DNA of 64,000 nt from an uncultured Spirochaetaceae bacterium (GTDB lineage Bacteria > Spirochaetota > Spirochaetia > Treponematales > Treponemataceae). Position 1 is the stretch's first letter, and every line of letters starts with the position of its first letter. The notes under the pieces are model-generated. The model was not told where the DNA came from and made no database searches. It saw only the letters and a list, made by a program, of their open reading frames with translations. Location: the NCBI GenBank assembly GCA_902778325.1, contig CACYWZ010000019.1:1-64000 (forward strand), in the 5' to 3' direction. Positions 1-64,000 of the stretch are shown one piece after another. The translations under genes were made by a program, and so were the position numbers.

Positions 1-1708
1 TCTTTGCCTTTTCAGCAGCCTCAAGAGCCATGCAAACCTCGCTACCTGTTGCAAGGATTGTAACATCAGGCTTGTCGCTTCCCTTCTTTACGACATAAGC
101 ACCCTTTGCGATATCCGCTCTCCAGTTTGCGTCTTCCTTTGCATAAACTGGAACATTCTGGCGAGTAAGAGCCAAGATAACAGGGTGGTCTTTGCTTGCC
201 ATTGCGCACTTCCAAGCCTCAACAGTTTCCTCTGCATCACCTGGGCGCAAAACCTGAACGTTCGGGATAGCGCGGAGAGAAGCCAAGTGCTCGATAGGCT
301 GGTGAGTTGGACCGTCCTCGCCGACATAGATTGAATCGTGTGTGAGAACGTAGATTGTTGGAATCTTCATAATCGCTGCAAGGCGGATTGATGAGCGCAT
401 ATAATCGCTGAAGACGAGATATGTTGCGCAGAACGGGCGAACACCGCCATGGAGCTGCATACCAGCTGCTTCTGACGCCATACCGAACTCTCGGATACCA
501 TACTCGATTGTTCTTCCCTTGCGGTTTGCAGGGCTGAATGTGCCGTTGTCGCACTTGAACTGAGTCTTGTTTGAGCCAGCCAAGTCAGCAGAACCGCCAA
601 CGAGTGAAGAGTATCTCTGTGCCATTACGTTAATCATAGCACCGCTAGCTGCGCGAGTTGCAACGCTGTCGCCAACCTTGTAAGTTGGTTCAGCCGCTTC
701 TCCGTCAGCCTCTCCTGCCCATGCTGCGTCCCAAGCCTTGCGAAGCTCTGGGTTTTCACTAGACCAAGCCTCGAACTCTTTGTTCCAGTCCTCTTCTGCC
801 TTTGCAAGAGCCTTGCGACGCTCCTCGAAATATGCGTATGCGTCTGGGCTTACATAGAAGAACTCCTCTGGGTTCAAGCCGAGATTCTTCTTTGTCTCTG
901 CAACTGCCTCATCTCCGAGTGGCTCACCGTGAACAGAAGGTGTTCCCTGCTTTGGAGCTCCCTTTCCGATGATAGACTTGAGCATGATGAGAGTCGGCTT
1001 CTTTGCTTTCTTTGCCATCTCGACAAGACCCGCAATCTCGCCCATGTTGTACATTGAGCCGCGGAGAACGAGCCAGCCATAAGACTCGTAGCGTTTCTGA
1101 ATGTCATCTGTGAATGTGATGTCTGTTGAACCGTCGATTGAAATGCGGTTCTCGTCATAGAAGACGATGAGCTTCTCAAGCTGCAAGTTGCCAGCCAAAG
1201 AGCAAGCCTCGTTAGAAACTCCCTCCTGCAAACAACCTTCGCCTACAAGAGCGTATGTGTAGTGGTCAACAATCTTGTGCTTCGGTGTGTTGAATTTTGC
1301 TTCAAGCATTGATTCAGCCATAGCCATACCAACAGCCAAAGCCACGCCCTGACCAAGCGGACCTGATGTATTTTCAACGCCGTCAGTGTAGCCGTACTCA
1401 GGGTGTCCTGGGCAGTGTGAGCCGACCTGACGGAAAGCCTTAATGTCATCGATAGACACTTTGTATCCTGCAAGGTGCAAGATGGAGTAAAGAAGCATTG
1501 AACCGTGTCCAGCAGACAAAACGAAGCGGTCGCGGTCAACCCACTTTGAGTTTGCAGGGTTGTGCTTCATGATTTCACCATACAGAACAGATGCCAACTC
1601 TGCCGCACCAAGCGGAAGACCAGGGTGTCCAGACTTAGCTTTCTGGATTGCGTCCATAGACAAGCTGCGGATTGAAAGTGCTACCGCTTCAAGACCTTTT
1701 TCATTCAT
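1..1708 (-). CDS. tkt: Transketolase, 3' end cut by window edge
   Basis: Transfers two-carbon units between sugar phosphates in the non-oxidative pentose phosphate pathway, using thiamine diphosphate; cytosolic. The reading frame starts [20 protein letters not shown] and runs about 569 codons to the window edge; full-length enzymes have about 650-680. Visible family signatures are [14 protein letters not shown] near the N-terminus, [16 protein letters not shown], the ThDP/metal site GEGCLQEG with [10 protein letters not shown] following, and the central-domain segment [11 protein letters not shown]. The ATG at 1708 is preceded by a CGAGG Shine-Dalgarno; a second in-frame ATG does not occur at 1704 (different frame). 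Identity is secure; the last ~90 residues are outside the window. Confidence 0.96.
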
Positions 1709-1734
1709 AACAAAACCTCGATAAAGCAAAAATT

Positions 1735-3186
1735 CTATATGTGAGAGATATTTGACTGTATGATAACATAACCGTTATTGCGCTGTCTAGCCACCGCATC
1801 GGTCAAAACGCCGACGATGTCCTCGAAGTTGAACTCCATGCCGTCGATTGACATTTCGAGCGTGTCCAAGTCCTCGTCGAGCTCGCCGGGAATTGCCATA
1901 ACTTGAAGCAGGCTTATAACGTGGGCGTACAACTGCGAGAGAATCACCATCTCTTGCTGCGGCATCTTCTTCAAGTCAGTGCCGAGCGTGTCAATCTCGT
2001 ACATGAGGGAGCTGACCTCTTTGTAGAGCTGGAGCGTTCTGTGCCGAATCGGCTTTATATCGTAATCCGCGAACGAATTGTACTGCTTCTTGAGAACTGC
2101 ACAGCGTGCCTTGAGTTCCTTTTGAACTGCTTTTAGCTCGCTGCCCTTGAACGTGAATGTCTTTGGATAAATCTGCTTTGGAAGCTCGTTAATGTCCTTG
2201 CCATCGCCCAAGACCTCATCAAGAATGAAGCAGTCGAACACAAACGACGGAAGAATCACGAAGCCGTCCTCCGTGATGTCCTCGCTGCCGCAGTAATTCC
2301 ACTCGCCCACAGCAGGAACGCTCTCGCCTGAGCGCCAAAGACGCGTCTCAACCCCAAAATACTCAAAGGCGACCTTCTCGCTCCTTTGAATGAACTCCTC
2401 CGCAGAGCCGCAGAAAAAGCTGTCAAGAACCGCCCTCTTCTCAAAGAACACGTTTGAAAGTTGCTCCTCAATCGAAGTGCCAGGTCCAAGACGGTCGAAC
2501 GAAGACAAAAGCCCCTCTTCGAGCGTCTTGTACCAGAAAGCAGTCTCGTGGCTCTCGTTGTCGAACGGATGCTGCTTTTCGTCAGGGCGAATGTCAATCG
2601 CGATAATTCCCTCGTTCCAGTCGATAATGCGAAGAATCAGCGAATCGCCGAACTTCAAGCCCTCCTTCAAAAGAGGCTCAAGCGAAAAGCAAGTGATTGA
2701 AAGATTAGTCGGAAGAACAAAGTCTGGATTCGTCAAATCGAGAGTCTGGCAGGCTGGGTCTGAAGCAACATATTGCAGAGCGTATTCCTCGCCGAAAAGC
2801 GAGAAATGCTCAAGAATGAAATCGCTTTTGAAAGTGCGGACAACTTGATGAAGTTTGTGACTCCTGAAAGCAAAAGTCAAATCTTGCGGCATCTTTTCAA
2901 AGTCCGCGACAGGAACGCAGCGGTGACCGACAAAAAAAGCGCCTGCGTTTATCTCCTCGCGAGTCGGTTTGAACGAGAAAAGATACCCGTTGAACACAGA
3001 AGCCTTCGTAACGAATTTGCCGTTCGTCAGACTGAAAAGAAGCGGATTGTGAAAAAGAAAATCAGATGCAGAAATTTTGTCGAAACTGACACCCGCCGAG
3101 TGCATAATCTTGCAAAACTCCGCAACATCAAAAGGGTGGTCATAAGTGCGAACAAAACGTTCAGGAAGATTCTCAAGCCAGTTCAT
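1735..3186 (-). CDS. Unknown protein, 483 aa
   Basis: I do not recognise this family. The frame is open further upstream to 3339, but the start at 3186 ([19 protein letters not shown]) is preferred because the upstream extension is Phe/Ser-rich and unlike the rest of the protein. It is a soluble, acidic, mixed alpha/beta protein without signal peptide or membrane segment. The last ~140 residues are helical and charged ([19 protein letters not shown], then [20 protein letters not shown]), suggesting a coiled-coil tail. It lies 26 bp upstream of the transketolase gene on the same strand and may be co-transcribed with it. Codon use looks native. Confidence 0.7.
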
Positions 3187-3481
3187 ATATCTTAAATTTA
3201 CTATGTATTGGAAAAAACGGCAAGAAACAAAAACGATATTTTGCGATAAGTTTTGATTTTTATGCATATTTTTTTCGCTCACCTCCACAAAAATCCAAAA
3301 AGAGAACACAAAGCATGCACCAGAAAAATGATGCGTCATGCTGAATTTGATTCGGAGACTGTAAAACTAGAAATATTGCAGATGCCGAAATAAATTCGGC
3401 ATGACGGCAATTTTTGGACAGCCTTCCTCCTTTTTCTCACGCCTGCTTCATTTGTGCTCAAAAATCTTCGCCTTGACGTCA

Positions 3482-3712
3482 AGGATAAAAGAAATCTTAA
3501 ACGACGCTTTAATCTACACCTCAAGGAAAGTCTCCTTGACTTCGAGGAAAGTCTCCTTAACCTCAAGGAAACTCTCCTTGACATTGAGGAAATGTTCCTT
3601 GACATCAAGGGAAGTCTCCTTAACATCGAGGAAACTCTCCTTGACCTCAAGGAAAGTCTCCTTAACATCGAGGAAATGTTCCTTGACTTCAAGGGAAAGA
3701 GAGGGGAGAAAA
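3482..3712. repeat. 21-bp tandem array (about 9-11 units)
   Basis: The core AGGA recurs at 3524, 3545, 3566, 3587, 3608, 3629, 3650, 3671 and 3692, exactly 21 bp apart, with a degenerate unit at 3482. A typical unit is AAGGAAAGTCTCCTTGACNTC; AAGGA and TCCTT form a short dyad in each unit. Because 21 is a multiple of three, frames on both strands stay open and encode heptad-like peptides (KESLLDFEESLLN type on plus, VKETFLEVKESFLD type on minus). No good start or ribosome site supports these as genes, so I treat the array as non-coding. It sits between the divergent 1735-3186 and 3790 genes, and would be included in one or both leaders. Confidence 0.9.
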
Positions 3713-3789
3713 AAAGGCGCGTCTTGAAGAGATAATATCTGAAGGCGAAAAAACTTGTTTTTTGGCATATTCCCCACTAAAATAGAGTT

Positions 3790-4143
3790 ATGACATTTGA
3801 AGAAGCACTTGTAACTTTAGGCGTCAACACCAAGGAAGTTTTGGCGCGGTTTTCGGGCAATGAAATGCTTATGAGGAAGTTTGTGATGAAGTTTCCTTCT
3901 GACCGCTCTTTCAGCGACACGAAGGTGGCTTTGTCGGTGATGGATAAAAAGGCGATTGAAACATCGGCTCACACGCTCAAAGGTGTTTCGGGCAATCTTG
4001 GCTTTTCATCTCTTTATGAGGCGAGCAGCGCTCTCGTGAATGCGGTGAGGGCGGGGGACGATGAGAATATCGCTCCTCTTGGCGAGAAAGTGATTTCAAT
4101 CGGGGATAATATTGTCAGGGTTCTTTCGTCGGTTGAGGAATAG
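3790..4143 (+). CDS. Histidine phosphotransfer (HPt) protein
   Basis: A 117-residue single-domain HPt protein. It should relay phosphoryl groups between a hybrid histidine kinase and a response regulator in the cytoplasm. The diagnostic helix is SAHTLKGVSGNLGFSSLYE, with the phospho-accepting His at residue 61 and the usual Lys and Gly after it. The rest is the expected four-helix bundle. No kinase domain is attached. The response regulator gene starts 42 bp downstream on the same strand, so the two probably form a dedicated relay. Confidence 0.9.
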   Translation: MTFEEALVTLGVNTKEVLARFSGNEMLMRKFVMKFPSDRSFSDTKVALSVMDKKAIETSAHTLKGVSGNLGFSSLYEASSALVNAVRAGDDENIAPLGEKVISIGDNIVRVLSSVEE

Positions 4144-4185
4144 AATGTAGCGTCGTCATAAAAAATAGCAGGTGAGGTGAAAATA

Positions 4186-5310
4186 ATGGGCGTCAAGCAG
4201 GGCAAAATCCTTATTATCGATGATGTGGAGATGAATCGCGCTATCTTGCGCGAGGCTTTCAGCGAGGTCTATGAGGTTCTTGAGGCAGAGAACGGCTATG
4301 AGGGGCTTGAGAAGATTGCCTCAAACGAAGACGAGCTGACTGCGGTTTTTCTTGACATTATTATGCCGGAACTCGACGGTTTCGGGGTCTTGGGCGAACT
4401 TGAATCAAGGGAGTTCCTTCACCGTGTTCCTGTTTTTTTGATTACTACAGAAGCAACGGCGTATGTTGCGGCAAAAGCGTATAACTACGGCGTTGTCGAT
4501 GTGATTTCAAAGCCGTTCAACATCACGATTATCAAGCGCCGCGTTGAGAATATCATTGAGCTTTATGCGCACCGAAACAAGCTTGAGAGCATGATTTACA
4601 AGAAGGAGATTGCGGCAAAGAGCGAACAGCAGAGGCAGTCGTCTTCGATTGCCCGAAGCGAGACAATCCAGAGCGCGCAGTGGACGATTATAGAAACGCT
4701 CGTTGCTTCTCTTGAGGCTCACAATATCGAGAGCGGAAAGCATATCAGGCGCATTAGCCGACTGACGAATATTCTTCTTCGCGACTTGAAGATTTCGCAC
4801 CCTGAGTATAATCTTTCGGACAAGGATATTCACGTTATCACGAAAGCAAGCGCTCTTCACGATATCGGAAAGATTGCGATTCCAGACCGCATTCTTTTGA
4901 AGCCGCGAAGTCAGGGCGTTCTCACTGACGGCGAGTTTGAGATTATGAAGACGCACACGACGAAAGGCTGCGATTTGATTGAGGCGATTCGCGCTTCTCT
5001 TTCGGAGGACATGTACAAGTTCTCGTATCAAATCACGAGAAGCCATCACGAGAGATGGGACGGCAACGGCTATCCTGACGGCTTGAAGGGCAATGATATT
5101 CCGATTGCCTCTCAGGCGGTTTCGATTTCGGACGCTTACAACGCTCTTGTGTCGAAGCGGAGCTACAAAGAGCCGATTGCTCATGAGAAGGCGGTTCAGA
5201 TGATTAATAACGGGCAGTGCGGCATGTTTAACCCGGACTTGCTTGAATGTTTCAACAAGGTCATCGACGGCATTTATCAAGAGATTTATGCCGCAGATTT
5301 GATAGACTGA
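4186..5310 (+). CDS. Response regulator with HD-GYP phosphodiesterase domain
   Basis: A receiver domain (residues ~5-125; LIIDDVE acidic pocket, phospho-Asp in AVFLDIIMPELDGFG, conserved Lys in VISKPFN) is joined by a helical linker to an HD-GYP domain (~160-374). The latter has the metal site ALHDIGKIAIPDRIL and the signature HHERWDGNGYPDGLKG. Such proteins hydrolyse cyclic di-GMP under phosphorylation control. ATG at 4186 is chosen because GGTGAGG lies 8 nt upstream; the in-frame GTG at 4177 overlaps that ribosome site. It follows the HPt gene and is probably its phospho-acceptor. The window also has one GGDEF synthase (30659-32713), giving both sides of c-di-GMP turnover. Confidence 0.93.
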   Translation: MGVKQGKILIIDDVEMNRAILREAFSEVYEVLEAENGYEGLEKIASNEDELTAVFLDIIMPELDGFGVLGELESREFLHRVPVFLITTEATAYVAAKAYNYGVVDVISKPFNITIIKRRVENIIELYAHRNKLESMIYKKEIAAKSEQQRQSSSIARSETIQSAQWTIIETLVASLEAHNIESGKHIRRISRLTNILLRDLKISHPEYNLSDKDIHVITKASALHDIGKIAIPDRILLKPRSQGVLTDGEFEIMKTHTTKGCDLIEAIRASLSEDMYKFSYQITRSHHERWDGNGYPDGLKGNDIPIASQAVSISDAYNALVSKRSYKEPIAHEKAVQMINNGQCGMFNPDLLECFNKVIDGIYQEIYAADLID

Positions 5311-5338
5311 TTGCTAGATTTGGATTTTTTTGTTTTTT

Positions 5339-5368
5339 CCCCTCTTCAAAAGTGATGAGGGGAATATT
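5339..5368 (+). terminator. Hairpin terminator after the HD-GYP gene
   Basis: CCCCTC (5339-5344) pairs with GAGGGG (5357-5362) across a 12-nt loop, followed by AATATTTT. The U-tract on the plus strand is weak, while a run of T lies on the 5' side, so it could also act on the other strand. Confidence 0.5.
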
Positions 5369-5397
5369 TTGCAAAACTCAGTTTTAGAGGGAGAAAA

Positions 5398-6075
5398 ATG
5401 TCGTTTCCTGTTTGGACAGAAACTTATGAGCTTACAGATTTTATCATTGAAGAAGAATCTACTGCTATTCAAACTCAATTCTTTTTTTATCCTAAAGATA
5501 AGGAGCTAGAGGCAAAGTATACGGAAAAAGAATACAAAATTTTGCTTTATCGAGGTTTGACTTTAGGCGATGATAATTATTCGATTTGTACAATAAACAT
5601 TCCTCCCTTCTGTCAAGGAAAGGCAAAGCTCGGCGTGTTCTTGAAAGACTTCAGCACTTTGTTAAATGAAATGCTCGTAAAATGGGACAGAGCAATTATT
5701 GAGAGGCTTTACACCGAAGCAATGCAAAAGATTTTCCCCGAAGACGCGGCGGATTACGAGCTTGGGTTTTATGAAAAATACGGCTTTTTGTACTGCACTG
5801 TTCAGTTCAGCGAAGAAGGTCACAAAAAAGCGTTTGGACAAGGCTGGCAAGGCACTTCGACAGCAAAAGAGATGTCTTATGTTTTTATGCCGCCGAAAAG
5901 ATTGAGATTTCAAGAAACTGATCCTGCATTGAAAGAAGTAGAAAATCAGATAAAAGCAAAAGCTCTCAGAAGAAAGCGGCACCCTCGGAGAACGTGCAGC
6001 TTGAGGGATTATATCGAGATGTTCGACAGCGGTGCTGAAAAAAGCAGCAGCGAAGAAAACAAAACGGAGGAGTGA
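5398..6075 (+). CDS. Unknown soluble protein, 225 aa
   Basis: Not recognised. Start MSFPVWTETYELTDF is preceded by AGAGGGAGA. The protein is soluble, acidic at the N-terminus (FIIEEEST), with a basic patch near the C-terminus (KALRRKRHPRRTCSLRDYIE) and a Ser/Glu-rich tail. No signal peptide or membrane segment. The stop TGA directly abuts the ATG of the dGTPase gene and lies inside its ribosome site region (GGAGGAGTGA), so the two are almost certainly co-translated. A role connected with nucleotide metabolism is possible but is only inferred from this position. Confidence 0.75.
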   Translation: MSFPVWTETYELTDFIIEEESTAIQTQFFFYPKDKELEAKYTEKEYKILLYRGLTLGDDNYSICTINIPPFCQGKAKLGVFLKDFSTLLNEMLVKWDRAIIERLYTEAMQKIFPEDAADYELGFYEKYGFLYCTVQFSEEGHKKAFGQGWQGTSTAKEMSYVFMPPKRLRFQETDPALKEVENQIKAKALRRKRHPRRTCSLRDYIEMFDSGAEKSSSEENKTEE

Positions 6076-7326
6076 ATGAAAAACTCATTCTTTTCTGTGC
6101 GCCTTGACGAAAATAATGCGCTTTATGAACAGGCAATAAAAAGGGAGCATGCTCTTTATGAGCGCGGAAACTCAATCCGAAGCGAGTTCGACCGCGATTA
6201 CACGCGCCTTATCAACTCTCTTGCATTCCGACGCCTCAAGCACAAAACGCAAGTCTTTCTCGCTCCGACGAATGACCACGTTTGCACCCGAATGGAGCAC
6301 GTCATTCATGTGAAATCCGTCAGCGAAACGATTGCCAAGTATCTTGGATTGAACACCGATTTGACCAGTGCCATCGCAATCGGACACGACATCGGGCACG
6401 CGCCATTCGGTCATCATGGTGAGAATTGTCTGAACGCAATCCTTGGCGATGAGAGCGGAATCCAAAAGAAGTTCTGGCACGAAAGAAACAGCCTGTTCTT
6501 TGCCGATTTCATCGAAACTGTGCAAGACCCGACTGGAATTGAGCGCAGTCTTAATCTCACATATGCTGTTCGCGACGGGCTTATTTGCCATTGTGGCGAG
6601 ATTGAAGAGCTTTCGATAAAGCCTCGAAAAGAGGTTATTGATTTGTATTCGATAAAAAGAGCTGGCAGTGTTCAGCCTTTCTCGTGGGAGGGCTGTGTTG
6701 TCAAAATCGCGGACAAAATCGCTTATCTTGGGCGCGACCTTGAAGACGCCCGCCGCTATCACATCATCGATATGACGGCATATCGCGAGCTTCGTGAAAT
6801 CGTGGCAAAAACAATGGGCATCAACTTCAACAACACAGGAAACGCCGTGAACGCTTCCGTTATCGTCAATGCGCTTGTCGCGGATTTGTGCGAGCAAAGC
6901 TCTGTTGAAAAAGGGCTTTGCTTCAGCCCGAATTATTTTGATTTCCTTTCGGAGCTGAAAGCGTTCAACATCGAGTACATCTATAATCATTGGAGGCTTG
7001 TCGAGTTTGAAAAATACGCGACGCTCGTGATAAGAACGATTTTTGATATGCTCATGCGAACCTTTTCCTATGCCTCTTCTGGAAAGGTCGGGCTTTGCCT
7101 GAAGTATTTCCCGCTTCTTCGCGATTCGTGGGAAGACTGGCTCGTGAAGCACTCAAACTACGAGAGCGCCGGCACTTTTGACCGCACAAACGCGATTCAT
7201 TACGACACTGTGAGCGTGTTCGACTGCACAAAAGGCGACAGCTACACAAAATGCGCGATTGAATACATAAGCGGAATGACCGACCAGTTTGCAATCGCGA
7301 TTTTCAACGAAATAATTTCATTCTAA
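6076..7326 (+). CDS. dgt: dGTP triphosphohydrolase-like HD-domain protein
   Basis: A 416-residue member of the dGTPase (HD superfamily) group that removes triphosphate from deoxynucleotides and so limits dNTP pools. Visible hallmarks: SEFDRDYTRLINSLAFRRLK and KTQVF near the N-terminus, the metal ligands in RMEHVIHV and IGHDIGHAPFGHHGE, and a later KIADKIAYLGRDLEDA segment with the final HD-type Asp. Substrate preference cannot be read from sequence because many members prefer other dNTPs. Its ATG follows the stop of the upstream 225-residue gene without a gap, with GGAGGAG as ribosome site. A strong stem-loop follows the gene. Confidence 0.92.
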   Translation: MKNSFFSVRLDENNALYEQAIKREHALYERGNSIRSEFDRDYTRLINSLAFRRLKHKTQVFLAPTNDHVCTRMEHVIHVKSVSETIAKYLGLNTDLTSAIAIGHDIGHAPFGHHGENCLNAILGDESGIQKKFWHERNSLFFADFIETVQDPTGIERSLNLTYAVRDGLICHCGEIEELSIKPRKEVIDLYSIKRAGSVQPFSWEGCVVKIADKIAYLGRDLEDARRYHIIDMTAYRELREIVAKTMGINFNNTGNAVNASVIVNALVADLCEQSSVEKGLCFSPNYFDFLSELKAFNIEYIYNHWRLVEFEKYATLVIRTIFDMLMRTFSYASSGKVGLCLKYFPLLRDSWEDWLVKHSNYESAGTFDRTNAIHYDTVSVFDCTKGDSYTKCAIEYISGMTDQFAIAIFNEIISF

Positions 7327-7332
7327 AAATCT

Positions 7333-7388
7333 CATATTGAGCAAAGCCTGAATCTTTCAAAGAAGTTTTTCAGGCGACGCTCAATATG
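7333..7388. other. Long two-part stem-loop
   Basis: CATATTGAGC (7333-7342) pairs perfectly with GCTCAATATG (7379-7388). After a small internal loop, GCCTGAA (7346-7352) pairs with TTCAGGC (7369-7375). No U-run follows on the plus strand, so it is not a standard terminator. It lies between dgt and the 621-residue gene and might stabilise or process the message. Confidence 0.7.
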
Positions 7389-7424
7389 GCAAAAAAGATT
7401 TGATTTAGGAAAAGCAGGAAAAAT

Positions 7425-9290
7425 ATGAGCACTAGCAGTAAATTCTCAAGAGTTGGAAATGTCGTGACAATCAGCGATGATGTTTCGAACATTCAAAGTG
7501 ATACGATTTTGAACTTCGGCGATGAAGTTGAGATAAAGGCAAGCGAAAACGCAAAAATCGCAATAAGAGCAATCGAAAAAGACGGAAAGAAAATCGCAGA
7601 GGAAATCTTTGTCAAGAAAACAGGACGGCTCATTGCTCTTCGCACACACGAAAAGAACTTCACACTCTCAGACGATATAAAAATCGTGGACGCGAGATGC
7701 TTTCCGCCGTGTGTGGAGAATCTCACTCTGCCAAAAAGATTGCGTCGCGCAAACATCACAGTTCGCGAGCCGTGCAACTTTCCAAAATGCTCCGAAAGCG
7801 TGCTGAACACGATAAAGGCGTTCAGCCCTGATGATGAAATCTTGAAAGAGAGAGCCAAAAAAGAGAAAAAAGAGCGCGTTTCGGCAATCAGTGCGCAGGC
7901 AATCGCGAGCCTTTCACTGACAGACCTTAGCGTTGAGACGACGACTGAGCCAGTCACAAATCCAAGAATCGGAACGCTTGTCACTGCGTCTTTGCCCTTC
8001 GATTACAAGTTGCGTTTTTTTATTCCAAAAAAGCAAAAAAAAGAGGAAAAAGCGCTGATAAGCGACCTTCTTTGTGCGCTAAGAACTCCGAAAGTCGAAG
8101 GCGGCAACATTGACAGCAAGCTTTATTATCTTGAAAAACTTTGGGAAGCGGGCGAAAAGTTTCAAAAGGGGTTTTGGAATCTCAATCAGTTCAAAATAAG
8201 AAATGAGTGCATTACAGGAGATTTTCCAGACGACGTGCTGAAGCGCTTTTTGGAGAAAAGACTTTTCCCTCTCAATTGCAAAGTTGAGATTACGGACAGA
8301 GCCATAAAAATCTTTGCGGGGCGCTTCGTTTTGCTTAGACTAAAGATGCAAGGAATGTTCAGCGTGAATCTGGACTTGAACACGCAGACATGGCGAAATG
8401 CTGTAGAAGCGGCTTTGAAGGGAGAAAGCGCGGAAAATATTTTGAAAGTGCAATTTGAGAGCGAGAAAAATATCGATTTTGTGCTGAAGCCAATCGACAC
8501 ACAAGCGTGGCAAAAAGGAGCGGAAATCGGAGAGGATTATTGCCCGCGAAGTGCGTTTGCGTGGGGAACGCTGAGCGCCATCGACGAGGAAAAAAGCAGC
8601 AAAGAATGGCTGAATGCGGCTTTTGAAGGCTGGAAGTGGAACGTGATTTTTAAGGACGTGAAAAAAAAGCCAGTGCGAAAAGTCATCCGCGTTTCTCTTC
8701 CTTTTGGTGCGGCTTTTGTCTTCAACCTTTCCGCAGAGCCAGAGCAGCAGAACGCCGACGCGAAAAAAGTGTTTGCCGTGATGAGCGCGCTCAAAATGCA
8801 CATGGACGACCCTCTGACGCTTTTTGACGCTGTTCGCAACTATTGCGAGCTGTCGGAAGTTTCAGTTTCGAGCGGAGAGACAAAGCGCTATCTTATGGAG
8901 TTTTCGTCTTTTTACATTTTGAATGATTATTTTGAAAAAACGCCTACCATTTCGCAAGGCTTTCCGACAAAAGAGTTTTTGCAAGCAGACCTCGCGTCAT
9001 TTTTTGCGGGAACAAAAATAGAATTCCAAACCATTTTTGGAGAATTAAAAGGTCAGGGCATTGAGAATGAACATGTTTGGAGTTGCTTTGTTTCTATGAA
9101 GTATGGTGAGAAAATCTCAGTGCTGTATTTTCGCAATTGGAGCATTTTTGCTTCGTCAGACAAGAGATATTATTCCATTTCAAACCGCGATATTTTGAAA
9201 AAAAGCATCGAAAGTTTGTTTTTGGGCAGAGATATTTCTCCTTCAAACTTCAACATTACTTTTTCCCCAATTGCAATAAAATGTTTTTGA
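7425..9290 (+). CDS. Unknown protein, 621 aa
   Basis: I do not recognise the family. ATG at 7425 follows AGCAGGAAAAAT. Residues ~1-135 look like short beta strands with repeated hydrophobic-polar alternation (NVVTISDDVSNIQSDTI, EVEIKASENAKIAI), followed by a charged helix (DEILKERAKKEKKERV). The remainder is mixed alpha/beta without motif, signal peptide or membrane segment. The stop codon at 9288-9290 lies directly at the first unit of a 41-42 bp tandem array. A leucine-rich-repeat-like surface or scaffold role is imaginable but not supported. Confidence 0.75.
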   Translation: MSTSSKFSRVGNVVTISDDVSNIQSDTILNFGDEVEIKASENAKIAIRAIEKDGKKIAEEIFVKKTGRLIALRTHEKNFTLSDDIKIVDARCFPPCVENLTLPKRLRRANITVREPCNFPKCSESVLNTIKAFSPDDEILKERAKKEKKERVSAISAQAIASLSLTDLSVETTTEPVTNPRIGTLVTASLPFDYKLRFFIPKKQKKEEKALISDLLCALRTPKVEGGNIDSKLYYLEKLWEAGEKFQKGFWNLNQFKIRNECITGDFPDDVLKRFLEKRLFPLNCKVEITDRAIKIFAGRFVLLRLKMQGMFSVNLDLNTQTWRNAVEAALKGESAENILKVQFESEKNIDFVLKPIDTQAWQKGAEIGEDYCPRSAFAWGTLSAIDEEKSSKEWLNAAFEGWKWNVIFKDVKKKPVRKVIRVSLPFGAAFVFNLSAEPEQQNADAKKVFAVMSALKMHMDDPLTLFDAVRNYCELSEVSVSSGETKRYLMEFSSFYILNDYFEKTPTISQGFPTKEFLQADLASFFAGTKIEFQTIFGELKGQGIENEHVWSCFVSMKYGEKISVLYFRNWSIFASSDKRYYSISNRDILKKSIESLFLGRDISPSNFNITFSPIAIKCF

Positions 9291-9475
9291 GGCGTTTTCT
9301 TGAAAAAGTATTGAAAACCTAAATAGGTTGAGGCGTTTTCTTAAAAAAGTATTGAAAACCTAAATAGGTTAAGGGAGTTTTCTTAAGAAAGTATTGAAAA
9401 ACTAAATAGGTTAAGGCGTTTTCTTAAGAAAGTATTGAAAACTTAAATAGGTTAAGCGCATTTTCTTAAGAAAGC
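9288..9475. repeat. 41/42-bp tandem array (5 units)
   Basis: The TTTTCTT element of each unit starts at 9295, 9336, 9378, 9419 and 9461: steps of 41, 42, 41 and 42 bp. A unit reads roughly GGCGTTTTCTTAAGAAAGTA then TTGAAAACCTAAATAGGTTA. It contains two dyads, TTTCTTAAGAAA and AACCTAAATAGGTT. The array starts at the stop codon of the 621-residue gene and lies between convergent genes. Confidence 0.95.
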
Positions 9476-9480
9476 AGCGA

Positions 9481-9516
9481 AAAACAAAAAAAGGCAATGG
9501 GCAAAAAGCCCATTGT
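9481..9516 (-). terminator. Terminator of the 2H phosphoesterase gene
   Basis: CAATGGGC (9496-9503) pairs with GCCCATTG (9509-9516) around an AAAAA loop. Read on the minus strand the hairpin is followed by CCTTTTTTTGTTTTT, a strong intrinsic terminator. Confidence 0.88.
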
Positions 9517-9567
9517 CGAAAAAAATGTTTGTGAGTCAAGATTAATGATTTAGAAAAATTCTCTAAA

Positions 9568-10134
9568 TCAAATCTCAATCACGCTCGCGATTTGCCAAAG
9601 CGAGTTCTTGCGCTCGAAAATCGTGATGTTGTTGACGGGAAAGTCCGCGCACAATTCCTTTTCGCCAAGCGATGAGAGCGCCTTTTTGACTCCGCCTTCG
9701 GGAATGTCGCGGTTTGCAATCGTGATGTGCGGCGTGAACGCGCGGGCGTCTTTTTTTGTGCATTGCGGGCACGCTTCAAGAAGAGCGCTGACTGTCTTGT
9801 CGCGAAGATATGTCCACTTTGGTGAAAGCTCTACGCTTGCAAAAAGAGTGCGCTCAGAGAATGCGCCGAATCCGCTCACTTTTGACACAAAGCGAAAATC
9901 GTCGGCTTTTGGCAAAATGCGCTTTTGGATAGCGCTCTCGATGTCGCGAGTTGAAAACTCCTCCGGCAATCTGAAAGGCGGCACAAGTGTGACGTGCAGC
10001 GGTGTTCGCTGTCCGCTTTTGCAATTGTATGCGCTTCTCATATATGCGCGGTATTCCTCGATTTCTGCTTCCAGCTCTTCTGGGAGCAGAACGCCCAAAA
10101 AGTGCGTCTGCTGTGGAAAAAAGTTTTGTTTCAT
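9568..10134 (-). CDS. 2H phosphoesterase (LigT / 2'-5' RNA ligase-like)
   Basis: A 188-residue protein with the two HxT/S motifs of the 2H superfamily: TPLHVTLVPPF (~residues 45-55) and FTPHITIANRD (~133-143). These enzymes act on 2',3'-cyclic phosphates or 2'-5' RNA bonds; the natural substrate is unknown in most bacteria. The N-terminal FLGVLLPEELEAEIEEY fits the usual first strand and helix. No membrane segment. It is monocistronic, with its own terminator at 9481-9516, and is divergent from clpS. Confidence 0.85.
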   Translation of the reverse strand: MKQNFFPQQTHFLGVLLPEELEAEIEEYRAYMRSAYNCKSGQRTPLHVTLVPPFRLPEEFSTRDIESAIQKRILPKADDFRFVSKVSGFGAFSERTLFASVELSPKWTYLRDKTVSALLEACPQCTKKDARAFTPHITIANRDIPEGGVKKALSSLGEKELCADFPVNNITIFERKNSLWQIASVIEI

Positions 10135-10212
10135 AACGGCATTCTATCACAAAAAATGCGAAGGCGAGAACTCATTCGTTCAGAATTATTTAAAGAAAAA
10201 CAATCGATTCTA

Positions 10213-10240
10213 TTGCTTCAAAAAGGGTTTATGGTATAAT
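10213..10240 (+). promoter_or_regulatory. Promoter of clpS-clpA-aat
   Basis: TTGCTT (10213-10218) and TATAAT (10235-10240) with a 16-bp spacer. The expected transcription start, 6-7 nt after the -10, falls on the clpS ATG at 10247. That would make the transcript leaderless. No Shine-Dalgarno lies at a normal distance before the ATG. Confidence 0.7.
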
Positions 10241-10246
10241 GATTTT

Positions 10247-10567
10247 ATGCCAAGAAGTAAAAGTCAAGAGATTACCAAAAATTCTGACGAAATCGTCGAA
10301 GAAGTGGAATTTGAGCTTCCCCCTGATTACAATGTAATTATGTTCAACGATGATTACACGACAAAAGATTTTGTTGTTGACATCCTTGAATCCGTGTTCC
10401 ATAAGTCATTTGCCGATGCAGTGAAAATTATGGAGCAAATTCATCAGACGGGGAGCGCTGTGGTGGGGACTTACACATTTGATATCGCGCAAACCCGTGT
10501 GGCAATCACAATTCGAGAAGCGCGAAAGGCAGGCTTTCCGCTTCGATGTGAGATGGAGAGCGCATGA
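10247..10567 (+). CDS. clpS: ClpS adaptor of ClpA
   Basis: A 106-residue adaptor that binds N-degron substrates and hands them to the ClpAP protease. Family core: PPDYNVIMFNDDYTTKDFVVDIL (substrate pocket Asn-Asp-Asp and Met region) and GSAVVGTYTFDIAQTRV, ending in EARKAGFPLRCEME. The N-terminal ~20 residues are polar, as usual. The open frame extends far upstream on shadow sequence; MPRSKSQE at 10247 is the sensible start. The TGA overlaps the clpA ATG by 4 nt (ATGA), so translation is coupled. Confidence 0.95.
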   Translation: MPRSKSQEITKNSDEIVEEVEFELPPDYNVIMFNDDYTTKDFVVDILESVFHKSFADAVKIMEQIHQTGSAVVGTYTFDIAQTRVAITIREARKAGFPLRCEMESA

Positions 10568-12903
10568 AAATCAGCCCACAGCTGTCAGAAATTGTAAAAG
10601 CAGCCGTTGCAAAAGCGAAAAGTGCTCATCACGAATTTGTTACTCCTGAGCATGTTTTGAGCGCGGCTCTCGACAATATGAGCGTCCAGAACCTTTTTGT
10701 TATCTGCGGTGCGGACGTCGCGGGAATCCGCGAAAACGTAAACGAATATCTCCAGAAACATATTCCTCTCTTACCTGGCAAAAAAGAAATTGAGCCAATT
10801 GAGACTGTTGGCTTTCACTCTGTTTTTGAGCGCATTGTAACTTCTTGTCTTTCTTCTGAGCGCGATGTCGCAGATGTTCAGGATTTAATCGTAAGCCTCC
10901 TTGACGAGACGAAGAACTATTGCTCGTATTATATGAGGCTTGGTGGCATTGAGCGCCTTCATTTGCTTGAGGTCATAAGCTATATGAAGTCTGCTGATAT
11001 GTCTGAGCTTTCTGGCGATGATGCGTTTTTGGGAGGAGAGGCGGAAGATGGCACGCCTTTTGACAAGGACGTCTCTTTTTCTCATCCGCGCCTGGATGCC
11101 TCTTCGCGCACAGCGCAAGGTGGTCGAAAAGCGCCCAGAAAAAGCGCTCTTGAGGAGTTTGCGACTGATTTGACGAAAGAGGCTGAAGAGGGAAAACTCG
11201 GGGTTTTTGTTGGTCGCGAAAAAGAGATTGAGCGCACTATTCAAGTGCTTTGCCGAAAAATCAAGAACAATCCGCTTCATGTCGGTGAAAGTGGCGTCGG
11301 AAAGACTGCCATCACGCACGGGCTTGCGCAAAAAATTGCAAGAGGCGATGTTCCTGAGCGGCTCAAGGGCGCAAAAATCTATGCGCTTAACATTGGCTCT
11401 GTTCTTGCAGGCGCAAAATTTCGAGGGGAGTTCGAAGACCGCTTGAAGCGCATAATGAACGAGCTTTCCGAAAAGAAAAACGCAATCCTTTTCATTGACG
11501 AGATTCACACGATTGTCGGAACTGGCTCTGGCGGAAACGCGGGCGTTGACGCTGCGAACTTCCTCAAGCCGTTTTTTGCGACGGGCAAACTCCGCTGCAT
11601 TGGCTCGACAACTTATGATGATTTTTCGCGCACTTTTGAAAAGGAAAAGGCTCTTCTTCGCCGTTTCCAAAAGATTGACATCGAGGAAACAACGAAAGAG
11701 CAAACTCTTGAAATTCTCAATGGCTTGAAAAAGCATTTTGAGGCTTTTCACGGTGTCAAGTATGACGAGAAGGCGCTTAGACTTTGTGTTGATTTGAGCG
11801 TGCAGTTTCTTACGGAAAAGCGACTTCCCGACAAAGCAATCGATGTTATGGATGAATCTGGCGCATTTTCGAGAATCCGCGCTGGAAAGAAAAAGCGGGC
11901 GCTTGTTGATGAGGACATTGTCCGCTCTGTGATTTCAAAAATTGCAAATGTCAGCGCAGAAAAGGTGAGCGGAAGCGAAAAGGAGAAACTAAAAGCCCTT
12001 GAGCAAACGCTCTCTTCTTCGATATTTGGTCAGCAAGAAGCGGTTTTGGCTGTCACAAAGGCGGTCAAAAAGGCGCGTGCTGGCTTTCGCGACACCGAAA
12101 AGCCTGAGGCGAGTTTCCTTTTTGTCGGTCCTACAGGAGTTGGAAAAACAGAACTTGCGAAAAATCTTGCAAAAACGCTCGACATTCCGCTTTTGCGCTT
12201 TGATATGAGCGAATGTCAAGAAAAGCACACTATAAGCCGTCTTATTGGCTCGCCTCCAGGATACGTTGGCTATGAAGATGGTGGCACTCTTACTGATGCG
12301 GTTCGAAAGAACCCGCAATCTGTTGTTTTGCTCGACGAAATCGAAAAGGCTCACGAAGACATTTACAACCTGCTTTTGCAAGTAATGGATTATGGCTTTC
12401 TCACAGACAATCAGGGCAGAAAGGCTGATTTTCGCTCGTGCATAATCATTATGACGAGCAACGCGGGCGCTCGCGACATCGAAAAGCCCGGAATTGGATT
12501 TGGCTCTGAAAGCGCAGACGAAAAAAACACTGAGGCTGGTTTGAAGGAAGCCGTGAATCGTGTGTTTTCGCCTGAGTTCAGAAACCGCCTTGATGGTGTG
12601 ATTGCGTTCTCGCATTTGAGCGGCGAAATCGTAGAGAGCGTTGTTGAAAAAGACATCGCAAAGATTGCAGAGCGTCTAAAAAACAAGAATGTTTCGCTGA
12701 ATGTGGACAAAGCTGTTGTGGCACATATCGCAAAGAATGCGTATTCTCGCGAGTTTGGCGCAAGAAACATTGCGCGCGCAGTCGAGACGATGATAGCAGA
12801 GCCGCTCGTGGACAGCGTTCTTTTTGGCGAATTGAGCGAAGGCGGAAACGTGAGCGTTGTTCTTTCTGACGACGGGAAAGTCGATTTTGTGTATGGAAAA
12901 TAG
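10564..12903 (+). CDS. clpA: ClpA unfoldase (ATP-binding subunit of Clp protease)
   Basis: A 779-residue Hsp100 AAA+ protein that unfolds substrates for ClpP. Order: N-domain (1-150; binds ClpS), first AAA+ module (Walker A HVGESGVGKTAIT, Walker B AILFIDEIHTIVG), second AAA+ module (Walker A LFVGPTGVGKTELAK, Walker B SVVLLDEIEKAHED, IGSPPGYVGYEDGG pore loop) and a small C-domain. There is no long coiled-coil M-domain, which separates ClpA from ClpB/ClpC. clpP is not in the window. The gene overlaps clpS by 4 nt and aat by 11 nt. Confidence 0.96.
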   Translation: MKISPQLSEIVKAAVAKAKSAHHEFVTPEHVLSAALDNMSVQNLFVICGADVAGIRENVNEYLQKHIPLLPGKKEIEPIETVGFHSVFERIVTSCLSSERDVADVQDLIVSLLDETKNYCSYYMRLGGIERLHLLEVISYMKSADMSELSGDDAFLGGEAEDGTPFDKDVSFSHPRLDASSRTAQGGRKAPRKSALEEFATDLTKEAEEGKLGVFVGREKEIERTIQVLCRKIKNNPLHVGESGVGKTAITHGLAQKIARGDVPERLKGAKIYALNIGSVLAGAKFRGEFEDRLKRIMNELSEKKNAILFIDEIHTIVGTGSGGNAGVDAANFLKPFFATGKLRCIGSTTYDDFSRTFEKEKALLRRFQKIDIEETTKEQTLEILNGLKKHFEAFHGVKYDEKALRLCVDLSVQFLTEKRLPDKAIDVMDESGAFSRIRAGKKKRALVDEDIVRSVISKIANVSAEKVSGSEKEKLKALEQTLSSSIFGQQEAVLAVTKAVKKARAGFRDTEKPEASFLFVGPTGVGKTELAKNLAKTLDIPLLRFDMSECQEKHTISRLIGSPPGYVGYEDGGTLTDAVRKNPQSVVLLDEIEKAHEDIYNLLLQVMDYGFLTDNQGRKADFRSCIIIMTSNAGARDIEKPGIGFGSESADEKNTEAGLKEAVNRVFSPEFRNRLDGVIAFSHLSGEIVESVVEKDIAKIAERLKNKNVSLNVDKAVVAHIAKNAYSREFGARNIARAVETMIAEPLVDSVLFGELSEGGNVSVVLSDDGKVDFVYGK

Positions 12904-13693
12904 TTTCCCGCCACTTTCTGAGCAAATGCGTTTGCAAATAAACGCATTTGACCCGTCTTTGGTTTATGATTTTTTTGCCGCATCACGCTTTGAAGACGAC
13001 GAGAACGAGGAATTCGCTTGCGGAGAAGATTTGGAATTGTCTCGCTCGTCTGTCGTCGGTTTTTCGGCGGATATCCCGCTTCAAGCGCTCTACAGCGCAT
13101 ATCGACAAGGCATTTTCCCATGGTTTTCAGAAGAGGATGGCGAGGATGTAATTTGGTGGTGTCCAAGCCCTCGCTTCGTCCTTTTTCCAAAAGACTTGCA
13201 CGTTCCAGAAAGCCTGAAAAAGACACTCAAAAAAAAGCCCTTCACATACACATTCGATGCTTGCTTTGAGCGCGTAATCCGCGAATGTGCCGCCGCCAAA
13301 AGAGCGGGACAAGACGGAACGTGGATTGGAGAGAAAATCATCGAAAGTTACACAGCGCTTCACGAAGTCGGCTTTGCGCACAGTGTTGAAGCGTGGAGCG
13401 CTGGCGAACTCGCGGGTGGCTTTTACGGCGTTCATCTTGGAGGCGTTTTTTGTGGAGAATCGATGTTCACAATAAAGCCCAACGCCTCCAAATGCGCTTT
13501 CGTCCAGTTCGTACGCGCATTCGAGAAAATCGGCGGCAAGATGATAGACAGCCAGGTTTACACAGACAACATTGCCCGCTATGGCGCGAAAAATATAAGC
13601 AGGACTGCCTTTTTGCGATACGAAAAGGACTTTTTCAACGTTCCTCTTAGTGCGGACTTGGGAAAAACTTTTGTTGAGCTGTCGAATCAGTAG
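12893..13693 (+). CDS. aat: Leucyl/phenylalanyl-tRNA-protein transferase
   Basis: Adds Leu or Phe from aminoacyl-tRNA to N-terminal Lys/Arg, creating primary N-degrons that ClpS recognises. Family blocks: YRQGIFPWFSEEDGEDVIWW, SPRFVLFPKDLHVP, GTWIGEKIIESYTALHE, ELAGGFYGVHLGGVFCGESM and MIDSQVYTDN. Length 266 aa is usual for the family plus a short N-terminal extension. ATG at 12893 (MENSFPPLSEQ) lies inside the end of clpA, an 11-nt overlap, so adaptor, unfoldase and tagging enzyme are made from one coupled message. Confidence 0.95.
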   Translation: MENSFPPLSEQMRLQINAFDPSLVYDFFAASRFEDDENEEFACGEDLELSRSSVVGFSADIPLQALYSAYRQGIFPWFSEEDGEDVIWWCPSPRFVLFPKDLHVPESLKKTLKKKPFTYTFDACFERVIRECAAAKRAGQDGTWIGEKIIESYTALHEVGFAHSVEAWSAGELAGGFYGVHLGGVFCGESMFTIKPNASKCAFVQFVRAFEKIGGKMIDSQVYTDNIARYGAKNISRTAFLRYEKDFFNVPLSADLGKTFVELSNQ

Positions 13694-13762
13694 CGCAAAA
13701 AAAGTGCGGGTATTGCAAAGAAAAGTTTTAGCATTTAAGATTTCGAGAAGTAGGAGAACGAA

Positions 13763-14359
13763 ATGAAGTTGTCTAATAAATTTACGATGGTGCGTGTTCT
13801 TTTCGCGCCTGTTTTTTTTGCTTTGTATTTTCTGCCGATTTGGACTGGCGCTTTTGCCCTTCCGTGTATCGCTCTGACAGTCCCGCTGTTGCTTTTTGCC
13901 GAGCTGACAGATTACCTTGACGGCAAAACCGCGCGCGCAAAAGGCGAAGTGAGCGATTTTGGAAAATTGTTTGACCCATTTGCCGATGTCGTCCTTCACC
14001 TGACGATTCTTTTGTGCTTAACACTGTCAAAAAGAATGCCAGCCGTGATTTTTGTGCTTCTTTTTTACCGTGAGTTTGCACAAAACTTTTTGCGCACAGT
14101 CGCAGCAAAATCCGGAACTGCGATTGCTGCCAGAAAAGGCGGAAAACTAAAGACCGTGCTTTACATCACGGCGGGATTTTTCTCGCTCGCACTTGAGTTT
14201 GCTTCTCGCTTGGGCGTCGTTTTTGCCTCCCCGACCCAGACAGCGCTAAATGCAGTTGAGCTTGCACTCTTCATACTTTGCGCAGTTTCGTCTTATGCGA
14301 GTTTTGCGGATTACCTCGTGCATTTTATCCCAGAACTCAAAAAGAAAATTGATTTGTAA
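13763..14359 (+). CDS. pgsA: CDP-alcohol phosphatidyltransferase (phosphatidylglycerophosphate synthase-like)
   Basis: An integral membrane enzyme of phospholipid synthesis, 198 aa, with about five or six membrane segments. The catalytic signature D-x2-D-G-x2-A-R-x8-G-x3-D-x3-D is complete in DYLDGKTARAKG...DFGKLFDPFADV (residues ~52-78). Size and topology fit PgsA, which joins CDP-diacylglycerol and glycerol 3-phosphate; a different alcohol acceptor (for example inositol phosphate) cannot be excluded. Start MKLSNKFTMVRVLFAP is preceded by TAGGAGAACGAA. Confidence 0.88.
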   Translation: MKLSNKFTMVRVLFAPVFFALYFLPIWTGAFALPCIALTVPLLLFAELTDYLDGKTARAKGEVSDFGKLFDPFADVVLHLTILLCLTLSKRMPAVIFVLLFYREFAQNFLRTVAAKSGTAIAARKGGKLKTVLYITAGFFSLALEFASRLGVVFASPTQTALNAVELALFILCAVSSYASFADYLVHFIPELKKKIDL

Positions 14360-14425
14360 TTGAACTATTTTTCAAAACAAGGTATTTTTTTCTCAAGCAT
14401 TACAAACTAAAGGCGGTTCTTTTTT

Positions 14426-15730
14426 ATGGAAAAGTTTTTCAATCTCAAAGCACGGAACACAACAGTAAGCCGTGAAGTTGCAGGTGGAATCACAACATTC
14501 CTTGCGATGAGCTACATTCTCGCAGTAAATCCGGGATTTTTGGCTCCCGCAGGTCTTTCATGGGGAGCGGTTTTCACAGCCACAGCCCTCTCTTCAGCGA
14601 TTGCGACACTCGTTATGGCGTTTGTGGCAAATCTTCCTGTGGCGCTCGCTCCAGGCTTGGGACTTAACGCATTCTTCACTTACACAGTCGTTTTGGGAAT
14701 GAAATGCTCCCCTGCATTCGCTCTGACAGCGGTTTTGCTCGAAGGCGCTCTCTTCTTGGTTTTGTCGCTTTTGGGAATCCGCGAGGCGATTATCAAATCA
14801 ATCCCAGTCAATCTGAGAAAGGCTGTCGCTGTCGGTATCGGTCTTTTCATCACACTCATCGGCTTGAACAACGCAGGCATCATCACAGGAGATGCAGGCA
14901 CACCGCTCGCGTTCGTAAACCTTAACATGAGCCACGCATCAGCGATTGTCGCTCTTCTCGGTCTTGTCATAACGATTGCGCTCTACATTTTGAAAGTGCC
15001 GGGCGCTGTTCTTTTGGGAATCATTTTGACAACGATTTTGGGAATCCCTTTCGGAGTCACCACAATCCCTGAAAACTTCAAGCCAATCCAGCCGCCTGAA
15101 GCGCCGACGTTCTTTCACTTTGAGTTTGCAAGCGTTCTGACACTCAAGTTCTTCGTCGTCTTCTTCACGTTCCTTTTCACCGACCTTTTTGACACAATCG
15201 GAACACTTTTGGGCGTTGCCGAGCAGGCAAACCTCAAAGACAAAGACGGAAACGTCATCAACGCAAAAGGCGCTCTCATGGCTGACGCCGTGGGAACAGT
15301 CGTGGGCGCTTGCCTTGGAACATCAACAGTCACAAGTTTCGTCGAAAGCTCTTCAGGCGTCGCCGCAGGTGCTAGAACAGGACTTGCAAGCGTCGTCACA
15401 GCGCTCTTGTTCCTCGTAGCACTTTTCTTGAGCCCGCTTTTCGCCCTCATTCCGTCAGCGGCAACAGCTCCGGCGCTCATCTTCGTCGGCTTCTTGATGG
15501 TCAGCAGCGTTGCGGGAATCGACTTCAAGGACATGAGCGAAGGATTCCCTGCGTTCATCACGATTATGGCAATGCCGTTCGCATACTCAATTTCAAAAGG
15601 CATTTCGTTCGGTATCATCAGCTTTGTGCTTTGCAAGATTTTCGCAAGAAAGACGCGCGACATTCCGCTTGTCACATGGATTCTTGCCGCAATATTCTTG
15701 TTCGACATCGTTTTTGAAGCCGTAAAATAA
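14426..15730 (+). CDS. NCS2-family purine permease (AzgA type)
   Basis: A 434-residue, ~12-14 segment inner-membrane transporter. The start EKFFNLKARNTTVSREVAGG then ITTFLAMSYILAVNPGFL and NLPVALAPGLGLNAFFTY are typical of the AzgA/PbuG/PbuO branch that imports adenine, guanine and hypoxanthine. Later TDLFDTIGTLLGVAEQ and FVESSSGVAAGARTGL are the matching substrate-site helices. The exact purine is not predictable. A purine riboswitch was looked for in the short 5' leader (14360-14425) and not seen. A clear terminator follows. Confidence 0.9.
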   Translation: MEKFFNLKARNTTVSREVAGGITTFLAMSYILAVNPGFLAPAGLSWGAVFTATALSSAIATLVMAFVANLPVALAPGLGLNAFFTYTVVLGMKCSPAFALTAVLLEGALFLVLSLLGIREAIIKSIPVNLRKAVAVGIGLFITLIGLNNAGIITGDAGTPLAFVNLNMSHASAIVALLGLVITIALYILKVPGAVLLGIILTTILGIPFGVTTIPENFKPIQPPEAPTFFHFEFASVLTLKFFVVFFTFLFTDLFDTIGTLLGVAEQANLKDKDGNVINAKGALMADAVGTVVGACLGTSTVTSFVESSSGVAAGARTGLASVVTALLFLVALFLSPLFALIPSAATAPALIFVGFLMVSSVAGIDFKDMSEGFPAFITIMAMPFAYSISKGISFGIISFVLCKIFARKTRDIPLVTWILAAIFLFDIVFEAVK

Positions 15731-15760
15731 TTCTTTGAAAAGATTTTCGCTTTGAAACAA

Positions 15761-15801
15761 AAAAGCCGCTCCTCCTTCAAAAAGGGAAGCGGCTTTTTTT
15801 T
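15761..15801 (+). terminator. Terminator of the purine permease gene
   Basis: AAAAGCCGCT (15761-15770) pairs with AGCGGCTTTT (15788-15797) and is followed by a T-run to 15801. Confidence 0.92.
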
Positions 15802-15840
15802 GAGCCCCACCACACAAAAGCCTTTCCTGCTGATTTAAAA

Positions 15841-16005
15841 ATGACATTCACTCACTTTTGTGAAAATCAAGCCGTGTCACCATGACACACACTGATTTTG
15901 GCAAAAGGGACGCCGTGTCACCATGACACGCCCCGCTTTTGTGAAAATGAAGCCGTGTCATAATGACACGCACTGACTTGGCAAAAAGTGAAGCGTGTCA
16001 TTTTG
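15841..16005. repeat. 40/41-bp tandem array with GTGTCA/TGACAC dyads
   Basis: GTGTCA recurs at 15874, 15915, 15955 and 15995 (steps 41, 40, 40). The first three are followed by an inverted TGACAC after three bases (GTGTCACCATGACAC, GTGTCATAATGACAC). Spacers alternate TTTTGTGAAAATGAAGCC-like and TTGGCAAAA-like text. It lies between convergent genes. It is not a CRISPR: spacers are related and repeats are only ~15 bp. Confidence 0.93.
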
Positions 16006-16023
16006 AAAACGTGGTGCAAACAC

Positions 16024-16055
16024 AAAAAAAGGGCGCAAAATCAGCACCCTTTTTT
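16024..16055 (-). terminator. Terminator of the carB2-dapF gene
   Basis: AAAAAAAGGGCGC (16024-16036) pairs with GCACCCTTTTTT (16044-16055) with one mismatch. On the minus strand the hairpin ends in a T-run. Confidence 0.8.
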
Positions 16056-16073
16056 CAACTGAAGCCTTTGGCT

Positions 16074-18755
16074 TTAGATTTCGATTTCGCCCTCATAAGA
16101 AAGCGTTGCAGTTCCCGTGAGGAAGACTGTTTCGCCCGTGTAATTCACGATAAGCTCACCGCCGCGCACCTTCACCGTGATGTTCTCGCCAAGCGGACAA
16201 AAGCCCTGCAACACAGCCGCAATCGCCGCAGCACACGCACCTGTTCCACACGCTGGAGTCTCACCGTTGCCACGCTCCCACGTTCGCATTTTAAGCTCAT
16301 TCGCGCCCACAACACGCACAAACTCGGTGTTTGTTCTGTTCGGGAACATCTCGTGGTTCTCAAACAAAGGTCCTTCGCTCTTAACAGGCTCTTTGTCAAC
16401 GAACTTTGAGAAAATAACACAATGCGGATTTCCGACAGCAAGGCTTGTAACGCTGTATTCTTTTCCGCCAACGTTAAGAGGAACGCCCACAACAGCCTCT
16501 TTTGGCAATTTTGCATAAAGCTCAGCGTTCTTCTTGAACGGGATTTCGTAGCGATTTTCTGCTTCAAGCGGATTGATTGCGACTGCTTTGAGCTTGGTCG
16601 GAATGTTTTTGCTCTTGAACTTCGGCACTCCCATATCAACCTTAACAGAAGACACCTTGCCGTTGAGCTTGTAGAGAACGAGCGTCTTCACACCTGCTTC
16701 GGTTTCAACCGTGATTGTGGCAGTCGGGTCTTCTGGGTTGTGGCGGTCGGCAATGCCTGAAACATTGTTGTCGTAAAGATACTTTCCAACGGCGCGGATT
16801 GCGTTTCCTGCCATTCGTCCCTCACTTCCGTCAAGATTGAAGAATCGCATCTTTGCGTCGGCTTTGTCGCTCGGATAAATCATAACGAGTGAATCCGCTC
16901 CGATGCCTGTTCTGCGGTCGCACAAGCGCACAGCCAAGCCCGCTGGGTTCTTGACTTCCTGCTCAAAGGCATTGATAACGATAAAGTCGTTGCCAGTTGC
17001 TTGCATTTTGGCAAACTTGATTTTCTCTTTGTGCTCGCGAAGCTGATTGATGTCCACGAGTTCCACGTTCTCTGCGCTGTAGCGGCTCTTCAAGCAGTCC
17101 GCGATTGCGTTCGCTGTGTCGATTGCGGTCAAGCAAGGAATGTCGCGCTCAACGGCATGGCGTCGGAGTCGAACGGAGTCAGCGCGCGGGTTTCGTCCCT
17201 TTGCGGAGGTCGAAATAACGTAATCGATTTTGCCTGTGTCGAGGAGAGAGAGAAGATTGTCGTTCGGGTTTTCGTGGATTTTGTTCACCACTTGCACTTC
17301 CATTCCAAAGTCGCTGATAATCTTTGCTGTTCCCTCTGTGGCGTAGAGCTTGAAGCCCATATCGTAGAACTTGCGCGCCAAATCAGGCACTTCGCCGTGG
17401 TCTGTCGTTCGGATTGTAAAAAGAACGCCGCCACTTCGCTTCATCGAGTAACCAGCCGCAACCAAGCCCTTGAAAATCGCTTCTTCGCGCGTTGCAGCGA
17501 CTCCCAAAACTTCGCCCGTGGACTTCATTTCAGGGCCTAAGTGAGTGTCAACATCCATCAACTTTTCAAAGCTGAACACTGGAACTTTGACCGCAAAATA
17601 CGGCGGATTTCTGTAAAGACCTGTTCCAAAGCCCATATCACGCACTTTTTCGCCGAGCATTGCGCGAACAGCCAATTCGACCATCGGCACGCCTGAAACT
17701 TTGGAGATATACGGAACGGTGCGGCTTGAGCGCGGGTTAACCTCGATGATGTAAAGGTCGTTGTTATAGATAAGATACTGAATGTTGACCAGACCGCGTG
17801 TTCCGAGAGCAAGAGCAAGCTCACGGCTCTGCTTGAGGATTTTCTCTCTCATGATGTCGTTCAAGTTCCAAGCAGGATAAACCGCGATTGAATCTCCTGA
17901 GTGAATACCAGTGCGCTCGATATGCTCCATAATGCCAGGAATAAGAATATCCTCGCCGTCGCAAATCGCGTCAACTTCAAGCTCAACGCCCATCATATAT
18001 TTGTCGATTAAGACAGGGTTTTCAATGCCTTGCGAAAGAATAATCTTCATATACTCTTTCACGTCTGCTTCGTTAAAGGCAATAATCATATTCTGACCGC
18101 CAAGAACGTAGCTCGGGCGGAGCAAAATCGGGTATCCGATGTTTTCGGCAGCCTTCAGAGCTTCTTCTTCGGTGAATATAGTAAGACCGCGAGGGCGGTT
18201 GATGTGCAGCTTTTCGCACAAATCTTCAAATCTCTCGCGGTCTTCTGCCAAGTCGATAGCGTCTGCGCTTGTTCCAAGGATTTTGATGCCCTGATTGTCC
18301 AAGAACTTTGCAAGTTTAATCGCAGTCTGTCCGCCAAAAGCGACGACAACGCCAATCGGCTTTTCTGTGTTGATAACGCCCATAACGTCTTCTGGCGTGA
18401 GTGGCTCAAAATAAAGGCGGTCAGAAGTATCAAAGTCAGTCGAAACGGTTTCTGGATTGTTGTTGATTGTAACAACGTCGTAGCCCAAGCGCTTCAAAGC
18501 CCAAACGCACTGAACGCTCGCATAGTCGAACTCGATTCCCTGCCCAATGCGGATAGGTCCTGAACCCAAAACGATAATTGTGCCTTTGCTGCTCTTCTTG
18601 CCCGCTTGTGCGCGTTCAACAAGGAAGTCTTTTGCTTCGTTGTCGCTGTCGTAAGAGCCGTAAAAATAAGGCGTTTCTGCATTGAACTCGCCTGCGCAAG
18701 TGTCTACCATTTTGTAGCTAGGGTCTACATGAAAAATCTTTTGCTGTGTCATCAT
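16074..18755 (-). CDS. carB2-dapF: Carbamoyl-phosphate synthase large subunit C-terminal half fused to a DapF-like domain
   Basis: One frame encodes two proteins. The first ~565 residues are the second half of CarB: the oligomerisation start FHVDPSYKMVDTCAGEF, the second ATP-grasp unit (VLGSGPIRIGQGIEFDYA, RPSYVLGGQNM, YIIEVNPRSSRTVPYISK) that makes carbamoyl phosphate, and the MGS-like allosteric domain (GFKLYATEGTAKIISDFG). After a short linker, from about 17021 down, a diaminopimelate epimerase fold follows (IKFAKMQATGNDF, FFNLDGSEGRMAGNAIR, ETPACGTGACAAA). In that domain the first catalytic Cys is Ala (codon 16809-16811). The start is ATGATG at 18755/18752 after GGAG; an in-frame TTG at 18764 is less likely. 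Seven nt-scale spacing from carB1 implies coupled translation. Confidence 0.92.
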   Translation of the reverse strand: MMTQQKIFHVDPSYKMVDTCAGEFNAETPYFYGSYDSDNEAKDFLVERAQAGKKSSKGTIIVLGSGPIRIGQGIEFDYASVQCVWALKRLGYDVVTINNNPETVSTDFDTSDRLYFEPLTPEDVMGVINTEKPIGVVVAFGGQTAIKLAKFLDNQGIKILGTSADAIDLAEDRERFEDLCEKLHINRPRGLTIFTEEEALKAAENIGYPILLRPSYVLGGQNMIIAFNEADVKEYMKIILSQGIENPVLIDKYMMGVELEVDAICDGEDILIPGIMEHIERTGIHSGDSIAVYPAWNLNDIMREKILKQSRELALALGTRGLVNIQYLIYNNDLYIIEVNPRSSRTVPYISKVSGVPMVELAVRAMLGEKVRDMGFGTGLYRNPPYFAVKVPVFSFEKLMDVDTHLGPEMKSTGEVLGVAATREEAIFKGLVAAGYSMKRSGGVLFTIRTTDHGEVPDLARKFYDMGFKLYATEGTAKIISDFGMEVQVVNKIHENPNDNLLSLLDTGKIDYVISTSAKGRNPRADSVRLRRHAVERDIPCLTAIDTANAIADCLKSRYSAENVELVDINQLREHKEKIKFAKMQATGNDFIVINAFEQEVKNPAGLAVRLCDRRTGIGADSLVMIYPSDKADAKMRFFNLDGSEGRMAGNAIRAVGKYLYDNNVSGIADRHNPEDPTATITVETEAGVKTLVLYKLNGKVSSVKVDMGVPKFKSKNIPTKLKAVAINPLEAENRYEIPFKKNAELYAKLPKEAVVGVPLNVGGKEYSVTSLAVGNPHCVIFSKFVDKEPVKSEGPLFENHEMFPNRTNTEFVRVVGANELKMRTWERGNGETPACGTGACAAAIAAVLQGFCPLGENITVKVRGGELIVNYTGETVFLTGTATLSYEGEIEI

Positions 18756-18770
18756 TTGCTCCAAATTTTT

Positions 18771-20327
18771 TTATGCTGTTCTTCCGCTGGAATGCTCGAT
18801 TTTCAAGCCTGTCATCTTTTCAATCACGCTGTCAGGATATCCGTATTTTTTGGCTTCAACGTAATCTGCTTGGCTGAACTCGATTTCGCCAGCTTTTACG
18901 CGCGCGAAATTCTTTTCTGTGTCTGCAAGGTTTTTGAGGTGATTCAAGAACCACGGGTCAATCTTTGTTATAGCGTTAATCTCTTCCACGCTCATTAAAT
19001 CGCGCTTGATTGCTTGGAAAATTGCAAAAATGCGCTGGTCTGTACACTCTCCAACTCTGCGCTTGATGTCCTCGTCGCTTTCTTCTTCGAAAATCGGCAA
19101 GTTCAAGCTGTTCACGCCAACTTCCGCGCCACGCGCCGCTTTCATAATCGCTGTTTCAAAGTTGTGTCCAATCGCCATAACTTCGCCTGTCGCTTTCATC
19201 TGTGTACCGAGTTTACGCGCCGCATATACGAACTTGTCGAACGGGAACTTCGGGAACTTCACGACGACGTAATCGAGAACAGGCTCAAAGCAAGCCGCAG
19301 TCTTTTTTGTGACGAAGTTCGGGATTTCGTCGAGGTTGTAGCCTATGGCGATGAGTGTCGCGACTTTTGCAATCGGGTAGCCTGTCGCCTTTGACGCAAG
19401 GGCAGAAGAGCGAGAAACACGCGGATTTACCTCGATTACGGCGTATTCAAAGCTGTTCGGATTGAGCGCGAACTGACAGTTACAACCGCCTTCCATATCG
19501 AGCGAGCTGATGATGTTGAGTGCGGCAGAACGGAGCATTTGGTATTCTTTGTCGCTCAAGGTTACGGTCGGAGCGATAACGATTGAATCTCCTGTGTGAA
19601 CGCCAACTGGGTCAAAGTTTTCCATTGAACAAACCGTGAGAACGTTGCCCGAATGGTCGCGCATTACTTCAAACTCGACTTCTTTCCAGCCCGAAATGCA
19701 CTTTTCGACCAAAATCTGATGAATTGGTGAGCGGTGAAGTCCGTTGTGTGCGATTTCGTTGAACTCTTCTTCGTTGTTTGCAATGCCGCCGCCTGTGCCG
19801 CCGAGCGTGAATGCAGGGCGAATAATGGCAGGATAGCCGATTTCGCTGTTGACGAACTCAAGCGCGTCTTCGTAGCTTGTTACGACTTTTGACGGAATGC
19901 ACGGCTCGCCGATTTTTTCCATCGTGTCTTTGAACATCTGTCTGTCTTCGGCTTTGTCGATTGTTTCGGGTTTTGCGCCCAAGAGCTTCACGCCGTGGCT
20001 TTCCAAGAATCCAGATTTTGCAAGTTCCATGCAAAGATTCAAGCCTGTCTGTCCGCCGAGAGATGACAAAATTGAATCTGGCTTTTCTTTTTCGATAATG
20101 CGTTTGATTGTTTCTGGAATTAGCGGCTCAATGTAGATGTGTGGCGCCATTTCGGTGTCGGTCATCAAGGTTGCAGGGTTTGAGTTGACAAGAACAACAT
20201 CAAGACCTTGTTCTTTGAGTGCCTTGCAAGCCTGAGAGCCCGCATAGTCGAACTCCGCCGCCTGTCCGATAATAATCGGGCCTGACCCGATAACCATAAC
20301 TTTGTGAATGTCTTTGTTCAGTGGCAT
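18771..20327 (-). CDS. carB1: Carbamoyl-phosphate synthase large subunit, N-terminal half
   Basis: 518 residues that match the first half of CarB: ATP-grasp unit that makes carboxyphosphate and carbamate (VIGSGPIIIGQAAEFDYAG, LSSLGGQTGLNL, RPAFTLGGTGGGIA, YAVIEVNPRVSRSSALASKA) and the first part of the oligomerisation domain. It ends with a true TAA at 18771-18773, followed by a ribosome site and the start of the second half, so this is a natural split and not a simple frameshift. Split large subunits are known in some archaea and Aquifex. The product feeds pyrimidine and arginine synthesis. The small subunit carA is not in this window. Ribosome site AGGGGGAAAATAT precedes the ATG. Confidence 0.94.
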   Translation of the reverse strand: MPLNKDIHKVMVIGSGPIIIGQAAEFDYAGSQACKALKEQGLDVVLVNSNPATLMTDTEMAPHIYIEPLIPETIKRIIEKEKPDSILSSLGGQTGLNLCMELAKSGFLESHGVKLLGAKPETIDKAEDRQMFKDTMEKIGEPCIPSKVVTSYEDALEFVNSEIGYPAIIRPAFTLGGTGGGIANNEEEFNEIAHNGLHRSPIHQILVEKCISGWKEVEFEVMRDHSGNVLTVCSMENFDPVGVHTGDSIVIAPTVTLSDKEYQMLRSAALNIISSLDMEGGCNCQFALNPNSFEYAVIEVNPRVSRSSALASKATGYPIAKVATLIAIGYNLDEIPNFVTKKTAACFEPVLDYVVVKFPKFPFDKFVYAARKLGTQMKATGEVMAIGHNFETAIMKAARGAEVGVNSLNLPIFEEESDEDIKRRVGECTDQRIFAIFQAIKRDLMSVEEINAITKIDPWFLNHLKNLADTEKNFARVKAGEIEFSQADYVEAKKYGYPDSVIEKMTGLKIEHSSGRTA

Positions 20328-20341
20328 ATATTTTCCCCCTG

Positions 20342-21289
20342 CTATAACTTACGAATTTGTTTTATATAAGTCTCTGGCTCTTTCTTGATAATGTCATACT
20401 CAGATTTATGAATCCTTTTTGATTCAAAATCTATTTTCACATCTTGGATAAACTTCTTGAAATCTGAGTTTATCTCGCAAAGTTTATTCATCGTTTCCCA
20501 ATCAAGTTCTTTTTTCTTTTTGGCTTGGAACACAACAGAAGATGCGTCTATATCGTCCAAATCAAGATGAATAATTCCAATTCCAAAAGCTGAAGACAAA
20601 CGTTCCAACTCGCTTTTAAGCTCATCATCATCGCTTATTTGAGCAGCAACCAAATAACCTTCGTTTGCCCAAGATGAATTTGATACGGCTTGAAAAAAAT
20701 ATTCACGATAGTTTGTACGATTGATTTCTTTTTTCATCTCAAAAGAAAATAGTTCTATTGCATTTGCATTGATGATTTTATTCAATTCAATAATATCGCT
20801 GCTCCAGTCATCAATCGGAATATATACGCCAACAATGTCTGGGTGAATCCACTCGTTATAGCCACTTTTGCTGGATTTCTCGTGAAAAATGGTTTTCGTC
20901 AAAATCGCCTTTCCGTTGTTGAATTGAGTGTTTGTGTATGCAAAATAAGTCAATAATGGGTGTAATTCTCGCTCGCTATAAACTTCTTTTTGCTTTTTGA
21001 AAGATGTAACATCTTCATCGATTTTTTCGATTTGCTCTTTTGAAATAATTGAAAGTTTTGATTTCAAGAAAAATTTTGCAGGACGCTTTCCAAGTTTTAC
21101 GAACAGAGAAGCAGGATTATCTCTGACATCAACAAAAAGCCTTGCGCCCAAACTTTGCCATGGAGTTTTGCCCGTTGAAGAAAGAGATTCGTTGAGTTTC
21201 AGTTCCACTCCTTTTTGCCAAATATCTTGAAAAGTCATTGGCTCGTTGGAAAAAGTAAGCACCTTTTCGGCATATTCCAAAAAGTTCAT
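20342..21289 (-). CDS. HARE-HTH / HrgA-like protein
   Basis: 315 residues. Residues ~3-75 fit a HARE-HTH winged-helix domain (FLEYAEKVLTFSNEPMTFQD, then TPWQSLGARLFVDVRDNP, FVKLGKRPAKFFLK), a fold linked to restriction enzymes and chromatin proteins. The C-terminal ~200 residues resemble the HrgA-type region (HPLLTYFAYTNTQFNNGKA, WIHPDIVGVYIP, ELFSFEMKKEINRTNYREYF), with D, E-x-K spacing suggestive of a PD-(D/E)xK nuclease fold. No methyltransferase is next to it. The start has GGAGG 7 nt upstream. It ends 14 bp before carB1, so it seems to be the first gene of the pyrimidine transcript, an odd partner. Confidence 0.75.
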   Translation of the reverse strand: MNFLEYAEKVLTFSNEPMTFQDIWQKGVELKLNESLSSTGKTPWQSLGARLFVDVRDNPASLFVKLGKRPAKFFLKSKLSIISKEQIEKIDEDVTSFKKQKEVYSERELHPLLTYFAYTNTQFNNGKAILTKTIFHEKSSKSGYNEWIHPDIVGVYIPIDDWSSDIIELNKIINANAIELFSFEMKKEINRTNYREYFFQAVSNSSWANEGYLVAAQISDDDELKSELERLSSAFGIGIIHLDLDDIDASSVVFQAKKKKELDWETMNKLCEINSDFKKFIQDVKIDFESKRIHKSEYDIIKKEPETYIKQIRKL

Positions 21290-21500
21290 CTTTGCGCCTC
21301 CAAAGTATTTTCACATAAAAAAAAGACGGAATTCGCTAAAAAAGCAAATCCCGTCAGTTTTGAAAAAAAACTTTGCGAAGAGTAATCAGAACTGTAGCAA
21401 ACACAATTGATTTTCATACTTGAGAAGCGATTATATCAAACACACAATTTTTGTGCTAGACATTTTGCCCAAATTCTGCCAATCCACAATTACAACTCCC

Positions 21501-21532
21501 AAAAAAATCCCCCGCGCTTTTTGCACAGGGGA
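21501..21532 (-). terminator. Terminator of the Hsp20 gene
   Basis: On the minus strand TCCCC (21532-21528) pairs with GGGGA (21512-21508) and is followed by TTTTTTT (21507-21501). Confidence 0.8.
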
Positions 21533-21545
21533 CTATTCTCAGCGC

Positions 21546-21968
21546 TCAGGCTGCGCTAATTGCGATACGCTTTGGCTGCTCAGCCTCTTTTCGCGGAATC
21601 TTCACCTCAAGAACACCATTCTTGAACGCCGCAGTAATCGCAGAAGAATCAGTGTCGCGAGGAAGCTTGAAACAGCGGGAGAACTGAGTGCTTCTTCTCT
21701 CGCGGATAAGATAAACAACATCGTCGTTTTCTTTTTTGTCCTTCTTTTCATTCTCCTCAACAGGAGCGGACGCAATAGTCAAAATACCTTCCTTCAAAGA
21801 AATGTCGACATCCTTTTGTGAAAGACCAGGAAGATTCATCGTGATAAGATAGTCGTTTTTCGTTTCAAGAACATCGGTGTCCGGCGAATAGCACGGAGCG
21901 CAAACAGAAGGAAAAGCCGCATAAGCATCGTTGAAGATGTCGTCCAAAATTGAAAGTTCGTTTATCAT
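21546..21968 (-). CDS. Small heat-shock protein (Hsp20, alpha-crystallin domain)
   Basis: 140-residue holdase that keeps unfolding proteins soluble. The alpha-crystallin domain spans ~30-130, with NDYLITMNLPGLSQKDVDIS at the start and the signature AAFKNGVLEVKIPRKE; the tail has an I-x-I motif (IAI) for oligomer contacts. Ribosome site AGGAGGT is strong. The gene is divergent from the beta-barrel gene at 22153. No CIRCE-type operator was found upstream. Confidence 0.94.
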   Translation of the reverse strand: MINELSILDDIFNDAYAAFPSVCAPCYSPDTDVLETKNDYLITMNLPGLSQKDVDISLKEGILTIASAPVEENEKKDKKENDDVVYLIRERRSTQFSRCFKLPRDTDSSAITAAFKNGVLEVKIPRKEAEQPKRIAISAA

Positions 21969-22077
21969 AATGTACCTCCTACAGTACCAAAAATTGCATT
22001 TTCAAGGCTTTCTGCCTTGCACTTACAATAAAGCAAACACCGTGCCAACTTTTTCACAAAAAAAATTACAAAATCCC

Positions 22078-22108
22078 TTGAATAGGGGGGGGATTGTGGT
22101 AGTTTATT
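22078..22108 (+). promoter_or_regulatory. Promoter region with G8 tract, beta-barrel gene
   Basis: TTGAAT (22078-22083) is followed by a run of eight G (22085-22092) and then TAGTTT/TTTATT (22100-22108). The homopolymer lies inside the spacer between the possible -35 and -10, where length changes would alter spacing. The exact -10 is uncertain. Confidence 0.5.
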
Positions 22109-22152
22109 AACATCATAATTAAGTAATGGTCTTGAATGACCTAGGAGTTTCA

Positions 22153-22890
22153 ATGAAAAAGTTTTTGGTATTCGTAGCAGCAATGGTAGCAACAGTAGCT
22201 CTATCAAGTGCTCAGGACTTCACAATCGGCGCACGCGGTGCATTTGCCACAGGATTCGGAACAGATGTTGCCAAGGAAGATAAGGGTCTACATAACGATT
22301 TTTATTATTCCGATACAGAAGTTGACTTGGATTTGGCAAAGACAATGAACTTTGGTGGCGCAATTTTTGCAAAAATCGGAATTACCGACACAGTCAGTGT
22401 TCAGCCAGAGATTGGATTCACATATCACAAAATTGGAATAAAATTTGACCAGTATGCAAAAGAGGCAAGGGTTGAAGATTCTCAGTTAGTTTCCATTACG
22501 AGAGCTGATGTTTCTGAAAAAGGCGTAGTGAGCTTCACAACAATCGACATTCCTGTTCTTATCGGCTACGACATCGAAGTTAGTGATGGTTTCATACTAA
22601 CACCATTCGCAGGTCCTCAGCTTTCTTTGATTGTTGGAAAGGAAAAAGCGTCTGGCGACTTTTTATCAGGTGATGATTTTAAGTTCAGCTCACCATTTTT
22701 GTTCGACCTCGTTTTCGGTGCAAATGTAGCATTTGATGTAGGACCTGGAGCAATCGTTGCTGACATTCGCTACAATTTTGGTCTCACCCCTCTTTATCAA
22801 AAGTTTGGAAGTTTTGGGCAGTGCTGGGAGTTTGGAACACCACGCGCTCTTGGCGTAAGTTTGGGATATCAGATGAAAATCGGTGAGTAA
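22153..22890 (+). CDS. Outer-membrane beta-barrel protein
   Basis: 245 residues. Signal peptide MKKFLVFVAAMVATVALSSA with cleavage before QDFTIG. The mature part shows alternating strands (FTIGARGAFATGFG, MNFGGAIFAKIGIT, VSVQPEIGFTYHKIGI, FILTPFAGPQLSLIVG, IVADIRYNFGLTPLY) and ends in GVSLGYQMKIGE, as in 8-stranded porin-like barrels of the OmpW/OMP_b-brl type. Start at 22153 is set by the signal peptide and TAGGAG upstream. A poly-G tract in the promoter suggests variable expression. Function is not known; surface exposure is inferred. Confidence 0.85.
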   Translation: MKKFLVFVAAMVATVALSSAQDFTIGARGAFATGFGTDVAKEDKGLHNDFYYSDTEVDLDLAKTMNFGGAIFAKIGITDTVSVQPEIGFTYHKIGIKFDQYAKEARVEDSQLVSITRADVSEKGVVSFTTIDIPVLIGYDIEVSDGFILTPFAGPQLSLIVGKEKASGDFLSGDDFKFSSPFLFDLVFGANVAFDVGPGAIVADIRYNFGLTPLYQKFGSFGQCWEFGTPRALGVSLGYQMKIGE

Positions 22891-22928
22891 CGAATAGCGT
22901 TTTTGTTCAAAAAAGCAAAATAATGCAA

Positions 22929-22961
22929 AATCCGCTCTGTTTTTCGGGGCGGATTTTTTTT
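22929..22961 (+). terminator. Terminator of the beta-barrel gene
   Basis: AATCCGC (22929-22935) pairs with GCGGATT (22949-22955), followed by a T-run to 22961. Confidence 0.9.
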
Positions 22962-22974
22962 GCAACGCGAAAGT

Positions 22975-23335
22975 GAGCCGTAATGACACAGTTTTTGCCC
23001 GCGAAAAATTGTATACGGGCAGAAAACACTCGAAGTCGCTCATATACAGTTTGTATACGAGTCAAAAACGCTCCAAGTCTGCTCGTGCAAGTTTGTCCAT
23101 GACAGGAAAACACTTGAGGAAAGCCGTGTCAGTTTGTTCACGACAAGAAATTGCTTGAAGAGTGAGCGTGTCAGTTTGTCCACGGTAAGAAATTGCTTGA
23201 GGAAAGCCGAGTCAGTTTGTCCACGACAAGAAATTGCTTGAGGAAAGCTGAGTCAGTTTGTCCACGACGAGAAATCACTTGAAGAGTGAGCGAGTCAGTT
23301 TGTCCATGACGAAAAACAAAAAAAGCGCTCGTATA
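22975..23335. repeat. 41/42-bp tandem array (about 7-8 units)
   Basis: CAGTTTGT-like elements start near 23047, 23088, 23130, 23172, 23213, 23254 and 23296, steps of 41-42 bp. A late unit reads GTCAGTTTGTCCACGACAAG then AAATTGCTTGAGGAAAGCCG, with a CAAG-AAATTG-CTTG dyad. The first two units are divergent (GTATACGAG type). The text GTATACAGTTT at both ends is similar. No gene is supported in this stretch. Confidence 0.93.
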
Positions 23336-23458
23336 CAGTTTTTTTCTTCGGGTTTTGATTCAGCAATCATAATTGTCAGAGCAACAAGTGTATTATTTTT
23401 TCACCTTTTTTTCTCTGCTTTATGGAGAAAGCCGTCGAAAATGCAGTATAATCGCCGT

Positions 23459-24394
23459 ATGACAACCACGACGAAATTTGCAGACGACATCGATGCACGA
23501 CACACAATGCAAGCTGCTGCTGTCTGAAAAGCCGATACTCGCGCGCATAATGAAAGGCTGCATTGAAGAATACAAAGATTGCACGATTGAGCAAATCGAG
23601 GGCTACATCGAGGGAAAGCCCGACATAAGCACATTCTCTCTGCACCCCAACGGCAAGACGATACGCGGGACGAACACCGAAGACTCAACTCTGAACGAGG
23701 GAACGATTTACTATGACATTCGTTTTACAGCCCTTGCGCCCTCGACGAATGAACAAATTGAACTTATAATAAACATAGAAGCGCAGAACAAATATAATCC
23801 CGGCTATCCGCTTGTAAAGCGTGGTGTGTATTATGCTTCAAGGCTGATTTCTTCGCAGTTCGGGACTGAAATTGACAAGCAGGATTACGGCGGACTGAAA
23901 AAAGTCTACACAATTTGGATTTGTATGAATCCGCCCGAATCGGTAAAAAACACGATAATCGGTTTCAATCTTGGAATGAAGATTATCGCAGGAGATGAGA
24001 AACGGGCAAGCGTTGAAGCGGCGTTCAAGAAAAGCGATTATGATTTGCTTTCTGTCATCTTCGTGAATCTGGACAAAGACAGTTCTGGCGCAAGCAATCT
24101 GCTTGATATGCTGAGTCTTTTGTTTTTGGGCGAGATGAAAGCACTTGAGAAATGCAAGGCACTGGAAACCAAGTTCGGCATAGAGATGTATCAAGAAATC
24201 AGCGAGGAGGTGAGCAATATGTGTGATTTGAGTGCAGGTGTGTGGGAAAAAGGCGTTGCGCAAGGGCACAAGAGCGAAATAATATGTTTGCTTTACTTTC
24301 AAAGTTGTACGCTTCTGGGCGCGGAGCTGATGTAGAGCGGGCGGCAAAAGACAAAGATTATATGAACAAACTCTTCAATGAGTTCCAGCTCTGA
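23459..24394 (+). pseudogene. Rpn-family PD-(D/E)xK nuclease / transposase, twice frameshifted
   Basis: The main open part (from 23493) carries the family core: EKPILARIMKGCIEEYKD, YIEGKPDIS, GTIYYDIRFTALAP with the first catalytic Asp, LIINIEAQNKYNPGYPLVKR with E-x-Q, and YYASRLISSQFG. The natural N-terminus (MTTTTKFADDID, ATG 23459) is in another frame and is joined near 23497 as if two bases were lost. The natural C-terminus (MFALLSKLYASGRGADVERA to NKLFNEFQL, stop 24392-24394) is again in the first frame, with the switch near 24280. Members act as mobile nucleases that promote RecA-independent recombination. Here the gene is probably inactive. Confidence 0.82.
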
Positions 24395-24482
24395 CACAAA
24401 ACAGAGGCTATTCTGAGGAGCCCCCAGAAAACAGCTGGTGTTTTTGTGCTGTCGCAAAATCTGCGATAGCTGAGATTTCAAC

Positions 24483-24521
24483 AAAAAAGCGAGTCCCGTA
24501 TTCTTGGAACTCGCTTTTTTT
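24483..24521. terminator. Bidirectional terminator-like hairpin
   Basis: AAAAAAGCGAGT (24483-24494) pairs with ACTCGCTTTTTT (24509-24520); T-runs occur on both strands. It sits between converging gene remnants. Confidence 0.8.
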
Positions 24522-24522
24522 A

Positions 24523-24676
24523 TCAATCATGCTTTATTTGAAAAATCAGCTTATCGCCATTCCATTCATAAAGATGAGTAACATGACTTTCAAAATCAGA
24601 ATCTGCTAACAGAAAAGTCTCCTCAAAACACTGTATAAATCCCCGATTTATGCTAAAATGCCCGCATAGGAACTTT
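24523..24676 (-). pseudogene. C-terminal remnant of an unknown gene
   Basis: An open stretch of about 50 codons without a start ends at TGA (24525-24523). It reads GFIQCFEETFLLADSDFESH, then VTHLYEWNGDKLIFQIKHD. The composition is protein-like and the hairpin at 24483 would serve as its terminator. Parent family unknown. Confidence 0.4.
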
Positions 24677-24677
24677 T

Positions 24678-24825
24678 ATGGAAATCACAAAGAAAGAAAT
24701 GAAAGTCCAGCTCAAATCTCAGCAGGGCGAACTTGACGCCGTTCCCCGAAGTTGAGAGTGTAAAGAATGATGAAAAGCGCCATGGGGATATAGTGAAAGG
24801 ATTATTAAACAAAGAGCAGGAATAA
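24678..24825 (+). pseudogene. Decayed ferritin-like/rubrerythrin-type gene fragment
   Basis: ATG at 24678 opens MEITKKEMKVQLKSQQGELDAV, which resembles the first helix of rubrerythrin/VIT-type ferritin-like proteins with its metal-ligand Glu. A frame change and large deletion follow near 24745. The second part, PEVESVKNDEKRHGDIVKGL, resembles the E-x2-H helix of the same fold and ends at TAA 24823-24825. Too short to be functional. Confidence 0.45.
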
Positions 24826-24828
24826 ATT

Positions 24829-25368
24829 ATGGTAGAACTAAAACCTCTTGAAGCCTCTGATAAAGAGCAGTTTATAAAAGATAATCAGGAAGCCTTTAAT
24901 TATGGCGCGCTGGAAGAATTTGGAATGCGCGATAATCATTTTGAAGAAGACGAGCAGATTATCTCCAGAGAAACAATAGAAAACTCAATTAAAGAAGGCG
25001 AGGCTTACCGCATAATATTTGACGGGGAAAAAGCAGGCGGGCTTGTCATCAGAACTCAAGGAAGTAAAGGTGATTTAGACCTGCTCTTTGTTTCTCCAAA
25101 AGCCCACAGCAAAGGAATCGGCTATGCGGCTTGGTGCGAAGTTGAAAAACTTCACCCGGAAGTAACACTCTGGGAAACCGTTACACCGTATTTTGAAAAA
25201 CGTAACATCCACTTCTACGTAAACCGCTGCGGCTTTCACATCGTGGAGTTTTATAACAGCCATCACCCTGACCCGAACGACCCCGACAGCCGCGAAACTC
25301 TGGACGAAGAAAACGGACAGTTCCCAGAAGGAATGTTCAGATTTGAAAAGCGGATTGAGCGGAAATAG
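24829..25368 (+). CDS. GNAT-family N-acetyltransferase
   Basis: 179 residues. The acetyl-CoA binding motif A is DLDLLFVSPKAHSKGIGYAA, followed by CEVEKLHPEVTLWETVTPYF and the motif B helix NIHFYVNRCGFHIVEFYNSH. Start at 24829 follows AGAGCAGG. The substrate is unknown; small-molecule acetyltransferases of this shape are common. It is flanked by degraded genes upstream, which suggests a recombination-prone spot, and converges on the C_GCAxxG_C_C gene. Confidence 0.88.
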   Translation: MVELKPLEASDKEQFIKDNQEAFNYGALEEFGMRDNHFEEDEQIISRETIENSIKEGEAYRIIFDGEKAGGLVIRTQGSKGDLDLLFVSPKAHSKGIGYAAWCEVEKLHPEVTLWETVTPYFEKRNIHFYVNRCGFHIVEFYNSHHPDPNDPDSRETLDEENGQFPEGMFRFEKRIERK

Positions 25369-25376
25369 TTTTCCCC

Positions 25377-25826
25377 TTATGCTCTCTTTTGTTCCTGAAT
25401 TATTTCTTCAACAATATCAACAGCGGTCGCCACCATCTTTGGACAAAAATCAGTAAACAGTTTATTATCCACACAAAATTGATGTCCTTTTTCTGTCGTA
25501 ATATCGCAGCCCAACAAATCATTGCAGATGTAAGAGCCACATCTTTCTTTGAAGCGGGTCATCATTAAATCATTCACTTTATTTGATAACTGCAGACCTT
25601 CTGTGTCGCCAACGCTTTTCTGCCCATACAATAAGCCCAGCACCATCAAAGCACCACTCACAGCTCCGCATACATGCCCCTTTCTCATACCGCCACCAAA
25701 ACAGCTACCAAGTTTTAGAGCCTCTTCTTCTGTAATTCCGCATTCTTCTGCAAAAGATGCCAGAACCGACTGAGAACAATGTAACTTTTGCGAAAAATAA
25801 TTCACCGCTTTTTCTTTGTGGTTCAT
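25377..25826 (-). CDS. C_GCAxxG_C_C family redox/metal-linked protein
   Basis: 149 residues with the family's ordered cysteines: LHCSQSVLASFAEECGITEE, KLGSCFGGGMRKGHVCGAVS (the CGAxxG core), later GSYICNDLLGCD, QFCVDNK and FCPKMV. Family members are linked to redox or metal handling but have no settled activity. ATG 25826 follows AAAGGGGGC; an in-frame TTG at 25829 is ignored. It lies 18 bp after the ArsR gene on the same strand, so ArsR probably controls it. Confidence 0.9.
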   Translation of the reverse strand: MNHKEKAVNYFSQKLHCSQSVLASFAEECGITEEEALKLGSCFGGGMRKGHVCGAVSGALMVLGLLYGQKSVGDTEGLQLSNKVNDLMMTRFKERCGSYICNDLLGCDITTEKGHQFCVDNKLFTDFCPKMVATAVDIVEEIIQEQKRA

Positions 25827-25844
25827 CAATAGCCCCCTTTATAA

Positions 25845-26156
25845 TTAACAACAGCATTTTCCTGTAGCTTTTTTCTCAGATGAAGTTTTGCATGCAAACT
25901 CAGACACATTACTCTTGAACTCCGAGAACTTTTCACAGTTTATTGAATAATAAGTCCACTTGCCTTCTTTTCGAGAATTAACAAGATTACAGTCTGTAAG
26001 AATCTTCATGTGATGAGAAAGTGTCGGCTGAGTGATATTAAAAGCGTCAAGAATTTTACAGGCACACAATTCTCCGCCTGAGAGCATTTTTATAATCTGG
26101 AGACGGTTTTCATCTCCCAAAGCCTTGCAGATAAGAGCCATTTCTGATTCATTCAT
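25845..26156 (-). CDS. ArsR-family metal-responsive repressor
   Basis: 103-residue winged-helix repressor. Residues ~4-75 cover the fold, with MALICKALGDENRLQIIKML, GGELCACKILDAFNITQPTL and SHHMKIL (recognition helix). ELCAC matches the alpha-3 metal site (ELCVC type) of As/Sb/Cd sensors, and the tail carries three adjacent Cys (GKCCC). The inducer is unknown. It sits first in a two-gene unit with the C_GCAxxG_C_C gene. Dyads overlap its promoter and ribosome site. Confidence 0.93.
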   Translation of the reverse strand: MNESEMALICKALGDENRLQIIKMLSGGELCACKILDAFNITQPTLSHHMKILTDCNLVNSRKEGKWTYYSINCEKFSEFKSNVSEFACKTSSEKKATGKCCC

Positions 26157-26162
26157 AGGTCA

Positions 26163-26227
26163 CCTCATATTGATAAATATCTATATGAGGTACTATAGCT
26201 AAATACATAGATGATTGTCAATATGAG
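26163..26227 (-). promoter_or_regulatory. Promoter and operator dyads of the arsR unit
   Basis: On the minus strand TTGACA (26221-26216) and TATAGT (26197-26192) are separated by 18 bp. A dyad CCTCATAT (26163-26170)/ATATGAGG (26183-26190) covers the expected transcription start and ribosome site. CTCATATTGA (26164-26173) is repeated inverted as TCAATATGAG (26218-26227) over the -35. Two half-related operators around the promoter fit ArsR autoregulation. Confidence 0.78.
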
Positions 26228-26386
26228 TATGTTTTTAATTTGAGTCTTTTACAAATGGAGTGATGTTTTTATTTATCCCTAAATCTCTTTATCTCGTTTT
26301 CCAACAGGGACAGCGACCAACTGTTGATAAAGCATAAAACATAAAATAAGTCCCGCAAGAATATATTCTCGCGGGACTCTCAATGA

Positions 26387-26593
26387 TTATGCAATTATTC
26401 CTTTGTACTCGTAGCCCGCTTTTTCAACAGCGGCTTTTATCGCGCTCTCATCGACTTCTTTTGAAGTTTCGATTGCAACCTCCGCCTTCTCGTGAGAGGC
26501 TGTCGCGCTTGTAATTCCCTCGATTGCTTCGAGCGCATCTTTTACATGCTTTTCGCAGTGTCCGCACATCATTCCTTTTACAGAAATTTTCAT
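26387..26593 (-). CDS. CopZ-like copper chaperone, probable internal start within copA
   Basis: In frame with the end of copA, ATG at 26593 is preceded by AAGGAG seven bases upstream. It would yield a 68-residue free HMA protein beginning MKISVKGMMCGHCEKHVKDA, the size and motif (M-x-C-x2-C) of CopZ. E. coli makes a chaperone from copA by ribosomal frameshifting; here internal initiation would do the same job. A stop-codon loss between ancestral copA and copZ explains the arrangement. Separate production is inferred, not shown. Confidence 0.55.
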   Translation of the reverse strand: MKISVKGMMCGHCEKHVKDALEAIEGITSATASHEKAEVAIETSKEVDESAIKAAVEKAGYEYKGIIA

Positions 26594-28957
26594 AGATTTC
26601 TCCTTGCCAGCCTTTTCTTGACCAGCATTTGATATAAGATTTCCCACAACGGGATTCTTCACTTTTTTGTCCCTCCTTGAATCGTGACTCTTCAAGAAGT
26701 TAAGGCGCAGGGCATTCGACACGACGCAGAAACTTGAAAGCCCCATCGCCGCCGCGCCAAAAATCGGGTTCAAGCTCCAACCGAAAGCCGCAACATAGCA
26801 GCCGGCAGCGAGCGGGATTCCAATCACGTTGTAGAAAAATGCCCAGAAGAGATTTTCGTGGATATTCTTTATGACAGCCCTCGAAAGCCTGATTGCTCCG
26901 CTCACGTCAAGAAGGCTTCCCTTCATCAAAACCACATCGGCGGCGTCTATTGCGATGTCCGTTCCCGCTCCGATTGCGATTCCAAGGTCAGCGCGGGTCA
27001 ATGACGGCGCGTCGTTGATTCCGTCGCCCACCATGGCAACCTTTCCGCTTTCCATGAGCTTTCTGATTACGGCTTCTTTTCCGTCGGGCAAAACTCCAGC
27101 CACAACCTCGTCAACGCCAGCTTGAGAAGCAATCGCGCGCGCTGTGATTTCGTTGTCGCCAGTCAAAAGCACCGTGTGTATTCCCATGTTTTTCAGCTCT
27201 CTGATTGCCTTTGCGGAATCCTCTTTGATTGTGTCCGCAACGGCGATAATTCCGAGCAGCGTCTTGTCGCGCGCAAAAAGCACGGGCGTCTTTCCCTGTG
27301 AAGAGAGTTTTTCAAGTTCCGCCTGCATGGATACTGAAACAAGCTCTGCATTACAATTCGCCGTGATATATCTTGCGTTTCCTCCGATGATTGTTTTTCC
27401 GTCGAGTTTGGCACAAAGCCCGTTTCCAGCCTTGATTTCAAACTCGCTCGTGTCCAAAAGTCTAATCTGCTTTTTCTCGGCATATTCGACAATCGCCTTT
27501 GAAATCGGGTGCTCGCTCTTTGCTTCCAACGCATAGGCGGCTTCAATCAAATCACTTTCCGCCACGCCTTCCGCTACAATGACATCTGTAACCTGCATGA
27601 TTCCAGTCGTGACCGTGCCCGTTTTGTCCAAAGCGACAATCTGCGTTTTTCCAGCCATTTCCTGAGCGGCAGCCGTCTTGAACAAAATGCCGGACTTTGC
27701 GCCCATGCCGCTTCCGACCATGATTGCAACAGGAGTCGCAAGACCGAGCGCACACGGACAGCTGATGACAAGGACTGAAACCGCGCGCGCAACGGCATAT
27801 CCGACGCTCTCGCCGACTAAAAGCCAGACGGCAAAAGTCACGAGCGCAATCAAAATGACCGCAGGGACAAAAACGGCAGAAACCTTGTCAGCGATTTTTG
27901 CAATCGGCGCTTTTGTGGCGGCGGCATCGCTTACCATGCGGATAATCCCTGAAAGCGTCGTGTCCTCGCCGACTCTCGTTGCCTTGCAAACCAAAAAGCC
28001 CGAAGTGTTTATCGTCGCCGCAGAAACTGTGCTTCCCGCCGTTTTCTCAACAGGAACGCTTTCCCCTGTGAGTGCGGCTTCGTTCACGGCACTCTCGCCC
28101 TCGATGACGATTCCGTCAACAGGAATGCTCTCGCCCGGTCGCACCGCAAAGCGGTCGCCTTTTTTCACCTGCTCAATCGGCACAGTCTTCTCTGTTCGCG
28201 CTTCCCCGTCGCCCTCCACAATCACGGCAGTTTTCGGCGCCATCTTCATCAATGACTTCAACGCGTCGGTCGTCTTTCCCTTTGATTTTGCCTCAAGCAT
28301 CTTTCCCACAGTGATGAGCGTGAGAATCGTGGCGGCAGACTCAAAATAAAACTCCTTCATCAAATATTTGATTTTTTCCTCGTCGCCCGCCAAAACCGCG
28401 CCGCTCATCAAAAAAAGCGCAAACACGCTGTAGACAAACGCCGCGCCAGAGCCAAGAGCGACAAGGCTGTCCATATTCGGCGATTTGTGAAGTAAGCCCT
28501 TGAAGCCGCTGACAAAAAACTTTTGGTTTATCACCATGATGAAGGCAGAGAGCAAAAGCTCATACAAGCCCATCGCCACATGATTGCCGTCAAGGAAGGG
28601 CGGAAGAGTCCAGTTCCAGAGCATATGACCCATCGAGACATACAAAAGCGGAAGCAGAAGAACGACAGAGGCGACAAGGCGCTTTTTCATTTTTGGCGTT
28701 TCCCTGTCCAAAAGCTCCTCTTCGCCATTCACGCCAGACGCCTTTCTCCCCGCGACAGAGGTCTTCAAACTTGCGCCGTAGCCTGCGTTTTCAACAGCCT
28801 TGATTATCTCAGATGATGAAACATCGCCCTCCACGCCCATCGAATTGGTCAAAAGGCTCACCGCGCAAGATTTCACACCGGGAAGAGCGCTCACAGCTTT
28901 CTCAACCCGCACCTGACAAGCGGCGCAGCTCATTCCCGTAACGTTGTATTGCTCCAT
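26387..28957 (-). CDS. copA: Copper-exporting P1B-type ATPase with fused C-terminal HMA domain
   Basis: 856 residues in the inner membrane. N-terminal HMA domain (GMSCAACQVRVEKAV), six to eight membrane helices with the ion site CPCALGLATP, A-domain TGES, P-domain DKTGTVTTG, N-domain HP motif EHPISKAIVEYA and hinge GDGINDAPSLTRADLG. This set defines Cu(I) export. Unusually the protein continues past the normal end (VSNALRLNFLKS) through a ~35-residue charged linker into a second HMA domain (KISVKGMMCGHCEKHVKDAL). An in-frame ribosome site and ATG precede that domain. The gene starts 12 bp after csoR and is in its operon. Confidence 0.96.
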   Translation of the reverse strand: MEQYNVTGMSCAACQVRVEKAVSALPGVKSCAVSLLTNSMGVEGDVSSSEIIKAVENAGYGASLKTSVAGRKASGVNGEEELLDRETPKMKKRLVASVVLLLPLLYVSMGHMLWNWTLPPFLDGNHVAMGLYELLLSAFIMVINQKFFVSGFKGLLHKSPNMDSLVALGSGAAFVYSVFALFLMSGAVLAGDEEKIKYLMKEFYFESAATILTLITVGKMLEAKSKGKTTDALKSLMKMAPKTAVIVEGDGEARTEKTVPIEQVKKGDRFAVRPGESIPVDGIVIEGESAVNEAALTGESVPVEKTAGSTVSAATINTSGFLVCKATRVGEDTTLSGIIRMVSDAAATKAPIAKIADKVSAVFVPAVILIALVTFAVWLLVGESVGYAVARAVSVLVISCPCALGLATPVAIMVGSGMGAKSGILFKTAAAQEMAGKTQIVALDKTGTVTTGIMQVTDVIVAEGVAESDLIEAAYALEAKSEHPISKAIVEYAEKKQIRLLDTSEFEIKAGNGLCAKLDGKTIIGGNARYITANCNAELVSVSMQAELEKLSSQGKTPVLFARDKTLLGIIAVADTIKEDSAKAIRELKNMGIHTVLLTGDNEITARAIASQAGVDEVVAGVLPDGKEAVIRKLMESGKVAMVGDGINDAPSLTRADLGIAIGAGTDIAIDAADVVLMKGSLLDVSGAIRLSRAVIKNIHENLFWAFFYNVIGIPLAAGCYVAAFGWSLNPIFGAAAMGLSSFCVVSNALRLNFLKSHDSRRDKKVKNPVVGNLISNAGQEKAGKEKSMKISVKGMMCGHCEKHVKDALEAIEGITSATASHEKAEVAIETSKEVDESAIKAAVEKAGYEYKGIIA

Positions 28958-28969
28958 AAACGCCGCTCC

Positions 28970-29323
28970 TTACTTCATCAGTTTCTGGAGCGTAACGACA
29001 AACTCATCGATTACGCTCTCGTCGCCGTTTCGGATACCCTCGGCAACACAGCTTTTCATGTGGTTTGCAAGAAGAGCCTTGTTGAAGCTGTTGAGCGCGC
29101 TCGTAATCGCAGAAACCTGCATAAGAATGTCAGTGCAGTATGCGTTGTTCTCAAGCATTCCCTCAACACCGCGGACTTGTCCCTCAATCCTCTTGAGGCG
29201 GTTCATGAGCGTCTTTAGCTCCGCTTCGTCCCGAACCTTGTGCTTTCCTGAGCAGTGCGGGCAAGCCTCTTCGGTCTCCTCGTTTTTCTCACAGCAGCAG
29301 TCTATATCTTGATTCTTTTTCAT
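28970..29323 (-). CDS. csoR: CsoR-type copper-sensing repressor
   Basis: 117 residues. DUF156/CsoR four-helix fold with RLKRIEGQVRGVEGMLENNA, then YCTDILMQVSAITSAL and LLANHMKSCV, giving the Cys-His-Cys copper ligands. An N-terminal extension is Cys-rich (DCCCEKN, CPHCSGKH), not usual in the family, and may bind extra metal. CsoR releases DNA when Cu(I) binds. The gene heads the csoR-copA operon and its promoter carries two matching operator sites. Confidence 0.94.
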   Translation of the reverse strand: MKKNQDIDCCCEKNEETEEACPHCSGKHKVRDEAELKTLMNRLKRIEGQVRGVEGMLENNAYCTDILMQVSAITSALNSFNKALLANHMKSCVAEGIRNGDESVIDEFVVTLQKLMK

Positions 29324-29341
29324 AAAGTGCCTCCCAAAAAG

Positions 29342-29396
29342 ATACCCCTATGGGTAATTGTTGGCTTATGGTATACCCGCGCGGGTATAGTGTCAA
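29342..29396 (-). promoter_or_regulatory. CsoR-controlled promoter of csoR-copA
   Basis: On the minus strand TTGACA (29396-29391) and TACCAT (29373-29368) flank a 17-bp spacer. The spacer nearly coincides with the perfect 18-bp palindrome TATACCCGCGCGGGTATA (29372-29389). A second site, TACCCCTATGGGTA (29343-29356 on plus), lies just downstream of the expected start. Both fit the TACCC-N4-GGGTA CsoR box. Confidence 0.9.
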
Positions 29397-29480
29397 TCAC
29401 TTTTTCACCTTTTGTCGCCGCAATTTGTTAAAAAAAATGTAATATGCTTTTGGCTCTTTCCTTTGTGCGGTTATTCTGCT

Positions 29481-29715
29481 TTATAGAAATTTCTTCAAAA
29501 ACCGCACGCGGTTTTCCTCGTCCAAACGAAATTTCCGTGAAAACCTCCTGCGGTTTTGCTCATCCAAAAGGAATTTTTGCAAAAACCTCTTGCGGTTGGA
29601 AGAGTCCAAAAGGAATTTCCGTGAAAACCTCTCGCGGTTTTGCTTATCCAAACGAAATTTCTTTGAAAACCGCACGCGGTGGAAAGCGTCCAAGTGAAAA
29701 GTCGGTGAAAACTGC
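29481..29715. repeat. 42-bp tandem array (5 units)
   Basis: GCGGT(T) recurs at 29508, 29550, 29592, 29634 and 29676, exactly 42 bp apart. Units read about AATTTCCGTGAAAACCTC then (C/T)NGCGGTTTTGCTNATCCAAA, with an AAAACC/GGTTTT dyad. Because 42 is 14 codons the frame into the downstream gene stays open, giving a 14-residue peptide repeat (EISVKTSCGFAHPK type). The downstream gene has its own strong start, so this reading is probably untranslated. Located between divergent csoR and 29882. Confidence 0.95.
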
Positions 29716-29881
29716 AAAAAGGGCGCTGTTTTTGAAAGTATTGTCATGCGAACTTTTTTCAGCATCTGCTTTAATTGAGCAAAGTCCGAAACAAGTTCTC
29801 CAAGGACAAAGAATTTTTTACTTCGGCGCTTATTTTTCGTATATTTGTTATATACGATATTTCATTGCTTTGGAGGAAAAC

Positions 29882-30592
29882 ATGAAAAAAGTAAAGAAAG
29901 ACATTCGTATCACTGCTGCTGACACAATCAGCGACACTCTCGTTCGCATTTACAAGGAGGAGGTCTCGAAAAATGCTGAGGGAACTCTTGCAAAAGATGC
30001 GAATCTTGCTGCGATGATGGAGGAAATAGAGGCGTATTCGGCGAAACTGACGAGCGCGATTAAAGCCGACAAGATTTCCACATCTCTTGAGGACGCGGAC
30101 GCCAAGCGCGATGAGCTTATCCGGCAGCTCGGCACTCTCATTGCAGGCTATGCCGTGATTCCTGTTGCCGCCAAGCAGGAGGCGGCGCAAAAACTTTCCG
30201 CCGTGTTCTCAAAGTACGGAAAGGCTATCGTGAACGAGCCGTATGCTCGCGAATCTTCGCTGATTGAGTCGATGCTCGAAGACTTTTCAAAGGAAGAGCT
30301 TTCTCCTTGTGTGAAAGCGTTGGAAGGCGTGGGCGACTTGATTTTGGCTTTGAGAGCGGCTCAGGACGAGTTCAACAAAACGAACGACAGCGCGACTGCC
30401 GCTATTGTGAGCAAGGGCGAGTCTGCGTATGAGATAAAAAAGCCGCTCTTTTTGGCGATTAACGACAAACTTGTGCCTTATCTTACGGCGCTCGGCTCTC
30501 TTGAGGGCTACAAGGATTTTGTTGCCAAGTGCGACGCCGAGATTGACAAGGTCAACGAAAGCGCCCCGAAGCGCGGCAAGCTGAAAGCATAA
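29882..30592 (+). CDS. Helical protein, DUF6261-like
   Basis: 236 residues, almost all alpha-helical, soluble, Ala/Lys/Glu-rich (TISDTLVRIYKEEVSKN, MMEEIEAYSAKLTSAIKAD, SYNDKLVPYLTALGS-like end). It resembles the DUF6261 proteins of Bacteroidetes and spirochaetes, of unknown role; that assignment is from general resemblance only. ATG at 29882 is chosen because GGAGG lies 6 nt upstream, although the frame is open through the 42-bp array to 29444. A good terminator follows. Confidence 0.75.
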   Translation: MKKVKKDIRITAADTISDTLVRIYKEEVSKNAEGTLAKDANLAAMMEEIEAYSAKLTSAIKADKISTSLEDADAKRDELIRQLGTLIAGYAVIPVAAKQEAAQKLSAVFSKYGKAIVNEPYARESSLIESMLEDFSKEELSPCVKALEGVGDLILALRAAQDEFNKTNDSATAAIVSKGESAYEIKKPLFLAINDKLVPYLTALGSLEGYKDFVAKCDAEIDKVNESAPKRGKLKA

Positions 30593-30623
30593 ACGATTTG
30601 CTTTCTCAGTCGTGATTTATAAG

Positions 30624-30659
30624 ACGCCGTATCAATGTTTTGGTATGGCGTTTTTCTTT
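30624..30659 (+). terminator. Terminator after the DUF6261-like gene
   Basis: ACGCCGTATC (30624-30633) pairs with GGTATGGCGT (30642-30651), two G-U pairs, then TTTTTCTTTT. Confidence 0.85.
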
Positions 30660-32713
30660 TATATCCGTATCGTCATTTGCTGAGTGGGGGGGGGGAAGAG
30701 AGGGTGGGGGGATTTGAGGAATTTTTTGACTTCGTACATCTCTTTGTCGGCTCTATCGAATATTTCTGAGACGAAATGGTCGCTTTGCGCGTTGTATTCC
30801 GCGATTCCTGAGGCGATTATGACGCCTTTTCCTTTCTCTTTGTTCTCAAGAACATGGCGGCGCAGATTGTCCATAAGAAAATGCCTTGAAATGTAATCGC
30901 TTCCTTGAAGGAATACGACGAACTCATCTCCGCCCACTCTGAACACGGGGCTGTGAGCGAAGATGTCGCACAAAAGCTGCGCTGAGTCTTGTATGTACTC
31001 ATCTCCTGCGGCATGTCCGAGTGTATCGTTGATTTGTTTTAGGTTGTTCGTGTCGCAGACGACTATCGCAAAATTCAGGCAGGTCTTGTGCTTGTCGATG
31101 CTTTCTTGAATGGTTGATACAAACTCTTTGTAGGCGTTCTTGTTCTTGACGCCTGTGAGCTCGTCGCGGCGGGCAAGCTCTTTGGCGTTTGTCAGTTCTT
31201 TTAGGCGCTGTATTTCTTTTTGGATTTCGGTGTCCACATTTTCAACGCAGATTATAAAATGCGTCCCGTCGCTGCTTTTTCGCACTGTCATTCTGGTGTA
31301 CTGCGGTTTTCCTGAGGCGATGACGCGATAAGTCAGGCTGCAATCTTTTCGGTTCTCCATTGAGGCAATCATGTTGTCTTTGCTTACGAAGGCGATGACT
31401 TGCTCACAATCTTGCTCGTGGATAATGTGCGGTATGTTTTCGATACATTCGCCGAAAAAATCCGCTCCTGTCTTGTTGATTTCCAGCTGCCCGTAGATGT
31501 TGTTGACCTGATAGCAGATGAAAGAGTTTTTTTCAATGTCCACATAGTAAATTTCGTCGTAGTTTGAGGCAAGGCTTTCGGCGATTTGCCCGAATGTGAT
31601 TGTCTGCTTTTGCTTTTCTTTTTGGGCTTTTTCGGCGTTGAGCTCGTCTTCTATGTCTTTTTCATAGAAGATGAGATATTGTCCTTTGCTTTCTCTCATC
31701 ATCGTAAAAAGGAAGAATCTCGGCTCGTTGTTTACCAACACCCTGTATTTGAACGAAAAAGACTTCCTTCCTTCAAGGTTTTTCAATATTGTTTCTTTGC
31801 TGTAAAAGCTTTTTGCATATTCCCAGTCGTTAGGAAAAACGCATTTCTCAATGCTTTCCAATGCGTCTTTAAAGAAATTCTTTCCGGTTTCCACCGCGTC
31901 CATGCTCCTGTATTTTTTGCTTTTTGAAAAACTCAAGTATTCACTTGTCTCTATATCGATGTAAAAAATGGCTTCATAACCTTCTGCCATAACCAAAGCG
32001 ATATGGTCGTGTATCATTTTCTCTTTTTTTTCGCTTGCCTGCACAAATGTATGAACGAGGCAAATTCCAATCATAAGCCCTGTGGCATAGAACGGGAAAA
32101 AAGCATTTATAATCTGGAATGAGAGGAAAATGCCAAGAACCATGCTTGTTGCGGCAACCGCCTTATACCGTGTTTTTTGCCTTTCTGTGCTGTTGTGGGC
32201 AACGTGCAGCATATAAGCGGTGATTCCGATATAAAAGGCAATCTGAAGGAAATACGAAATGTTTCGTCCGACTTCGCCAACGTATTCGTTTTTGTCGTTA
32301 TACGAAAACATGAGATGGTATTTTCGGTTTAGTATCAGACACGCCATTCCAATTATAACTAATATCCTCACTACATGAATCAGCGCATCGCTCCTCTTTC
32401 CGCGATTGTCGAGGTATGCGACCATATAGCGCGTCCACGTCACCATGGTCAAAAGCATGAACATGAAATAAAAGACTGTCAGATAGTATATGTATGGAAA
32501 AAAGGCCTCTACTTCTTTGTGCTCATACAAAAGTCCCCATGTCATATCCACAACGATGTAGCAGCAAGAGGCAAGAAGAAACCAATTGTAGCGAACTTGC
32601 ACAATATTTTGTTTGTCTTGTTTTTTGGCATTGAAGCCGTAGTTTGTGAATAATTCCCAGTTCAATATTAAATTTAATATCAGCACTGCTGCTGGGGTTA
32701 TCGCATACAACAT
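30659..32713 (-). CDS. Membrane diguanylate cyclase (GGDEF) with PAS-like sensor repeats
   Basis: 684 residues. Seven or so membrane helices cover ~1-225. Two related PAS-like segments follow (EGYEAIFYIDIETSEYLSFS and NYDEIYYVDIEKNSFICYQV), then a GGDEF domain (RRDELTGVKNKNAYKEFV, NNLKQINDTLGHAAGDE, FRVGGDEFVVFL). It should make cyclic di-GMP in response to a signal sensed at the membrane. No I-site (RxxD) is evident just before GGDEF. The last codons run through a C10 tract (30686-30695), so slippage would change only the C-terminal tail. It is the counterpart of the HD-GYP protein at 4186. Confidence 0.92.
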   Translation of the reverse strand: MLYAITPAAVLILNLILNWELFTNYGFNAKKQDKQNIVQVRYNWFLLASCCYIVVDMTWGLLYEHKEVEAFFPYIYYLTVFYFMFMLLTMVTWTRYMVAYLDNRGKRSDALIHVVRILVIIGMACLILNRKYHLMFSYNDKNEYVGEVGRNISYFLQIAFYIGITAYMLHVAHNSTERQKTRYKAVAATSMVLGIFLSFQIINAFFPFYATGLMIGICLVHTFVQASEKKEKMIHDHIALVMAEGYEAIFYIDIETSEYLSFSKSKKYRSMDAVETGKNFFKDALESIEKCVFPNDWEYAKSFYSKETILKNLEGRKSFSFKYRVLVNNEPRFFLFTMMRESKGQYLIFYEKDIEDELNAEKAQKEKQKQTITFGQIAESLASNYDEIYYVDIEKNSFICYQVNNIYGQLEINKTGADFFGECIENIPHIIHEQDCEQVIAFVSKDNMIASMENRKDCSLTYRVIASGKPQYTRMTVRKSSDGTHFIICVENVDTEIQKEIQRLKELTNAKELARRDELTGVKNKNAYKEFVSTIQESIDKHKTCLNFAIVVCDTNNLKQINDTLGHAAGDEYIQDSAQLLCDIFAHSPVFRVGGDEFVVFLQGSDYISRHFLMDNLRRHVLENKEKGKGVIIASGIAEYNAQSDHFVSEIFDRADKEMYEVKKFLKSPHPLFPPPTQQMTIRI

Positions 32714-32945
32714 TCGGTTTTATAACCTCCATATATCATAAATCTTTACTGAATCAGTCTCTCTTTTTTGAAATATGTGATTTACATAAATTATATCATG
32801 TTTTTAAGATGTTTCTTTACTAATTCAGAAAATTTTCATTGATATTTATTTTTCTTTTCGTCATAGTAAAAGAGTCTAAGAACTTTGCAGTATACCTAGT
32901 TGTTATGCTGACACGCTACTGGGCATTTTTTTAGGAGAGCAAAAA

Positions 32946-34112
32946 ATGAAAACAACAATTTCAACTATAGTAGTCAGTCTTGCAATTATTTTGCTGATTG
33001 TTCCTTTTTGTATACTTTGGTTTTTTGCAGCTTATTGTGATTTACAATCAAATTTTCTTATCCCTTTCTTAGGTATTCTGCTTGTTGTATTGACGTGGTT
33101 TGTTTCTCTTAGTATCGAAAACAAAATCTTCTACAAAAAATCAATCATCTCTACATTAGCTGCGATTTTTATTCTGATTGGAGTAGTTTTTGGTGAATTT
33201 CATTACAAACATACTTATCTTCCTTCAATTACAGTTGGACAAAACGAGCCATATTCGTATCGTTATACTCCGTTTGAAAAATCAGAAAATCTGGCTCATC
33301 TGGACGAAGAAGCAAGCCTGAAATTTTCAAAAGATGATGAGCTTCCGATTGTAGACGGTGCAACGGCTCTTTTTCCGATATATTGCTCATTTGTAGAAGC
33401 AGTCTATCCAGAAAGTTGTGATGTCAAAGAAGTTGTAAAATTCAACAAAACAACAGACGCTTACAAAGAATTGATTGCAGGCAATGACGATATTATTTTT
33501 GCAGCCCAGCCTTCAAAAGAACAACTTGCAATGGCACAAGAAGCAGGTCTTGAGTTCAAAATGTATCCTATTGGTTTTGAAGCTTTTGTATTTATTGTGA
33601 ATGCAAAAAATCCTGTGGACAATCTGAGTCTTCAGCAAATCAAAGACATCTATACTGGCAAAATCACAAACTGGAAAGAACTTGGTGGGAAAAATCAGAG
33701 CATTCGACCATTCCAGCGCGACACAAACAGTGGAAGCCAGACAGCATTCATCAAAATGATGGGAAAGGATATGAAATTGCTGCCTCCCGAAACTCATCAG
33801 GTTAGCGGCATGGACGGACTTGTTGATGTGGTCTCAGATTATCAGAATCACAGCAATGCCATTGGCTATTCATTCAGATATTATGTTGAAAATATGGAGC
33901 AGAACATCAACATAAAAATCTTGAGCCTTAATGGAATAAAGCCGACTGTTGAGAACATAAGAAACAAAACTTATCCAATCACAGGTAATTTTTATGCAAT
34001 CACTATAAAAGGAAAAGAATCAGAAAATACAAAAAAATTCATAGATTGGATTTTATCAGAGCAAGGTCAAGAAATTGTCCGTAAGGTCGGTTATATTTCT
34101 TTAGATTCTTAA
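32946..34112 (+). CDS. Membrane-anchored PstS-like phosphate-binding protein
   Basis: 388 residues. Three hydrophobic segments (~7-30, 36-54, 64-82) precede a PBP-type domain that resembles PstS: DGATALFPIYCSFVEAVYP (phosphate loop 1), DDIIFAAQPSKEQL, QQIKDIYTGKITNWKELGGK and QRDTNSGSQTAFIKMMG (phosphate loop). The domain should face outside the inner membrane. Normal PstS has one signal peptide, so the three-segment anchor is unusual. No pstCAB or phoU genes are near; a sensing role is possible. Ribosome site TAGGAGAGC precedes the ATG. Confidence 0.85.
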   Translation: MKTTISTIVVSLAIILLIVPFCILWFFAAYCDLQSNFLIPFLGILLVVLTWFVSLSIENKIFYKKSIISTLAAIFILIGVVFGEFHYKHTYLPSITVGQNEPYSYRYTPFEKSENLAHLDEEASLKFSKDDELPIVDGATALFPIYCSFVEAVYPESCDVKEVVKFNKTTDAYKELIAGNDDIIFAAQPSKEQLAMAQEAGLEFKMYPIGFEAFVFIVNAKNPVDNLSLQQIKDIYTGKITNWKELGGKNQSIRPFQRDTNSGSQTAFIKMMGKDMKLLPPETHQVSGMDGLVDVVSDYQNHSNAIGYSFRYYVENMEQNINIKILSLNGIKPTVENIRNKTYPITGNFYAITIKGKESENTKKFIDWILSEQGQEIVRKVGYISLDS

Positions 34113-34163
34113 GCGAAGGCTACAAAGCCGAAAAAGACACTGGTGTGATTTTATGGAGAAAAA

Positions 34164-34589
34164 ATGAAAAATCATAAGCAACGAGTAAAAGAAAGAAGAA
34201 ATATAAAATCTTCAAAACCTAAAAAAGCGAAGTTGAAAAAATATATTCTTCTTTCTTTTTTATCATTAGTTGTTGCATTTATTCTTTTTCGCGTGTTTTT
34301 TGTAAAAAAAACAGAAATGAATGCAGTTGTTTCTGTGGTGAATATAACAAAAGTCTCGGAAGCTGGAAGTAATACATATTATCGGTACGGACGAGGAAGT
34401 CACTCTTTTGTTTTGAAATATCCTGCAATATACAAAATAGAAGCAGTATCTGAAGATAATGAAGACATAATATTCTATACAACTGAGCCTGACAAATATT
34501 ACTGCAATGGGAAATTTGCAATTCGTTATACTGTTGAGAAAATCTTCAATAAAACAACAATAAAAAACGTTGAAAGACTAAGTTACTAA
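34164..34589 (+). CDS. Single-pass membrane protein of unknown function
   Basis: 141 residues. Very basic N-terminus (KQRVKERRNIKSSKPKKAKL), one membrane helix (~27-45, YILLSFLSLVVAFILFRVFF), and a ~90-residue extracytoplasmic part (NTYYRYGRGSHSFVLKYPAI). By charge rule the N-terminus is inside. It starts 51 bp after the PstS-like gene with GGAGAAAAA as ribosome site, so the two are probably co-expressed. Not recognised. Confidence 0.7.
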   Translation: MKNHKQRVKERRNIKSSKPKKAKLKKYILLSFLSLVVAFILFRVFFVKKTEMNAVVSVVNITKVSEAGSNTYYRYGRGSHSFVLKYPAIYKIEAVSEDNEDIIFYTTEPDKYYCNGKFAIRYTVEKIFNKTTIKNVERLSY

Positions 34590-34621
34590 TTACTCTGAAT
34601 TTCGAGTTTTTGCAAAGCCCG

Positions 34622-34665
34622 TCATTCCGATGCACAAGCCCGTCATTCTGAGCTTGTCTCAGAAT
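34622..34665. repeat. CGTCATTC direct repeats and ATTCTGAG dyad
   Basis: AGCCCGTCATTC occurs twice; the second copy leads into ATTCTGAG-CTTGT-CTCAGAAT (34645-34665), a perfect 8-bp dyad. It belongs to the widespread intergenic GTCATTCTGAG type and has a relative at 46641-46683. The rest of 34590-34876 holds nothing I can assign. Confidence 0.65.
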
Positions 34666-34876
34666 CCCATTTGGTGAAGATGTTGAATCAGGTTCAGCAT
34701 GATATCACTGTTCTCAACTCTCAGAACAAAAACTCGACATTCGCCCTAATTACTGTTTTTTCTTTTCTGGCACATTATAACAAATGCTTTTAGAGAGTCA
34801 TAGTTTATTATGGCAGATTATATGAACAGTGCTCAGAAGTGCATAGGGGAAAAGAACATTTCCTAATCAATTAAGA

Positions 34877-35644
34877 TTATTCCTTAAACAAATCAGTTAC
34901 GTGGAACTGAGTCAAATCCTTTATAACTTCTGCAGCAATTATCATTCCTGCAACAGAAGGAACAAAAGCATTGCTGCCGGGAGTCTGCTTTTTTGGCTTT
35001 CCTTTGCGCTCAACACCAGAAGTGTCTTCAACCTCGGCTTCATCAGCTTTTGGAGGAATTGCGCTTTCTGTTGAAAACACAACCTTGAGCCTTTTGATGT
35101 TCCTTTTTTTAAGCTCGTTTCTCATGACACGAGCAAGCGGACAAACAGAAGTTCTCGTAATATCTGCAACCTTTAGCTTTGTCGGGTCAACTTTGTTTCC
35201 TGCTCCCATACAACTGATGACAGGCTTTTTTAGCGCCTTTCCCCTCGTGATGATTTCGAGTTTTCCTGTAACTGTATCAATGCAATCCACGATGTAATCG
35301 TACTGTGAAAAATCAAAAAGGTCGGCGGTGTCTGGCATGTAAAAAGTTTTCCATTTTGTAACCTTACAGTCAGGATTTATATCGTGAATACGCTCTTCGG
35401 CGACATCGACCTTATATTTTCCGATTGTGGAATGAAGAGCATAAAGTTGGCGGTTGAGATTTGAAAGGCAGATTTTATCATCATCAACAATATCAATTGC
35501 ACCGATTCCAGAGCGCACTAAGGCTTCAACAACATAGCTCCCAACACCGCCAATACCAAAAACAATGACTCGTGAATTGTGGATTTTTTTCATATTGTCT
35601 TTTCCAAATATAAGTGCTGTTCTTGTGAATTGATACATATTCAT
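34877..35644 (-). CDS. tcdA: TcdA-like E1-type enzyme (tRNA t6A dehydratase)
   Basis: 255 residues, ThiF/MoeB/HesA superfamily. Nucleotide-binding VIVFGIGGVGSYVVEALVRS, DDDKICLSNLNRQLYA (metal/ATP Asp-Asn-Arg-Gln), DYIVDCIDTVTGKLEI and ISCMGAGNKVDPTKL match TcdA/CsdL, which cyclises t6A to ct6A at position 37 of ANN-decoding tRNAs. The C-terminal insert (KADEAEVEDTSGVERKGKPK) and GSNAFVPSVAGMIIA are also typical. ATG at 35644 follows AAGGA; a TTG at 35659 is in frame but less likely. A different ubiquitin-like activation role is possible but less likely. Confidence 0.88.
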   Translation of the reverse strand: MNMYQFTRTALIFGKDNMKKIHNSRVIVFGIGGVGSYVVEALVRSGIGAIDIVDDDKICLSNLNRQLYALHSTIGKYKVDVAEERIHDINPDCKVTKWKTFYMPDTADLFDFSQYDYIVDCIDTVTGKLEIITRGKALKKPVISCMGAGNKVDPTKLKVADITRTSVCPLARVMRNELKKRNIKRLKVVFSTESAIPPKADEAEVEDTSGVERKGKPKKQTPGSNAFVPSVAGMIIAAEVIKDLTQFHVTDLFKE

Positions 35645-35802
35645 AAAATCCTTGCTCAATAAGATTTGCCTATAATCGTAGGTGCGTTATTATAAATAAA
35701 TGCGCAGAAACTTACAATGCAATTCCTCCTTTACATTTTTGCATATTCAAAGCGGTGTAAATAAATCGCCTTCGATGATAAGTTATAGCAAGTGAGGTAA
35801 AT

Positions 35803-36492
35803 ATGATTTTAGGTGAAAAACTCAGTATTCTCAGAAAGCAAAACGGATTTTCGCAGGAAGAACTTGCAGAAAAGTTGAATATCTCACGACAAACAGTGAG
35901 CAAATGGGAAAACGGGCTTGCAATCCCAGAACTTGACGGACTCATTGCGCTTAGCACTCTTTATCATATTTCGATTGATCGCATTGTTAAAAATGACGAT
36001 GAGTGCAATATTCCCCTTTCAAAAAGCGAAGACAAAACAGAACGTGCAGAACTTATTGATTTTCTTGTGAAAGCGAAACGGAAAACTTATGCAGGACATG
36101 GCGCAGAAGTTTGTCCGTGCCGACCAAAATCCCACGATTTGAAATACGAAGAAAAAACTTCTAGCGGAGAACTTTTGTATATCGACACTTATCTTGGCGG
36201 AAAGAATTTTTCTGGCGAAGAAGCTCTTTGGCGTGATGAAGAGCCACTTTGGTCAATGAATTACTTTGGACGTGTGATAGAAGAACCGTTTTCGGGCGAT
36301 TTTCTAAAAGCTGCTCTTTTTGAAGTGACAAGCGAAAAGCCCTTTCGTGGTCCTGACATTTTTCGACAAGGCGATTACACCTATCATTGTCAAAGTAGAG
36401 GCGATTTTGAGTGGTTTCAGGGCTATGAAGATATTTTTTATCTGGACAAAAAGATTTATGAGCTATATTTCCACGGCGGTGTGATTTTGTAA
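35803..36492 (+). CDS. XRE-family regulator with DUF5680 domain
   Basis: 229 residues. HTH_3 domain (GEKLSILRKQNGFSQEELAE, LNISRQTVSKWENGLAIPEL) at 3-65 and a C-terminal DUF5680-like domain of ~150 residues (ELIDFLVKAKRKTYAGHGAE, LLYIDTYLGGKNFSGEEALW, YELYFHGGVIL). The C-domain is of unknown function but is common behind XRE domains in Firmicutes and spirochaetes. Start follows GTGAGGTAAAT. It lies next to the peptide island and could regulate it; this is inference from position. Confidence 0.88.
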   Translation: MILGEKLSILRKQNGFSQEELAEKLNISRQTVSKWENGLAIPELDGLIALSTLYHISIDRIVKNDDECNIPLSKSEDKTERAELIDFLVKAKRKTYAGHGAEVCPCRPKSHDLKYEEKTSSGELLYIDTYLGGKNFSGEEALWRDEEPLWSMNYFGRVIEEPFSGDFLKAALFEVTSEKPFRGPDIFRQGDYTYHCQSRGDFEWFQGYEDIFYLDKKIYELYFHGGVIL

Positions 36493-36544
36493 TCGAAATA
36501 CTCCAAAACGCACTGTAACAATTTTCGATATTCGTGAGAAAACA

Positions 36545-36733
36545 ATGGCAAGCATTTTGATTAAAGACAAAACAAAAGAGCATCGAGAGCAGATTGTCCG
36601 TGAATCACTGGGCGACGATTACGATGTAGGCTGTGGATACGAGTCCACAAGACTGTGTCATGCAGTGAAAAGTGGTATCTTTTGTGTAAAAGATTCACAT
36701 AACATTCTTCCCGTTTCACCCTCGCATATATAA
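36545..36733 (+). CDS. Small protein, probably truncated
   Basis: 62 residues starting MASILIKDKTKEHREQIVRE, then SLGDDYDVGCGYESTRLCHA. The N-terminal half resembles a group of short cysteine-containing proteins of Firmicutes and spirochaetes that start the same way; this is from memory and weak. The C-terminal part (KDSHNILPVSPSHI) is antisense to the end of the leader peptide gene 36658-36864, so one of the two ends was probably joined by recombination. Confidence 0.4.
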   Translation: MASILIKDKTKEHREQIVRESLGDDYDVGCGYESTRLCHAVKSGIFCVKDSHNILPVSPSHI

Positions 36734-36864
36734 GAATACAAGCTCTGTGCTTCAACTGAGTTTTCAATCTCTGCACCTCCGTTAATCAGATACAGTGCAT
36801 CGCCTGTAATCTCTACACAATCTGAAAAATCAAACTCTTTTATTGTACACTGTTTTCTTTTCAT
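36658..36864 (-). CDS. LINGG-leader peptide 1, 68 aa
   Basis: Leader MKRKQCTIKEFDFSDCVEIT then GDALYLINGGAEIENSVEAQ, followed by a 28-residue tail (SLYSYICEGETGRMLCESFT, ending QKIPLFTA). The Gly-Gly preceded by hydrophobic residues looks like the processing site of double-glycine leaders used by C39-peptidase exporters. The DNA from ATG to the Glu-Ala-Gln codons is nearly identical to the copy at 39637-39786; after that the two differ. Ribosome site AGAGAGAAAC. The mature peptide would hold two Cys. It lies 34 bp after the YcxB-like membrane protein. Function is inferred only. Confidence 0.6.
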   Translation of the reverse strand: MKRKQCTIKEFDFSDCVEITGDALYLINGGAEIENSVEAQSLYSYICEGETGRMLCESFTQKIPLFTA

Positions 36865-36898
36865 GTTTCTCTCTCTTTTGTCATTTATGCAGGGTTTA

Positions 36899-37381
36899 TT
36901 ATTTTTTAATTCTGCTTGCAATATTTTCCAATTCTGATTTTAAGTTTTCAGAGTCATAGAAGCAGTCCCAATTTATATAAAATCGATTCAGTCCTTTTAA
37001 ATAAAAAGTTATTGAATCCTTTTCTTTCTTAAATTTCTTAAAATCGGAAAAATTATATGTTCTTGTTGCAACAGAATTTTTAGAAACCAAACAATCATCT
37101 TTTATTTCTAATTCCCAGAAATCAACTGCTGATGATTTTTTTTTCATCCCGTTATACATAATTATAAATGCTAAAATCGCTCCAACGATATTCGCAAAAA
37201 TAAGAAGTTTGCTAGCAAAAGATACTGACATTTTGTAAGAATTAGTATAAAACTCAAAAATATTAAAAAAATCCGCAAGAATTAAACCTAAAAAAAGATA
37301 TACCCAAATATCTTTTAATAAATGTATGAAGTTCTTTTTATCAAACTCCTTCTTTTTATCATAATTAAATTTAAAATTCAT
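36899..37381 (-). CDS. YcxB-like membrane protein
   Basis: 160 residues. Charged N-terminus, two membrane helices (~26-45 and ~56-78), then a C-terminal domain like YcxB (WELEIKDDCLVSKNSVATRT, YNFSDFKKFKKEKDSITFYL, FYINWDCFYDSENLKSELE), a PH-like fold often found in small membrane proteins beside bacteriocin loci. It may protect the cell from the neighbouring peptide; that role is inferred. Start MNFKFNYDKKKE with GGAGGAAAGAAA upstream. Confidence 0.65.
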   Translation of the reverse strand: MNFKFNYDKKKEFDKKNFIHLLKDIWVYLFLGLILADFFNIFEFYTNSYKMSVSFASKLLIFANIVGAILAFIIMYNGMKKKSSAVDFWELEIKDDCLVSKNSVATRTYNFSDFKKFKKEKDSITFYLKGLNRFYINWDCFYDSENLKSELENIASRIKK

Positions 37382-37411
37382 TTTCTTTCCTCCACAGGTT
37401 TTAATTACTTT

Positions 37412-37588
37412 CTACAATACATTGAAGATTAACAGGATTAAATGAAGTCCATACCCAAAAATCAATATTGTGAATATAATAATAAGTTTTTTTCTTCTCT
37501 TTGCATTTTCTTTTTCAGTTTTTGAAAAAATAAATAGAGCAACAATGAAAAAAATAATCGAAAATATATCATATGGTATAGAATGCAT
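37412..37588 (-). CDS. Small two-helix membrane protein, 58 aa
   Basis: Start MHSIPYDIFSIIFFIVALFI with AAAGGGGAAAAA upstream. Two hydrophobic helices are separated by a basic loop (SKTEKENAKRRKK). Length and layout fit an immunity-like or toxin-like peptide. A longer frame to 37618 is open but has no ribosome site. Confidence 0.5.
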   Translation of the reverse strand: MHSIPYDIFSIIFFIVALFIFSKTEKENAKRRKKLIIIFTILIFGYGLHLILLIFNVL

Positions 37589-37671
37589 TTTTTCCCCTTT
37601 TACTAACTGAAAACTCATCTTCTTGTTTCGACAAATCTTTTCTGGATATCATATTGATACTTGTTCTTTTG

Positions 37672-37791
37672 TTATTTCGTTACATCTGTTCCTTCATTTG
37701 AGAAATATGAAATTGAGTTCTTAAATGAAGCCGTATCATTACAAAATGATATATTATCTAATAGATCTTTTGCAAGTTGCTTAAGATTCAT
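37672..37791 (-). CDS. Short peptide, 39 aa
   Basis: Reads MNLKQLAKDLLDNISFCNDT then ASFKNSISYFSNEGTDVTK. The first 15 residues form an amphipathic helix as in precursor leaders, and KQLA recalls the MKRKQLA start of 39637-39786. Its ATG overlaps the end of the 37781-38410 gene by 11 nt. AAAGGTC lies upstream. No GG motif. Coding status uncertain. Confidence 0.35.
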   Translation of the reverse strand: MNLKQLAKDLLDNISFCNDTASFKNSISYFSNEGTDVTK

Positions 37792-38410
37792 TTTTATAGA
37801 CCTTTCTATAATATTTTATTTTCAAAATCTTCTCGACAAGAGAATAATTTTTTGAAACAAGCAAAATATAAGCGATATTAATCATATAAAAAATGAGAAT
37901 GCCCATGCAGAGTGGGTTTCTATACTGGTCATCTTCTCCTCTGTTTTGAATAAAAAGACCAAAATAGACTATTGAATACTTCAATATATTATTAAAAAGC
38001 AACAATACTGATTTTTTTAATGAATTTCTGTCTATACAAATTCTGCAAATGTAAAACCCAGGACTTGTTACAACTGAGTTTAGTGTAAGCAAGACAAAAA
38101 GAACAAATAGACCTACATTTTGTGAGAAAAATGTAATTGAAAAGTTTAACAGAAAAGTAAAAGCAATCATTGCTAATGTAAAAAAGCAAAAATTAAAGAA
38201 AAATGCTTTATTGATATCAAAAAAAGTGATTTCACTTCCTTCGGCAACATTCTCACGAGGTTCTTTTTGCTTTTGTCTGTCAAGCAGAAACAAAACAACA
38301 GAATACAGAATGAATGGTATAAAGCTGAGATAATTTCCTATTACGAGTGAAAAATCCCAAAATGGTAAAATGCTGAGCAACGCCAAAAGGCATATAATTA
38401 AGACGGTCAT
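37781..38410 (-). CDS. Multi-pass membrane protein, 209 aa
   Basis: Five or six hydrophobic helices (for example TVLIICLLALLSILPFWDFS at the start and LAMIAFTFLLNFSITFF in the middle), with basic loops. Not recognised. The ATG overlaps the stop of 38407-38736 by 4 nt (ATGA), so the two are translated together. Confidence 0.6.
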   Translation of the reverse strand: MTVLIICLLALLSILPFWDFSLVIGNYLSFIPFILYSVVLFLLDRQKQKEPRENVAEGSEITFFDINKAFFFNFCFFTLAMIAFTFLLNFSITFFSQNVGLFVLFVLLTLNSVVTSPGFYICRICIDRNSLKKSVLLLFNNILKYSIVYFGLFIQNRGEDDQYRNPLCMGILIFYMINIAYILLVSKNYSLVEKILKIKYYRKVYKNES

Positions 38411-38736
38411 TTTTTCTCATTCTCTTTTGAAACTTCACCTAAATCTAATCCGCAACAAGGGCAATTTTTGGGAACGGTATGATATACACCTTTGTAATAT
38501 TTCGACATAACTCTGTATGTTGAAATCAATTTTGTTCCACAATTAGGACATTTTATGTTTTCTATATGAATCCAGATGCATATAAAAATGAACCAGAAAA
38601 GCCCGATACAAATCTTTGCAGAGATGCCGCCTAAATATAAAAATACGCATAGGAAAAAATCTATAAAAGGGCAGAAAAACAGGATAAACAGAAAATACGC
38701 TCGGAGATTGATTCCTAATTTTTGTAGTAACTTCAT
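38407..38736 (-). CDS. Membrane protein with C-terminal zinc ribbon
   Basis: 109 residues. Two membrane helices (~14-32 and ~38-56), then a cytosolic four-Cys ribbon: IKCPNCGTKLI and KNCPCCGLDLGEV. Such ribbons bind one zinc. Family unknown. Coupled by overlap to the following 209-residue membrane protein. Confidence 0.6.
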   Translation of the reverse strand: MKLLQKLGINLRAYFLFILFFCPFIDFFLCVFLYLGGISAKICIGLFWFIFICIWIHIENIKCPNCGTKLISTYRVMSKYYKGVYHTVPKNCPCCGLDLGEVSKENEKK

Positions 38737-38778
38737 TTTGCTAATTTATTCCTCTTGAATTTTTCTCTCCGATTTTCA

Positions 38779-39258
38779 TTAGAAGAACTTTTTTATAATA
38801 TATCTTCTAACAAAATCTATTATAAACACCACAATGAAAAATAGCGCAATTTTGATAAAATCGTTAAAAAGTTTTTTAGGTTCTTTTGTGTACCATGATA
38901 CATCTATGATTACATCAGGATTTGCTTTTGTTATATTTACAAAAAGTTCTGACAGCCTTTTATGCTCCATAGGAAGATATAATCCGTAACTTTTTCCGTC
39001 ATAACTTTCAATTACATACATACCAGGAGATGGTCTTGTATAAATTCGTGCTATATCTTTATAGGCTATTTTTTCTTTTCCAAATAAATAAAACCTGATT
39101 AAATAATCTTCTTGATAATCTACTCTTGCTCGTAAGGGAATGTAGCCAAGAAAAATCTGCATGCATAAAACACAACAAGTAAATTTGATATCGAACTCTT
39201 TCCAAAGAGCAACTTGAAACACACATAGTACTAAAAAGAAGATATCAAGAGATAGCAA
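38779..39258 (-). CDS. Membrane protein with PH-like middle domain, 159 aa
   Basis: Hydrophobic N-terminus (~1-45), a soluble beta-rich part (RARVDYQEDYLIRFYLFGKE, KIAYKDIARIYTRPSPGMYV, SYGLYLPMEH) and a C-terminal helix (FFIVVFIIDFV). The middle recalls bacterial PH domains, as in the YcxB-like and 42716-43225 proteins of this island. Start context is weak; CTAGAG lies upstream. Confidence 0.5.
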   Translation of the reverse strand: MLSLDIFFLVLCVFQVALWKEFDIKFTCCVLCMQIFLGYIPLRARVDYQEDYLIRFYLFGKEKIAYKDIARIYTRPSPGMYVIESYDGKSYGLYLPMEHKRLSELFVNITKANPDVIIDVSWYTKEPKKLFNDFIKIALFFIVVFIIDFVRRYIIKKFF

Positions 39259-39285
39259 AATACTCTAGGACGTATTTTTTTCATT

Positions 39286-39618
39286 TTACTTCTCCCCAAA
39301 TTTGTATTGAACTAAATCATCAAAGTTCCCTTTATGAATTTTACAATAATTAACGAACTTATATTGCAAAATGGCTACCGATATTGCTCCTAATATAATA
39401 AATAAGCATGTCAAACATGTATAGAAATAATTTAAAACATATACAAACTTGGAAACTTTGTTACGATTTCCAAGATTATCTTGTACATAACAGATATTAT
39501 TCTCTATTTTTCCATTTGTAGCATTTCCGCCAATACTTTTGTCAAAAAAATATAGTCCCACCAAAAGTAATATCGTTATAAATATAGTTATTAAAAACAC
39601 TCTATTCCTTATTTTCAT
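39286..39618 (-). CDS. Small membrane protein, 110 aa
   Basis: Two hydrophobic helices (~6-24 and ~62-86) with an extracytoplasmic loop (SIGGNATNGKIENNICYVQD). It begins 18 bp after the LINGG-leader gene 39637-39786, as a dedicated partner would. Not recognised. Confidence 0.55.
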   Translation of the reverse strand: MKIRNRVFLITIFITILLLVGLYFFDKSIGGNATNGKIENNICYVQDNLGNRNKVSKFVYVLNYFYTCLTCLFIILGAISVAILQYKFVNYCKIHKGNFDDLVQYKFGEK

Positions 39619-39636
39619 TTAATATATTCTCTGGAG

Positions 39637-39786
39637 CTATAGATATTGTGCCTGTGCTTCAACTGAGTTTTCAATCTCTGCACCTCCGTTAATCAGATAT
39701 AGCGCATCGCCTGTAATTTCTACGCAATCTGAAAAATCATACTTTGAAAAGTCAAACTCTTTTATTGCAAGTTGCTTTCTTTTCAT
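39637..39786 (-). CDS. LINGG-leader peptide 2, 49 aa
   Basis: Reads MKRKQLAIKEFDFSKYDFSD, CVEITGDALYLINGG, AEIENSVEAQAQYL. It is the clearest copy of the leader with an inserted KYDFS duplication compared with 36658-36864. Only 15 residues follow Gly-Gly, so the product is a very short peptide or the gene is cut. DNA between the two copies is almost identical (compare 36749-36864 with 39659-39786). The next gene, 18 bp on, is a small membrane protein. Confidence 0.6.
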   Translation of the reverse strand: MKRKQLAIKEFDFSKYDFSDCVEITGDALYLINGGAEIENSVEAQAQYL

Positions 39787-39801
39787 GTTTTTATCACTAC
39801 C

Positions 39802-40155
39802 TTAACATACTTTTATGTCAAATATCTTGATTAGAACAAACCATGTAATAAAACATATATGAAACGGCAACGAGATATATGCATAATCAACATTTTTAGC
39901 CAAGCCTATAATATTTAATATGATACCAATTCCTAAATCAAAATATAAACTAAGAACATTTTTATCACTTATATATCCTTTCGTTAATAGCCTGCACATT
40001 AAAAAGAAAATTGCTGCAGAAAAAACAGATATAAGTAAAGAAATAAAAAGTAGGTTTACTTGAACCCCAATATACAGATGTACAAAAACATCAAAGGCTA
40101 ATAATATAATTGCGACATACTGTATATTTCGCTTAAAAAAATTAAATCCAAACAT
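39802..40155 (-). CDS. Four-helix membrane protein, 117 aa
   Basis: Four hydrophobic helices with short loops (NIQYVAIILLAFDVFVHLYI, LLFISLLISVFSAAIFFL, and two more). It follows the GVTG peptide gene 40165-40344 by 9 bp. Its last codons (39814-39842) recur almost exactly at 41334-41362 behind a truncated leader, showing that a second copy once existed there. Function unknown. Confidence 0.6.
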   Translation of the reverse strand: MFGFNFFKRNIQYVAIILLAFDVFVHLYIGVQVNLLFISLLISVFSAAIFFLMCRLLTKGYISDKNVLSLYFDLGIGIILNIIGLAKNVDYAYISLPFHICFITWFVLIKIFDIKVC

Positions 40156-40164
40156 ATTTCTTCA

Positions 40165-40344
40165 TCAATCCTTTTTGGTCATTGGTATTACTACAGTCCC
40201 AGTTTTCCAAACACCGCCACCTATACTTCCAAAACTCCAAGAATTCGGTAAACCTGATGATTTCAAATTGTCTAAATCGTAAGTTCCAGTAACTCCAAGA
40301 CCTAATACAAGAGCTATTGCAGGAATTAAAAAATCTTCAATCAT
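40165..40344 (-). CDS. Glycine-rich small peptide, 59 aa
   Basis: Starts MIEDFLIPAIALVLGLGVTG and continues TYDLDNLKSSGLPNSWSFGS, IGGGVWKTGTVVIPMTKKD. A hydrophobic N-terminal helix ends in a Gly-rich stretch, then a small polar/Gly-rich region. GGAGAGGAAAA precedes the ATG. The ATG overlaps by 4 nt the stop of a MKRKQ mini-frame (40341-40388), as in coupled translation. The GVTG motif recurs in the remnant at 43233-43352. A bacteriocin-like core is possible. Confidence 0.5.
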   Translation of the reverse strand: MIEDFLIPAIALVLGLGVTGTYDLDNLKSSGLPNSWSFGSIGGGVWKTGTVVIPMTKKD

Positions 40345-40388
40345 TTTTCCTCTCCGTTCAGCCAATTAACACGTTGCTTTCTTTTCAT
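40341..40388 (-). pseudogene. MKRKQ leader remnant, 15 codons
   Basis: Reads MKRKQRVNWLNGEEK and stops with TGA inside the ATG of the next gene. The first five codons and the GGAGAAAGAAG ribosome site match the other leader copies. The rest suggests an internal deletion that joined the start to a region near the Leu-Asn-Gly codons. Confidence 0.5.
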
Positions 40389-40428
40389 CTTCTTTCTCCG
40401 CTAACAAAATTCGTCTGAACTTTGTCTG

Positions 40429-41280
40429 CTATTTTTTGTTTATAATGCTCACACCTTTTAGATCTTTTGTGTACCAAGAAAGTGCTGAACACAGAACTGC
40501 AATAAAAAAGCCGATTCCTGCACTCTGTCGAAAGAAGTTATCCGATAAAACCCAAATCATTCCTATAGTTCCAATGACAAAAGTAGTAACTATATGTTGC
40601 TTTAATCTTTGAGGAGAAGAAAACTTTTTGGTAATGAAAAAAAACAGAGTAGAAAGGAAATAACCAATATATTGCCCCACTGTCAATATCATTAATTCAG
40701 AAACTGAAAACATTTCATTTTGAAGCAGAAAATTACTCAACGGACACAAAACAAATACTGGAATAAAAAACAATAAATGCCTTTTCATTTTGATTTCTGA
40801 CTTTTGGGCTGATTCTAGTTTTTTATTTTCTTCTGCCAGCTTATTTTCTTCTATTTTTTTATCTTCTGCCGACTTCTTATTTTCTTCAGCTTGCTTTTCT
40901 TTTGGACGAACAAACAACCAGTAGAACGATGCTGTAAAAGTTGCAATTGCCAAGAGGCTTCCAACAGTATCTTTTGGTGCTCCAGATTCTCGCTCTAGAC
41001 TTACGATTTGAGATATTATAGGCTTAATAGAAAAGATGGAGTTTATAAACCAAATTAAAGGTAGCAAGAAACTGATATTTTTAGGGTTCAATAAATCACT
41101 AATATAAAAAACTAATAATGAAAAAAAATATAAAGCTATAGATATTCCCATATATAGAAAAATGCTAAAGTCTATTTTTCCATTTTTTTCCCAGAAAACA
41201 CACACAAAAAATATCATCAAAATTGTGGACAATACTAAGAATGTTATAAATGGTATAACTTTGTATTTTGTAAGTTTCAT
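40429..41280 (-). CDS. Membrane protein with K/E-rich loop, paralogue A
   Basis: 283 residues. Six or seven hydrophobic helices in two blocks with a long charged cytosolic loop (KEKQAEENKKSAEDKKIEEN, KLAEENKKLESAQKSEIKMK) between them. MKLTKYKVIPFITF start is chosen by alignment with its paralogue (41434-42214), which shares the AGGAGTAAGTAATAAA leader; an upstream ATG at 41307 is also in frame. C-terminus CSALSWYTKDLKGVSIINKK. Family unknown. Confidence 0.65.
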   Translation of the reverse strand: MKLTKYKVIPFITFLVLSTILMIFFVCVFWEKNGKIDFSIFLYMGISIALYFFSLLVFYISDLLNPKNISFLLPLIWFINSIFSIKPIISQIVSLERESGAPKDTVGSLLAIATFTASFYWLFVRPKEKQAEENKKSAEDKKIEENKLAEENKKLESAQKSEIKMKRHLLFFIPVFVLCPLSNFLLQNEMFSVSELMILTVGQYIGYFLSTLFFFITKKFSSPQRLKQHIVTTFVIGTIGMIWVLSDNFFRQSAGIGFFIAVLCSALSWYTKDLKGVSIINKK

Positions 41281-41316
41281 TTTATTACTTACTCCTATCA
41301 ACTTCAATACGAGGTT

Positions 41317-41409
41317 TTAAAATAAATCCTGCATATGTCGAATATCTTGATTAGAACAAACCTTGTCTGAGAAATCAAACTCTTTAATCGCACACTGCTT
41401 TCTTTTCAT
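41317..41409 (-). pseudogene. Chimeric MKRKQ leader fragment, 30 codons
   Basis: MKRKQCAIKEFDFSD is the normal leader start with its GGAGAGAGAAAAAC ribosome site. It then jumps into the DNA that ends the four-helix membrane gene: 41334-41362 equals 39814-39842 with one mismatch in 29. The result is a nonsense tail (KVCSNQDIRHMQDLF). A deletion between two leader/membrane cassettes explains it. Confidence 0.6.
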
Positions 41410-41433
41410 GTTTTTCTCTCTCCGATTTAGCTG

Positions 41434-42214
41434 CTACTTCTTGTTTATGATACTTACACCTTTAAGGTCTTTTGTGTACCAAGAAAGTGCTGAACACAGA
41501 GCTGCAATAAAGAATCCCATTCCTGCACCTTGTCGAAAGTCTTCATCTGTTAAAAAAAAATACAAAGCCTGCAATGCATGGGAGAAAGGCAGAAACTACA
41601 AGCTGCTTGAATCTCTGAGGTGAAGCAATCTTTTTTGAAACAAAGAAAAACAGGGTGAAGATAAAGTATGTGGCATACTGAAATACAATAACTAGCAGTG
41701 TTTCTTTCAGCGAAGAGTCTTCTAAATTTGTAATAAAAGTAATAAGAGGGCTGAGAACAGCAACAGGAATAAAGAATAGCAATTGTCTTTTCATTTTGAT
41801 TTCTGACTTTTTGACAGCTTCTATTTTTTTATCTTCTGCTGACTTCTTGTTTTCTTCTGCAAACTTTTCTTTTGGGCGAAGAAATAGCCAGTAGAATGAG
41901 GCTGCAAAAGCAGAAACAGGCATAGCTCTAATACCTATTTCTTCTAGTGTTATTTTTCTAAAAGTTGCTATTGAAGCGATATTTGCTATTATTGACATTA
42001 AAAAAAAGACAACTGGTGCATAATGATTAACTTTTAATACTTCCTGAGTCTTGAAAACTAGGCAAAGAAAAAGAAATGGAACAATCGAAAGCACCCATAA
42101 ATAAACAATTTGCTCTCTATTTTTTTCCTTAATTATGAACAAAATGATTGTCAAAATAAAATTTAATGCTACAAGTGATATTAACGGTATGAGTTTATAT
42201 TTTGTAAACTTCAT
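41434..42214 (-). pseudogene. Membrane protein paralogue B, frameshifted at an A9 tract
   Basis: From MKFTKYKLIPLISLVALNFI it matches paralogue A (40429-41280) in layout, including KFAEENKKSAEDKKIEAVKK and SPQRFKQ. The frame runs into a stop at 41543 just after nine consecutive T (A9 on plus, 41552-41560). With eight, it would continue LTDEDFRQGAGMGFFIAALC to SALSWYTKDLKGVSIINKK and end at 41434, as in paralogue A, giving 259 residues. The tract is a likely slippage site, so this may be an OFF phase rather than a dead gene. Confidence 0.7.
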
Positions 42215-42218
42215 TTTA

Positions 42219-42698
42219 TTACTTACTCCTTAATGTTCTAATAAAAAGAAAATAAATGCAACTCATAAAAAGACTGATTGGCACTGCAAAAACATACAAC
42301 AAATTTCTTGATAGGTCATTAGTCCAAAGCGCACAAAGTTGTTCAGAATCTTTTTCTTTTAATTCATAGTATTCGATTGTTTTGCTTAGAACAAAATCAA
42401 AAACATTATTTGCACCAAAAACTAATGCAAAATAAATCATAAAGCTAAGCAAAAGAAATTTTATTTTCCTAGACTCAATATTCTTAAACTTCAAACCAAA
42501 AGAAAATGCAACAATGCTAAAAACAATTGGAAAAACAACTACATATAAGTACATCTCAAATGGCAGACAATTTGAAAAACTGTATCGAACAGGAATTACA
42601 CCAGCTACTAAAATAGCAGCTAAATAAAATGTAACAGAAAGAACCAAAGACATATAACTGCTGTCAATTTCTTTAATCGCACACTGCTTTCTTTTCAT
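42219..42698 (-). CDS. Membrane protein fused to the start of a MKRKQ leader
   Basis: 159 residues. MKRKQCAIKEIDSS with ribosome site GGAGAGAGAAG is the leader start. It passes directly into a four-helix membrane protein (YMSLVLSVTFYLAAILVAGV and on). An internal Met (YMSLVL) could be the older start. Stop is 5 bp before paralogue B. A fusion by recombination at the leader is the simplest reading. Confidence 0.55.
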   Translation of the reverse strand: MKRKQCAIKEIDSSYMSLVLSVTFYLAAILVAGVIPVRYSFSNCLPFEMYLYVVVFPIVFSIVAFSFGLKFKNIESRKIKFLLLSFMIYFALVFGANNVFDFVLSKTIEYYELKEKDSEQLCALWTNDLSRNLLYVFAVPISLFMSCIYFLFIRTLRSK

Positions 42699-42715
42699 CT
42701 TCTCTCTCCTAATTT

Positions 42716-43225
42716 TTAATTGCAAAAAAAGGTATTTGGGGATAAATGCACCGTATTTCTATCAGCTAATCCCCAAAAATATTCAGTTTCTTGCAAAAAA
42801 ATATCTATCGAATTGGGAGTGCTCACTTTAGATTTTGGAATATAAATAAATCGGTACTTTTCACCTTTTTTTGTTATTACCAAAATCTTATACGGATTTG
42901 CTCTTGTTGTTGGATAGATAATCAGTTGAATAAAAATCTGAGCTATATCCGATTTTGTGATATCAGTGCTGTTCAACCCCTTCGTAAAGCGCAGTGTTTG
43001 ATAATCCACTCGGCTGACTTTTGTTTGTTCGCTGAAATGAAAAGTTCCATAAACAAAAATCCACAAGATATAAAAAACATTGATTATGACGAAAAATGTT
43101 ATGTCGTCTTTTGTTGGAACAAGATTGTTTAGTTTTGTACGAACTAAGAAAATAGTACAAAAACAGAAATAAATGAAATAACTGTATCTGTTCAAAAAAT
43201 AGTGTGATGATAATGTGTTTTTCAT
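42716..43225 (-). CDS. Membrane protein with PH-like domain, 169 aa
   Basis: Two N-terminal helices (~13-30 and ~40-60), then a soluble domain (SRVDYQTLRFTKGLNSTDIT, KSDIAQIFIQLIIYPTTRAN, YKILVITKKGEKYRFIYIP) that resembles the beta-rich domain of 38779-39258. AGGAAAAAA precedes the ATG. The stop lies just before the ribosome site of the next gene. Confidence 0.6.
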   Translation of the reverse strand: MKNTLSSHYFLNRYSYFIYFCFCTIFLVRTKLNNLVPTKDDITFFVIINVFYILWIFVYGTFHFSEQTKVSRVDYQTLRFTKGLNSTDITKSDIAQIFIQLIIYPTTRANPYKILVITKKGEKYRFIYIPKSKVSTPNSIDIFLQETEYFWGLADRNTVHLSPNTFFCN

Positions 43226-43232
43226 TTTTTTC

Positions 43233-43352
43233 CTATTTTATGGTTGTATAACCTATCCCAAAATCACTCATTTTAATATCACCTTTATACCCCACAGAAG
43301 AAGTTATACCTATATTAAATCCTGTAACCCCATTTTCTCTCTCCGTTATAAT
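43233..43352 (-). pseudogene. Peptide remnant with GVTG motif
   Basis: Without a usable start, the frame reads ENGVTGFNIGITSSVGYKGD then IKMSDFGIGYTTIK and stops 7 bp before the membrane gene 42716-43225. The leader-type ribosome site GGAGAGAGAAA and an ATG (43333) sit here too, but that ATG opens only seven codons. GVTG is shared with 40165-40344. It looks like a core whose leader was lost. Confidence 0.4.
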
Positions 43353-43355
43353 GTA

Positions 43356-43577
43356 TTATCTTAAAAATATCAAATGATTTGTTATATTTTTCGATAGCTG
43401 TATAACAAAACCTTCTTTTTCTGCAAAACTGATATAATCCTTTTCTGGTTGTGTTGCAAAAGGGTGCTGTTTTTTATTGTTTATCATTCCGAACAAGTTT
43501 TCAGAATTTACTTGAATTATTGCAGAGGATGAAAACGAGTTTGAGCATGACAATAGCTTATGAAGCATACTTTTCAA
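43356..43577 (-). CDS. Small unknown protein, 73 aa
   Basis: MKSMLHKLLSCSNSFSSSAI, later HPFATQPEKDYISFAEKEGF. Not recognised; AGAGAGG lies 15 nt before the ATG, too far to be convincing. The frame continues after its stop into the GVTG remnant. First candidate gene of the minus-strand island. Confidence 0.3.
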   Translation of the reverse strand: MKSMLHKLLSCSNSFSSSAIIQVNSENLFGMINNKKQHPFATQPEKDYISFAEKEGFVIQLSKNITNHLIFLR

Positions 43578-43811
43578 AATACCTCTCTTTTTATAACACT
43601 CCCCTATAATAAATTTATTTTTTTGACAAACATTCTAAATCGTGATAATATATAAATATAAAAATGTTTCGCTTCTGATACAAATCTAATCTGCCTAAAG
43701 TAAACACTTATCCCTAACTACATTTTATGAACACCCTAAATAGATTTGCCGTATAATCTAACTAGAGTATACTCCCTATTACTGCGGAAAATCAGTATAA
43801 AGAACAGTAAT

Positions 43812-43849
43812 GAGAGGGGGTGTGTTATTGTAGTAATGCACACCCTCTC
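43812..43849. other. Stem-loop upstream of the HU-like gene
   Basis: GAGAGGGGGTGTG pairs with CACACCCTCTC (two-base G bulge) around a 14-nt loop. A TATAAT (43752-43757) lies upstream. The region 43578-43896 holds this element and probable promoters for both directions; no gene is seen. Confidence 0.6.
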
Positions 43850-43896
43850 TTCGTAGTGATACAGGGTGTAATACTATTGTTTTTGAGGAGGAAAAT

Positions 43897-44688
43897 ATGC
43901 CAAGAAAAAAGCCGAGTTTCATTTCTATCGAAGAAGCGAAAACTGCTGTTGATGTCGTGGTTCGTGAAAGCAATCTGCCATCAGCGGACGGAAAGAAGCA
44001 TCAGTACGGTTCGATTGTGCATCGAAAAGCAACAGTGCGCTCAATTCTTGCCGAAATGGAGGAGTATAATCAGTCTTTAGCGAGCAAAGAAACTATGTTT
44101 TATATTGCAAAAGAGCTGTCCATGCGTATGATGAAAAAATTTAAGCAAGGATATTCAGTGGAGCTTCTTGACTTCGGAACGATTTTTCCAACTATCAAAG
44201 GAAGTATTTGTGCAAGCGACAAGCCGAGCGATATAAAAAAGAAGTTTGATGTAGGATTCACTCCGTCTGATGAATCTCGTGGCGCACTTAAAAATCTTAC
44301 AGTCCGATGCGTGCACCGTCCGCCTGTGCAGCACTGCATTTTTTCAATCGTCAATATGTTTGAGAGAGAGGAGCGGAATAAGCTTCGCGTCGGGTGCATG
44401 GCAAAAATCAATGGCAAGTCGATAAAGCTCGGAGGAGCGAAAAGCGGACTGTATGCCGCGGCAGTCGAGGAAAACTGGAACGGAATTCTTCCGAGCCGCA
44501 AGGACTGGATTTTGATGGAGCATGTGGCACAGAACAAGCCGTCATCGCTTGAATTTTATGTGGATGAGCTTGAAGAGGGCTTTTATGTGTTTGTGGTTGA
44601 AACCTCTTTGAGCGCAGGTGGAAAGTGTCTTAAAAAGAGTGTCGTTTTGAATACTTGTGTGGTGAAAGTGGAAAAAAAACATTCATAA
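43897..44688 (+). CDS. HU/IHF-like DNA-binding protein with DUF4469-type C-domain
   Basis: 263 residues. The N-terminal ~120 (VRSILAEMEEYNQSLASKET, YSVELLDFGTIFPTIKGSIC, KKFDVGFTPSDESRGALKNL) match the HU-like domain found mainly in Bacteroidetes. The C-terminal part (KLRVGCMAKINGKSIKLGGA, WNGILPSRKDWILMEHVAQN, NKPSSLEFYVDELEEGFYVF) fits DUF4469, an Ig-like domain. Probably a nucleoid or regulatory DNA binder. GAGGAGGAAAAT precedes the ATG. It borders the peptide island. Confidence 0.8.
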   Translation: MPRKKPSFISIEEAKTAVDVVVRESNLPSADGKKHQYGSIVHRKATVRSILAEMEEYNQSLASKETMFYIAKELSMRMMKKFKQGYSVELLDFGTIFPTIKGSICASDKPSDIKKKFDVGFTPSDESRGALKNLTVRCVHRPPVQHCIFSIVNMFEREERNKLRVGCMAKINGKSIKLGGAKSGLYAAAVEENWNGILPSRKDWILMEHVAQNKPSSLEFYVDELEEGFYVFVVETSLSAGGKCLKKSVVLNTCVVKVEKKHS

Positions 44689-44714
44689 AACAACACTCAC
44701 GCTATAAAAACATA

Positions 44715-44743
44715 TTGTTAATAAATAGAACGTATGCTATTCT
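44715..44743 (+). promoter_or_regulatory. Promoter of the flotillin gene
   Basis: TTGTTA (44715-44720), 17-bp spacer, TATTCT (44738-44743); the gene starts at 44794 after GAGAGGTG. Confidence 0.7.
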
Positions 44744-44793
44744 GAAAATCGTGCAAAAAAGTTGCATAATTTTCTAATCGTGAGAGGTGTTTT

Positions 44794-46323
44794 ATGCCTG
44801 GAGTATCTGTTATAATAGGCGGCGTTGTTGTCGTCTTGCTTATCATTCTTTTTGTCAATTCGTATTTGACAGCCCCGCCTGACAAAGCGTTTATTATTTC
44901 GGGAATGAGAAGAAAGCCGAAGGTGTTTATCGGAAAGGCTGGTCTTCGCATTCCGTTCTTTGAGCGAAAAGATATTCTTGAGCTCTCCCTCATTCCAATC
45001 GACGTGAAAACTTCGTCCGCTGTTCCGACTGCCGATTTCATCAACATCATGGTTGATGCGCAAGTCAACGTCAACATTTCAAGCGACGCGGACAAAATCC
45101 AGCTCGCAAGCCAGAAATTCTTGAATCAGGACACAGAATATATCGCTTCTGTTGCGCGCGAAGTTCTTGAAGGCAACATGCGCGAGATTGTCGGAAAAAT
45201 GACATTGCAGGAGATGGTCAGCGACCGACAGAAGTTCGCGGACTTGGTAAAAGAGAACGCAGACCCTGACCTTGCGGCAATGGGCTTGGACATCATCTCG
45301 TTCAACGTCCAGAACTTCATCGACAACAACAAAGTCATCGAGAATCTCGGTGTCGACAATATCGCAAAAATCCAGAAGAACGCCGCGATTGCCCGTGCTG
45401 AGGCCGAACGCGATATTGCAAAGGCTCAGGCAAACGCAAAGAAAGAAGCGAACGACGTTCAGGTTCAGGCTGACACGCAGATTGCGATTAAGCAGAACGA
45501 GCTTGAAATCAAAAAAGCCGAGCTGAAAGCGAACGCCGAAAACGAGAAAGCGAAAGCGGACGCTGCTTATGAAATCCAGAAGGAGACACAGCGCAAAACG
45601 CTCGAAATTACGACAGCTGAAGCGAACATCGCAAAACTCGAAAAGACAACGCTCATCAAGCAAAAGGAAACAGAAATCGCAGAAAAGCAGCTTGATGCCC
45701 AAATCAAGAAAAAGGCTGAGGCAGAGAAATTCGCCGCTTTGCAGAAGGCAGACGCTGACCTTTATGAGAGGCAGAAGAACGCTGAGGCTGAGCGATACGA
45801 GCAGGAGCAGTCTGCTGTGGCTTTGCAGAAGAAGGCTGAGGCAGAGAAGTTCGCAAAAGAGCAGGCGGCTTTGGCAGTGAAGGCTCAGGCGCTCGCAGAA
45901 GCGGAGTCCACAAAGGCGAAGATGGTCGCTGAGGCTGACGGTATCAGGGCAAAAGGTGAGGCTGAGGCTCTCGCCGTAAAGCAGAAGGCGCTCGCTGAAG
46001 CCGAAGGTATCGACAAGAAGGCTGAGGCTATGAAAAAGTACGGCGAGGCGGCTATTTACGAAATGTATTTCAAGGCGCTCCCAGAAATCGCAAAGAACGT
46101 TGCAGAGCCGCTTTCAAAGGTCGGCTCTATCACGATGTACGGCGAGGGCAACGCTGCAAAACTCACTGGCGACATCACAAAAGCAATGACGCAGATTACA
46201 AGCGGCGTCAACGACTCTCTCGGTATCGACTTGAAGAGCGTCTTGGGCGGATTCTTGGCTGCGAAGGCTGTCGAAGGTGCGAAAAAAAGTGCGGAAGACA
46301 CTCACTCTAAATCTAGTGAGTAA
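44794..46323 (+). CDS. floT: Flotillin-like membrane scaffold
   Basis: 509 residues. One N-terminal hydrophobic hairpin (VSVIIGGVVVVLLIILFVNS), SPFH/band-7 domain (~30-210; TAPPDKAFIISGMRRKPKVF, LASQKFLNQDTEYIASVARE, GLDIISFNVQNF), a long Ala/Glu/Lys coiled coil (~210-430; AEAERDIAKAQANAKKEAND) and a Gly-rich end (GVNDSLGIDLKSVLGGFLAA). Flotillins organise ordered membrane domains and oligomerise. No NfeD partner gene is next to it. Directly followed by an 83-bp repeat array. Confidence 0.93.
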   Translation: MPGVSVIIGGVVVVLLIILFVNSYLTAPPDKAFIISGMRRKPKVFIGKAGLRIPFFERKDILELSLIPIDVKTSSAVPTADFINIMVDAQVNVNISSDADKIQLASQKFLNQDTEYIASVAREVLEGNMREIVGKMTLQEMVSDRQKFADLVKENADPDLAAMGLDIISFNVQNFIDNNKVIENLGVDNIAKIQKNAAIARAEAERDIAKAQANAKKEANDVQVQADTQIAIKQNELEIKKAELKANAENEKAKADAAYEIQKETQRKTLEITTAEANIAKLEKTTLIKQKETEIAEKQLDAQIKKKAEAEKFAALQKADADLYERQKNAEAERYEQEQSAVALQKKAEAEKFAKEQAALAVKAQALAEAESTKAKMVAEADGIRAKGEAEALAVKQKALAEAEGIDKKAEAMKKYGEAAIYEMYFKALPEIAKNVAEPLSKVGSITMYGEGNAAKLTGDITKAMTQITSGVNDSLGIDLKSVLGGFLAAKAVEGAKKSAEDTHSKSSE

Positions 46324-46520
46324 GACTTTTTGATTTTTCTTGCCCGCTAGAAATATTGTGAGCTCATTTCTTAAATGGGGCTTTAGACACAAAATCTAGC
46401 GGGCTTGACTTTTTGATTTTTCTTGCTCGCTAGAAATGTTGCGAGCCCGTTTCTTAAATGGGGCTTTAGACATTATTTAATGTGAGCAAGACTTTTTGTT
46501 TTTTTGACCTCGCAAGAAAT
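46324..46520. repeat. 83-bp tandem array (2 full units and a third start)
   Basis: GACTTTTTGATTTTT begins at 46324 and 46407, and GACTTTTTGTTTTTTT at 46490: 83 bp each time, twice 41.5. Each unit has long dyads, for example GCCCGCTAGA...TCTAGCGGGC in the first and CTTGCTC...GAGCAAG in the second, enclosing the common TTTCTTAAATGGGGCTTTAG. It begins at the flotillin stop codon and may also terminate transcription. Confidence 0.9.
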
Positions 46521-46640
46521 AATGTGAGTTCAGAAAAGCAAAAAATGGACTAGTGTCATTTTGAGCGGAAAACGGCGAAAAGTCGTTTGGAGTCGAAAAA
46601 TCTGATAATGCCTTTTCATAATCTTTTTTTGAAAGCCAGA

Positions 46641-46683
46641 TTCTTCGACTTCGTTCGCGTTCGCTCACTTCGCTCAGAATGAC
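46641..46683. repeat. Intergenic GTCATTCTGAG-type element
   Basis: On the minus strand it reads GTCATTCTGAGCGAAGTGAG through GAACGCGAACGAAG to TCGAAGAA, the widely dispersed intergenic element with GCGAA repeats. A shorter relative is at 34622-34665. The stretch 46521-46640 shows nothing else. Confidence 0.75.
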
Positions 46684-46722
46684 ACAGAGTCAGAAAAACA
46701 TAAAAATAGGGAGTTAATCGTT

Positions 46723-49599
46723 ATGAAAAACATGAGAAGACTTTTCACGGCTGTTGTTGTCGTGTCGCTTCTTTTGGTTCAGTCGGTTTTTGCAGAAAAG
46801 ACTCCGATTGAAAACCTCTATGAGTACACGCTCGACAACGGTCTTACGGTGTTTATCGCCGAGAACCACGCTGTTCCTCTTGCGTATGTCGAAATCGCGG
46901 TCAAGGCTGGAGCAATCACGCAGACAAAGGAGAATGCGGGACTTTTTCATCTTTATGAGCATATGATGTTCAAGGGAAACTCGCTTTATCCGAATGCGGC
47001 ATCTGTGAAAAAGGCGCTCAGCGATATGGGCGTCGCGGACTGGAACGGAACGACGGGAATTGACCATGTGAACTACTTTTTCACGATTCCGTCCGACCAG
47101 CTTGAGAAGGGCTTGGCGTTCTGGAATGCGGCGATAAGAAGTCCTCTCATGGACGCGAAGGAGCTTGAGAACGAAAAGAAGGTCGTCCTTGCCGAAATCG
47201 AAGGTGACGCTAGTGACCCAGGTTCTTGGGTTCGCGATTATTATCTTTCAAAGATGTTCCCAAAAGAGCCTTACAGACTCGACCCCTCAGGCTCTTCTCC
47301 TGTTGTGAAGAATGCGACTGTGGCGCAGATGAAGGACATGCAGTCAAAATACTACATTCCGAAAAATGCGGCGCTTTTCATCGGCGGCGATGTGAATCCA
47401 GAAGAAACGCTTGAATTGGTGAAAAACATTTATGGCACTTGGAGCAACAACGGAAACGAAGCGCCAGAAAAGAATGAGCAGGCTTCAAAAGAGCCTTTCT
47501 CCGAGATGAATATCGCTGTTCTTCCATACGACAAGATTTCTCCTGAAATCGCAAAAGTTGAGTTGAGCTTCCGAGGCCCTGACGCTGACTTTGAGAGAGA
47601 GGACACTTATACAGCCGATTATCTTTTGCAGCTTCTTTCTGACCCTGACGGCTACTTTGCAAAGACGCTCGTCGGTACTGAGGAATTGGGAATCCCTGAT
47701 GTTGATTATGTTTCAGGCGGATACGGCACTTCAAGAGCGGCAGGTCTTCTTGACTGCTCGGCTGTCATGCTCCATCCTGAGCAGAACATTCTTGCCCGCG
47801 TGAAACTTTTTGAGAAGATTGTCCGCGAGGATATCTTGCCGAAAGTTGCTTTGGACAAGAAGAACTTTTCAAAAAAGAAGATTGAGGCAATCGCACGCTC
47901 TTTGCGCGATGATGATACTGTAACGTCGCAGACTGCGACAGGTCTTCTTTCGGTGTTGCGCTTCTGGTGGTGCTGCACTGACGCTGATTACTATTACACT
48001 TACAACGACAAAATCACCTCTGTCACGAGCGCGGATATGCAAGGCTTTGTGCAAAAATACATCGAAGGCAAAAAGCCGATGGTCATCGTTATGCTGAACC
48101 CTGCTGTCTACGAGAAGGTGAAGGGTGAGTTTGCCGAAGCGGGCGCTGATGAAATCACTGACAACTTTGTTTGGTGGAAGATGGACAAGTTCCAGCCTGA
48201 CGAGAGCAAAATCGCAAAGGGAAGTCGTGTCCTACAGGACACTCAGATTTATGTTCCTGTTGAAAAGGCTGTCGACAATGGCTCAAAGAAAGAAAACGCT
48301 CACGACATTGAAACTTACATTTTGAAAAACGGAATCCCTGTTTATGTCAAAAACGTTAAGGGCGCAAAGATGTCTTCTGTATATGTGTCGCTTCTTGGCG
48401 GAATTGAGCATATGACAAAGGAGACTTCGGGACTTGAGGGCGCTCTTTTTGATATGATGGCGTCTTCTTCAAAAAAATACAGCTACGCTTCTAGGCAGTC
48501 AATCGCGTTCAGAACGGGCGCTTCTGTCGGCGCTTTTTCAAAAATCGGCGGCTCTGGTCTTGGCGTTACTTCAATCAGCTCTTACTTTGACGAGATGCTT
48601 TCGATTCTGGGCGATAGTTTTGTAAATCCTGTTTTTGAGCAGAAGGTTTATGACAACTATATGACTGAGGCTCGGCAGGACATTCAGCAGATGTTGAACG
48701 ACCCAAGAAGCCTTATGATGTACAAAATGGACGAGACGCTTTACGAAAACCACCCTTACAGTGTGTCTGCGAGCGTTACGCCTTCGTCGATTGAGAACAT
48801 CACTGTTGAGAATATGAAAGCGCTTTACGACAAGATTATCCGTCCTGAAGATATGTATGTTGTCGCAGGCGGAAACATCAATGCAAAAAAACTCGTTGCC
48901 GCTCTCAACAAGACAATCGGAAGTATCAAGGCTGGAAAAGGCAGCGCGAGGGTGGCTCTCGAAGTGCCACCGCTCAAGATTAGCGGAGCGAACGTGATTA
49001 TGACACACCCGAGCGCACAAGGCTCAGGATATGTTGCCCGCGTTTTTGCAAGCCCTTCAATCCACGACAGCGATTATGTTGCGGCCGCTGTTGCTTCTCA
49101 GGTTTATTCTGACACGATGTTCAACGTTGTTCGAGAGCATCACGGCGCTTGCTACACGCCAAGCAGCGGCACTGGCGGAAATGACGCTCCTTTTGGATAC
49201 GAGTTCTTGTTCAAGCTTTCCGATGTGAAGAACTTTGCCAAGTACATGGAAGAAGCGCGCAACTATATGGCGTCGGACAAACTCATTGAAAGCGTGAACG
49301 ACAAGGGCGAATATGAGTTTACGACTGTCGAGAATCGTCTTGACGGCTACAAAAACTCATTCATCAACACAAGTTATGCTTCTCAGCAAACTGTCGGCTC
49401 TATGACTGCAAGCATTTTGAACAATATCCGAAACTACTCAGACCCGTATTACAGCGAAAAGCGTCTTGAGCAGATTCGCTCGCTGACTGCTGACGACATC
49501 AAAGCGGCTTTCAAGAAATATTGGGTTGACGAAAAGTCGCAGTGGTTCGTTATGGTTGGCCCTGAGGACGAGGCGAATGTGAATCTTCCGCCACTTTGA
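46723..49599 (+). CDS. Secreted M16-family zinc peptidase 1
   Basis: 958 residues. Signal peptide MKNMRRLFTAVVVVSLLLVQ-SVFA. First M16 domain with inverted zinc site HLYEHMMFKG (H-x2-E-H) and the distal Glu in ENEKKVVLAEIEG; a second M16-like half follows (~530-958; NGIPVYVKNVKGAKMSSVYV, LYENHPYSVSASVTPSSIEN) without a zinc motif. Typical pitrilysin-type chamber proteases degrade peptides. Location is probably periplasmic. A second paralogue follows 94 bp downstream. Confidence 0.93.
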   Translation: MKNMRRLFTAVVVVSLLLVQSVFAEKTPIENLYEYTLDNGLTVFIAENHAVPLAYVEIAVKAGAITQTKENAGLFHLYEHMMFKGNSLYPNAASVKKALSDMGVADWNGTTGIDHVNYFFTIPSDQLEKGLAFWNAAIRSPLMDAKELENEKKVVLAEIEGDASDPGSWVRDYYLSKMFPKEPYRLDPSGSSPVVKNATVAQMKDMQSKYYIPKNAALFIGGDVNPEETLELVKNIYGTWSNNGNEAPEKNEQASKEPFSEMNIAVLPYDKISPEIAKVELSFRGPDADFEREDTYTADYLLQLLSDPDGYFAKTLVGTEELGIPDVDYVSGGYGTSRAAGLLDCSAVMLHPEQNILARVKLFEKIVREDILPKVALDKKNFSKKKIEAIARSLRDDDTVTSQTATGLLSVLRFWWCCTDADYYYTYNDKITSVTSADMQGFVQKYIEGKKPMVIVMLNPAVYEKVKGEFAEAGADEITDNFVWWKMDKFQPDESKIAKGSRVLQDTQIYVPVEKAVDNGSKKENAHDIETYILKNGIPVYVKNVKGAKMSSVYVSLLGGIEHMTKETSGLEGALFDMMASSSKKYSYASRQSIAFRTGASVGAFSKIGGSGLGVTSISSYFDEMLSILGDSFVNPVFEQKVYDNYMTEARQDIQQMLNDPRSLMMYKMDETLYENHPYSVSASVTPSSIENITVENMKALYDKIIRPEDMYVVAGGNINAKKLVAALNKTIGSIKAGKGSARVALEVPPLKISGANVIMTHPSAQGSGYVARVFASPSIHDSDYVAAAVASQVYSDTMFNVVREHHGACYTPSSGTGGNDAPFGYEFLFKLSDVKNFAKYMEEARNYMASDKLIESVNDKGEYEFTTVENRLDGYKNSFINTSYASQQTVGSMTASILNNIRNYSDPYYSEKRLEQIRSLTADDIKAAFKKYWVDEKSQWFVMVGPEDEANVNLPPL

Positions 49600-49692
49600 T
49601 GACGTTCAATTTTAACTTCTAAGTCGTTTTTTTGCGCAAAACGATATGGTGCAACTTCTTTGTTATCGTTAAACTTCGTTTGTGAGGTGTTT

Positions 49693-52497
49693 ATGATAGC
49701 AAAGAAGTTGTTTTTGTCTATGGCGGTGTTTGCCGCCGTATGTTTTTGCGCTTTTGCCAAAAAGACAAATATTGAGAACCTGTATCGCTACAGACTTTCA
49801 AACGGGCTTGAAGTGTTTATTGCAGAAGACCACGACGAGCCGACTGTGTATATAAATATTGCGGTCAAGGCTGGCGCTGTTGCCCAGACTTGCGAGAATG
49901 CGGGCTTGTTTCATCTTTACGAGCATATGATGTTCAAAAGCAATGCGCTTTACAAATCCGCCGAAGAGATGAATCGCGTGATGAAGAACTTCGGCGTCAC
50001 AGAGGACAACGCGACGACGGACATCGACAGCGTTCAGTATTACTTTTCGCTCCCGTCTGACAAAATCGAGGAGGGCTTGGCGTTCTGGAATGCGGCAATA
50101 AGAAGCCCGACTCTTGCTGAGGCAGAACTTGGGGTTGAGAAGAAAGTCGTATTGTCTGAAATTGAAGGGTATGCCGCAGAGCAAGATTCGTGGTACACGA
50201 ATTATCTTGAAATGACGCTTTTCCCGAAAGCACCGTACAAGATTGACCCCAGCGGCTCATTCGAGGCGATCAAAAACGCGACTGTCGCCCAACTTCGCGA
50301 AATGCAAAAGACGTACTACATTCCGTGCAATGCGGCGCTCTTTCTTTCAGGCGATGTGAATCCAGACGAGGTTATGCCTCTTGTCAATGACATCTTCGGC
50401 TCTTGGAGCAACGAAGGCAGACTCCCTCCTGAAAATCTCTCGGCGCTTTCAAAGTCCCCGCTTGAAGAAACGAAAGTTGCCGTATTCCCCTCAGATTCAG
50501 TTTCCGACAACATAACGGCGGTCAACGTTTATTTTCGCGCTCCCGACACAGCCTTTGACATTGATGAGTGCTATATCGCTGATTATCTTGACTATCTTTT
50601 GAGCAAGGACAAGTATTTCAAGAAGAGTGTGGAAGCGGAGAAATCATTCGACTTGTTCCCTGACGGCGACATATCGTTTTCGAGCGATTGGAACAGGCTT
50701 TGCTCTTATTTCACATTTGACTTGGAGCTGAAAAAGCCGACACAATCAATCATTGACGATGCGCTTCGCTTCTCTGACAAGATTCAAAATGAGATACTTC
50801 CAAAACTCGCAAACACAAAGAGCTTTTTCTCTTACGAGATGAAAAACAAAATCTATGATGAGTGCTATGAAGATATGATGTTCTCGTATCTTGCAAACCG
50901 ACAGACAATAGACATTCTTCGCTCTATGTGGGTCTTGGACAGCGCTGACTTCTATTTCGACTATATGGGAAAGTTCTGGGACAAGGCAACAGCGGGCAAT
51001 ATGCGCCGTTTTGTCAAGAAATACTTTGAGGACTCAAAGCCTCTCGTCGTCATCTTCATGAGCAAGACGAACTTTTCAGAACTTGAAAGCACAATCAGGG
51101 AACAGAACGTTACCGTTATCGAAGACGATTCTTATTTGTGGTGGAAGAAGCCTGAGTTTGCTCTATCTTCCGAGAAGAAAATCACCACGACTCAAGAAGG
51201 AATATACATTCCGAACAACCGATACAACTTTGAGAGCAAGAAGGTTTCTCTCGGTGACATCGAAGTTTCTCTGCTCGACAACGGGATTAAGGTGTATTTC
51301 CAGAATGTCGAGAAAGAAAGCCAGAAGAGCGTTGCGTTGCAGTTCGTCCTCAAAGGCGGCGCTCAACATCTGAAGCGTGGAGAGGAGGCGCTTGAGAATG
51401 CAATGTTTGACTTTATGAGCAACTCCTCAAAGAAATACAGCAGCGAAAAGCGGGAAAGACTTGAGGACAAAAACGGCTTTTCAATAGATTACGAAGACGA
51501 CAACTTGTATTCCGCGCTGACACTGAGCGCTGATGATGACAGCGCGTTCTTCAGCGCTCTTGGTGTGTTCTGTGACGGCATTGTTAATCCCGTATTCGAC
51601 GAGAAAGAGCTTTTTGAGATGAAAGAGAAGATAAAGCAATCGTATAAGAACTTTGTCTCTGACCCAGACACACTCCTTGCCCTCAAAGTGCAGAGCGCCG
51701 TAACCGAAGACTCTCCATATGCGCAGACAAACGGCGCTGTTAGCGACGATGTTGACTACATCAGTGCCGAAAGCCTCAAAGCGCATTATGAGCGGGTGAT
51801 GAAAAAAGGCGATATGTTCCTCGTTCTTGTCGGACAGATTGACAAGGAAGCTGCTTTGCGCGCACTCAACAAGACGATTGGAAAGGCGAAGTTTGCAGAG
51901 GGCAAAGGGGAGTATCGCCTTGAGCCTTATGAAATCAAAGAAGCTGCCTCTGTTGTTCTTGAAAGCAAAAACGCGCTTGGAACGGCATTCACGCGCACAG
52001 TCTTTCCGTCTCCGTCGTTCAGCGGAGAAGACTTTGAGCCCGCTTGTGTGGCAGCAAATGTCTATTCAAACGTGCTTTATAGCATCGTCCGCGAAAAATA
52101 CGGCGCTTGCTACGGAGCAGGCTCTGATTGCTTTGGCTCGTATATGGTAGAGTGGGGCTACAAAGTTTCAGACCGCAAGAACTTTTCGCGCTACGTCAAA
52201 GAAGCGCGTGAGGCAATGCTCAAAGGCACTTGGATTGAAGATTACATCGAGGGAGCGAAAATCACTTTAGAGAGAAGCCTTTCAAAAGACTGGCAGTATC
52301 CGTCAACGAAGGCTCAAGTGATAGCCCAAGGAGTTGTTTTTGCAGACGATGAGAGATGCTTTGAAAAGCGCATTGAGCGCGTTCGCTCTGTCAGCGCTGA
52401 CGATGTTCGCCGTGTGTTCAAAAAGTATTATCTCGACTCTCCTTCACGCTTTTTTGCGGTGACAGGTGAGGGCGAAAGCGAAAGCATCTCACAATAG
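49693..52497 (+). CDS. Secreted M16-family zinc peptidase 2
   Basis: 934 residues from MIAKKLFLSMAVFAAVCFCA, a signal peptide (cleavage near FAKKT). The zinc site HLYEHMMFKSN and Glu in VEKKVVLSEIEG are kept. Layout and many blocks match the upstream gene (AGLFHLYEHMMF, KIEEGLAFWNAAIRSP), so the pair arose by tandem duplication and has diverged. Start at 49693 follows GTGAGGTG; a longer frame to 49660 overlaps the ribosome site. The second half is again zinc-less. Confidence 0.92.
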   Translation: MIAKKLFLSMAVFAAVCFCAFAKKTNIENLYRYRLSNGLEVFIAEDHDEPTVYINIAVKAGAVAQTCENAGLFHLYEHMMFKSNALYKSAEEMNRVMKNFGVTEDNATTDIDSVQYYFSLPSDKIEEGLAFWNAAIRSPTLAEAELGVEKKVVLSEIEGYAAEQDSWYTNYLEMTLFPKAPYKIDPSGSFEAIKNATVAQLREMQKTYYIPCNAALFLSGDVNPDEVMPLVNDIFGSWSNEGRLPPENLSALSKSPLEETKVAVFPSDSVSDNITAVNVYFRAPDTAFDIDECYIADYLDYLLSKDKYFKKSVEAEKSFDLFPDGDISFSSDWNRLCSYFTFDLELKKPTQSIIDDALRFSDKIQNEILPKLANTKSFFSYEMKNKIYDECYEDMMFSYLANRQTIDILRSMWVLDSADFYFDYMGKFWDKATAGNMRRFVKKYFEDSKPLVVIFMSKTNFSELESTIREQNVTVIEDDSYLWWKKPEFALSSEKKITTTQEGIYIPNNRYNFESKKVSLGDIEVSLLDNGIKVYFQNVEKESQKSVALQFVLKGGAQHLKRGEEALENAMFDFMSNSSKKYSSEKRERLEDKNGFSIDYEDDNLYSALTLSADDDSAFFSALGVFCDGIVNPVFDEKELFEMKEKIKQSYKNFVSDPDTLLALKVQSAVTEDSPYAQTNGAVSDDVDYISAESLKAHYERVMKKGDMFLVLVGQIDKEAALRALNKTIGKAKFAEGKGEYRLEPYEIKEAASVVLESKNALGTAFTRTVFPSPSFSGEDFEPACVAANVYSNVLYSIVREKYGACYGAGSDCFGSYMVEWGYKVSDRKNFSRYVKEAREAMLKGTWIEDYIEGAKITLERSLSKDWQYPSTKAQVIAQGVVFADDERCFEKRIERVRSVSADDVRRVFKKYYLDSPSRFFAVTGEGESESISQ

Positions 52498-52549
52498 CGG
52501 GATTATGCACCCGCACCACCGCGGGGTTATGCTCCCGCACACTTGCGGG
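52497..52549. repeat. 24-bp hairpin repeats GCGGG...CCCGC
   Basis: GCGGGATTATGCACCCGC at 52497 and GCGGGGTTATGCTCCCGC at 52521, with a third half GCGGG at 52545. Each of the first two folds on itself. They may act as terminator or processing hairpins after the second peptidase gene. Confidence 0.75.
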
Positions 52550-52557
52550 AATCCTTA

Positions 52558-52587
52558 CTGACAAAAAGAGGCGTTTTCTGCTATAGT
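52558..52587 (+). promoter_or_regulatory. Promoter of argS
   Basis: CTGACA (52558-52563), 18-bp spacer, TATAGT (52582-52587). The gene starts at 52637 after ATAAGGGGTTT. Confidence 0.65.
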
Positions 52588-52636
52588 ACGAGAGATATTA
52601 TTTCTTGGAATATTTTGAACTTATAAGGGGTTTTTT

Positions 52637-54463
52637 ATGGCTGATACAAAAGAACTTTGTCGCGCGATTGTGGCAGAGGCTTTGACTGAATTGAAGAGCA
52701 AAAAAGGTGTTGAAGTTGATATTATCGCTGACAAAATCGCAGTAGAAACACCGCCGAACCCAGAAATGGGCGATTTGGGCTTGCCGATGTTCCCGTTTGC
52801 AAAGGCGTTTCGCTCAGCACCGATGGCGATTGCAAAAGAAGTCGCAGAGCTCATCGCAAACAAAGACGAAGCAAAGGCTATCGGCGAGTTCTTCGCGGTT
52901 GGTCCTTACGTCAACGTTCGGCTCGACAAGGCTGCTCAGGCTGAGAAAATCCTTTCAAAAATCGACAGCGAGGGCGATGAGTACGGCTCAATCGGCTCGG
53001 ACGGCAAAAAGGCTCTTGAGGGCAGACGTGTTATGGTCGAGTTCTCAAGCCCGAACACAAACAAGCCGCTCCATCTTGGACATATGCGAAACGATGCGCT
53101 CGGTGAGTCTGTGAGCCGCATTTTGAAGAAAGCAGGCGCGGAGGTTTGCAAAGTCGATTTGATTAACAACCGCGGTATCCACATCTGCAAGTCTATGCTC
53201 GCATACAAGCTCTTCCACGAGGCGAACGGCGACACGCCAGAGAAGCTCGGAATGAAGGGCGACCACTTTGTCGGTCAGTGCTACGTTGAGTTTGACCGCT
53301 ATCTCAAGGGCGAAAAGGACAAGCCAGAGACCGCGCACCCAGAAGTGCAGGAGATGGCTGAGGAAATGCTCAGAAAGTGGGAAGCGGGCGACGAGGAAAC
53401 TCGCAAGCTTTGGCAGATGATGAACGATTGGACTTTCAACGGCGTAAAAGAAACTTATGACCGCACGGGCGTTGGCTTTGACAAGTTCTATTTTGAAAGC
53501 GAAACGTATCTTAAAGGCAAAGACGAGATTCAGAAAGGCTTGGAAAAAGGCGTGTTCTTTAAGGCAGACGACGGCAGCGTTCGCGTTGACGTTACGGAAG
53601 CGGTCGGCAAGGGCAAAGACGGCGAAGACCACGAGAAAGTGCTTTTGCGAAAAGACGGCACTTCTGTTTACATCACGCAGGATATTGGAACAGCAATCAG
53701 CCGCCACAACGATTGGGCTTTCAACGAGCTTGTGTATGTTGTTGCGACGGAGCAGAACTTCCACTTCAAAGTCTTGTTCTACATCTTGAAGAAGCTCGGC
53801 TTTGATTGGGCAGAAAAGTTGCACCACTTGGCTTATGGCTTGGTCAATTTGCCGAACGGTCGTATGAAGAGCCGCGAGGGTACTGTTGTTGACGCTGATG
53901 ACCTCATCGATTCGCTTCACGCTGACGCACTCAAGGCGATTAGGGAGCGCGGTCGCGAGGAAGAAGTCGGAAACGCTGACGATGTTGCAGAGAAGGTTGC
54001 GCTTGCGGCTTTGCACTATTATCTTTTGCAGGTTAGCCCTGTTAAAGATATGGTCTTCAATCCTGAGGAGTCGCTTTCTTTCAACGGCAACACAGGTCCT
54101 TACTTGCAGTATATGGGCGCGCGCATTAGCTCAATCTTGCGAAAGGCGCACGATGCTGGCGTTGAGGCGGATTCAAGCGCAGTGGCTTTGCTCAAGGGCG
54201 CAGAAGAGTGGGAATTGATTAAAACTTTGGGCGAGTTCCCTTCACTCGTTGCGCGCGCAGCCGAAAGCCTTGACCCAAGCATTGTTGCGAATTATCTTTA
54301 CGCAGTGTCAAAATCATTCAGCAAGTTCTATCAGACAAGCCCGATTTTGTCTGTAGAGGACAAGAAGCTCTCTGGTGCGCGTTTGTATCTTGCAAAATGT
54401 ACGCTCACTGTTTTGAAGAACGCTATGGACTTGGTTCTTGTTCAGTTCTTGGATAAGATGTAA
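52637..54463 (+). CDS. argS: Arginyl-tRNA synthetase
   Basis: 608-residue class I enzyme. An Add-1 domain (1-~115), the HIGH-type motif NKPLHLGHMRNDALGE, the KMSKS-equivalent NGRMKSREGTVVDADDLID, TGPYLQYMGARISSILRKAH, and a C-terminal DALR anticodon domain ending FYQTSPILSVEDK...LVQFLDKM. The pattern is normal for ArgRS of this type. It is monocistronic with its own promoter and terminator. Confidence 0.96.
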   Translation: MADTKELCRAIVAEALTELKSKKGVEVDIIADKIAVETPPNPEMGDLGLPMFPFAKAFRSAPMAIAKEVAELIANKDEAKAIGEFFAVGPYVNVRLDKAAQAEKILSKIDSEGDEYGSIGSDGKKALEGRRVMVEFSSPNTNKPLHLGHMRNDALGESVSRILKKAGAEVCKVDLINNRGIHICKSMLAYKLFHEANGDTPEKLGMKGDHFVGQCYVEFDRYLKGEKDKPETAHPEVQEMAEEMLRKWEAGDEETRKLWQMMNDWTFNGVKETYDRTGVGFDKFYFESETYLKGKDEIQKGLEKGVFFKADDGSVRVDVTEAVGKGKDGEDHEKVLLRKDGTSVYITQDIGTAISRHNDWAFNELVYVVATEQNFHFKVLFYILKKLGFDWAEKLHHLAYGLVNLPNGRMKSREGTVVDADDLIDSLHADALKAIRERGREEEVGNADDVAEKVALAALHYYLLQVSPVKDMVFNPEESLSFNGNTGPYLQYMGARISSILRKAHDAGVEADSSAVALLKGAEEWELIKTLGEFPSLVARAAESLDPSIVANYLYAVSKSFSKFYQTSPILSVEDKKLSGARLYLAKCTLTVLKNAMDLVLVQFLDKM

Positions 54464-54503
54464 GGACTCACAGAGTTTTTTTCAAAAGGCGTAGCGTGAT
54501 AAT

Positions 54504-54540
54504 AAAACACCTGCAGGAAAACTTCTTGTGGGTGTTTTTT
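54504..54540 (+). terminator. Terminator of argS
   Basis: AAAACACC (54504-54511) pairs with GGTGTTTT (54531-54538), then a T-run. Confidence 0.85.
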
Positions 54541-54592
54541 GTTAATGGACGATAAAAGCAATATACTTTATAATGAAATAAGGAGGTTGAAA

Positions 54593-54826
54593 ATGCCGTA
54601 TGAATTGCTTGAAAAACAGATAAAAGCCTTGCCACTAACGGCACAACTTGAAGTTGAGCATTATGTGGGCTATTTGACTTCTTTGTATTGCAATAACACT
54701 CAGAAAGAATCTGTGTCAGAGCGAATAAATGCTTTTATGAAAGAAAATCCTACCGCATTTGAAGAGTTTGATAATGAAGCAGGACTTGAATCAATAAGGA
54801 AACTGACGAAAAATGATGTATGGTGA
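54593..54826 (+). CDS. Antitoxin of the MazF pair
   Basis: 77 residues from MPYELLEKQIKALPLTAQLE, with EVEHYVGYLTSLYCNN following. The N-terminal part resembles DUF2281-type antitoxins; the acidic C-terminus (NPTAFEEFDNEAGLESIRKL) would wrap the toxin. AGGAGG lies 7 nt upstream; an in-frame ATG at 54545 has no ribosome site. Its stop overlaps the toxin start by 14 nt. Confidence 0.75.
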   Translation: MPYELLEKQIKALPLTAQLEVEHYVGYLTSLYCNNTQKESVSERINAFMKENPTAFEEFDNEAGLESIRKLTKNDVW

Positions 54827-55154
54827 AATTTGGTGGGTAGATTTTGGTTCTCCATTTGGCAGTGAGCCAGGATTTCGCCGTCCGTCGATTATTGTGCAAA
54901 GTGATTCGTTTAATCAGACTTCAATACATACTACTGTCGTTATCCCTTTAACCACAAATATGCGGCTTGCAGATTTTCCTGGAAATATGGAGCTTTCTGC
55001 AGAAGAAACAGGACTGTCAAAAGATTCTGTTGCTGTTACGCCGCAAATAACAGTTATCGATAAATCAAGGCTTATTGAACGAGTGTCAATATTGCCGAAT
55101 TATCTTATGAAAGAATGTGCAACGAATATAAAACTTTTGCTTGGTATTGCGTAA
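54813..55154 (+). CDS. MazF/PemK-type endoribonuclease toxin
   Basis: 113 residues. MYGEIWWVDFGSPFGSEPGF (beta1-beta2 with the catalytic Arg nearby in RRPSIIVQSD), THTTVVIPLTTN-type strand, and DSVAVTPQITVIDKSRLIER are the MazF fold. MazF toxins cut mRNA at short sites and stop growth. The target site cannot be predicted. It is expressed with the upstream antitoxin by overlap. Adjacent ATG codons at 54813/54816 are both possible. Confidence 0.92.
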   Translation: MMYGEIWWVDFGSPFGSEPGFRRPSIIVQSDSFNQTSIHTTVVIPLTTNMRLADFPGNMELSAEETGLSKDSVAVTPQITVIDKSRLIERVSILPNYLMKECATNIKLLLGIA

Positions 55155-55159
55155 TCTTT

Positions 55160-55699
55160 TTATCCTACTTTCTTGCAGTGGGCTTTAATCTTCTTAATCG
55201 CCCAATCGTAGTGGCTAGAAGTTGCGCTGACAAAGTAAGAACCCAAATCCGTCGTTCCTGTCCAATCAAAATATTTCTTTGTGAAAAGCTCTTCGTTCGT
55301 GTACTTTTCAGCTATCTCCATCACCTTTTTGTGACTTTGTGCTAATAGCGTTTTTGCGCTTTCTAGCGGCGTGTTCTGATGACGAGTCCAAAACATCACA
55401 TTCATTGCACCGTAGGTCTTCCAAGAATACTCTGCTGGCAAAAATGGGATTACGCTCTTGCCGCTTGCGTTGTTTTCCACAAACTTGAGCAAAAGACAAT
55501 GCCACTCATACAAATGAATCAGCACATCGCGAACATTCTTGTCGCGCGCCCAGTGAGCTTCTTTCTTGCTCTTGTCGGCGGAAAAATCAAAGGGCGTGTT
55601 TAGTTGCGTCTCCGTCATGTTCGCAATCAGCTCAAGCAGCTTTGCATAATTCTCTTGTGAAAACTTCAATAAGTCGTCTTTGTTCCTTGCTCTTGCCAT
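55160..55699 (-). CDS. ClbS/DfsB-family four-helix bundle protein
   Basis: 179 residues. MARARNKDDLLKFSQENYAK, NVRDVLIHLYEWHCLLLKFV, PAEYSWKTYGAMNVMFWTRH and SSHYDWAIKKIKAHCKK match the ClbS/DfsB (DUF1706) family, which includes the colibactin self-resistance cyclopropane hydrolase. The physiological substrate here is unknown. Start at 55699 is chosen because family members begin at this Met. It converges on the toxin gene with 5 bp between stops. Confidence 0.85.
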   Translation of the reverse strand: MARARNKDDLLKFSQENYAKLLELIANMTETQLNTPFDFSADKSKKEAHWARDKNVRDVLIHLYEWHCLLLKFVENNASGKSVIPFLPAEYSWKTYGAMNVMFWTRHQNTPLESAKTLLAQSHKKVMEIAEKYTNEELFTKKYFDWTGTTDLGSYFVSATSSHYDWAIKKIKAHCKKVG

Positions 55700-55745
55700 A
55701 TTTTTACTATAACCCGCGCCAAGCAAAAAAACAATCTTTGCTCAA

Positions 55746-55812
55746 TTACAGGCTATTGATGAGCCAATCAAACACTTTTAGCCCGTCAGCCGCGTCGCTT
55801 CTTGCAAATGAC
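55746..55812 (-). pseudogene. C-terminal gene scrap, ~21 codons
   Basis: LSFARSDAADGLKVFDWLIN-SL then TAA at 55748-55746; no start. The segment looks protein-like and does not belong to any neighbour. The remaining part of 55700-55951 is AT-rich and holds the presumed pepT promoter; nothing else was seen. Confidence 0.35.
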
Positions 55813-55951
55813 AGTTATCGAACAAGTTTACTTGGATAATGTTTTTTTATACATAATTGTATCACAGTGATTTATAGCACAATACTATAAAAGAAATTGC
55901 CATTGTGGATAAAAATTTGGTATAGTTATCACTAGAGGGCAGAACAAAACT

Positions 55952-57202
55952 ATGACAGACTTTCAAAAGAACTTAATGGAACGCTTTGTGCGTTATGCAA
56001 AAACATATTCTGAAAGCAGCGAAAAAAACGCTGATGCAGGTGTTATCCCTTCAACTCCACAGGAATGGGATTTGGCAAAGATGCTCGAGGCTGAGATGAA
56101 AGCGCTTGGGCTTGAGGGCGTGCATATCACAGAAAACTGCTATGTGTACGGCTGTTTGAAGGCGAGTGCGGGGCTTGAGAACGTTGCGCCTTTTGCACTC
56201 CTTGCGCACTTGGACACTGTGGAAGAGGTGAGCGGAAAAGACGTGAAGCCTCAGATTATCGAAAACTATGACGGCAGCGTGATTACCTTGAGCGAGGGCA
56301 GCAAGATTGACCCTGCGACAGACATTGCGCTGAAAATGGCAGGCGATGAGCGCGACACGATTATCACTTCTGACGGAACGACTTTGCTCGGCGCAGACGA
56401 TAAGGCTGGTATTGCAGCGATTATGAGCTCAATCGCAGAGCTTGTCGAAAAGAAAATCCCGCACGGCAAAATCGAGGTCATCTTCTCGCCTGACGAAGAA
56501 ACAGGGCACGGAATGGACAAAGTTCCTCTTGACGAAATCGAAAGCAAAAAGGCTTACACTGTTGACGGCGGACACATCGGAGAGCTTGAAACAGAGTGCT
56601 TCAACGCCTACAAGAGCGAAATCACTTTCACGGGAAAATCCTTGCACACAGGCGCGGCTCGCTCAGGAATGGTCAACGCTGTTACAATGGCTTCTTCTTT
56701 CGTGGCGAACCTTCCGCGACAAGAAGCGCCTGAAACAACAGACGGCTATCTTGGCTTTTACGCGCCAATGGAAATTACGGGCAGCGTCGAAAGCGCATAT
56801 GTCTATCTTTTGCTCCGTGATTTCACCTCAGAGGGAATGGAGAAGCGAAAGGCGTTTGTTGATTCATTGGCAGACGTTACGGCGAGAAGTTTCGGCGGAA
56901 AGGCTCAAGTCAAGCACACAGAGCAGTACCGCAATATGAAGCAGAAACTCGACGAGCACCCAGAAGTCGTTGCGAATCTTGTTGAAGCATACAAGGCCGC
57001 AGGCGTTACCCCTGTCTTCCCGCCAATCCGAGGCGGAACGGACGGCTCAAGACTCACCGAGATGGGAATCCCGACGCCGAATATCTTCACGGGCGGACAC
57101 AATTATCATTCACGAACAGAATGGCTTTCTCTCAATCAGTTCACGAAGGCCGCGCAAGTTTTGATTGAGCTTGTAAAGATTTCTTGCAAAGACACTCAAT
57201 AG
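55952..57202 (+). CDS. pepT: Peptidase T (tripeptide aminopeptidase)
   Basis: 416-residue M20B zinc aminopeptidase that releases N-terminal residues from tripeptides in the cytoplasm. Metal site 1 LLAHLDTVEEVSG, bridging Asp in TTLLGADDKAGIA, catalytic Glu pair SPDEETGHGM, VDGGHIGELETECFNAYKSE, dimerisation domain with SLHTGAARSGMVNA, and the last His in FTGGHNYHSRTEW. All ligands are present. murA starts 11 bp after the stop. Confidence 0.96.
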   Translation: MTDFQKNLMERFVRYAKTYSESSEKNADAGVIPSTPQEWDLAKMLEAEMKALGLEGVHITENCYVYGCLKASAGLENVAPFALLAHLDTVEEVSGKDVKPQIIENYDGSVITLSEGSKIDPATDIALKMAGDERDTIITSDGTTLLGADDKAGIAAIMSSIAELVEKKIPHGKIEVIFSPDEETGHGMDKVPLDEIESKKAYTVDGGHIGELETECFNAYKSEITFTGKSLHTGAARSGMVNAVTMASSFVANLPRQEAPETTDGYLGFYAPMEITGSVESAYVYLLLRDFTSEGMEKRKAFVDSLADVTARSFGGKAQVKHTEQYRNMKQKLDEHPEVVANLVEAYKAAGVTPVFPPIRGGTDGSRLTEMGIPTPNIFTGGHNYHSRTEWLSLNQFTKAAQVLIELVKISCKDTQ

Positions 57203-57213
57203 GGGAGAGGAAA

Positions 57214-58494
57214 ATGCATCAATACAAAATCGAGGGCGGTTTCCCGATAAAAGGCACGATACAAGCAAGCGGAAACAAAAACGCCGCTCTTCCTTGCATT
57301 GCCGCCGCTTTGCTCACCAAAGAAAGCGTGATTTTGCACAATATCCCAGCGATTGAAGACACGGGCGTTATGTTCAAAATCCTTGAAGCATTGGGCGCGA
57401 AAGTCGAAAAGCTAGATACTCACGATTGGAAAATAACAGCGGAGAATATCACGACAAACGAAATCCCGCGCGCTCTTTCAAAGAAAATCCGTGCGTCAAT
57501 CCTTTTTGCAGGCTCTGTTCTTGCGCGTTGCGGAAAAGTCGTCTTGCCGCCTCCTGGGGGAGATGTCATCGGACACCGCAGACTCGACACGCACTTTTTG
57601 GCTTTGACTGAACTCGGAGCGCGTGTTGACATCGAGGGACAGTTCAACATCACAGCGAACAAGCTCGTCGGAACGGATATCTTCCTTGACGAGATGAGCG
57701 TTACGGCAACCGAGAACGCGCTCATGGCGGCTGTCGTTGCTGACGGCGTTACGATTATCAACAACGCCGCAAGCGAGCCGCACGTTCAGGATTTGTGCAA
57801 AATGCTCATCGGAATGGGCGCGCAGATTGCGGGAGTCGGAAGCAATGTTTTGAAGATTTTCGGCGTTCCTGAGCTTCACGGCACTGAATACACGATTGGC
57901 CCTGACTTTATGGAAATCGGCTCTTTCGTCGGTCTTGCAGCGGCTACAAAAGGCAGCATCAAAATCACGGGCGTTCGTGAAAGCGATATGCGTCCGCTCA
58001 AAATCGCCTTCAACAAGCTCGGAATCCGCTGGCAAATCGACGGAACAACGCTTAGCGTTCCCTTGTCGCAAGAGATGAAGGTCAACAAAGATTTAGGCGG
58101 CGCAATCCCGAAAATCGACGATTCTCCGTGGCCTGGATTCCCGCCGGATTTGACTTCGATTATGACTGTCGTTGCAACTCAAGTTGAGGGCACTGTGTTG
58201 ATTTTTGAGAAAATGTTCGAGAGCCGAATGTTCTTCGTTGACAAGCTCATCAATATGGGCGCGTCAATCGTGCTTTGTGACCCGCACCGAGCTGTCGTGT
58301 CAGGTCCTTCAACGCTTCACGGCGACAACCTCGTCTCCCCTGACGTTCGCGCTGGAATGGCGATGGTGATTGCTGCGATGGCGGCACAAGGCGAGAGCAC
58401 AATCAGCAATGTGTACCAGATTGAGCGCGGATATGAGAACCTCGTTGAACGCCTGCAATCGCTTGGCGCGCATATCGAAAGGGTAGAAGTCTAA
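57214..58494 (+). CDS. murA: UDP-GlcNAc 1-carboxyvinyltransferase
   Basis: 426 residues; first committed step of peptidoglycan synthesis (enolpyruvyl transfer to UDP-GlcNAc). Signatures: IQASGNKNAALPCIAAALL (Lys22/Asn23), RASILFAGSVLARCGK and SRMFFVDKLINMGASIVLCD (Arg/Asp site). The active-site loop is PPPGGDVIGHRRLDTHF: the usual Cys115 is Asp117 (GAT, 57562-57564). Such enzymes remain active and resist fosfomycin. Start at 57214 follows AGGGGAGAGGAAA; a longer in-frame ATG at 57184 lies inside pepT. Probably co-transcribed with pepT. Confidence 0.96.
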   Translation: MHQYKIEGGFPIKGTIQASGNKNAALPCIAAALLTKESVILHNIPAIEDTGVMFKILEALGAKVEKLDTHDWKITAENITTNEIPRALSKKIRASILFAGSVLARCGKVVLPPPGGDVIGHRRLDTHFLALTELGARVDIEGQFNITANKLVGTDIFLDEMSVTATENALMAAVVADGVTIINNAASEPHVQDLCKMLIGMGAQIAGVGSNVLKIFGVPELHGTEYTIGPDFMEIGSFVGLAAATKGSIKITGVRESDMRPLKIAFNKLGIRWQIDGTTLSVPLSQEMKVNKDLGGAIPKIDDSPWPGFPPDLTSIMTVVATQVEGTVLIFEKMFESRMFFVDKLINMGASIVLCDPHRAVVSGPSTLHGDNLVSPDVRAGMAMVIAAMAAQGESTISNVYQIERGYENLVERLQSLGAHIERVEV

Positions 58495-58530
58495 CTTTTT
58501 TGATGCTTTGTTTAAAAGTGAAGTTGCTCA

Positions 58531-58750
58531 TAAACTGCAATTTTTTTGCTTCTTCAACACTGCGGCGGTCTTTAAACTGTAGTTTATTCGTTACTTCAAA
58601 GTGAAGAAGCGCTTAAACTGCAATTTATTCGATTCTTCACCACTGCGGCAGCCTTTAAACTGGAATTTATTGGTTACTTCAGCGTGAAGAAGCGTTTAAA
58701 CTGGAATTTTTTTGCTTTGCAAGAGTGAAGAAGCCTTTAAACTGGAATTT
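58531..58750. repeat. 41/42-bp tandem array (6 units)
   Basis: TAAACTG recurs at 58531, 58573, 58614, 58656, 58697 and 58738, steps of 42, 41, 42, 41, 41. A unit is about TTTAAACTGGAATTTATTGG then TTACTTCAGCGTGAAGAAGCG; CTTCA...TGAAG dyads occur between. It lies between murA and the hibernation-factor promoter. Confidence 0.95.
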
Positions 58751-58797
58751 ACGTCATTGCAGTCTTTTTTGTATTGCTTTCGTTTGAGAAAAAAACT

Positions 58798-58826
58798 TTG
58801 ATTTTCCAAAAGAGTGAGTGTATAAT
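58798..58826 (+). promoter_or_regulatory. Promoter of the hibernation-factor gene
   Basis: TTGATT (58798-58803), 17-bp spacer, TATAAT (58821-58826). A leader of about 75 nt precedes the ATG at 58910. Confidence 0.8.
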
Positions 58827-58909
58827 CTTAAGAAAAGAGATGCGTATGCTTCTCAATAAAAATAAACCGGCTTAGATTGCACTACATCTGGGACAAAGGA
58901 GCGATTGTT

Positions 58910-59197
58910 ATGACTAAATCAATTTCTGCGGTGGGCTTTAACTTTGAAAAAGACCAGACTGACCTCATCAACAAAAAGCTGGAGCGTGTAAAGTATGCTG
59001 ATGACCTTATCGTTGATTTGATTCTTCGTGTTCGCGAGGACAAGAAGTTCTATTTCGACTGTACGGTTAATTTCCGCTGGGGCGCAAATGCGCACGTTGC
59101 AAGCGATGATTATGATTTTGCAGCAGGTCTTAACAAGATGATGGACGTGCTCGACACGAAAATCAAGAAGGAAAAAGACAAGGTGCAGGAAAAATAA
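58910..59197 (+). CDS. hpf: Ribosome hibernation-promoting factor (HPF/RaiA type)
   Basis: 95 residues, short form. Start SISAVGFNFEKDQTDLINKK and KLERVKYADDLIVDLILRVR, DKKFYFDCTVNFRWGANAHV, DDYDFAAGLNKMMDVLDTKI give the beta-alpha-beta-beta-beta-alpha S30AE fold that binds the 30S decoding centre in stationary phase. The basic helix-2 surface is KIKKEKDKVQEK. The long C-terminal dimerisation domain is absent. AAGGAG lies upstream of ATG 58910. Confidence 0.85.
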   Translation: MTKSISAVGFNFEKDQTDLINKKLERVKYADDLIVDLILRVREDKKFYFDCTVNFRWGANAHVASDDYDFAAGLNKMMDVLDTKIKKEKDKVQEK

Positions 59198-59210
59198 AAT
59201 GCACTAAAAC

Positions 59211-59243
59211 AAAAAGCCTCTGCTTTTTTGCAGGGGCTTTTTT
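59211..59243. terminator. Bidirectional terminator between hpf and the AGCS symporter
   Basis: AAAAAGCCTCTGC (59211-59223) and GCAGGGGCTTTTTT (59230-59243) pair with one G-U, with T-runs in both directions. The two genes converge here. Confidence 0.92.
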
Positions 59244-59254
59244 ATGCTTCAGCG

Positions 59255-60706
59255 CTATTGCTCGTATGCGCTCAAAAGTGGCTTTATGTCTTTGCCCTTT
59301 ATTTCGCGGTGAACATAGTTTCGTGTGATTTTCATCACGAGAGGCGAAAGCGAAAGCACGCCGATGAGGTTCGGAATCATCATAAGTCCGTTGAATGTGT
59401 CGCTCAAATCCCACGCAAGCTCAAGCGTCATCGTGCAGCCGAAGTAAATCATAACGATGAAAAACACTTTGTAGATGACAATCGTCTTCTCGCCAAAAAG
59501 ATACTGCCAAGCTGTCGTTCCGTAATGACTCCAGCCAAGCGACGTTGAGAAGGCAAACAACAGGATTGCGACAGCGATGAACTTCTGCCCGTAATGACCG
59601 AAGACCGTCGAGAATGCCTCCCCGACAAGACCCGCGCCTGCATTCGTTGAAATCATATGCCCGCTTTCAAGGTCAACCGCACCGCTTGAAAGAACGACGA
59701 GAGCCGTGAGCGTGCAAACGATGATTGTGTCTGCGAATACTTCAAAGATTCCCCACATTCCCTGTTGCACTGGCTCTTTGACGTTGGAAGATGAATGAAC
59801 CATAACAGAAGAGCCCAAGCCCGCCTCGTTTGAGAATGCGCCACGCTTGAAACCCCAAGTAAGAGCGCTCTTTACGCCATAGCCCACGATACCGCCTGTC
59901 GCAGATTTTGCAGCGAAAGCGCCGCGGAAAATCGAAGCGAACACACTAGGAACAGTTCCGATATTGAAAGCGATTACGATGAGAGCGCCAATTATGTAAA
60001 GAATTGCCATGAACGGAACGAGTTTTTCCGTGACAATCGCGACTCTTTTCAATCCGCCAAGAACAACGACAGCAGCGATTGCCATAAGCGCAATGCCTGT
60101 CACCCAAGTCGGAATATTGAAAGCGCTTTGCATGTTGCTTGAAATCGAATTCACCTGACTCATGTTTCCAATGCCGAAACTCGCCATAAGGCAGAACACG
60201 CTGAAAAGAACCGAAAGCACAACGCCTACGATTTTCATTCCTTTGTAGCTTCCAAGCCCTTCTCTGAGGTAATACATAGCGCCGCCACGCCATTCACCGC
60301 TCTTTCCCTTCTGCCTGAAGTAGATTCCGAGCACGTTTTCAGAGTAATTGGTCATCATTCCGACAAAAGCCATCACCCACATCCAGAAAATCGCGCCAGG
60401 ACCTCCGAGCGTAATCGCGGTTGCAACGCCAACAATGTTTCCAGTTCCGATTGTCGCTGCCATTGCTGTGCAAAGGCTCTGAAACTGCGAAATCGCTTTG
60501 TTTTCTTTCGCGGTGTGCGCTGTTATGTGCTTGTCGGTGAAAATAGCGCCGATAGTTTTTTCAATCCAATGCGAGATGTGCTTGAACTGAAAGCCCAAGT
60601 TAATCACCGTCATCACGATTCCTGCCGCCAAAAGCAAAGCAATACCGAAAGTTCCCCAGACAACTCCGTTTACGGCGTTGTTGACATTGACAATCGCTTC
60701 TATCAT
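59255..60706 (-). CDS. AGCS-family sodium:amino acid (alanine/glycine) symporter
   Basis: 483 residues, about 10-11 membrane helices. Family blocks: QFKHISHWIE, QSLCTAMAATIGTGNIVGVA (sodium site), GGPGAIFWMWVMAFVGMMTN, YSENVLGIYFRQK, GGAMYYLREGLG, WGFKRGAFSNEAGLGSSVMV and STSLGWSHYGTTAWQYLFG. It imports alanine, glycine or D-alanine with sodium. ATG at 60706 is preceded by GGGGGAGC; a longer frame to 60772 has no ribosome site. Confidence 0.94.
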   Translation of the reverse strand: MIEAIVNVNNAVNGVVWGTFGIALLLAAGIVMTVINLGFQFKHISHWIEKTIGAIFTDKHITAHTAKENKAISQFQSLCTAMAATIGTGNIVGVATAITLGGPGAIFWMWVMAFVGMMTNYSENVLGIYFRQKGKSGEWRGGAMYYLREGLGSYKGMKIVGVVLSVLFSVFCLMASFGIGNMSQVNSISSNMQSAFNIPTWVTGIALMAIAAVVVLGGLKRVAIVTEKLVPFMAILYIIGALIVIAFNIGTVPSVFASIFRGAFAAKSATGGIVGYGVKSALTWGFKRGAFSNEAGLGSSVMVHSSSNVKEPVQQGMWGIFEVFADTIIVCTLTALVVLSSGAVDLESGHMISTNAGAGLVGEAFSTVFGHYGQKFIAVAILLFAFSTSLGWSHYGTTAWQYLFGEKTIVIYKVFFIVMIYFGCTMTLELAWDLSDTFNGLMMIPNLIGVLSLSPLVMKITRNYVHREIKGKDIKPLLSAYEQ

Positions 60707-60901
60707 GAAAGCTCCCCCTGAAAACAATAAAGCGGATAGCATATAGTTTTGCAAAAATATGCAATCCGCCATTGGATAATGTGTATATTTATACAGATTT
60801 TATCAGTTTTCGTCAATTCCCTATTCTTTTATATTTTTTTTGCTTGTTCCAAAAAGAAAAAAGTGGGAAAAAAATGAATTCGTTGTTAGAATAAAAAGCA
60901 T

Positions 60902-62425
60902 ATGAAAGTATATCGCTCTTTTCTTACATTGATTTTTTTGACGACATATCTCGGAATCTTTTTTTTGCGCATTTTTCATTATGGGTTCATATATGAAAGA
61001 CCTTCCGCGATTATCCTTGAATGTGTTCCGACAGTTTCGATTTCGTTCTTCTTGATTCTCGCTTGTGCGCTTGTCGAAAAACCGATTTTGAGGAGGTTCG
61101 AGCGCCTTGTGTACAAAGCGATTAACAAAAAAGAAAGTCTTTCACAAAGCGAAGTCCAAGAATGTTGGGATTGCTACAAGAAATTCGATATCGCCATTGC
61201 TGCAGGAGATGCAATCGGCTTTTTGCTTGGTGCTGGCTCGACTGCAATTATTGAGGCAGCGAAAGGCATTGTTGAGTTTGACCCTGTCATCTTTGTTATC
61301 ATCGAGTTGCAAAGTGTGGGCGTTGGATTTTTGTGCTACACGCTCAATGTGTTCGTGATAAAGAAGCTTATGATGACAAAACTTATGCGAAACGCGGGTA
61401 TCAGCGTCAGCGATAATCTTTCAAAAGAGCTGACCGTTGCGGTCGGAACTTGCGTTTACATTTCTGTGGTCAATATGTCTGTAGTTCCGATAAATCTCTT
61501 GCGAAATCCATCTGAAAACGCATTTTCGCGCTTCTTGCTCTATGCTGTCATCGCCGCTGTTTTCAACTTTTCGGCGTGCTTTGTGACGTACAAGTTGCTG
61601 ATAAGGCAAATCCAGAAAGGCGAGAAGGAAATCAGCAAAAAACTTATGGGCGAAACAGAAGCTCTTGCCACATCTCTCAGAGAATCAGCGCAGACAAGCC
61701 AGAACCAGAGCGCAGCCGTCAAGGAAATCGTTGCGACAATGCAGGACTCAACGCTTCTTGCAACAAACATCGGCGACAAAATAAAGCACGTCACCGCCCT
61801 CGCGGAAAACTCACGCGACGCTGTTGTTTCGGGAAGAGTGGCGCTTAAAAAGAATGTCGATGAGCTTCTTGAAATCAAGAAATCCAACCTCTTGACGATT
61901 GACGGAATCAAGGACCTCAACAAGAAAATCAGCGGTATTTGGGACATTGTTTCGATTATCAACGTCGTCGCAGACCAGACGAAAATCATTGCGTTCAACG
62001 CAGAGCTGGAAGCGTCAAGTTCTGGCGAGGCGGGAAAGAACTTCCATATCGTTGCGACCGAAATCCGACGACTTTCGGACAACATCATCGACAGCATCAA
62101 GGAAATCCGCGAGCATATCAATGACATTCAAAAAGCGTCGGATTCTCTCATTCTCGACAGCGAAAAAGGCTCAAGCCAAATCGACAGCGGCTGTGCAAGC
62201 GCGAAGAGCCTTGAGAGCGGCTTTGAGAGCATTCTCTCTTCCTCTGACAACACTGCAAACAGCGCGCACGAAATCCTCGATTATGTTTCGCAGCTCGAAA
62301 GCTCAAGCGAGCAGATTTTCATCACGCTGAAGCAAATCGCAAGCGGCATTGAAACCTTCTCGGAATCCGCTTCAAACATTTCATCTTCGAGCGAGAACGT
62401 CAGAAAAATCGCAAGCCTTTTGTAA
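60902..62425 (+). CDS. Membrane chemoreceptor-like protein with MCP signalling domain
   Basis: 507 residues. Six hydrophobic helices in ~1-235 without a clear periplasmic ligand domain, then a methyl-accepting signalling domain (~240-507). The hairpin tip IWDIVSIINVVADQTKIIAF, NAELEASSSGEAGKNFHIVA, TEIRRLSDNI is recognisable but departs from the consensus (QTNLLALNAAIEAARAGE). It may signal to CheA/CheW or to another system. Start at 60902 lies after a short AT-rich leader with no good Shine-Dalgarno. Confidence 0.88.
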   Translation: MKVYRSFLTLIFLTTYLGIFFLRIFHYGFIYERPSAIILECVPTVSISFFLILACALVEKPILRRFERLVYKAINKKESLSQSEVQECWDCYKKFDIAIAAGDAIGFLLGAGSTAIIEAAKGIVEFDPVIFVIIELQSVGVGFLCYTLNVFVIKKLMMTKLMRNAGISVSDNLSKELTVAVGTCVYISVVNMSVVPINLLRNPSENAFSRFLLYAVIAAVFNFSACFVTYKLLIRQIQKGEKEISKKLMGETEALATSLRESAQTSQNQSAAVKEIVATMQDSTLLATNIGDKIKHVTALAENSRDAVVSGRVALKKNVDELLEIKKSNLLTIDGIKDLNKKISGIWDIVSIINVVADQTKIIAFNAELEASSSGEAGKNFHIVATEIRRLSDNIIDSIKEIREHINDIQKASDSLILDSEKGSSQIDSGCASAKSLESGFESILSSSDNTANSAHEILDYVSQLESSSEQIFITLKQIASGIETFSESASNISSSSENVRKIASLL

Positions 62426-62532
62426 AAACAATTTGCAGTGAGTGGCATTGTTGATTCGGCTACGCTCAGCAACCAGAGTTTTGCATGACGAAAGGCTTTT
62501 TCAGAAAAGAAGTTTGTGCTAAACTTTCGCGC

Positions 62533-64000
62533 ATGGAAAGTTTAGAGAAAAAATCAGTTTGGCAGAGAATAAAATCTGCACTCTCACAAGTTATCGTTTA
62601 TCTTTTGGAGCAAAAAGTCGTGTTCGCGTTCACGCTTTTTGCATTCGTCTTTGCTTGCATAAGCACTTTTAATAAGTACAGCTTGACAAAGTTTTACTGG
62701 GACGGACGCTTTGAAGACCTTTCGTATGCATTTGCGCTCGGAAGTGTGTTCGCAATTCCTGCCTCTCTTTTGGCAAAGCGGTTAGGAAAAATATGGCAAA
62801 AGTATGCGCTTGAAATTGCACTTGCAGTTCTCGGCACGGTCTTGGGCTATTTTTCGTACAGAAACGGTTTTGGAAACGAGGTCTATTCTGGTCTTTATTA
62901 CTTTGGAATAGGCTTTGCGGTGATTACTGCAAGTTTGTTTTTGTTTATCCCGAAAAACAACGAGCGCACTTATTTTGCGCTGATTTTCAAATACTTTTTG
63001 TTCTGCTCGCTGATGACGCTTTTCGTGATGGGCGGGCTTTGCCTTTTGGCGTATGCGGTGCAAAACCTGATTCTTGGCACTGACGAAGACAACGTGTATC
63101 CGTGCTGTTTTTGGTTCGGCTTTCTTGTGTTCGCAATCAACTCGTTCGCGTTCCACTTGTTTTATCGAATGGAAGAAAAAAGCTCCGGCAAGGCATTCAA
63201 AATCATCTCCCTTTATATCTTGTGCCCGATTTTCGCAGTTTTGCTTTTGATTTTGTACGCGTATCTTGTAAAAGCGCTTGTTTTGCGAAAGTTGCCGAAC
63301 GGACAGATTAACTGGTTCGTGTCGTTTGCCTCTCTTTTTTATATCGTGTTTTATTTTATCCTTCGCGAATACGACGAGCTTCCGCCAATCCGCGCGTTTT
63401 ATCGATTCGGAGCGTTCGCGTTTATCCCGCTCATCTGCGTGCAGCTTCCTGCGTATTTTATCCGCGTCAACGCTTACGGCTTCACGGGCTACAGATATAC
63501 AAGTCTGCTTTTTATCATCTTCTCGATAATTACGATTGCGCTCACGTTCGTCAAAAAGGGTGCTTTCACAAAATACGCGCTTCTTTTGCTTTCAGCTCTC
63601 ATTCTTTTTGACTCTGTGACACCGATGAATCTCATCAACGTGGCGTACAACGACCAGTTCAAGCGAATGATGAGAATAATGGACAAATACGAGATGTTCG
63701 ACCACGAAAAGAGTTCTCTTAGTGATTACGACAGAAATGCCCTTGAGCAGAACATCAGCGACGATGACCGAAAAGCGCTTTATGAAAGTCATTACTACAT
63801 CACAAGCAAGAGCAAACTTGACTGTCCTGAATGGATGGAAAGGAAGAATAAGGAATATTACACAAATTACCTATATTTTGAAGAATTGTTCGGCATAAAA
63901 GACGAGCGCGAAAAAGAGGAACTAATCACCTTAAGCAGAAGCTTGCTAAGTAAAAATGAAAAGGACGAAATCGACCTTTCGCTTTTCACCAAAATGCGCG
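62533..64000 (+). CDS. DUF4153-like membrane protein, 3' end cut by window edge
   Basis: Open from MESLEKKSVWQRIKSALSQV for 489 codons to the window edge. About ten hydrophobic helices in two groups separated by short loops (ALIFKYFLFCSLMTLFVMGG, VNAYGFTGYRYTSLLFIIFS, TPMNLINVAYNDQFKRMM), then a charged soluble region starting with IMDKYEMFDHEKSSLSDYDR. The order and the GYRYT motif fit DUF4153, of unknown function. ATG at 62533 has a weak ribosome site; the gene may continue well past 64000. Confidence 0.8.
   Translation, partial: MESLEKKSVWQRIKSALSQVIVYLLEQKVVFAFTLFAFVFACISTFNKYSLTKFYWDGRFEDLSYAFALGSVFAIPASLLAKRLGKIWQKYALEIALAVLGTVLGYFSYRNGFGNEVYSGLYYFGIGFAVITASLFLFIPKNNERTYFALIFKYFLFCSLMTLFVMGGLCLLAYAVQNLILGTDEDNVYPCCFWFGFLVFAINSFAFHLFYRMEEKSSGKAFKIISLYILCPIFAVLLLILYAYLVKALVLRKLPNGQINWFVSFASLFYIVFYFILREYDELPPIRAFYRFGAFAFIPLICVQLPAYFIRVNAYGFTGYRYTSLLFIIFSIITIALTFVKKGAFTKYALLLLSALILFDSVTPMNLINVAYNDQFKRMMRIMDKYEMFDHEKSSLSDYDRNALEQNISDDDRKALYESHYYITSKSKLDCPEWMERKNKEYYTNYLYFEELFGIKDEREKEELITLSRSLLSKNEKDEIDLSLFTKMR

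Follow-up and report, generated by a model that had tools for sequence, protein, structure and literature searches.

Between positions 36658 and 43577 on the minus strand, a stretch of DNA from an uncultured Spirochaetaceae bacterium carries repeated short leader sequences interleaved with small membrane proteins. "The window" designates here the whole analysed stretch (64,000 nucleotides, contig CACYWZ010000019.1). Are these leaders the precursors of small bacteriocins accompanied by self-protection genes, or the remains of something larger? Our comparisons across the genus make the second answer probable: the region would descend from a polymorphic-toxin locus and now form a heterogeneous polyimmunity array, generated by repeated toxin displacement and with leader stubs left behind.

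Organization of the array

The five MKRKQ-coding starts announced by the sequence-only reading were all present on the minus strand (42698, 41409, 40388, 39786 and 36864). Likewise, two of them opened complete leaders that end in LINGG and are followed by unlike tails (36658-36864 and 39637-39786). These two copies shared 86% identity over 115 nt and were recovered at E 2.8e-20 and 3.8e-16, respectively, by a leader profile built with the window copies; at E 0.01, they were its only matches in the genome of the window, and a single-peptide query also picked up the stub at 41350-41409 (E 0.0025). By its sequence, the leader is a double-glycine export leader; NCBIfam gave no bacteriocin-signal family match for either complete copy. 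The three other copies were stubs devoid of GG, among which the one starting at 42698 read on into a membrane protein. The ribosome site said to be common to all starts was only partly recovered: a clear GGAG preceded the three stubs (42698, 41409 and 40388) but neither complete leader, the site being partial at 36864 (AGAGAGAGAA) and not visible at 39786.

The roughly ten small membrane proteins reported among the leaders corresponded to 11 co-oriented ORFs with predicted membrane segments, as counted by simple hydropathy and leaving aside the 60-residue ORF at 40165 (Table 1). Self-comparison revealed one clear paralogous pair (40429/41543) and otherwise, leader repeats aside, weak matches only; apart from this pair, the candidate immunity types were mutually unrelated. 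The PH/YcxB-like domains attributed to some of them were not recovered: when eight membrane proteins were compared with Pfam at E up to 1, neither family turned up. At pLDDT 50.1 and 57.2, two structure models predicted from single sequences gave no usable basis for judgement. Every NCBIfam or Pfam match of the window proteins fell under curated cut-offs, including a zinc-ribbon for 38407 (0.003), a TsaT toxin for 37412 (0.006) and YajC for 40429 (0.002). A role in anti-phage defence was rejected, as PADLOC returned weak matches only (0.013 and 0.026) for ten membrane proteins.

Table 1. Features of the array, by position in the window
Coordinates	Strand	Feature	Basis
36658..36864	-	Complete leader MKRKQCTIKEFDFSDCVEITGDALYLINGG + AEIENSVEAQ, then unrelated tail; probable toxin-gene stub	Leader profile
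36899..37381	-	Two-TM membrane protein; immunity role not supported	Homolog contexts
37412..37588	-	Small two-TM protein; weak matches only in fetched loci	
37672..37791	-	39 aa ORF, possible remnant	Size only
37781..38410	-	Five-TM protein; probable immunity gene	Homolog overlaps end of Rhs-core protein (L139)
38407..38736	-	Two-TM protein, CPNCG/CPCCG motifs; probable immunity gene	Homologs directly behind DLDN-type GG-leader effectors
38779..39258	-	Membrane protein, start uncertain; possible immunity gene	Homologs in L106, L105
39286..39618	-	Two-TM protein, 18 nt downstream of leader stub; possible immunity gene	Homolog in L139
39637..39786	-	Leader stub: complete leader MKRKQLAIKEFDFSKYDFSDCVEITGDALYLINGG + AEIENSVEAQAQ, then stop	Leader profile
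39802..40155	-	Four-TM protein; candidate immunity gene	Position only
40165..40344	-	Short ORF (60 residues), probable toxin-tip remnant	Resembles part of DLDN-type GG effector C-terminal region
40341..40388	-	MKRKQ leader stub, 15 codons	
40429..41280	-	Six-TM protein; paralog of 41434-42214	
41317..41409	-	Leader stub MKRKQCAIKEFDFSDK + repeat of 39802-40155 end	
41434..42214	-	Six-TM protein, second copy, split across two frames	
42219..42698	-	Four-TM protein preceded in frame by first leader residues (MKRKQCAIKEI)	
42716..43225	-	Membrane protein; probable immunity gene	Homolog directly behind Rhs toxin (L108)
43233..43355	-	Open frame ending ENGVTGFNIGITSSVGYKGDIKMSDFGIGYTTIK; probable toxin-tip remnant	Resembles last residues of L108 Rhs toxin; just before matching immunity gene

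The leader family in the genus

The sequence-only reading expected further leader copies in related genomes. Such copies exist: of the 196 other genomes of the genus, 30 matched the profile at E 0.01, and 18 of these passed the stricter threshold of E 1e-6. A match in G032 (28% identity, two internal stops) was dismissed, its neighbours being ordinary-looking genes, and scanning genome_contigs and viral_contigs, each with a single window peptide, yielded no confirmed relative. From 17 of the 30 leader-positive genomes, picked by strong scores, 27 leader loci were fetched. There, most leader ORFs were large: 48 out of 61 measured at least 146 aa (range 146-493, median 346; leader E 1e-6 or better), with the same leader and often the same residues after the GG (AEIENS...). 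Alignment of 44 effectors displayed an invariant NGG and a mean column identity of 13% overall, with a shared N-terminal region, presumably for trafficking, a variable C-terminus and several toxin-type domains. Domain matches, some of them weak and chance-like, comprised LysM (8), DUF4329 (2), EF-hand (2), Ntox44, phage lysozyme and VanY/M15 (1 each). Given these variable C-termini, a few of which match lysozyme, VanY, Ntox44 or DUF4329, the large leader-headed proteins look like polymorphic toxins. Many of them have a small membrane-protein or lipoprotein-like gene next downstream.

The suggested search for the leader near C39-peptidase exporters was also positive, a C39 match or exporter ORF being present in 14 of the 27 loci; in L055/L056, Pfam confirmed C39 + ABC, HlyD and OEP. 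C39 was matched in 23 of 31 genomes with the leader, against 58 of 166 without it (Fisher p 1e-4), and in 16 of the 18 positive at E 1e-6 (p 1.9e-5). On the opposing side, G071, whose leader proteins measure 424 and 183 aa, displayed no C39 match. The absence of a C39 exporter from the window, already pointed out, extended to the whole assembled genome (0 C39 peptidase matches; 173 contigs, 94% complete), where the 35 matches listed for the exporter of a relative all begin at exporter residue 163 or later. A literature search found no description of Treponema polymorphic toxins exported via a double-glycine/C39 route.

Homologs of the membrane proteins behind probable toxins

The family 38407-38736 occurred in nine other genomes, all leader-positive (background 30/196, p 1.5e-8), and its homologs lay directly behind an effector or remnant at four of 11 places (L055 twice, L053 and L063), whereas three places (L087-L089) had no leader within the fetched stretch. 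A further homolog, found locally in L090, also directly followed an effector or remnant. A homolog of 42716-43225 (24%, 7e-7) was found directly downstream of an Rhs toxin in L108; weak matches also occurred in L110, where there was no toxin, and L111. In L139, a homolog of 37781-38410 (28%, 1e-11) shares 4 bp with the end of an Rhs-core protein, itself without a Pfam match at 0.001. These neighbourhoods suggest that the three families are probably immunity genes.

The same function is possible for two other families. One homolog of 38779-39258 overlaps by 4 bp an ORF in L106 whose start looks leader-like by eye, but which the leader profile missed and for which neither Pfam nor NCBIfam gave a match; another lies inside the GG-leader array L105. 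As for 39286-39618, its homolog in L139 (74% identity, E 1e-27) lies behind a tail-like ORF rich in glycine, for which NCBIfam gave no match. No leader ORF was found near the homologs of 36899-37381 in the six contexts looked at (of seven genomes), so that an immunity role is not supported for this gene. Comparison of 39802, 42219 and 37412 with the fetched loci only gave nothing convincing, and 40429-41280 had no homolog in the 196 other genomes at E 1e-4. Altogether, leader- or Rhs-type proteins directly precede the homologs of three of the 11 membrane ORFs, toxin-like ORFs judged by eye precede those of two more, and the rest are candidates by position only. This context survey covered the homologs except G192, one G168 match and L111.

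Probable toxin tips and mosaic structure

Two short frames are probably toxin-tip remnants, to judge from alignments that are themselves short and whose shuffle tests were made after the likeness had been spotted by eye. The ORF 40165-40344 aligned to the DLDN effector region (shuffles as good: 0/500 for L090 and L055, 1/500 for L053), with no alignment to L063 (score 21; 483/500 shuffles as good). The second, 43233-43355, resembled the end of the L108 Rhs toxin (1/2000 shuffles as good).

In a relative, segment 4387-5240 of L055 is a mosaic of three pieces that are 99.3-100% identical to sequences elsewhere in the same array; where the pieces meet, their alignments have 10 and 8 bp in common. 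For two duplicated stubs of L064, a selection count gave 3 synonymous and 4 non-synonymous changes (22 and 42 for the genes downstream of them), a count too small for interpretation. A ThiF/TcdA-type gene occurred near both the window array and the G138 array; as its orientation differs between them, its nearness carries no weight.

Alternative readings

Plain decay of the whole locus, in which toxins, exporter and immunity genes alike would be degenerating with none under selection, seems unlikely. Truncated leaders and the lack of a C39 match agree with it, as do two apparently frame-split membrane genes (41434-42214 and the 38779 region, where the N-terminal part of 38779-39258 appears to be in another frame). 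Yet these splits could be assembly errors, the nine other membrane ORFs are unbroken, with mostly short gaps and one orientation, and three stubs have kept clear ribosome sites.

The bacteriocin or RiPP reading held in part: the double-glycine leader stood, and some adjoining membrane proteins are probably immunity proteins, but complete small precursors were not supported, and small bacteriocins were rejected on account of the size of the relatives, the cut cores and the absent C39 match. As a rival in which the leaders are functional small bacteriocin or signalling-peptide precursors, the membrane neighbours confer immunity and the exporter is missing from an assembly that is incomplete, this reading appears improbable. 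It can account for the complete GG leaders and for two cysteines in one tail; moreover, 7 synonymous against 3 non-synonymous changes separate the two leaders over 40 codons, a pattern that could reflect continued maintenance of the peptides. The window cores (14 and 38 residues after the GG) are indeed short, but they are broken off inside the stretch conserved among relatives, which they quit after 10 and 12 residues, and do not count as the short cores expected of small precursors. The mostly large leader ORFs of the fetched loci and the three copies without GG likewise speak against it.

Finally, unrelated small genes joined by leader pieces through chance recombination would suit 36899-37381 and the homolog-less 40429-41280, but this is very improbable in view of the three families found directly behind leader- or Rhs-type proteins and the strict co-occurrence of the 38407 family with the leader.

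A model for the array and its relation to known systems

The polyimmunity reading would therefore be as follows. In relatives, the double-glycine leader heads large, antibacterial-looking toxins, whose cleavage and secretion would be the work of a C39-peptidase ABC exporter together with HlyD and TolC-type partners. In the window genome, incoming or duplicated toxin-immunity units would recombine at the common leader sequence, each event dropping a toxin body and retaining its immunity gene. Repetition would leave stubs of the leader, tips of the toxins and, all on one strand, a series of probable immunity genes that match GG-leader toxins in some cases and Rhs toxins in others. The likely present use would be protection against toxins from related neighbours, and stubs may still supply a ribosome site and start to the next gene. 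Toxicity, protection, secretion, the recombination path and any role of the stubs are what we infer from these comparisons. More speculatively, and with rather less confidence, the short leader may be an export tag and at the same time the stretch of homology at which toxin-immunity cassettes are exchanged, modules being held in common with Rhs loci. The system would then be an undescribed kind of Treponema polymorphic toxin, the stubs landing pads and translation starts, and the array a re-armable immunity bank instead of a ruin.

Heterogeneous polyimmunity loci of polymorphic toxin systems, as outlined in PMC3482391, are comparable in that full toxins are missing from a tandem, co-oriented set of probable or candidate immunity genes unrelated to one another, and in toxins that, like those of the relatives, combine a constant N-terminus with a variable C-terminus. 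In contrast to them, the window array is made up entirely of membrane proteins, has leader stubs and toxin tips in between, and its parent toxins would be double-glycine-led. That work places extended polyimmunity loci in proteobacteria, bacteroidetes, firmicutes and actinobacteria, and lists Treponema denticola among oral bacteria rich in immunity proteins. In the orphan immunity arrays of the Vibrio cholerae T6SS, according to PMC5361080, effectors were likewise displaced by incoming effector-immunity units with retention of old immunity genes, and a conserved upstream sequence was proposed as anchor. Those arrays concern T6SS effectors, whereas the window points to the C39/type I route of its relatives and has no complete effector left.

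The bacteriocin-type signal domain proteins TDE_0416/0422/0424 of T. denticola (167, 614 and 607 residues) have a double-glycine leader, are secreted and adjoin a bacteriocin ABC exporter, killing having not been detected. By this description they resemble the system of the relatives in leader type, protein size and neighbouring exporter; unlike the window, they are flanked by clustered lipoprotein genes. The contact-dependent glycine-zipper killing system of Caulobacter (PMC5380434) is similar as an atypical bacteriocin, but is described as a two-protein bacteriocin and not a polymorphic toxin family.

For leader-motif mining, the array is a caution that toxin stubs can pass as small bacteriocins. 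It also offers a snapshot of immunity-array formation that still displays the leader anchors, the short overlaps at joints and the toxin tips. The finding suggests that large polymorphic toxins of Treponema take a C39/double-glycine route. If the two systems are related, it would also give the 'bacteriocin-type signal' proteins of T. denticola, which are secreted but unexplained, a role open to testing.

Leader copies and gene organization

As the sequence-only reading had described, MKRKQ was encoded at five starts on the minus strand from 43577 to 36658, and the leader was complete at two of them (...VEITGDALYLINGG). In both of these, AEIENSVEAQ came next. The two complete leaders displayed 86% identity over 115 nt. 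The ribosome site claimed there for all five starts was a clear GGAG upstream of three and not clear at the other two. The approximately ten small membrane proteins reported were also recovered, predicted membrane segments occurring in eleven co-strand ORFs of the array, mostly separated by short gaps. In the window genome, the leader profile matched the two complete copies only, single-peptide queries additionally reaching one stub (a leader without toxin body). The plus-strand ORF 36545-36733, without match in a Pfam search, may represent a gene truncated by the end of the array. ThiF/TcdA-type genes lay near this array and near that of genome G138 (locus L105), in different orientations.

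Coordinates of features in the window and in loci (L) fetched from other genomes of the genus
Locus	Coordinates	Feature
Window	43897-44688	HU-like DNA-binding protein with DUF4469 domain, adjoining the array
Window	43233-43355	Frame just upstream of 42716-43225, ending ENGVTGFNIGITSSVGYKGDIKMSDFGIGY...
Window	42716-43225	Membrane protein
Window	41434-42214	Six-TM protein split between two frames, 42% identical to its paralog 40429-41280
Window	41350-41409	Leader stub
Window	40429-41280	Six-TM protein
Window	40165-40344	Short ORF
Window	39286-39618	Membrane protein
Window	38779-39258	Membrane protein
Window	38407-38736	Membrane protein
Window	37781-38410	Membrane protein
Window	36899-37381	Membrane protein with a paralog on another contig
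Window	36545-36733 (+)	Short ORF behind the regulator, overlapping the last leader's tail
Window	35803-36492	HTH-DUF5680 regulator
Window	34877-35659	ThiF/TcdA-type gene
L053	448-756	38407-38736 family member
L055	4387-5240	Mosaic of three pieces
L063	8241-8513	38407-38736 family member
L090	379-633	38407-38736 family member, found locally
L105	3684-4502	ThiF/TcdA-type gene
L105	6923-7249	Stand-alone 108-aa ORF
L105	12364-12690	Stand-alone 108-aa ORF
L108	8309-10936	Rhs toxin
L139	1863-6958	Further array in which an Rhs-core fragment and glycine-rich tail-like ORFs occur alongside homologs of two membrane proteins of the window

The leader family in related genomes

With a single window peptide as query, matches at E 0.1 came from three of the 58 other genomes searched (one, G032, was set aside), and no relative was confirmed in genome_contigs. 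In the remaining two, G005 and G034, the leader headed large proteins adjoining a C39-type ABC exporter. With a nine-sequence profile, 31 of 197 genus genomes matched at E 0.01, window genome included, and 18 besides the latter at E 1e-6; the leader copies in relatives that had been named beforehand as a test were thus found in 30 other genomes. A narrower profile, run on named contigs, revealed 10 loci on 9 contigs, all Treponema sp. MAG, originating, where the source was plain, from horse faeces or water-buffalo rumen or omasum.

The loci retrieved for 17 of these 30 other genomes contained 61 leader ORFs, a few of them truncated at a contig or locus boundary; 48 were at least 146 aa long (median 346, maximum 493) and 13 shorter than 140 aa. 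Many shared an AEIENSxEAxAxAxxGDTxTRxDGTxxTxxQGDIxWA-like stretch after the double glycine (GG), others beginning differently; further on, the proteins had a linker of low complexity and differed at the C-terminus. The 44 effectors (large, toxin-like leader proteins) scanned for domains displayed LysM (8), DUF4329 (2), EF-hand (2), Ntox44, phage lysozyme and VanY/M15 (1 each), next to weak, chance-like hits. The two complete window leaders abandoned the conserved stretch after 10 and 12 residues and are probably stubs. Their earlier interpretation as complete small precursors was not retained, given this early departure and the large proteins carrying the leader in relatives.

A C39 match or exporter ORF was present in 14 of 27 leader loci, and Pfam confirmed C39 + ABC, HlyD and outer-membrane efflux proteins in L055/L056. 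C39 was found in 23/31 leader-positive versus 58/166 leader-negative genomes; a search of the window genome gave no match. G165, also without C39 match, displayed in its fetched stretch only short leader ORFs (two copies of 47 aa), each sharing 4 bp with a gene judged lipoprotein-like by eye. In G071, the reverse case, the leader proteins were 424 and 183 aa long and no C39 match was obtained. L105 contained C39 fragments: both C39 hits of G138 fell in its two 108-aa ORFs, the first matching the N-terminal part of the domain (Pfam), and these are possible exporter stubs.

Membrane proteins and probable toxin remnants

Family 38407-38736 occurred in 9 of 196 other genomes, every one leader-positive. 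Four of its 11 places were directly behind an effector or effector remnant (L055 twice, L053, L063), four more within a leader-ORF stretch (L053 at 1631, L064, L065, L059), and three showed no leader ORFs in the fetched stretch (L087, L088, L089); the L090 member also followed an effector. The preceding effectors had in common a C-terminal LVIDLDNxxDSGINxSxG-like stretch. Window ORF 40165-40344 resembled this region of GG effectors (scores 66, 57 and 51; 0, 0 and 1 of 500 shuffles), and did not align with L063.

Family 42716-43225 had four other members (L107, L108, L110, L111). That of L108 was directly behind an Rhs toxin ending ENGITQIGLSVSTTLKGAFDFGSGGISY..., while no toxin was visible at L107 (53% identity) or L110 (weak match). 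The end of 43233-43355 aligned with this toxin end at a score of 47, reached by 1 of 2000 shuffles; in a comparison with the ends of 4118 ORFs (at least 60 aa), this match ranked top. Being short and first noticed by eye, both alignments are support rather than proof that the two window frames are toxin tips. The L108 toxin also matched LysM, as do GG effectors, which suggests that the two kinds of toxin exchange modules.

Of the two 37781-38410 family members in genus genomes, that of L139 overlapped by 4 bp a protein with an Rhs-associated core (TIGR03696, 2.8e-15; no Pfam match). The 39286-39618 homolog of L139 lay behind a glycine-rich tail-like ORF without family match. Family 38779-39258 had three members (L105, L106, L109): the first in a GG-leader array, the second sharing 4 bp with an ORF that misses the profile and has a start judged leader-like by eye. 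Two observations count against immunity: homologs of 36899-37381 (seven genomes) had no leader ORF nearby in six contexts examined (L134-L138, L141), and 40429-41280 had no homolog in the 196 genomes.

Origin of the array and relation to known loci

The L055 mosaic had near-identical counterparts for its pieces: an effector tail plus immunity gene (99.4%), an inner piece of that same effector (100%) and a leader together with the gene upstream of it (99.3%); at the joints, alignments overlapped by 10 and 8 bp. It appears to show the process by which the window array would have arisen. This agrees with a model put forward for arrays of V. cholerae (PMC5361080), where a conserved upstream stretch anchors the incoming unit, the unit's non-homologous end is joined at another place and old immunity genes are left.

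Polyimmunity loci are already known (PMC3482391); in that source, as far as accessible, double-glycine, type I secretion and T1SS did not occur in the main text, and "double-glycine leader" occurred once in the full text with references. In T. denticola, proteins with a "bacteriocin-type signal domain" that adjoin a bacteriocin ABC exporter are secreted, and no killing was detected for them (PMC11879956). Judging by titles and abstract beginnings of the best matches in open-licence PMC literature on double-glycine/C39-exported or Treponema polymorphic toxins, the leader-toxin family was not found described.

We infer the function of the array from gene position and homology only; on this basis, the region is quite likely a toxin-stripped polyimmunity array. 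It would thus belong to a known kind, the polyimmunity locus, as a variant of it.
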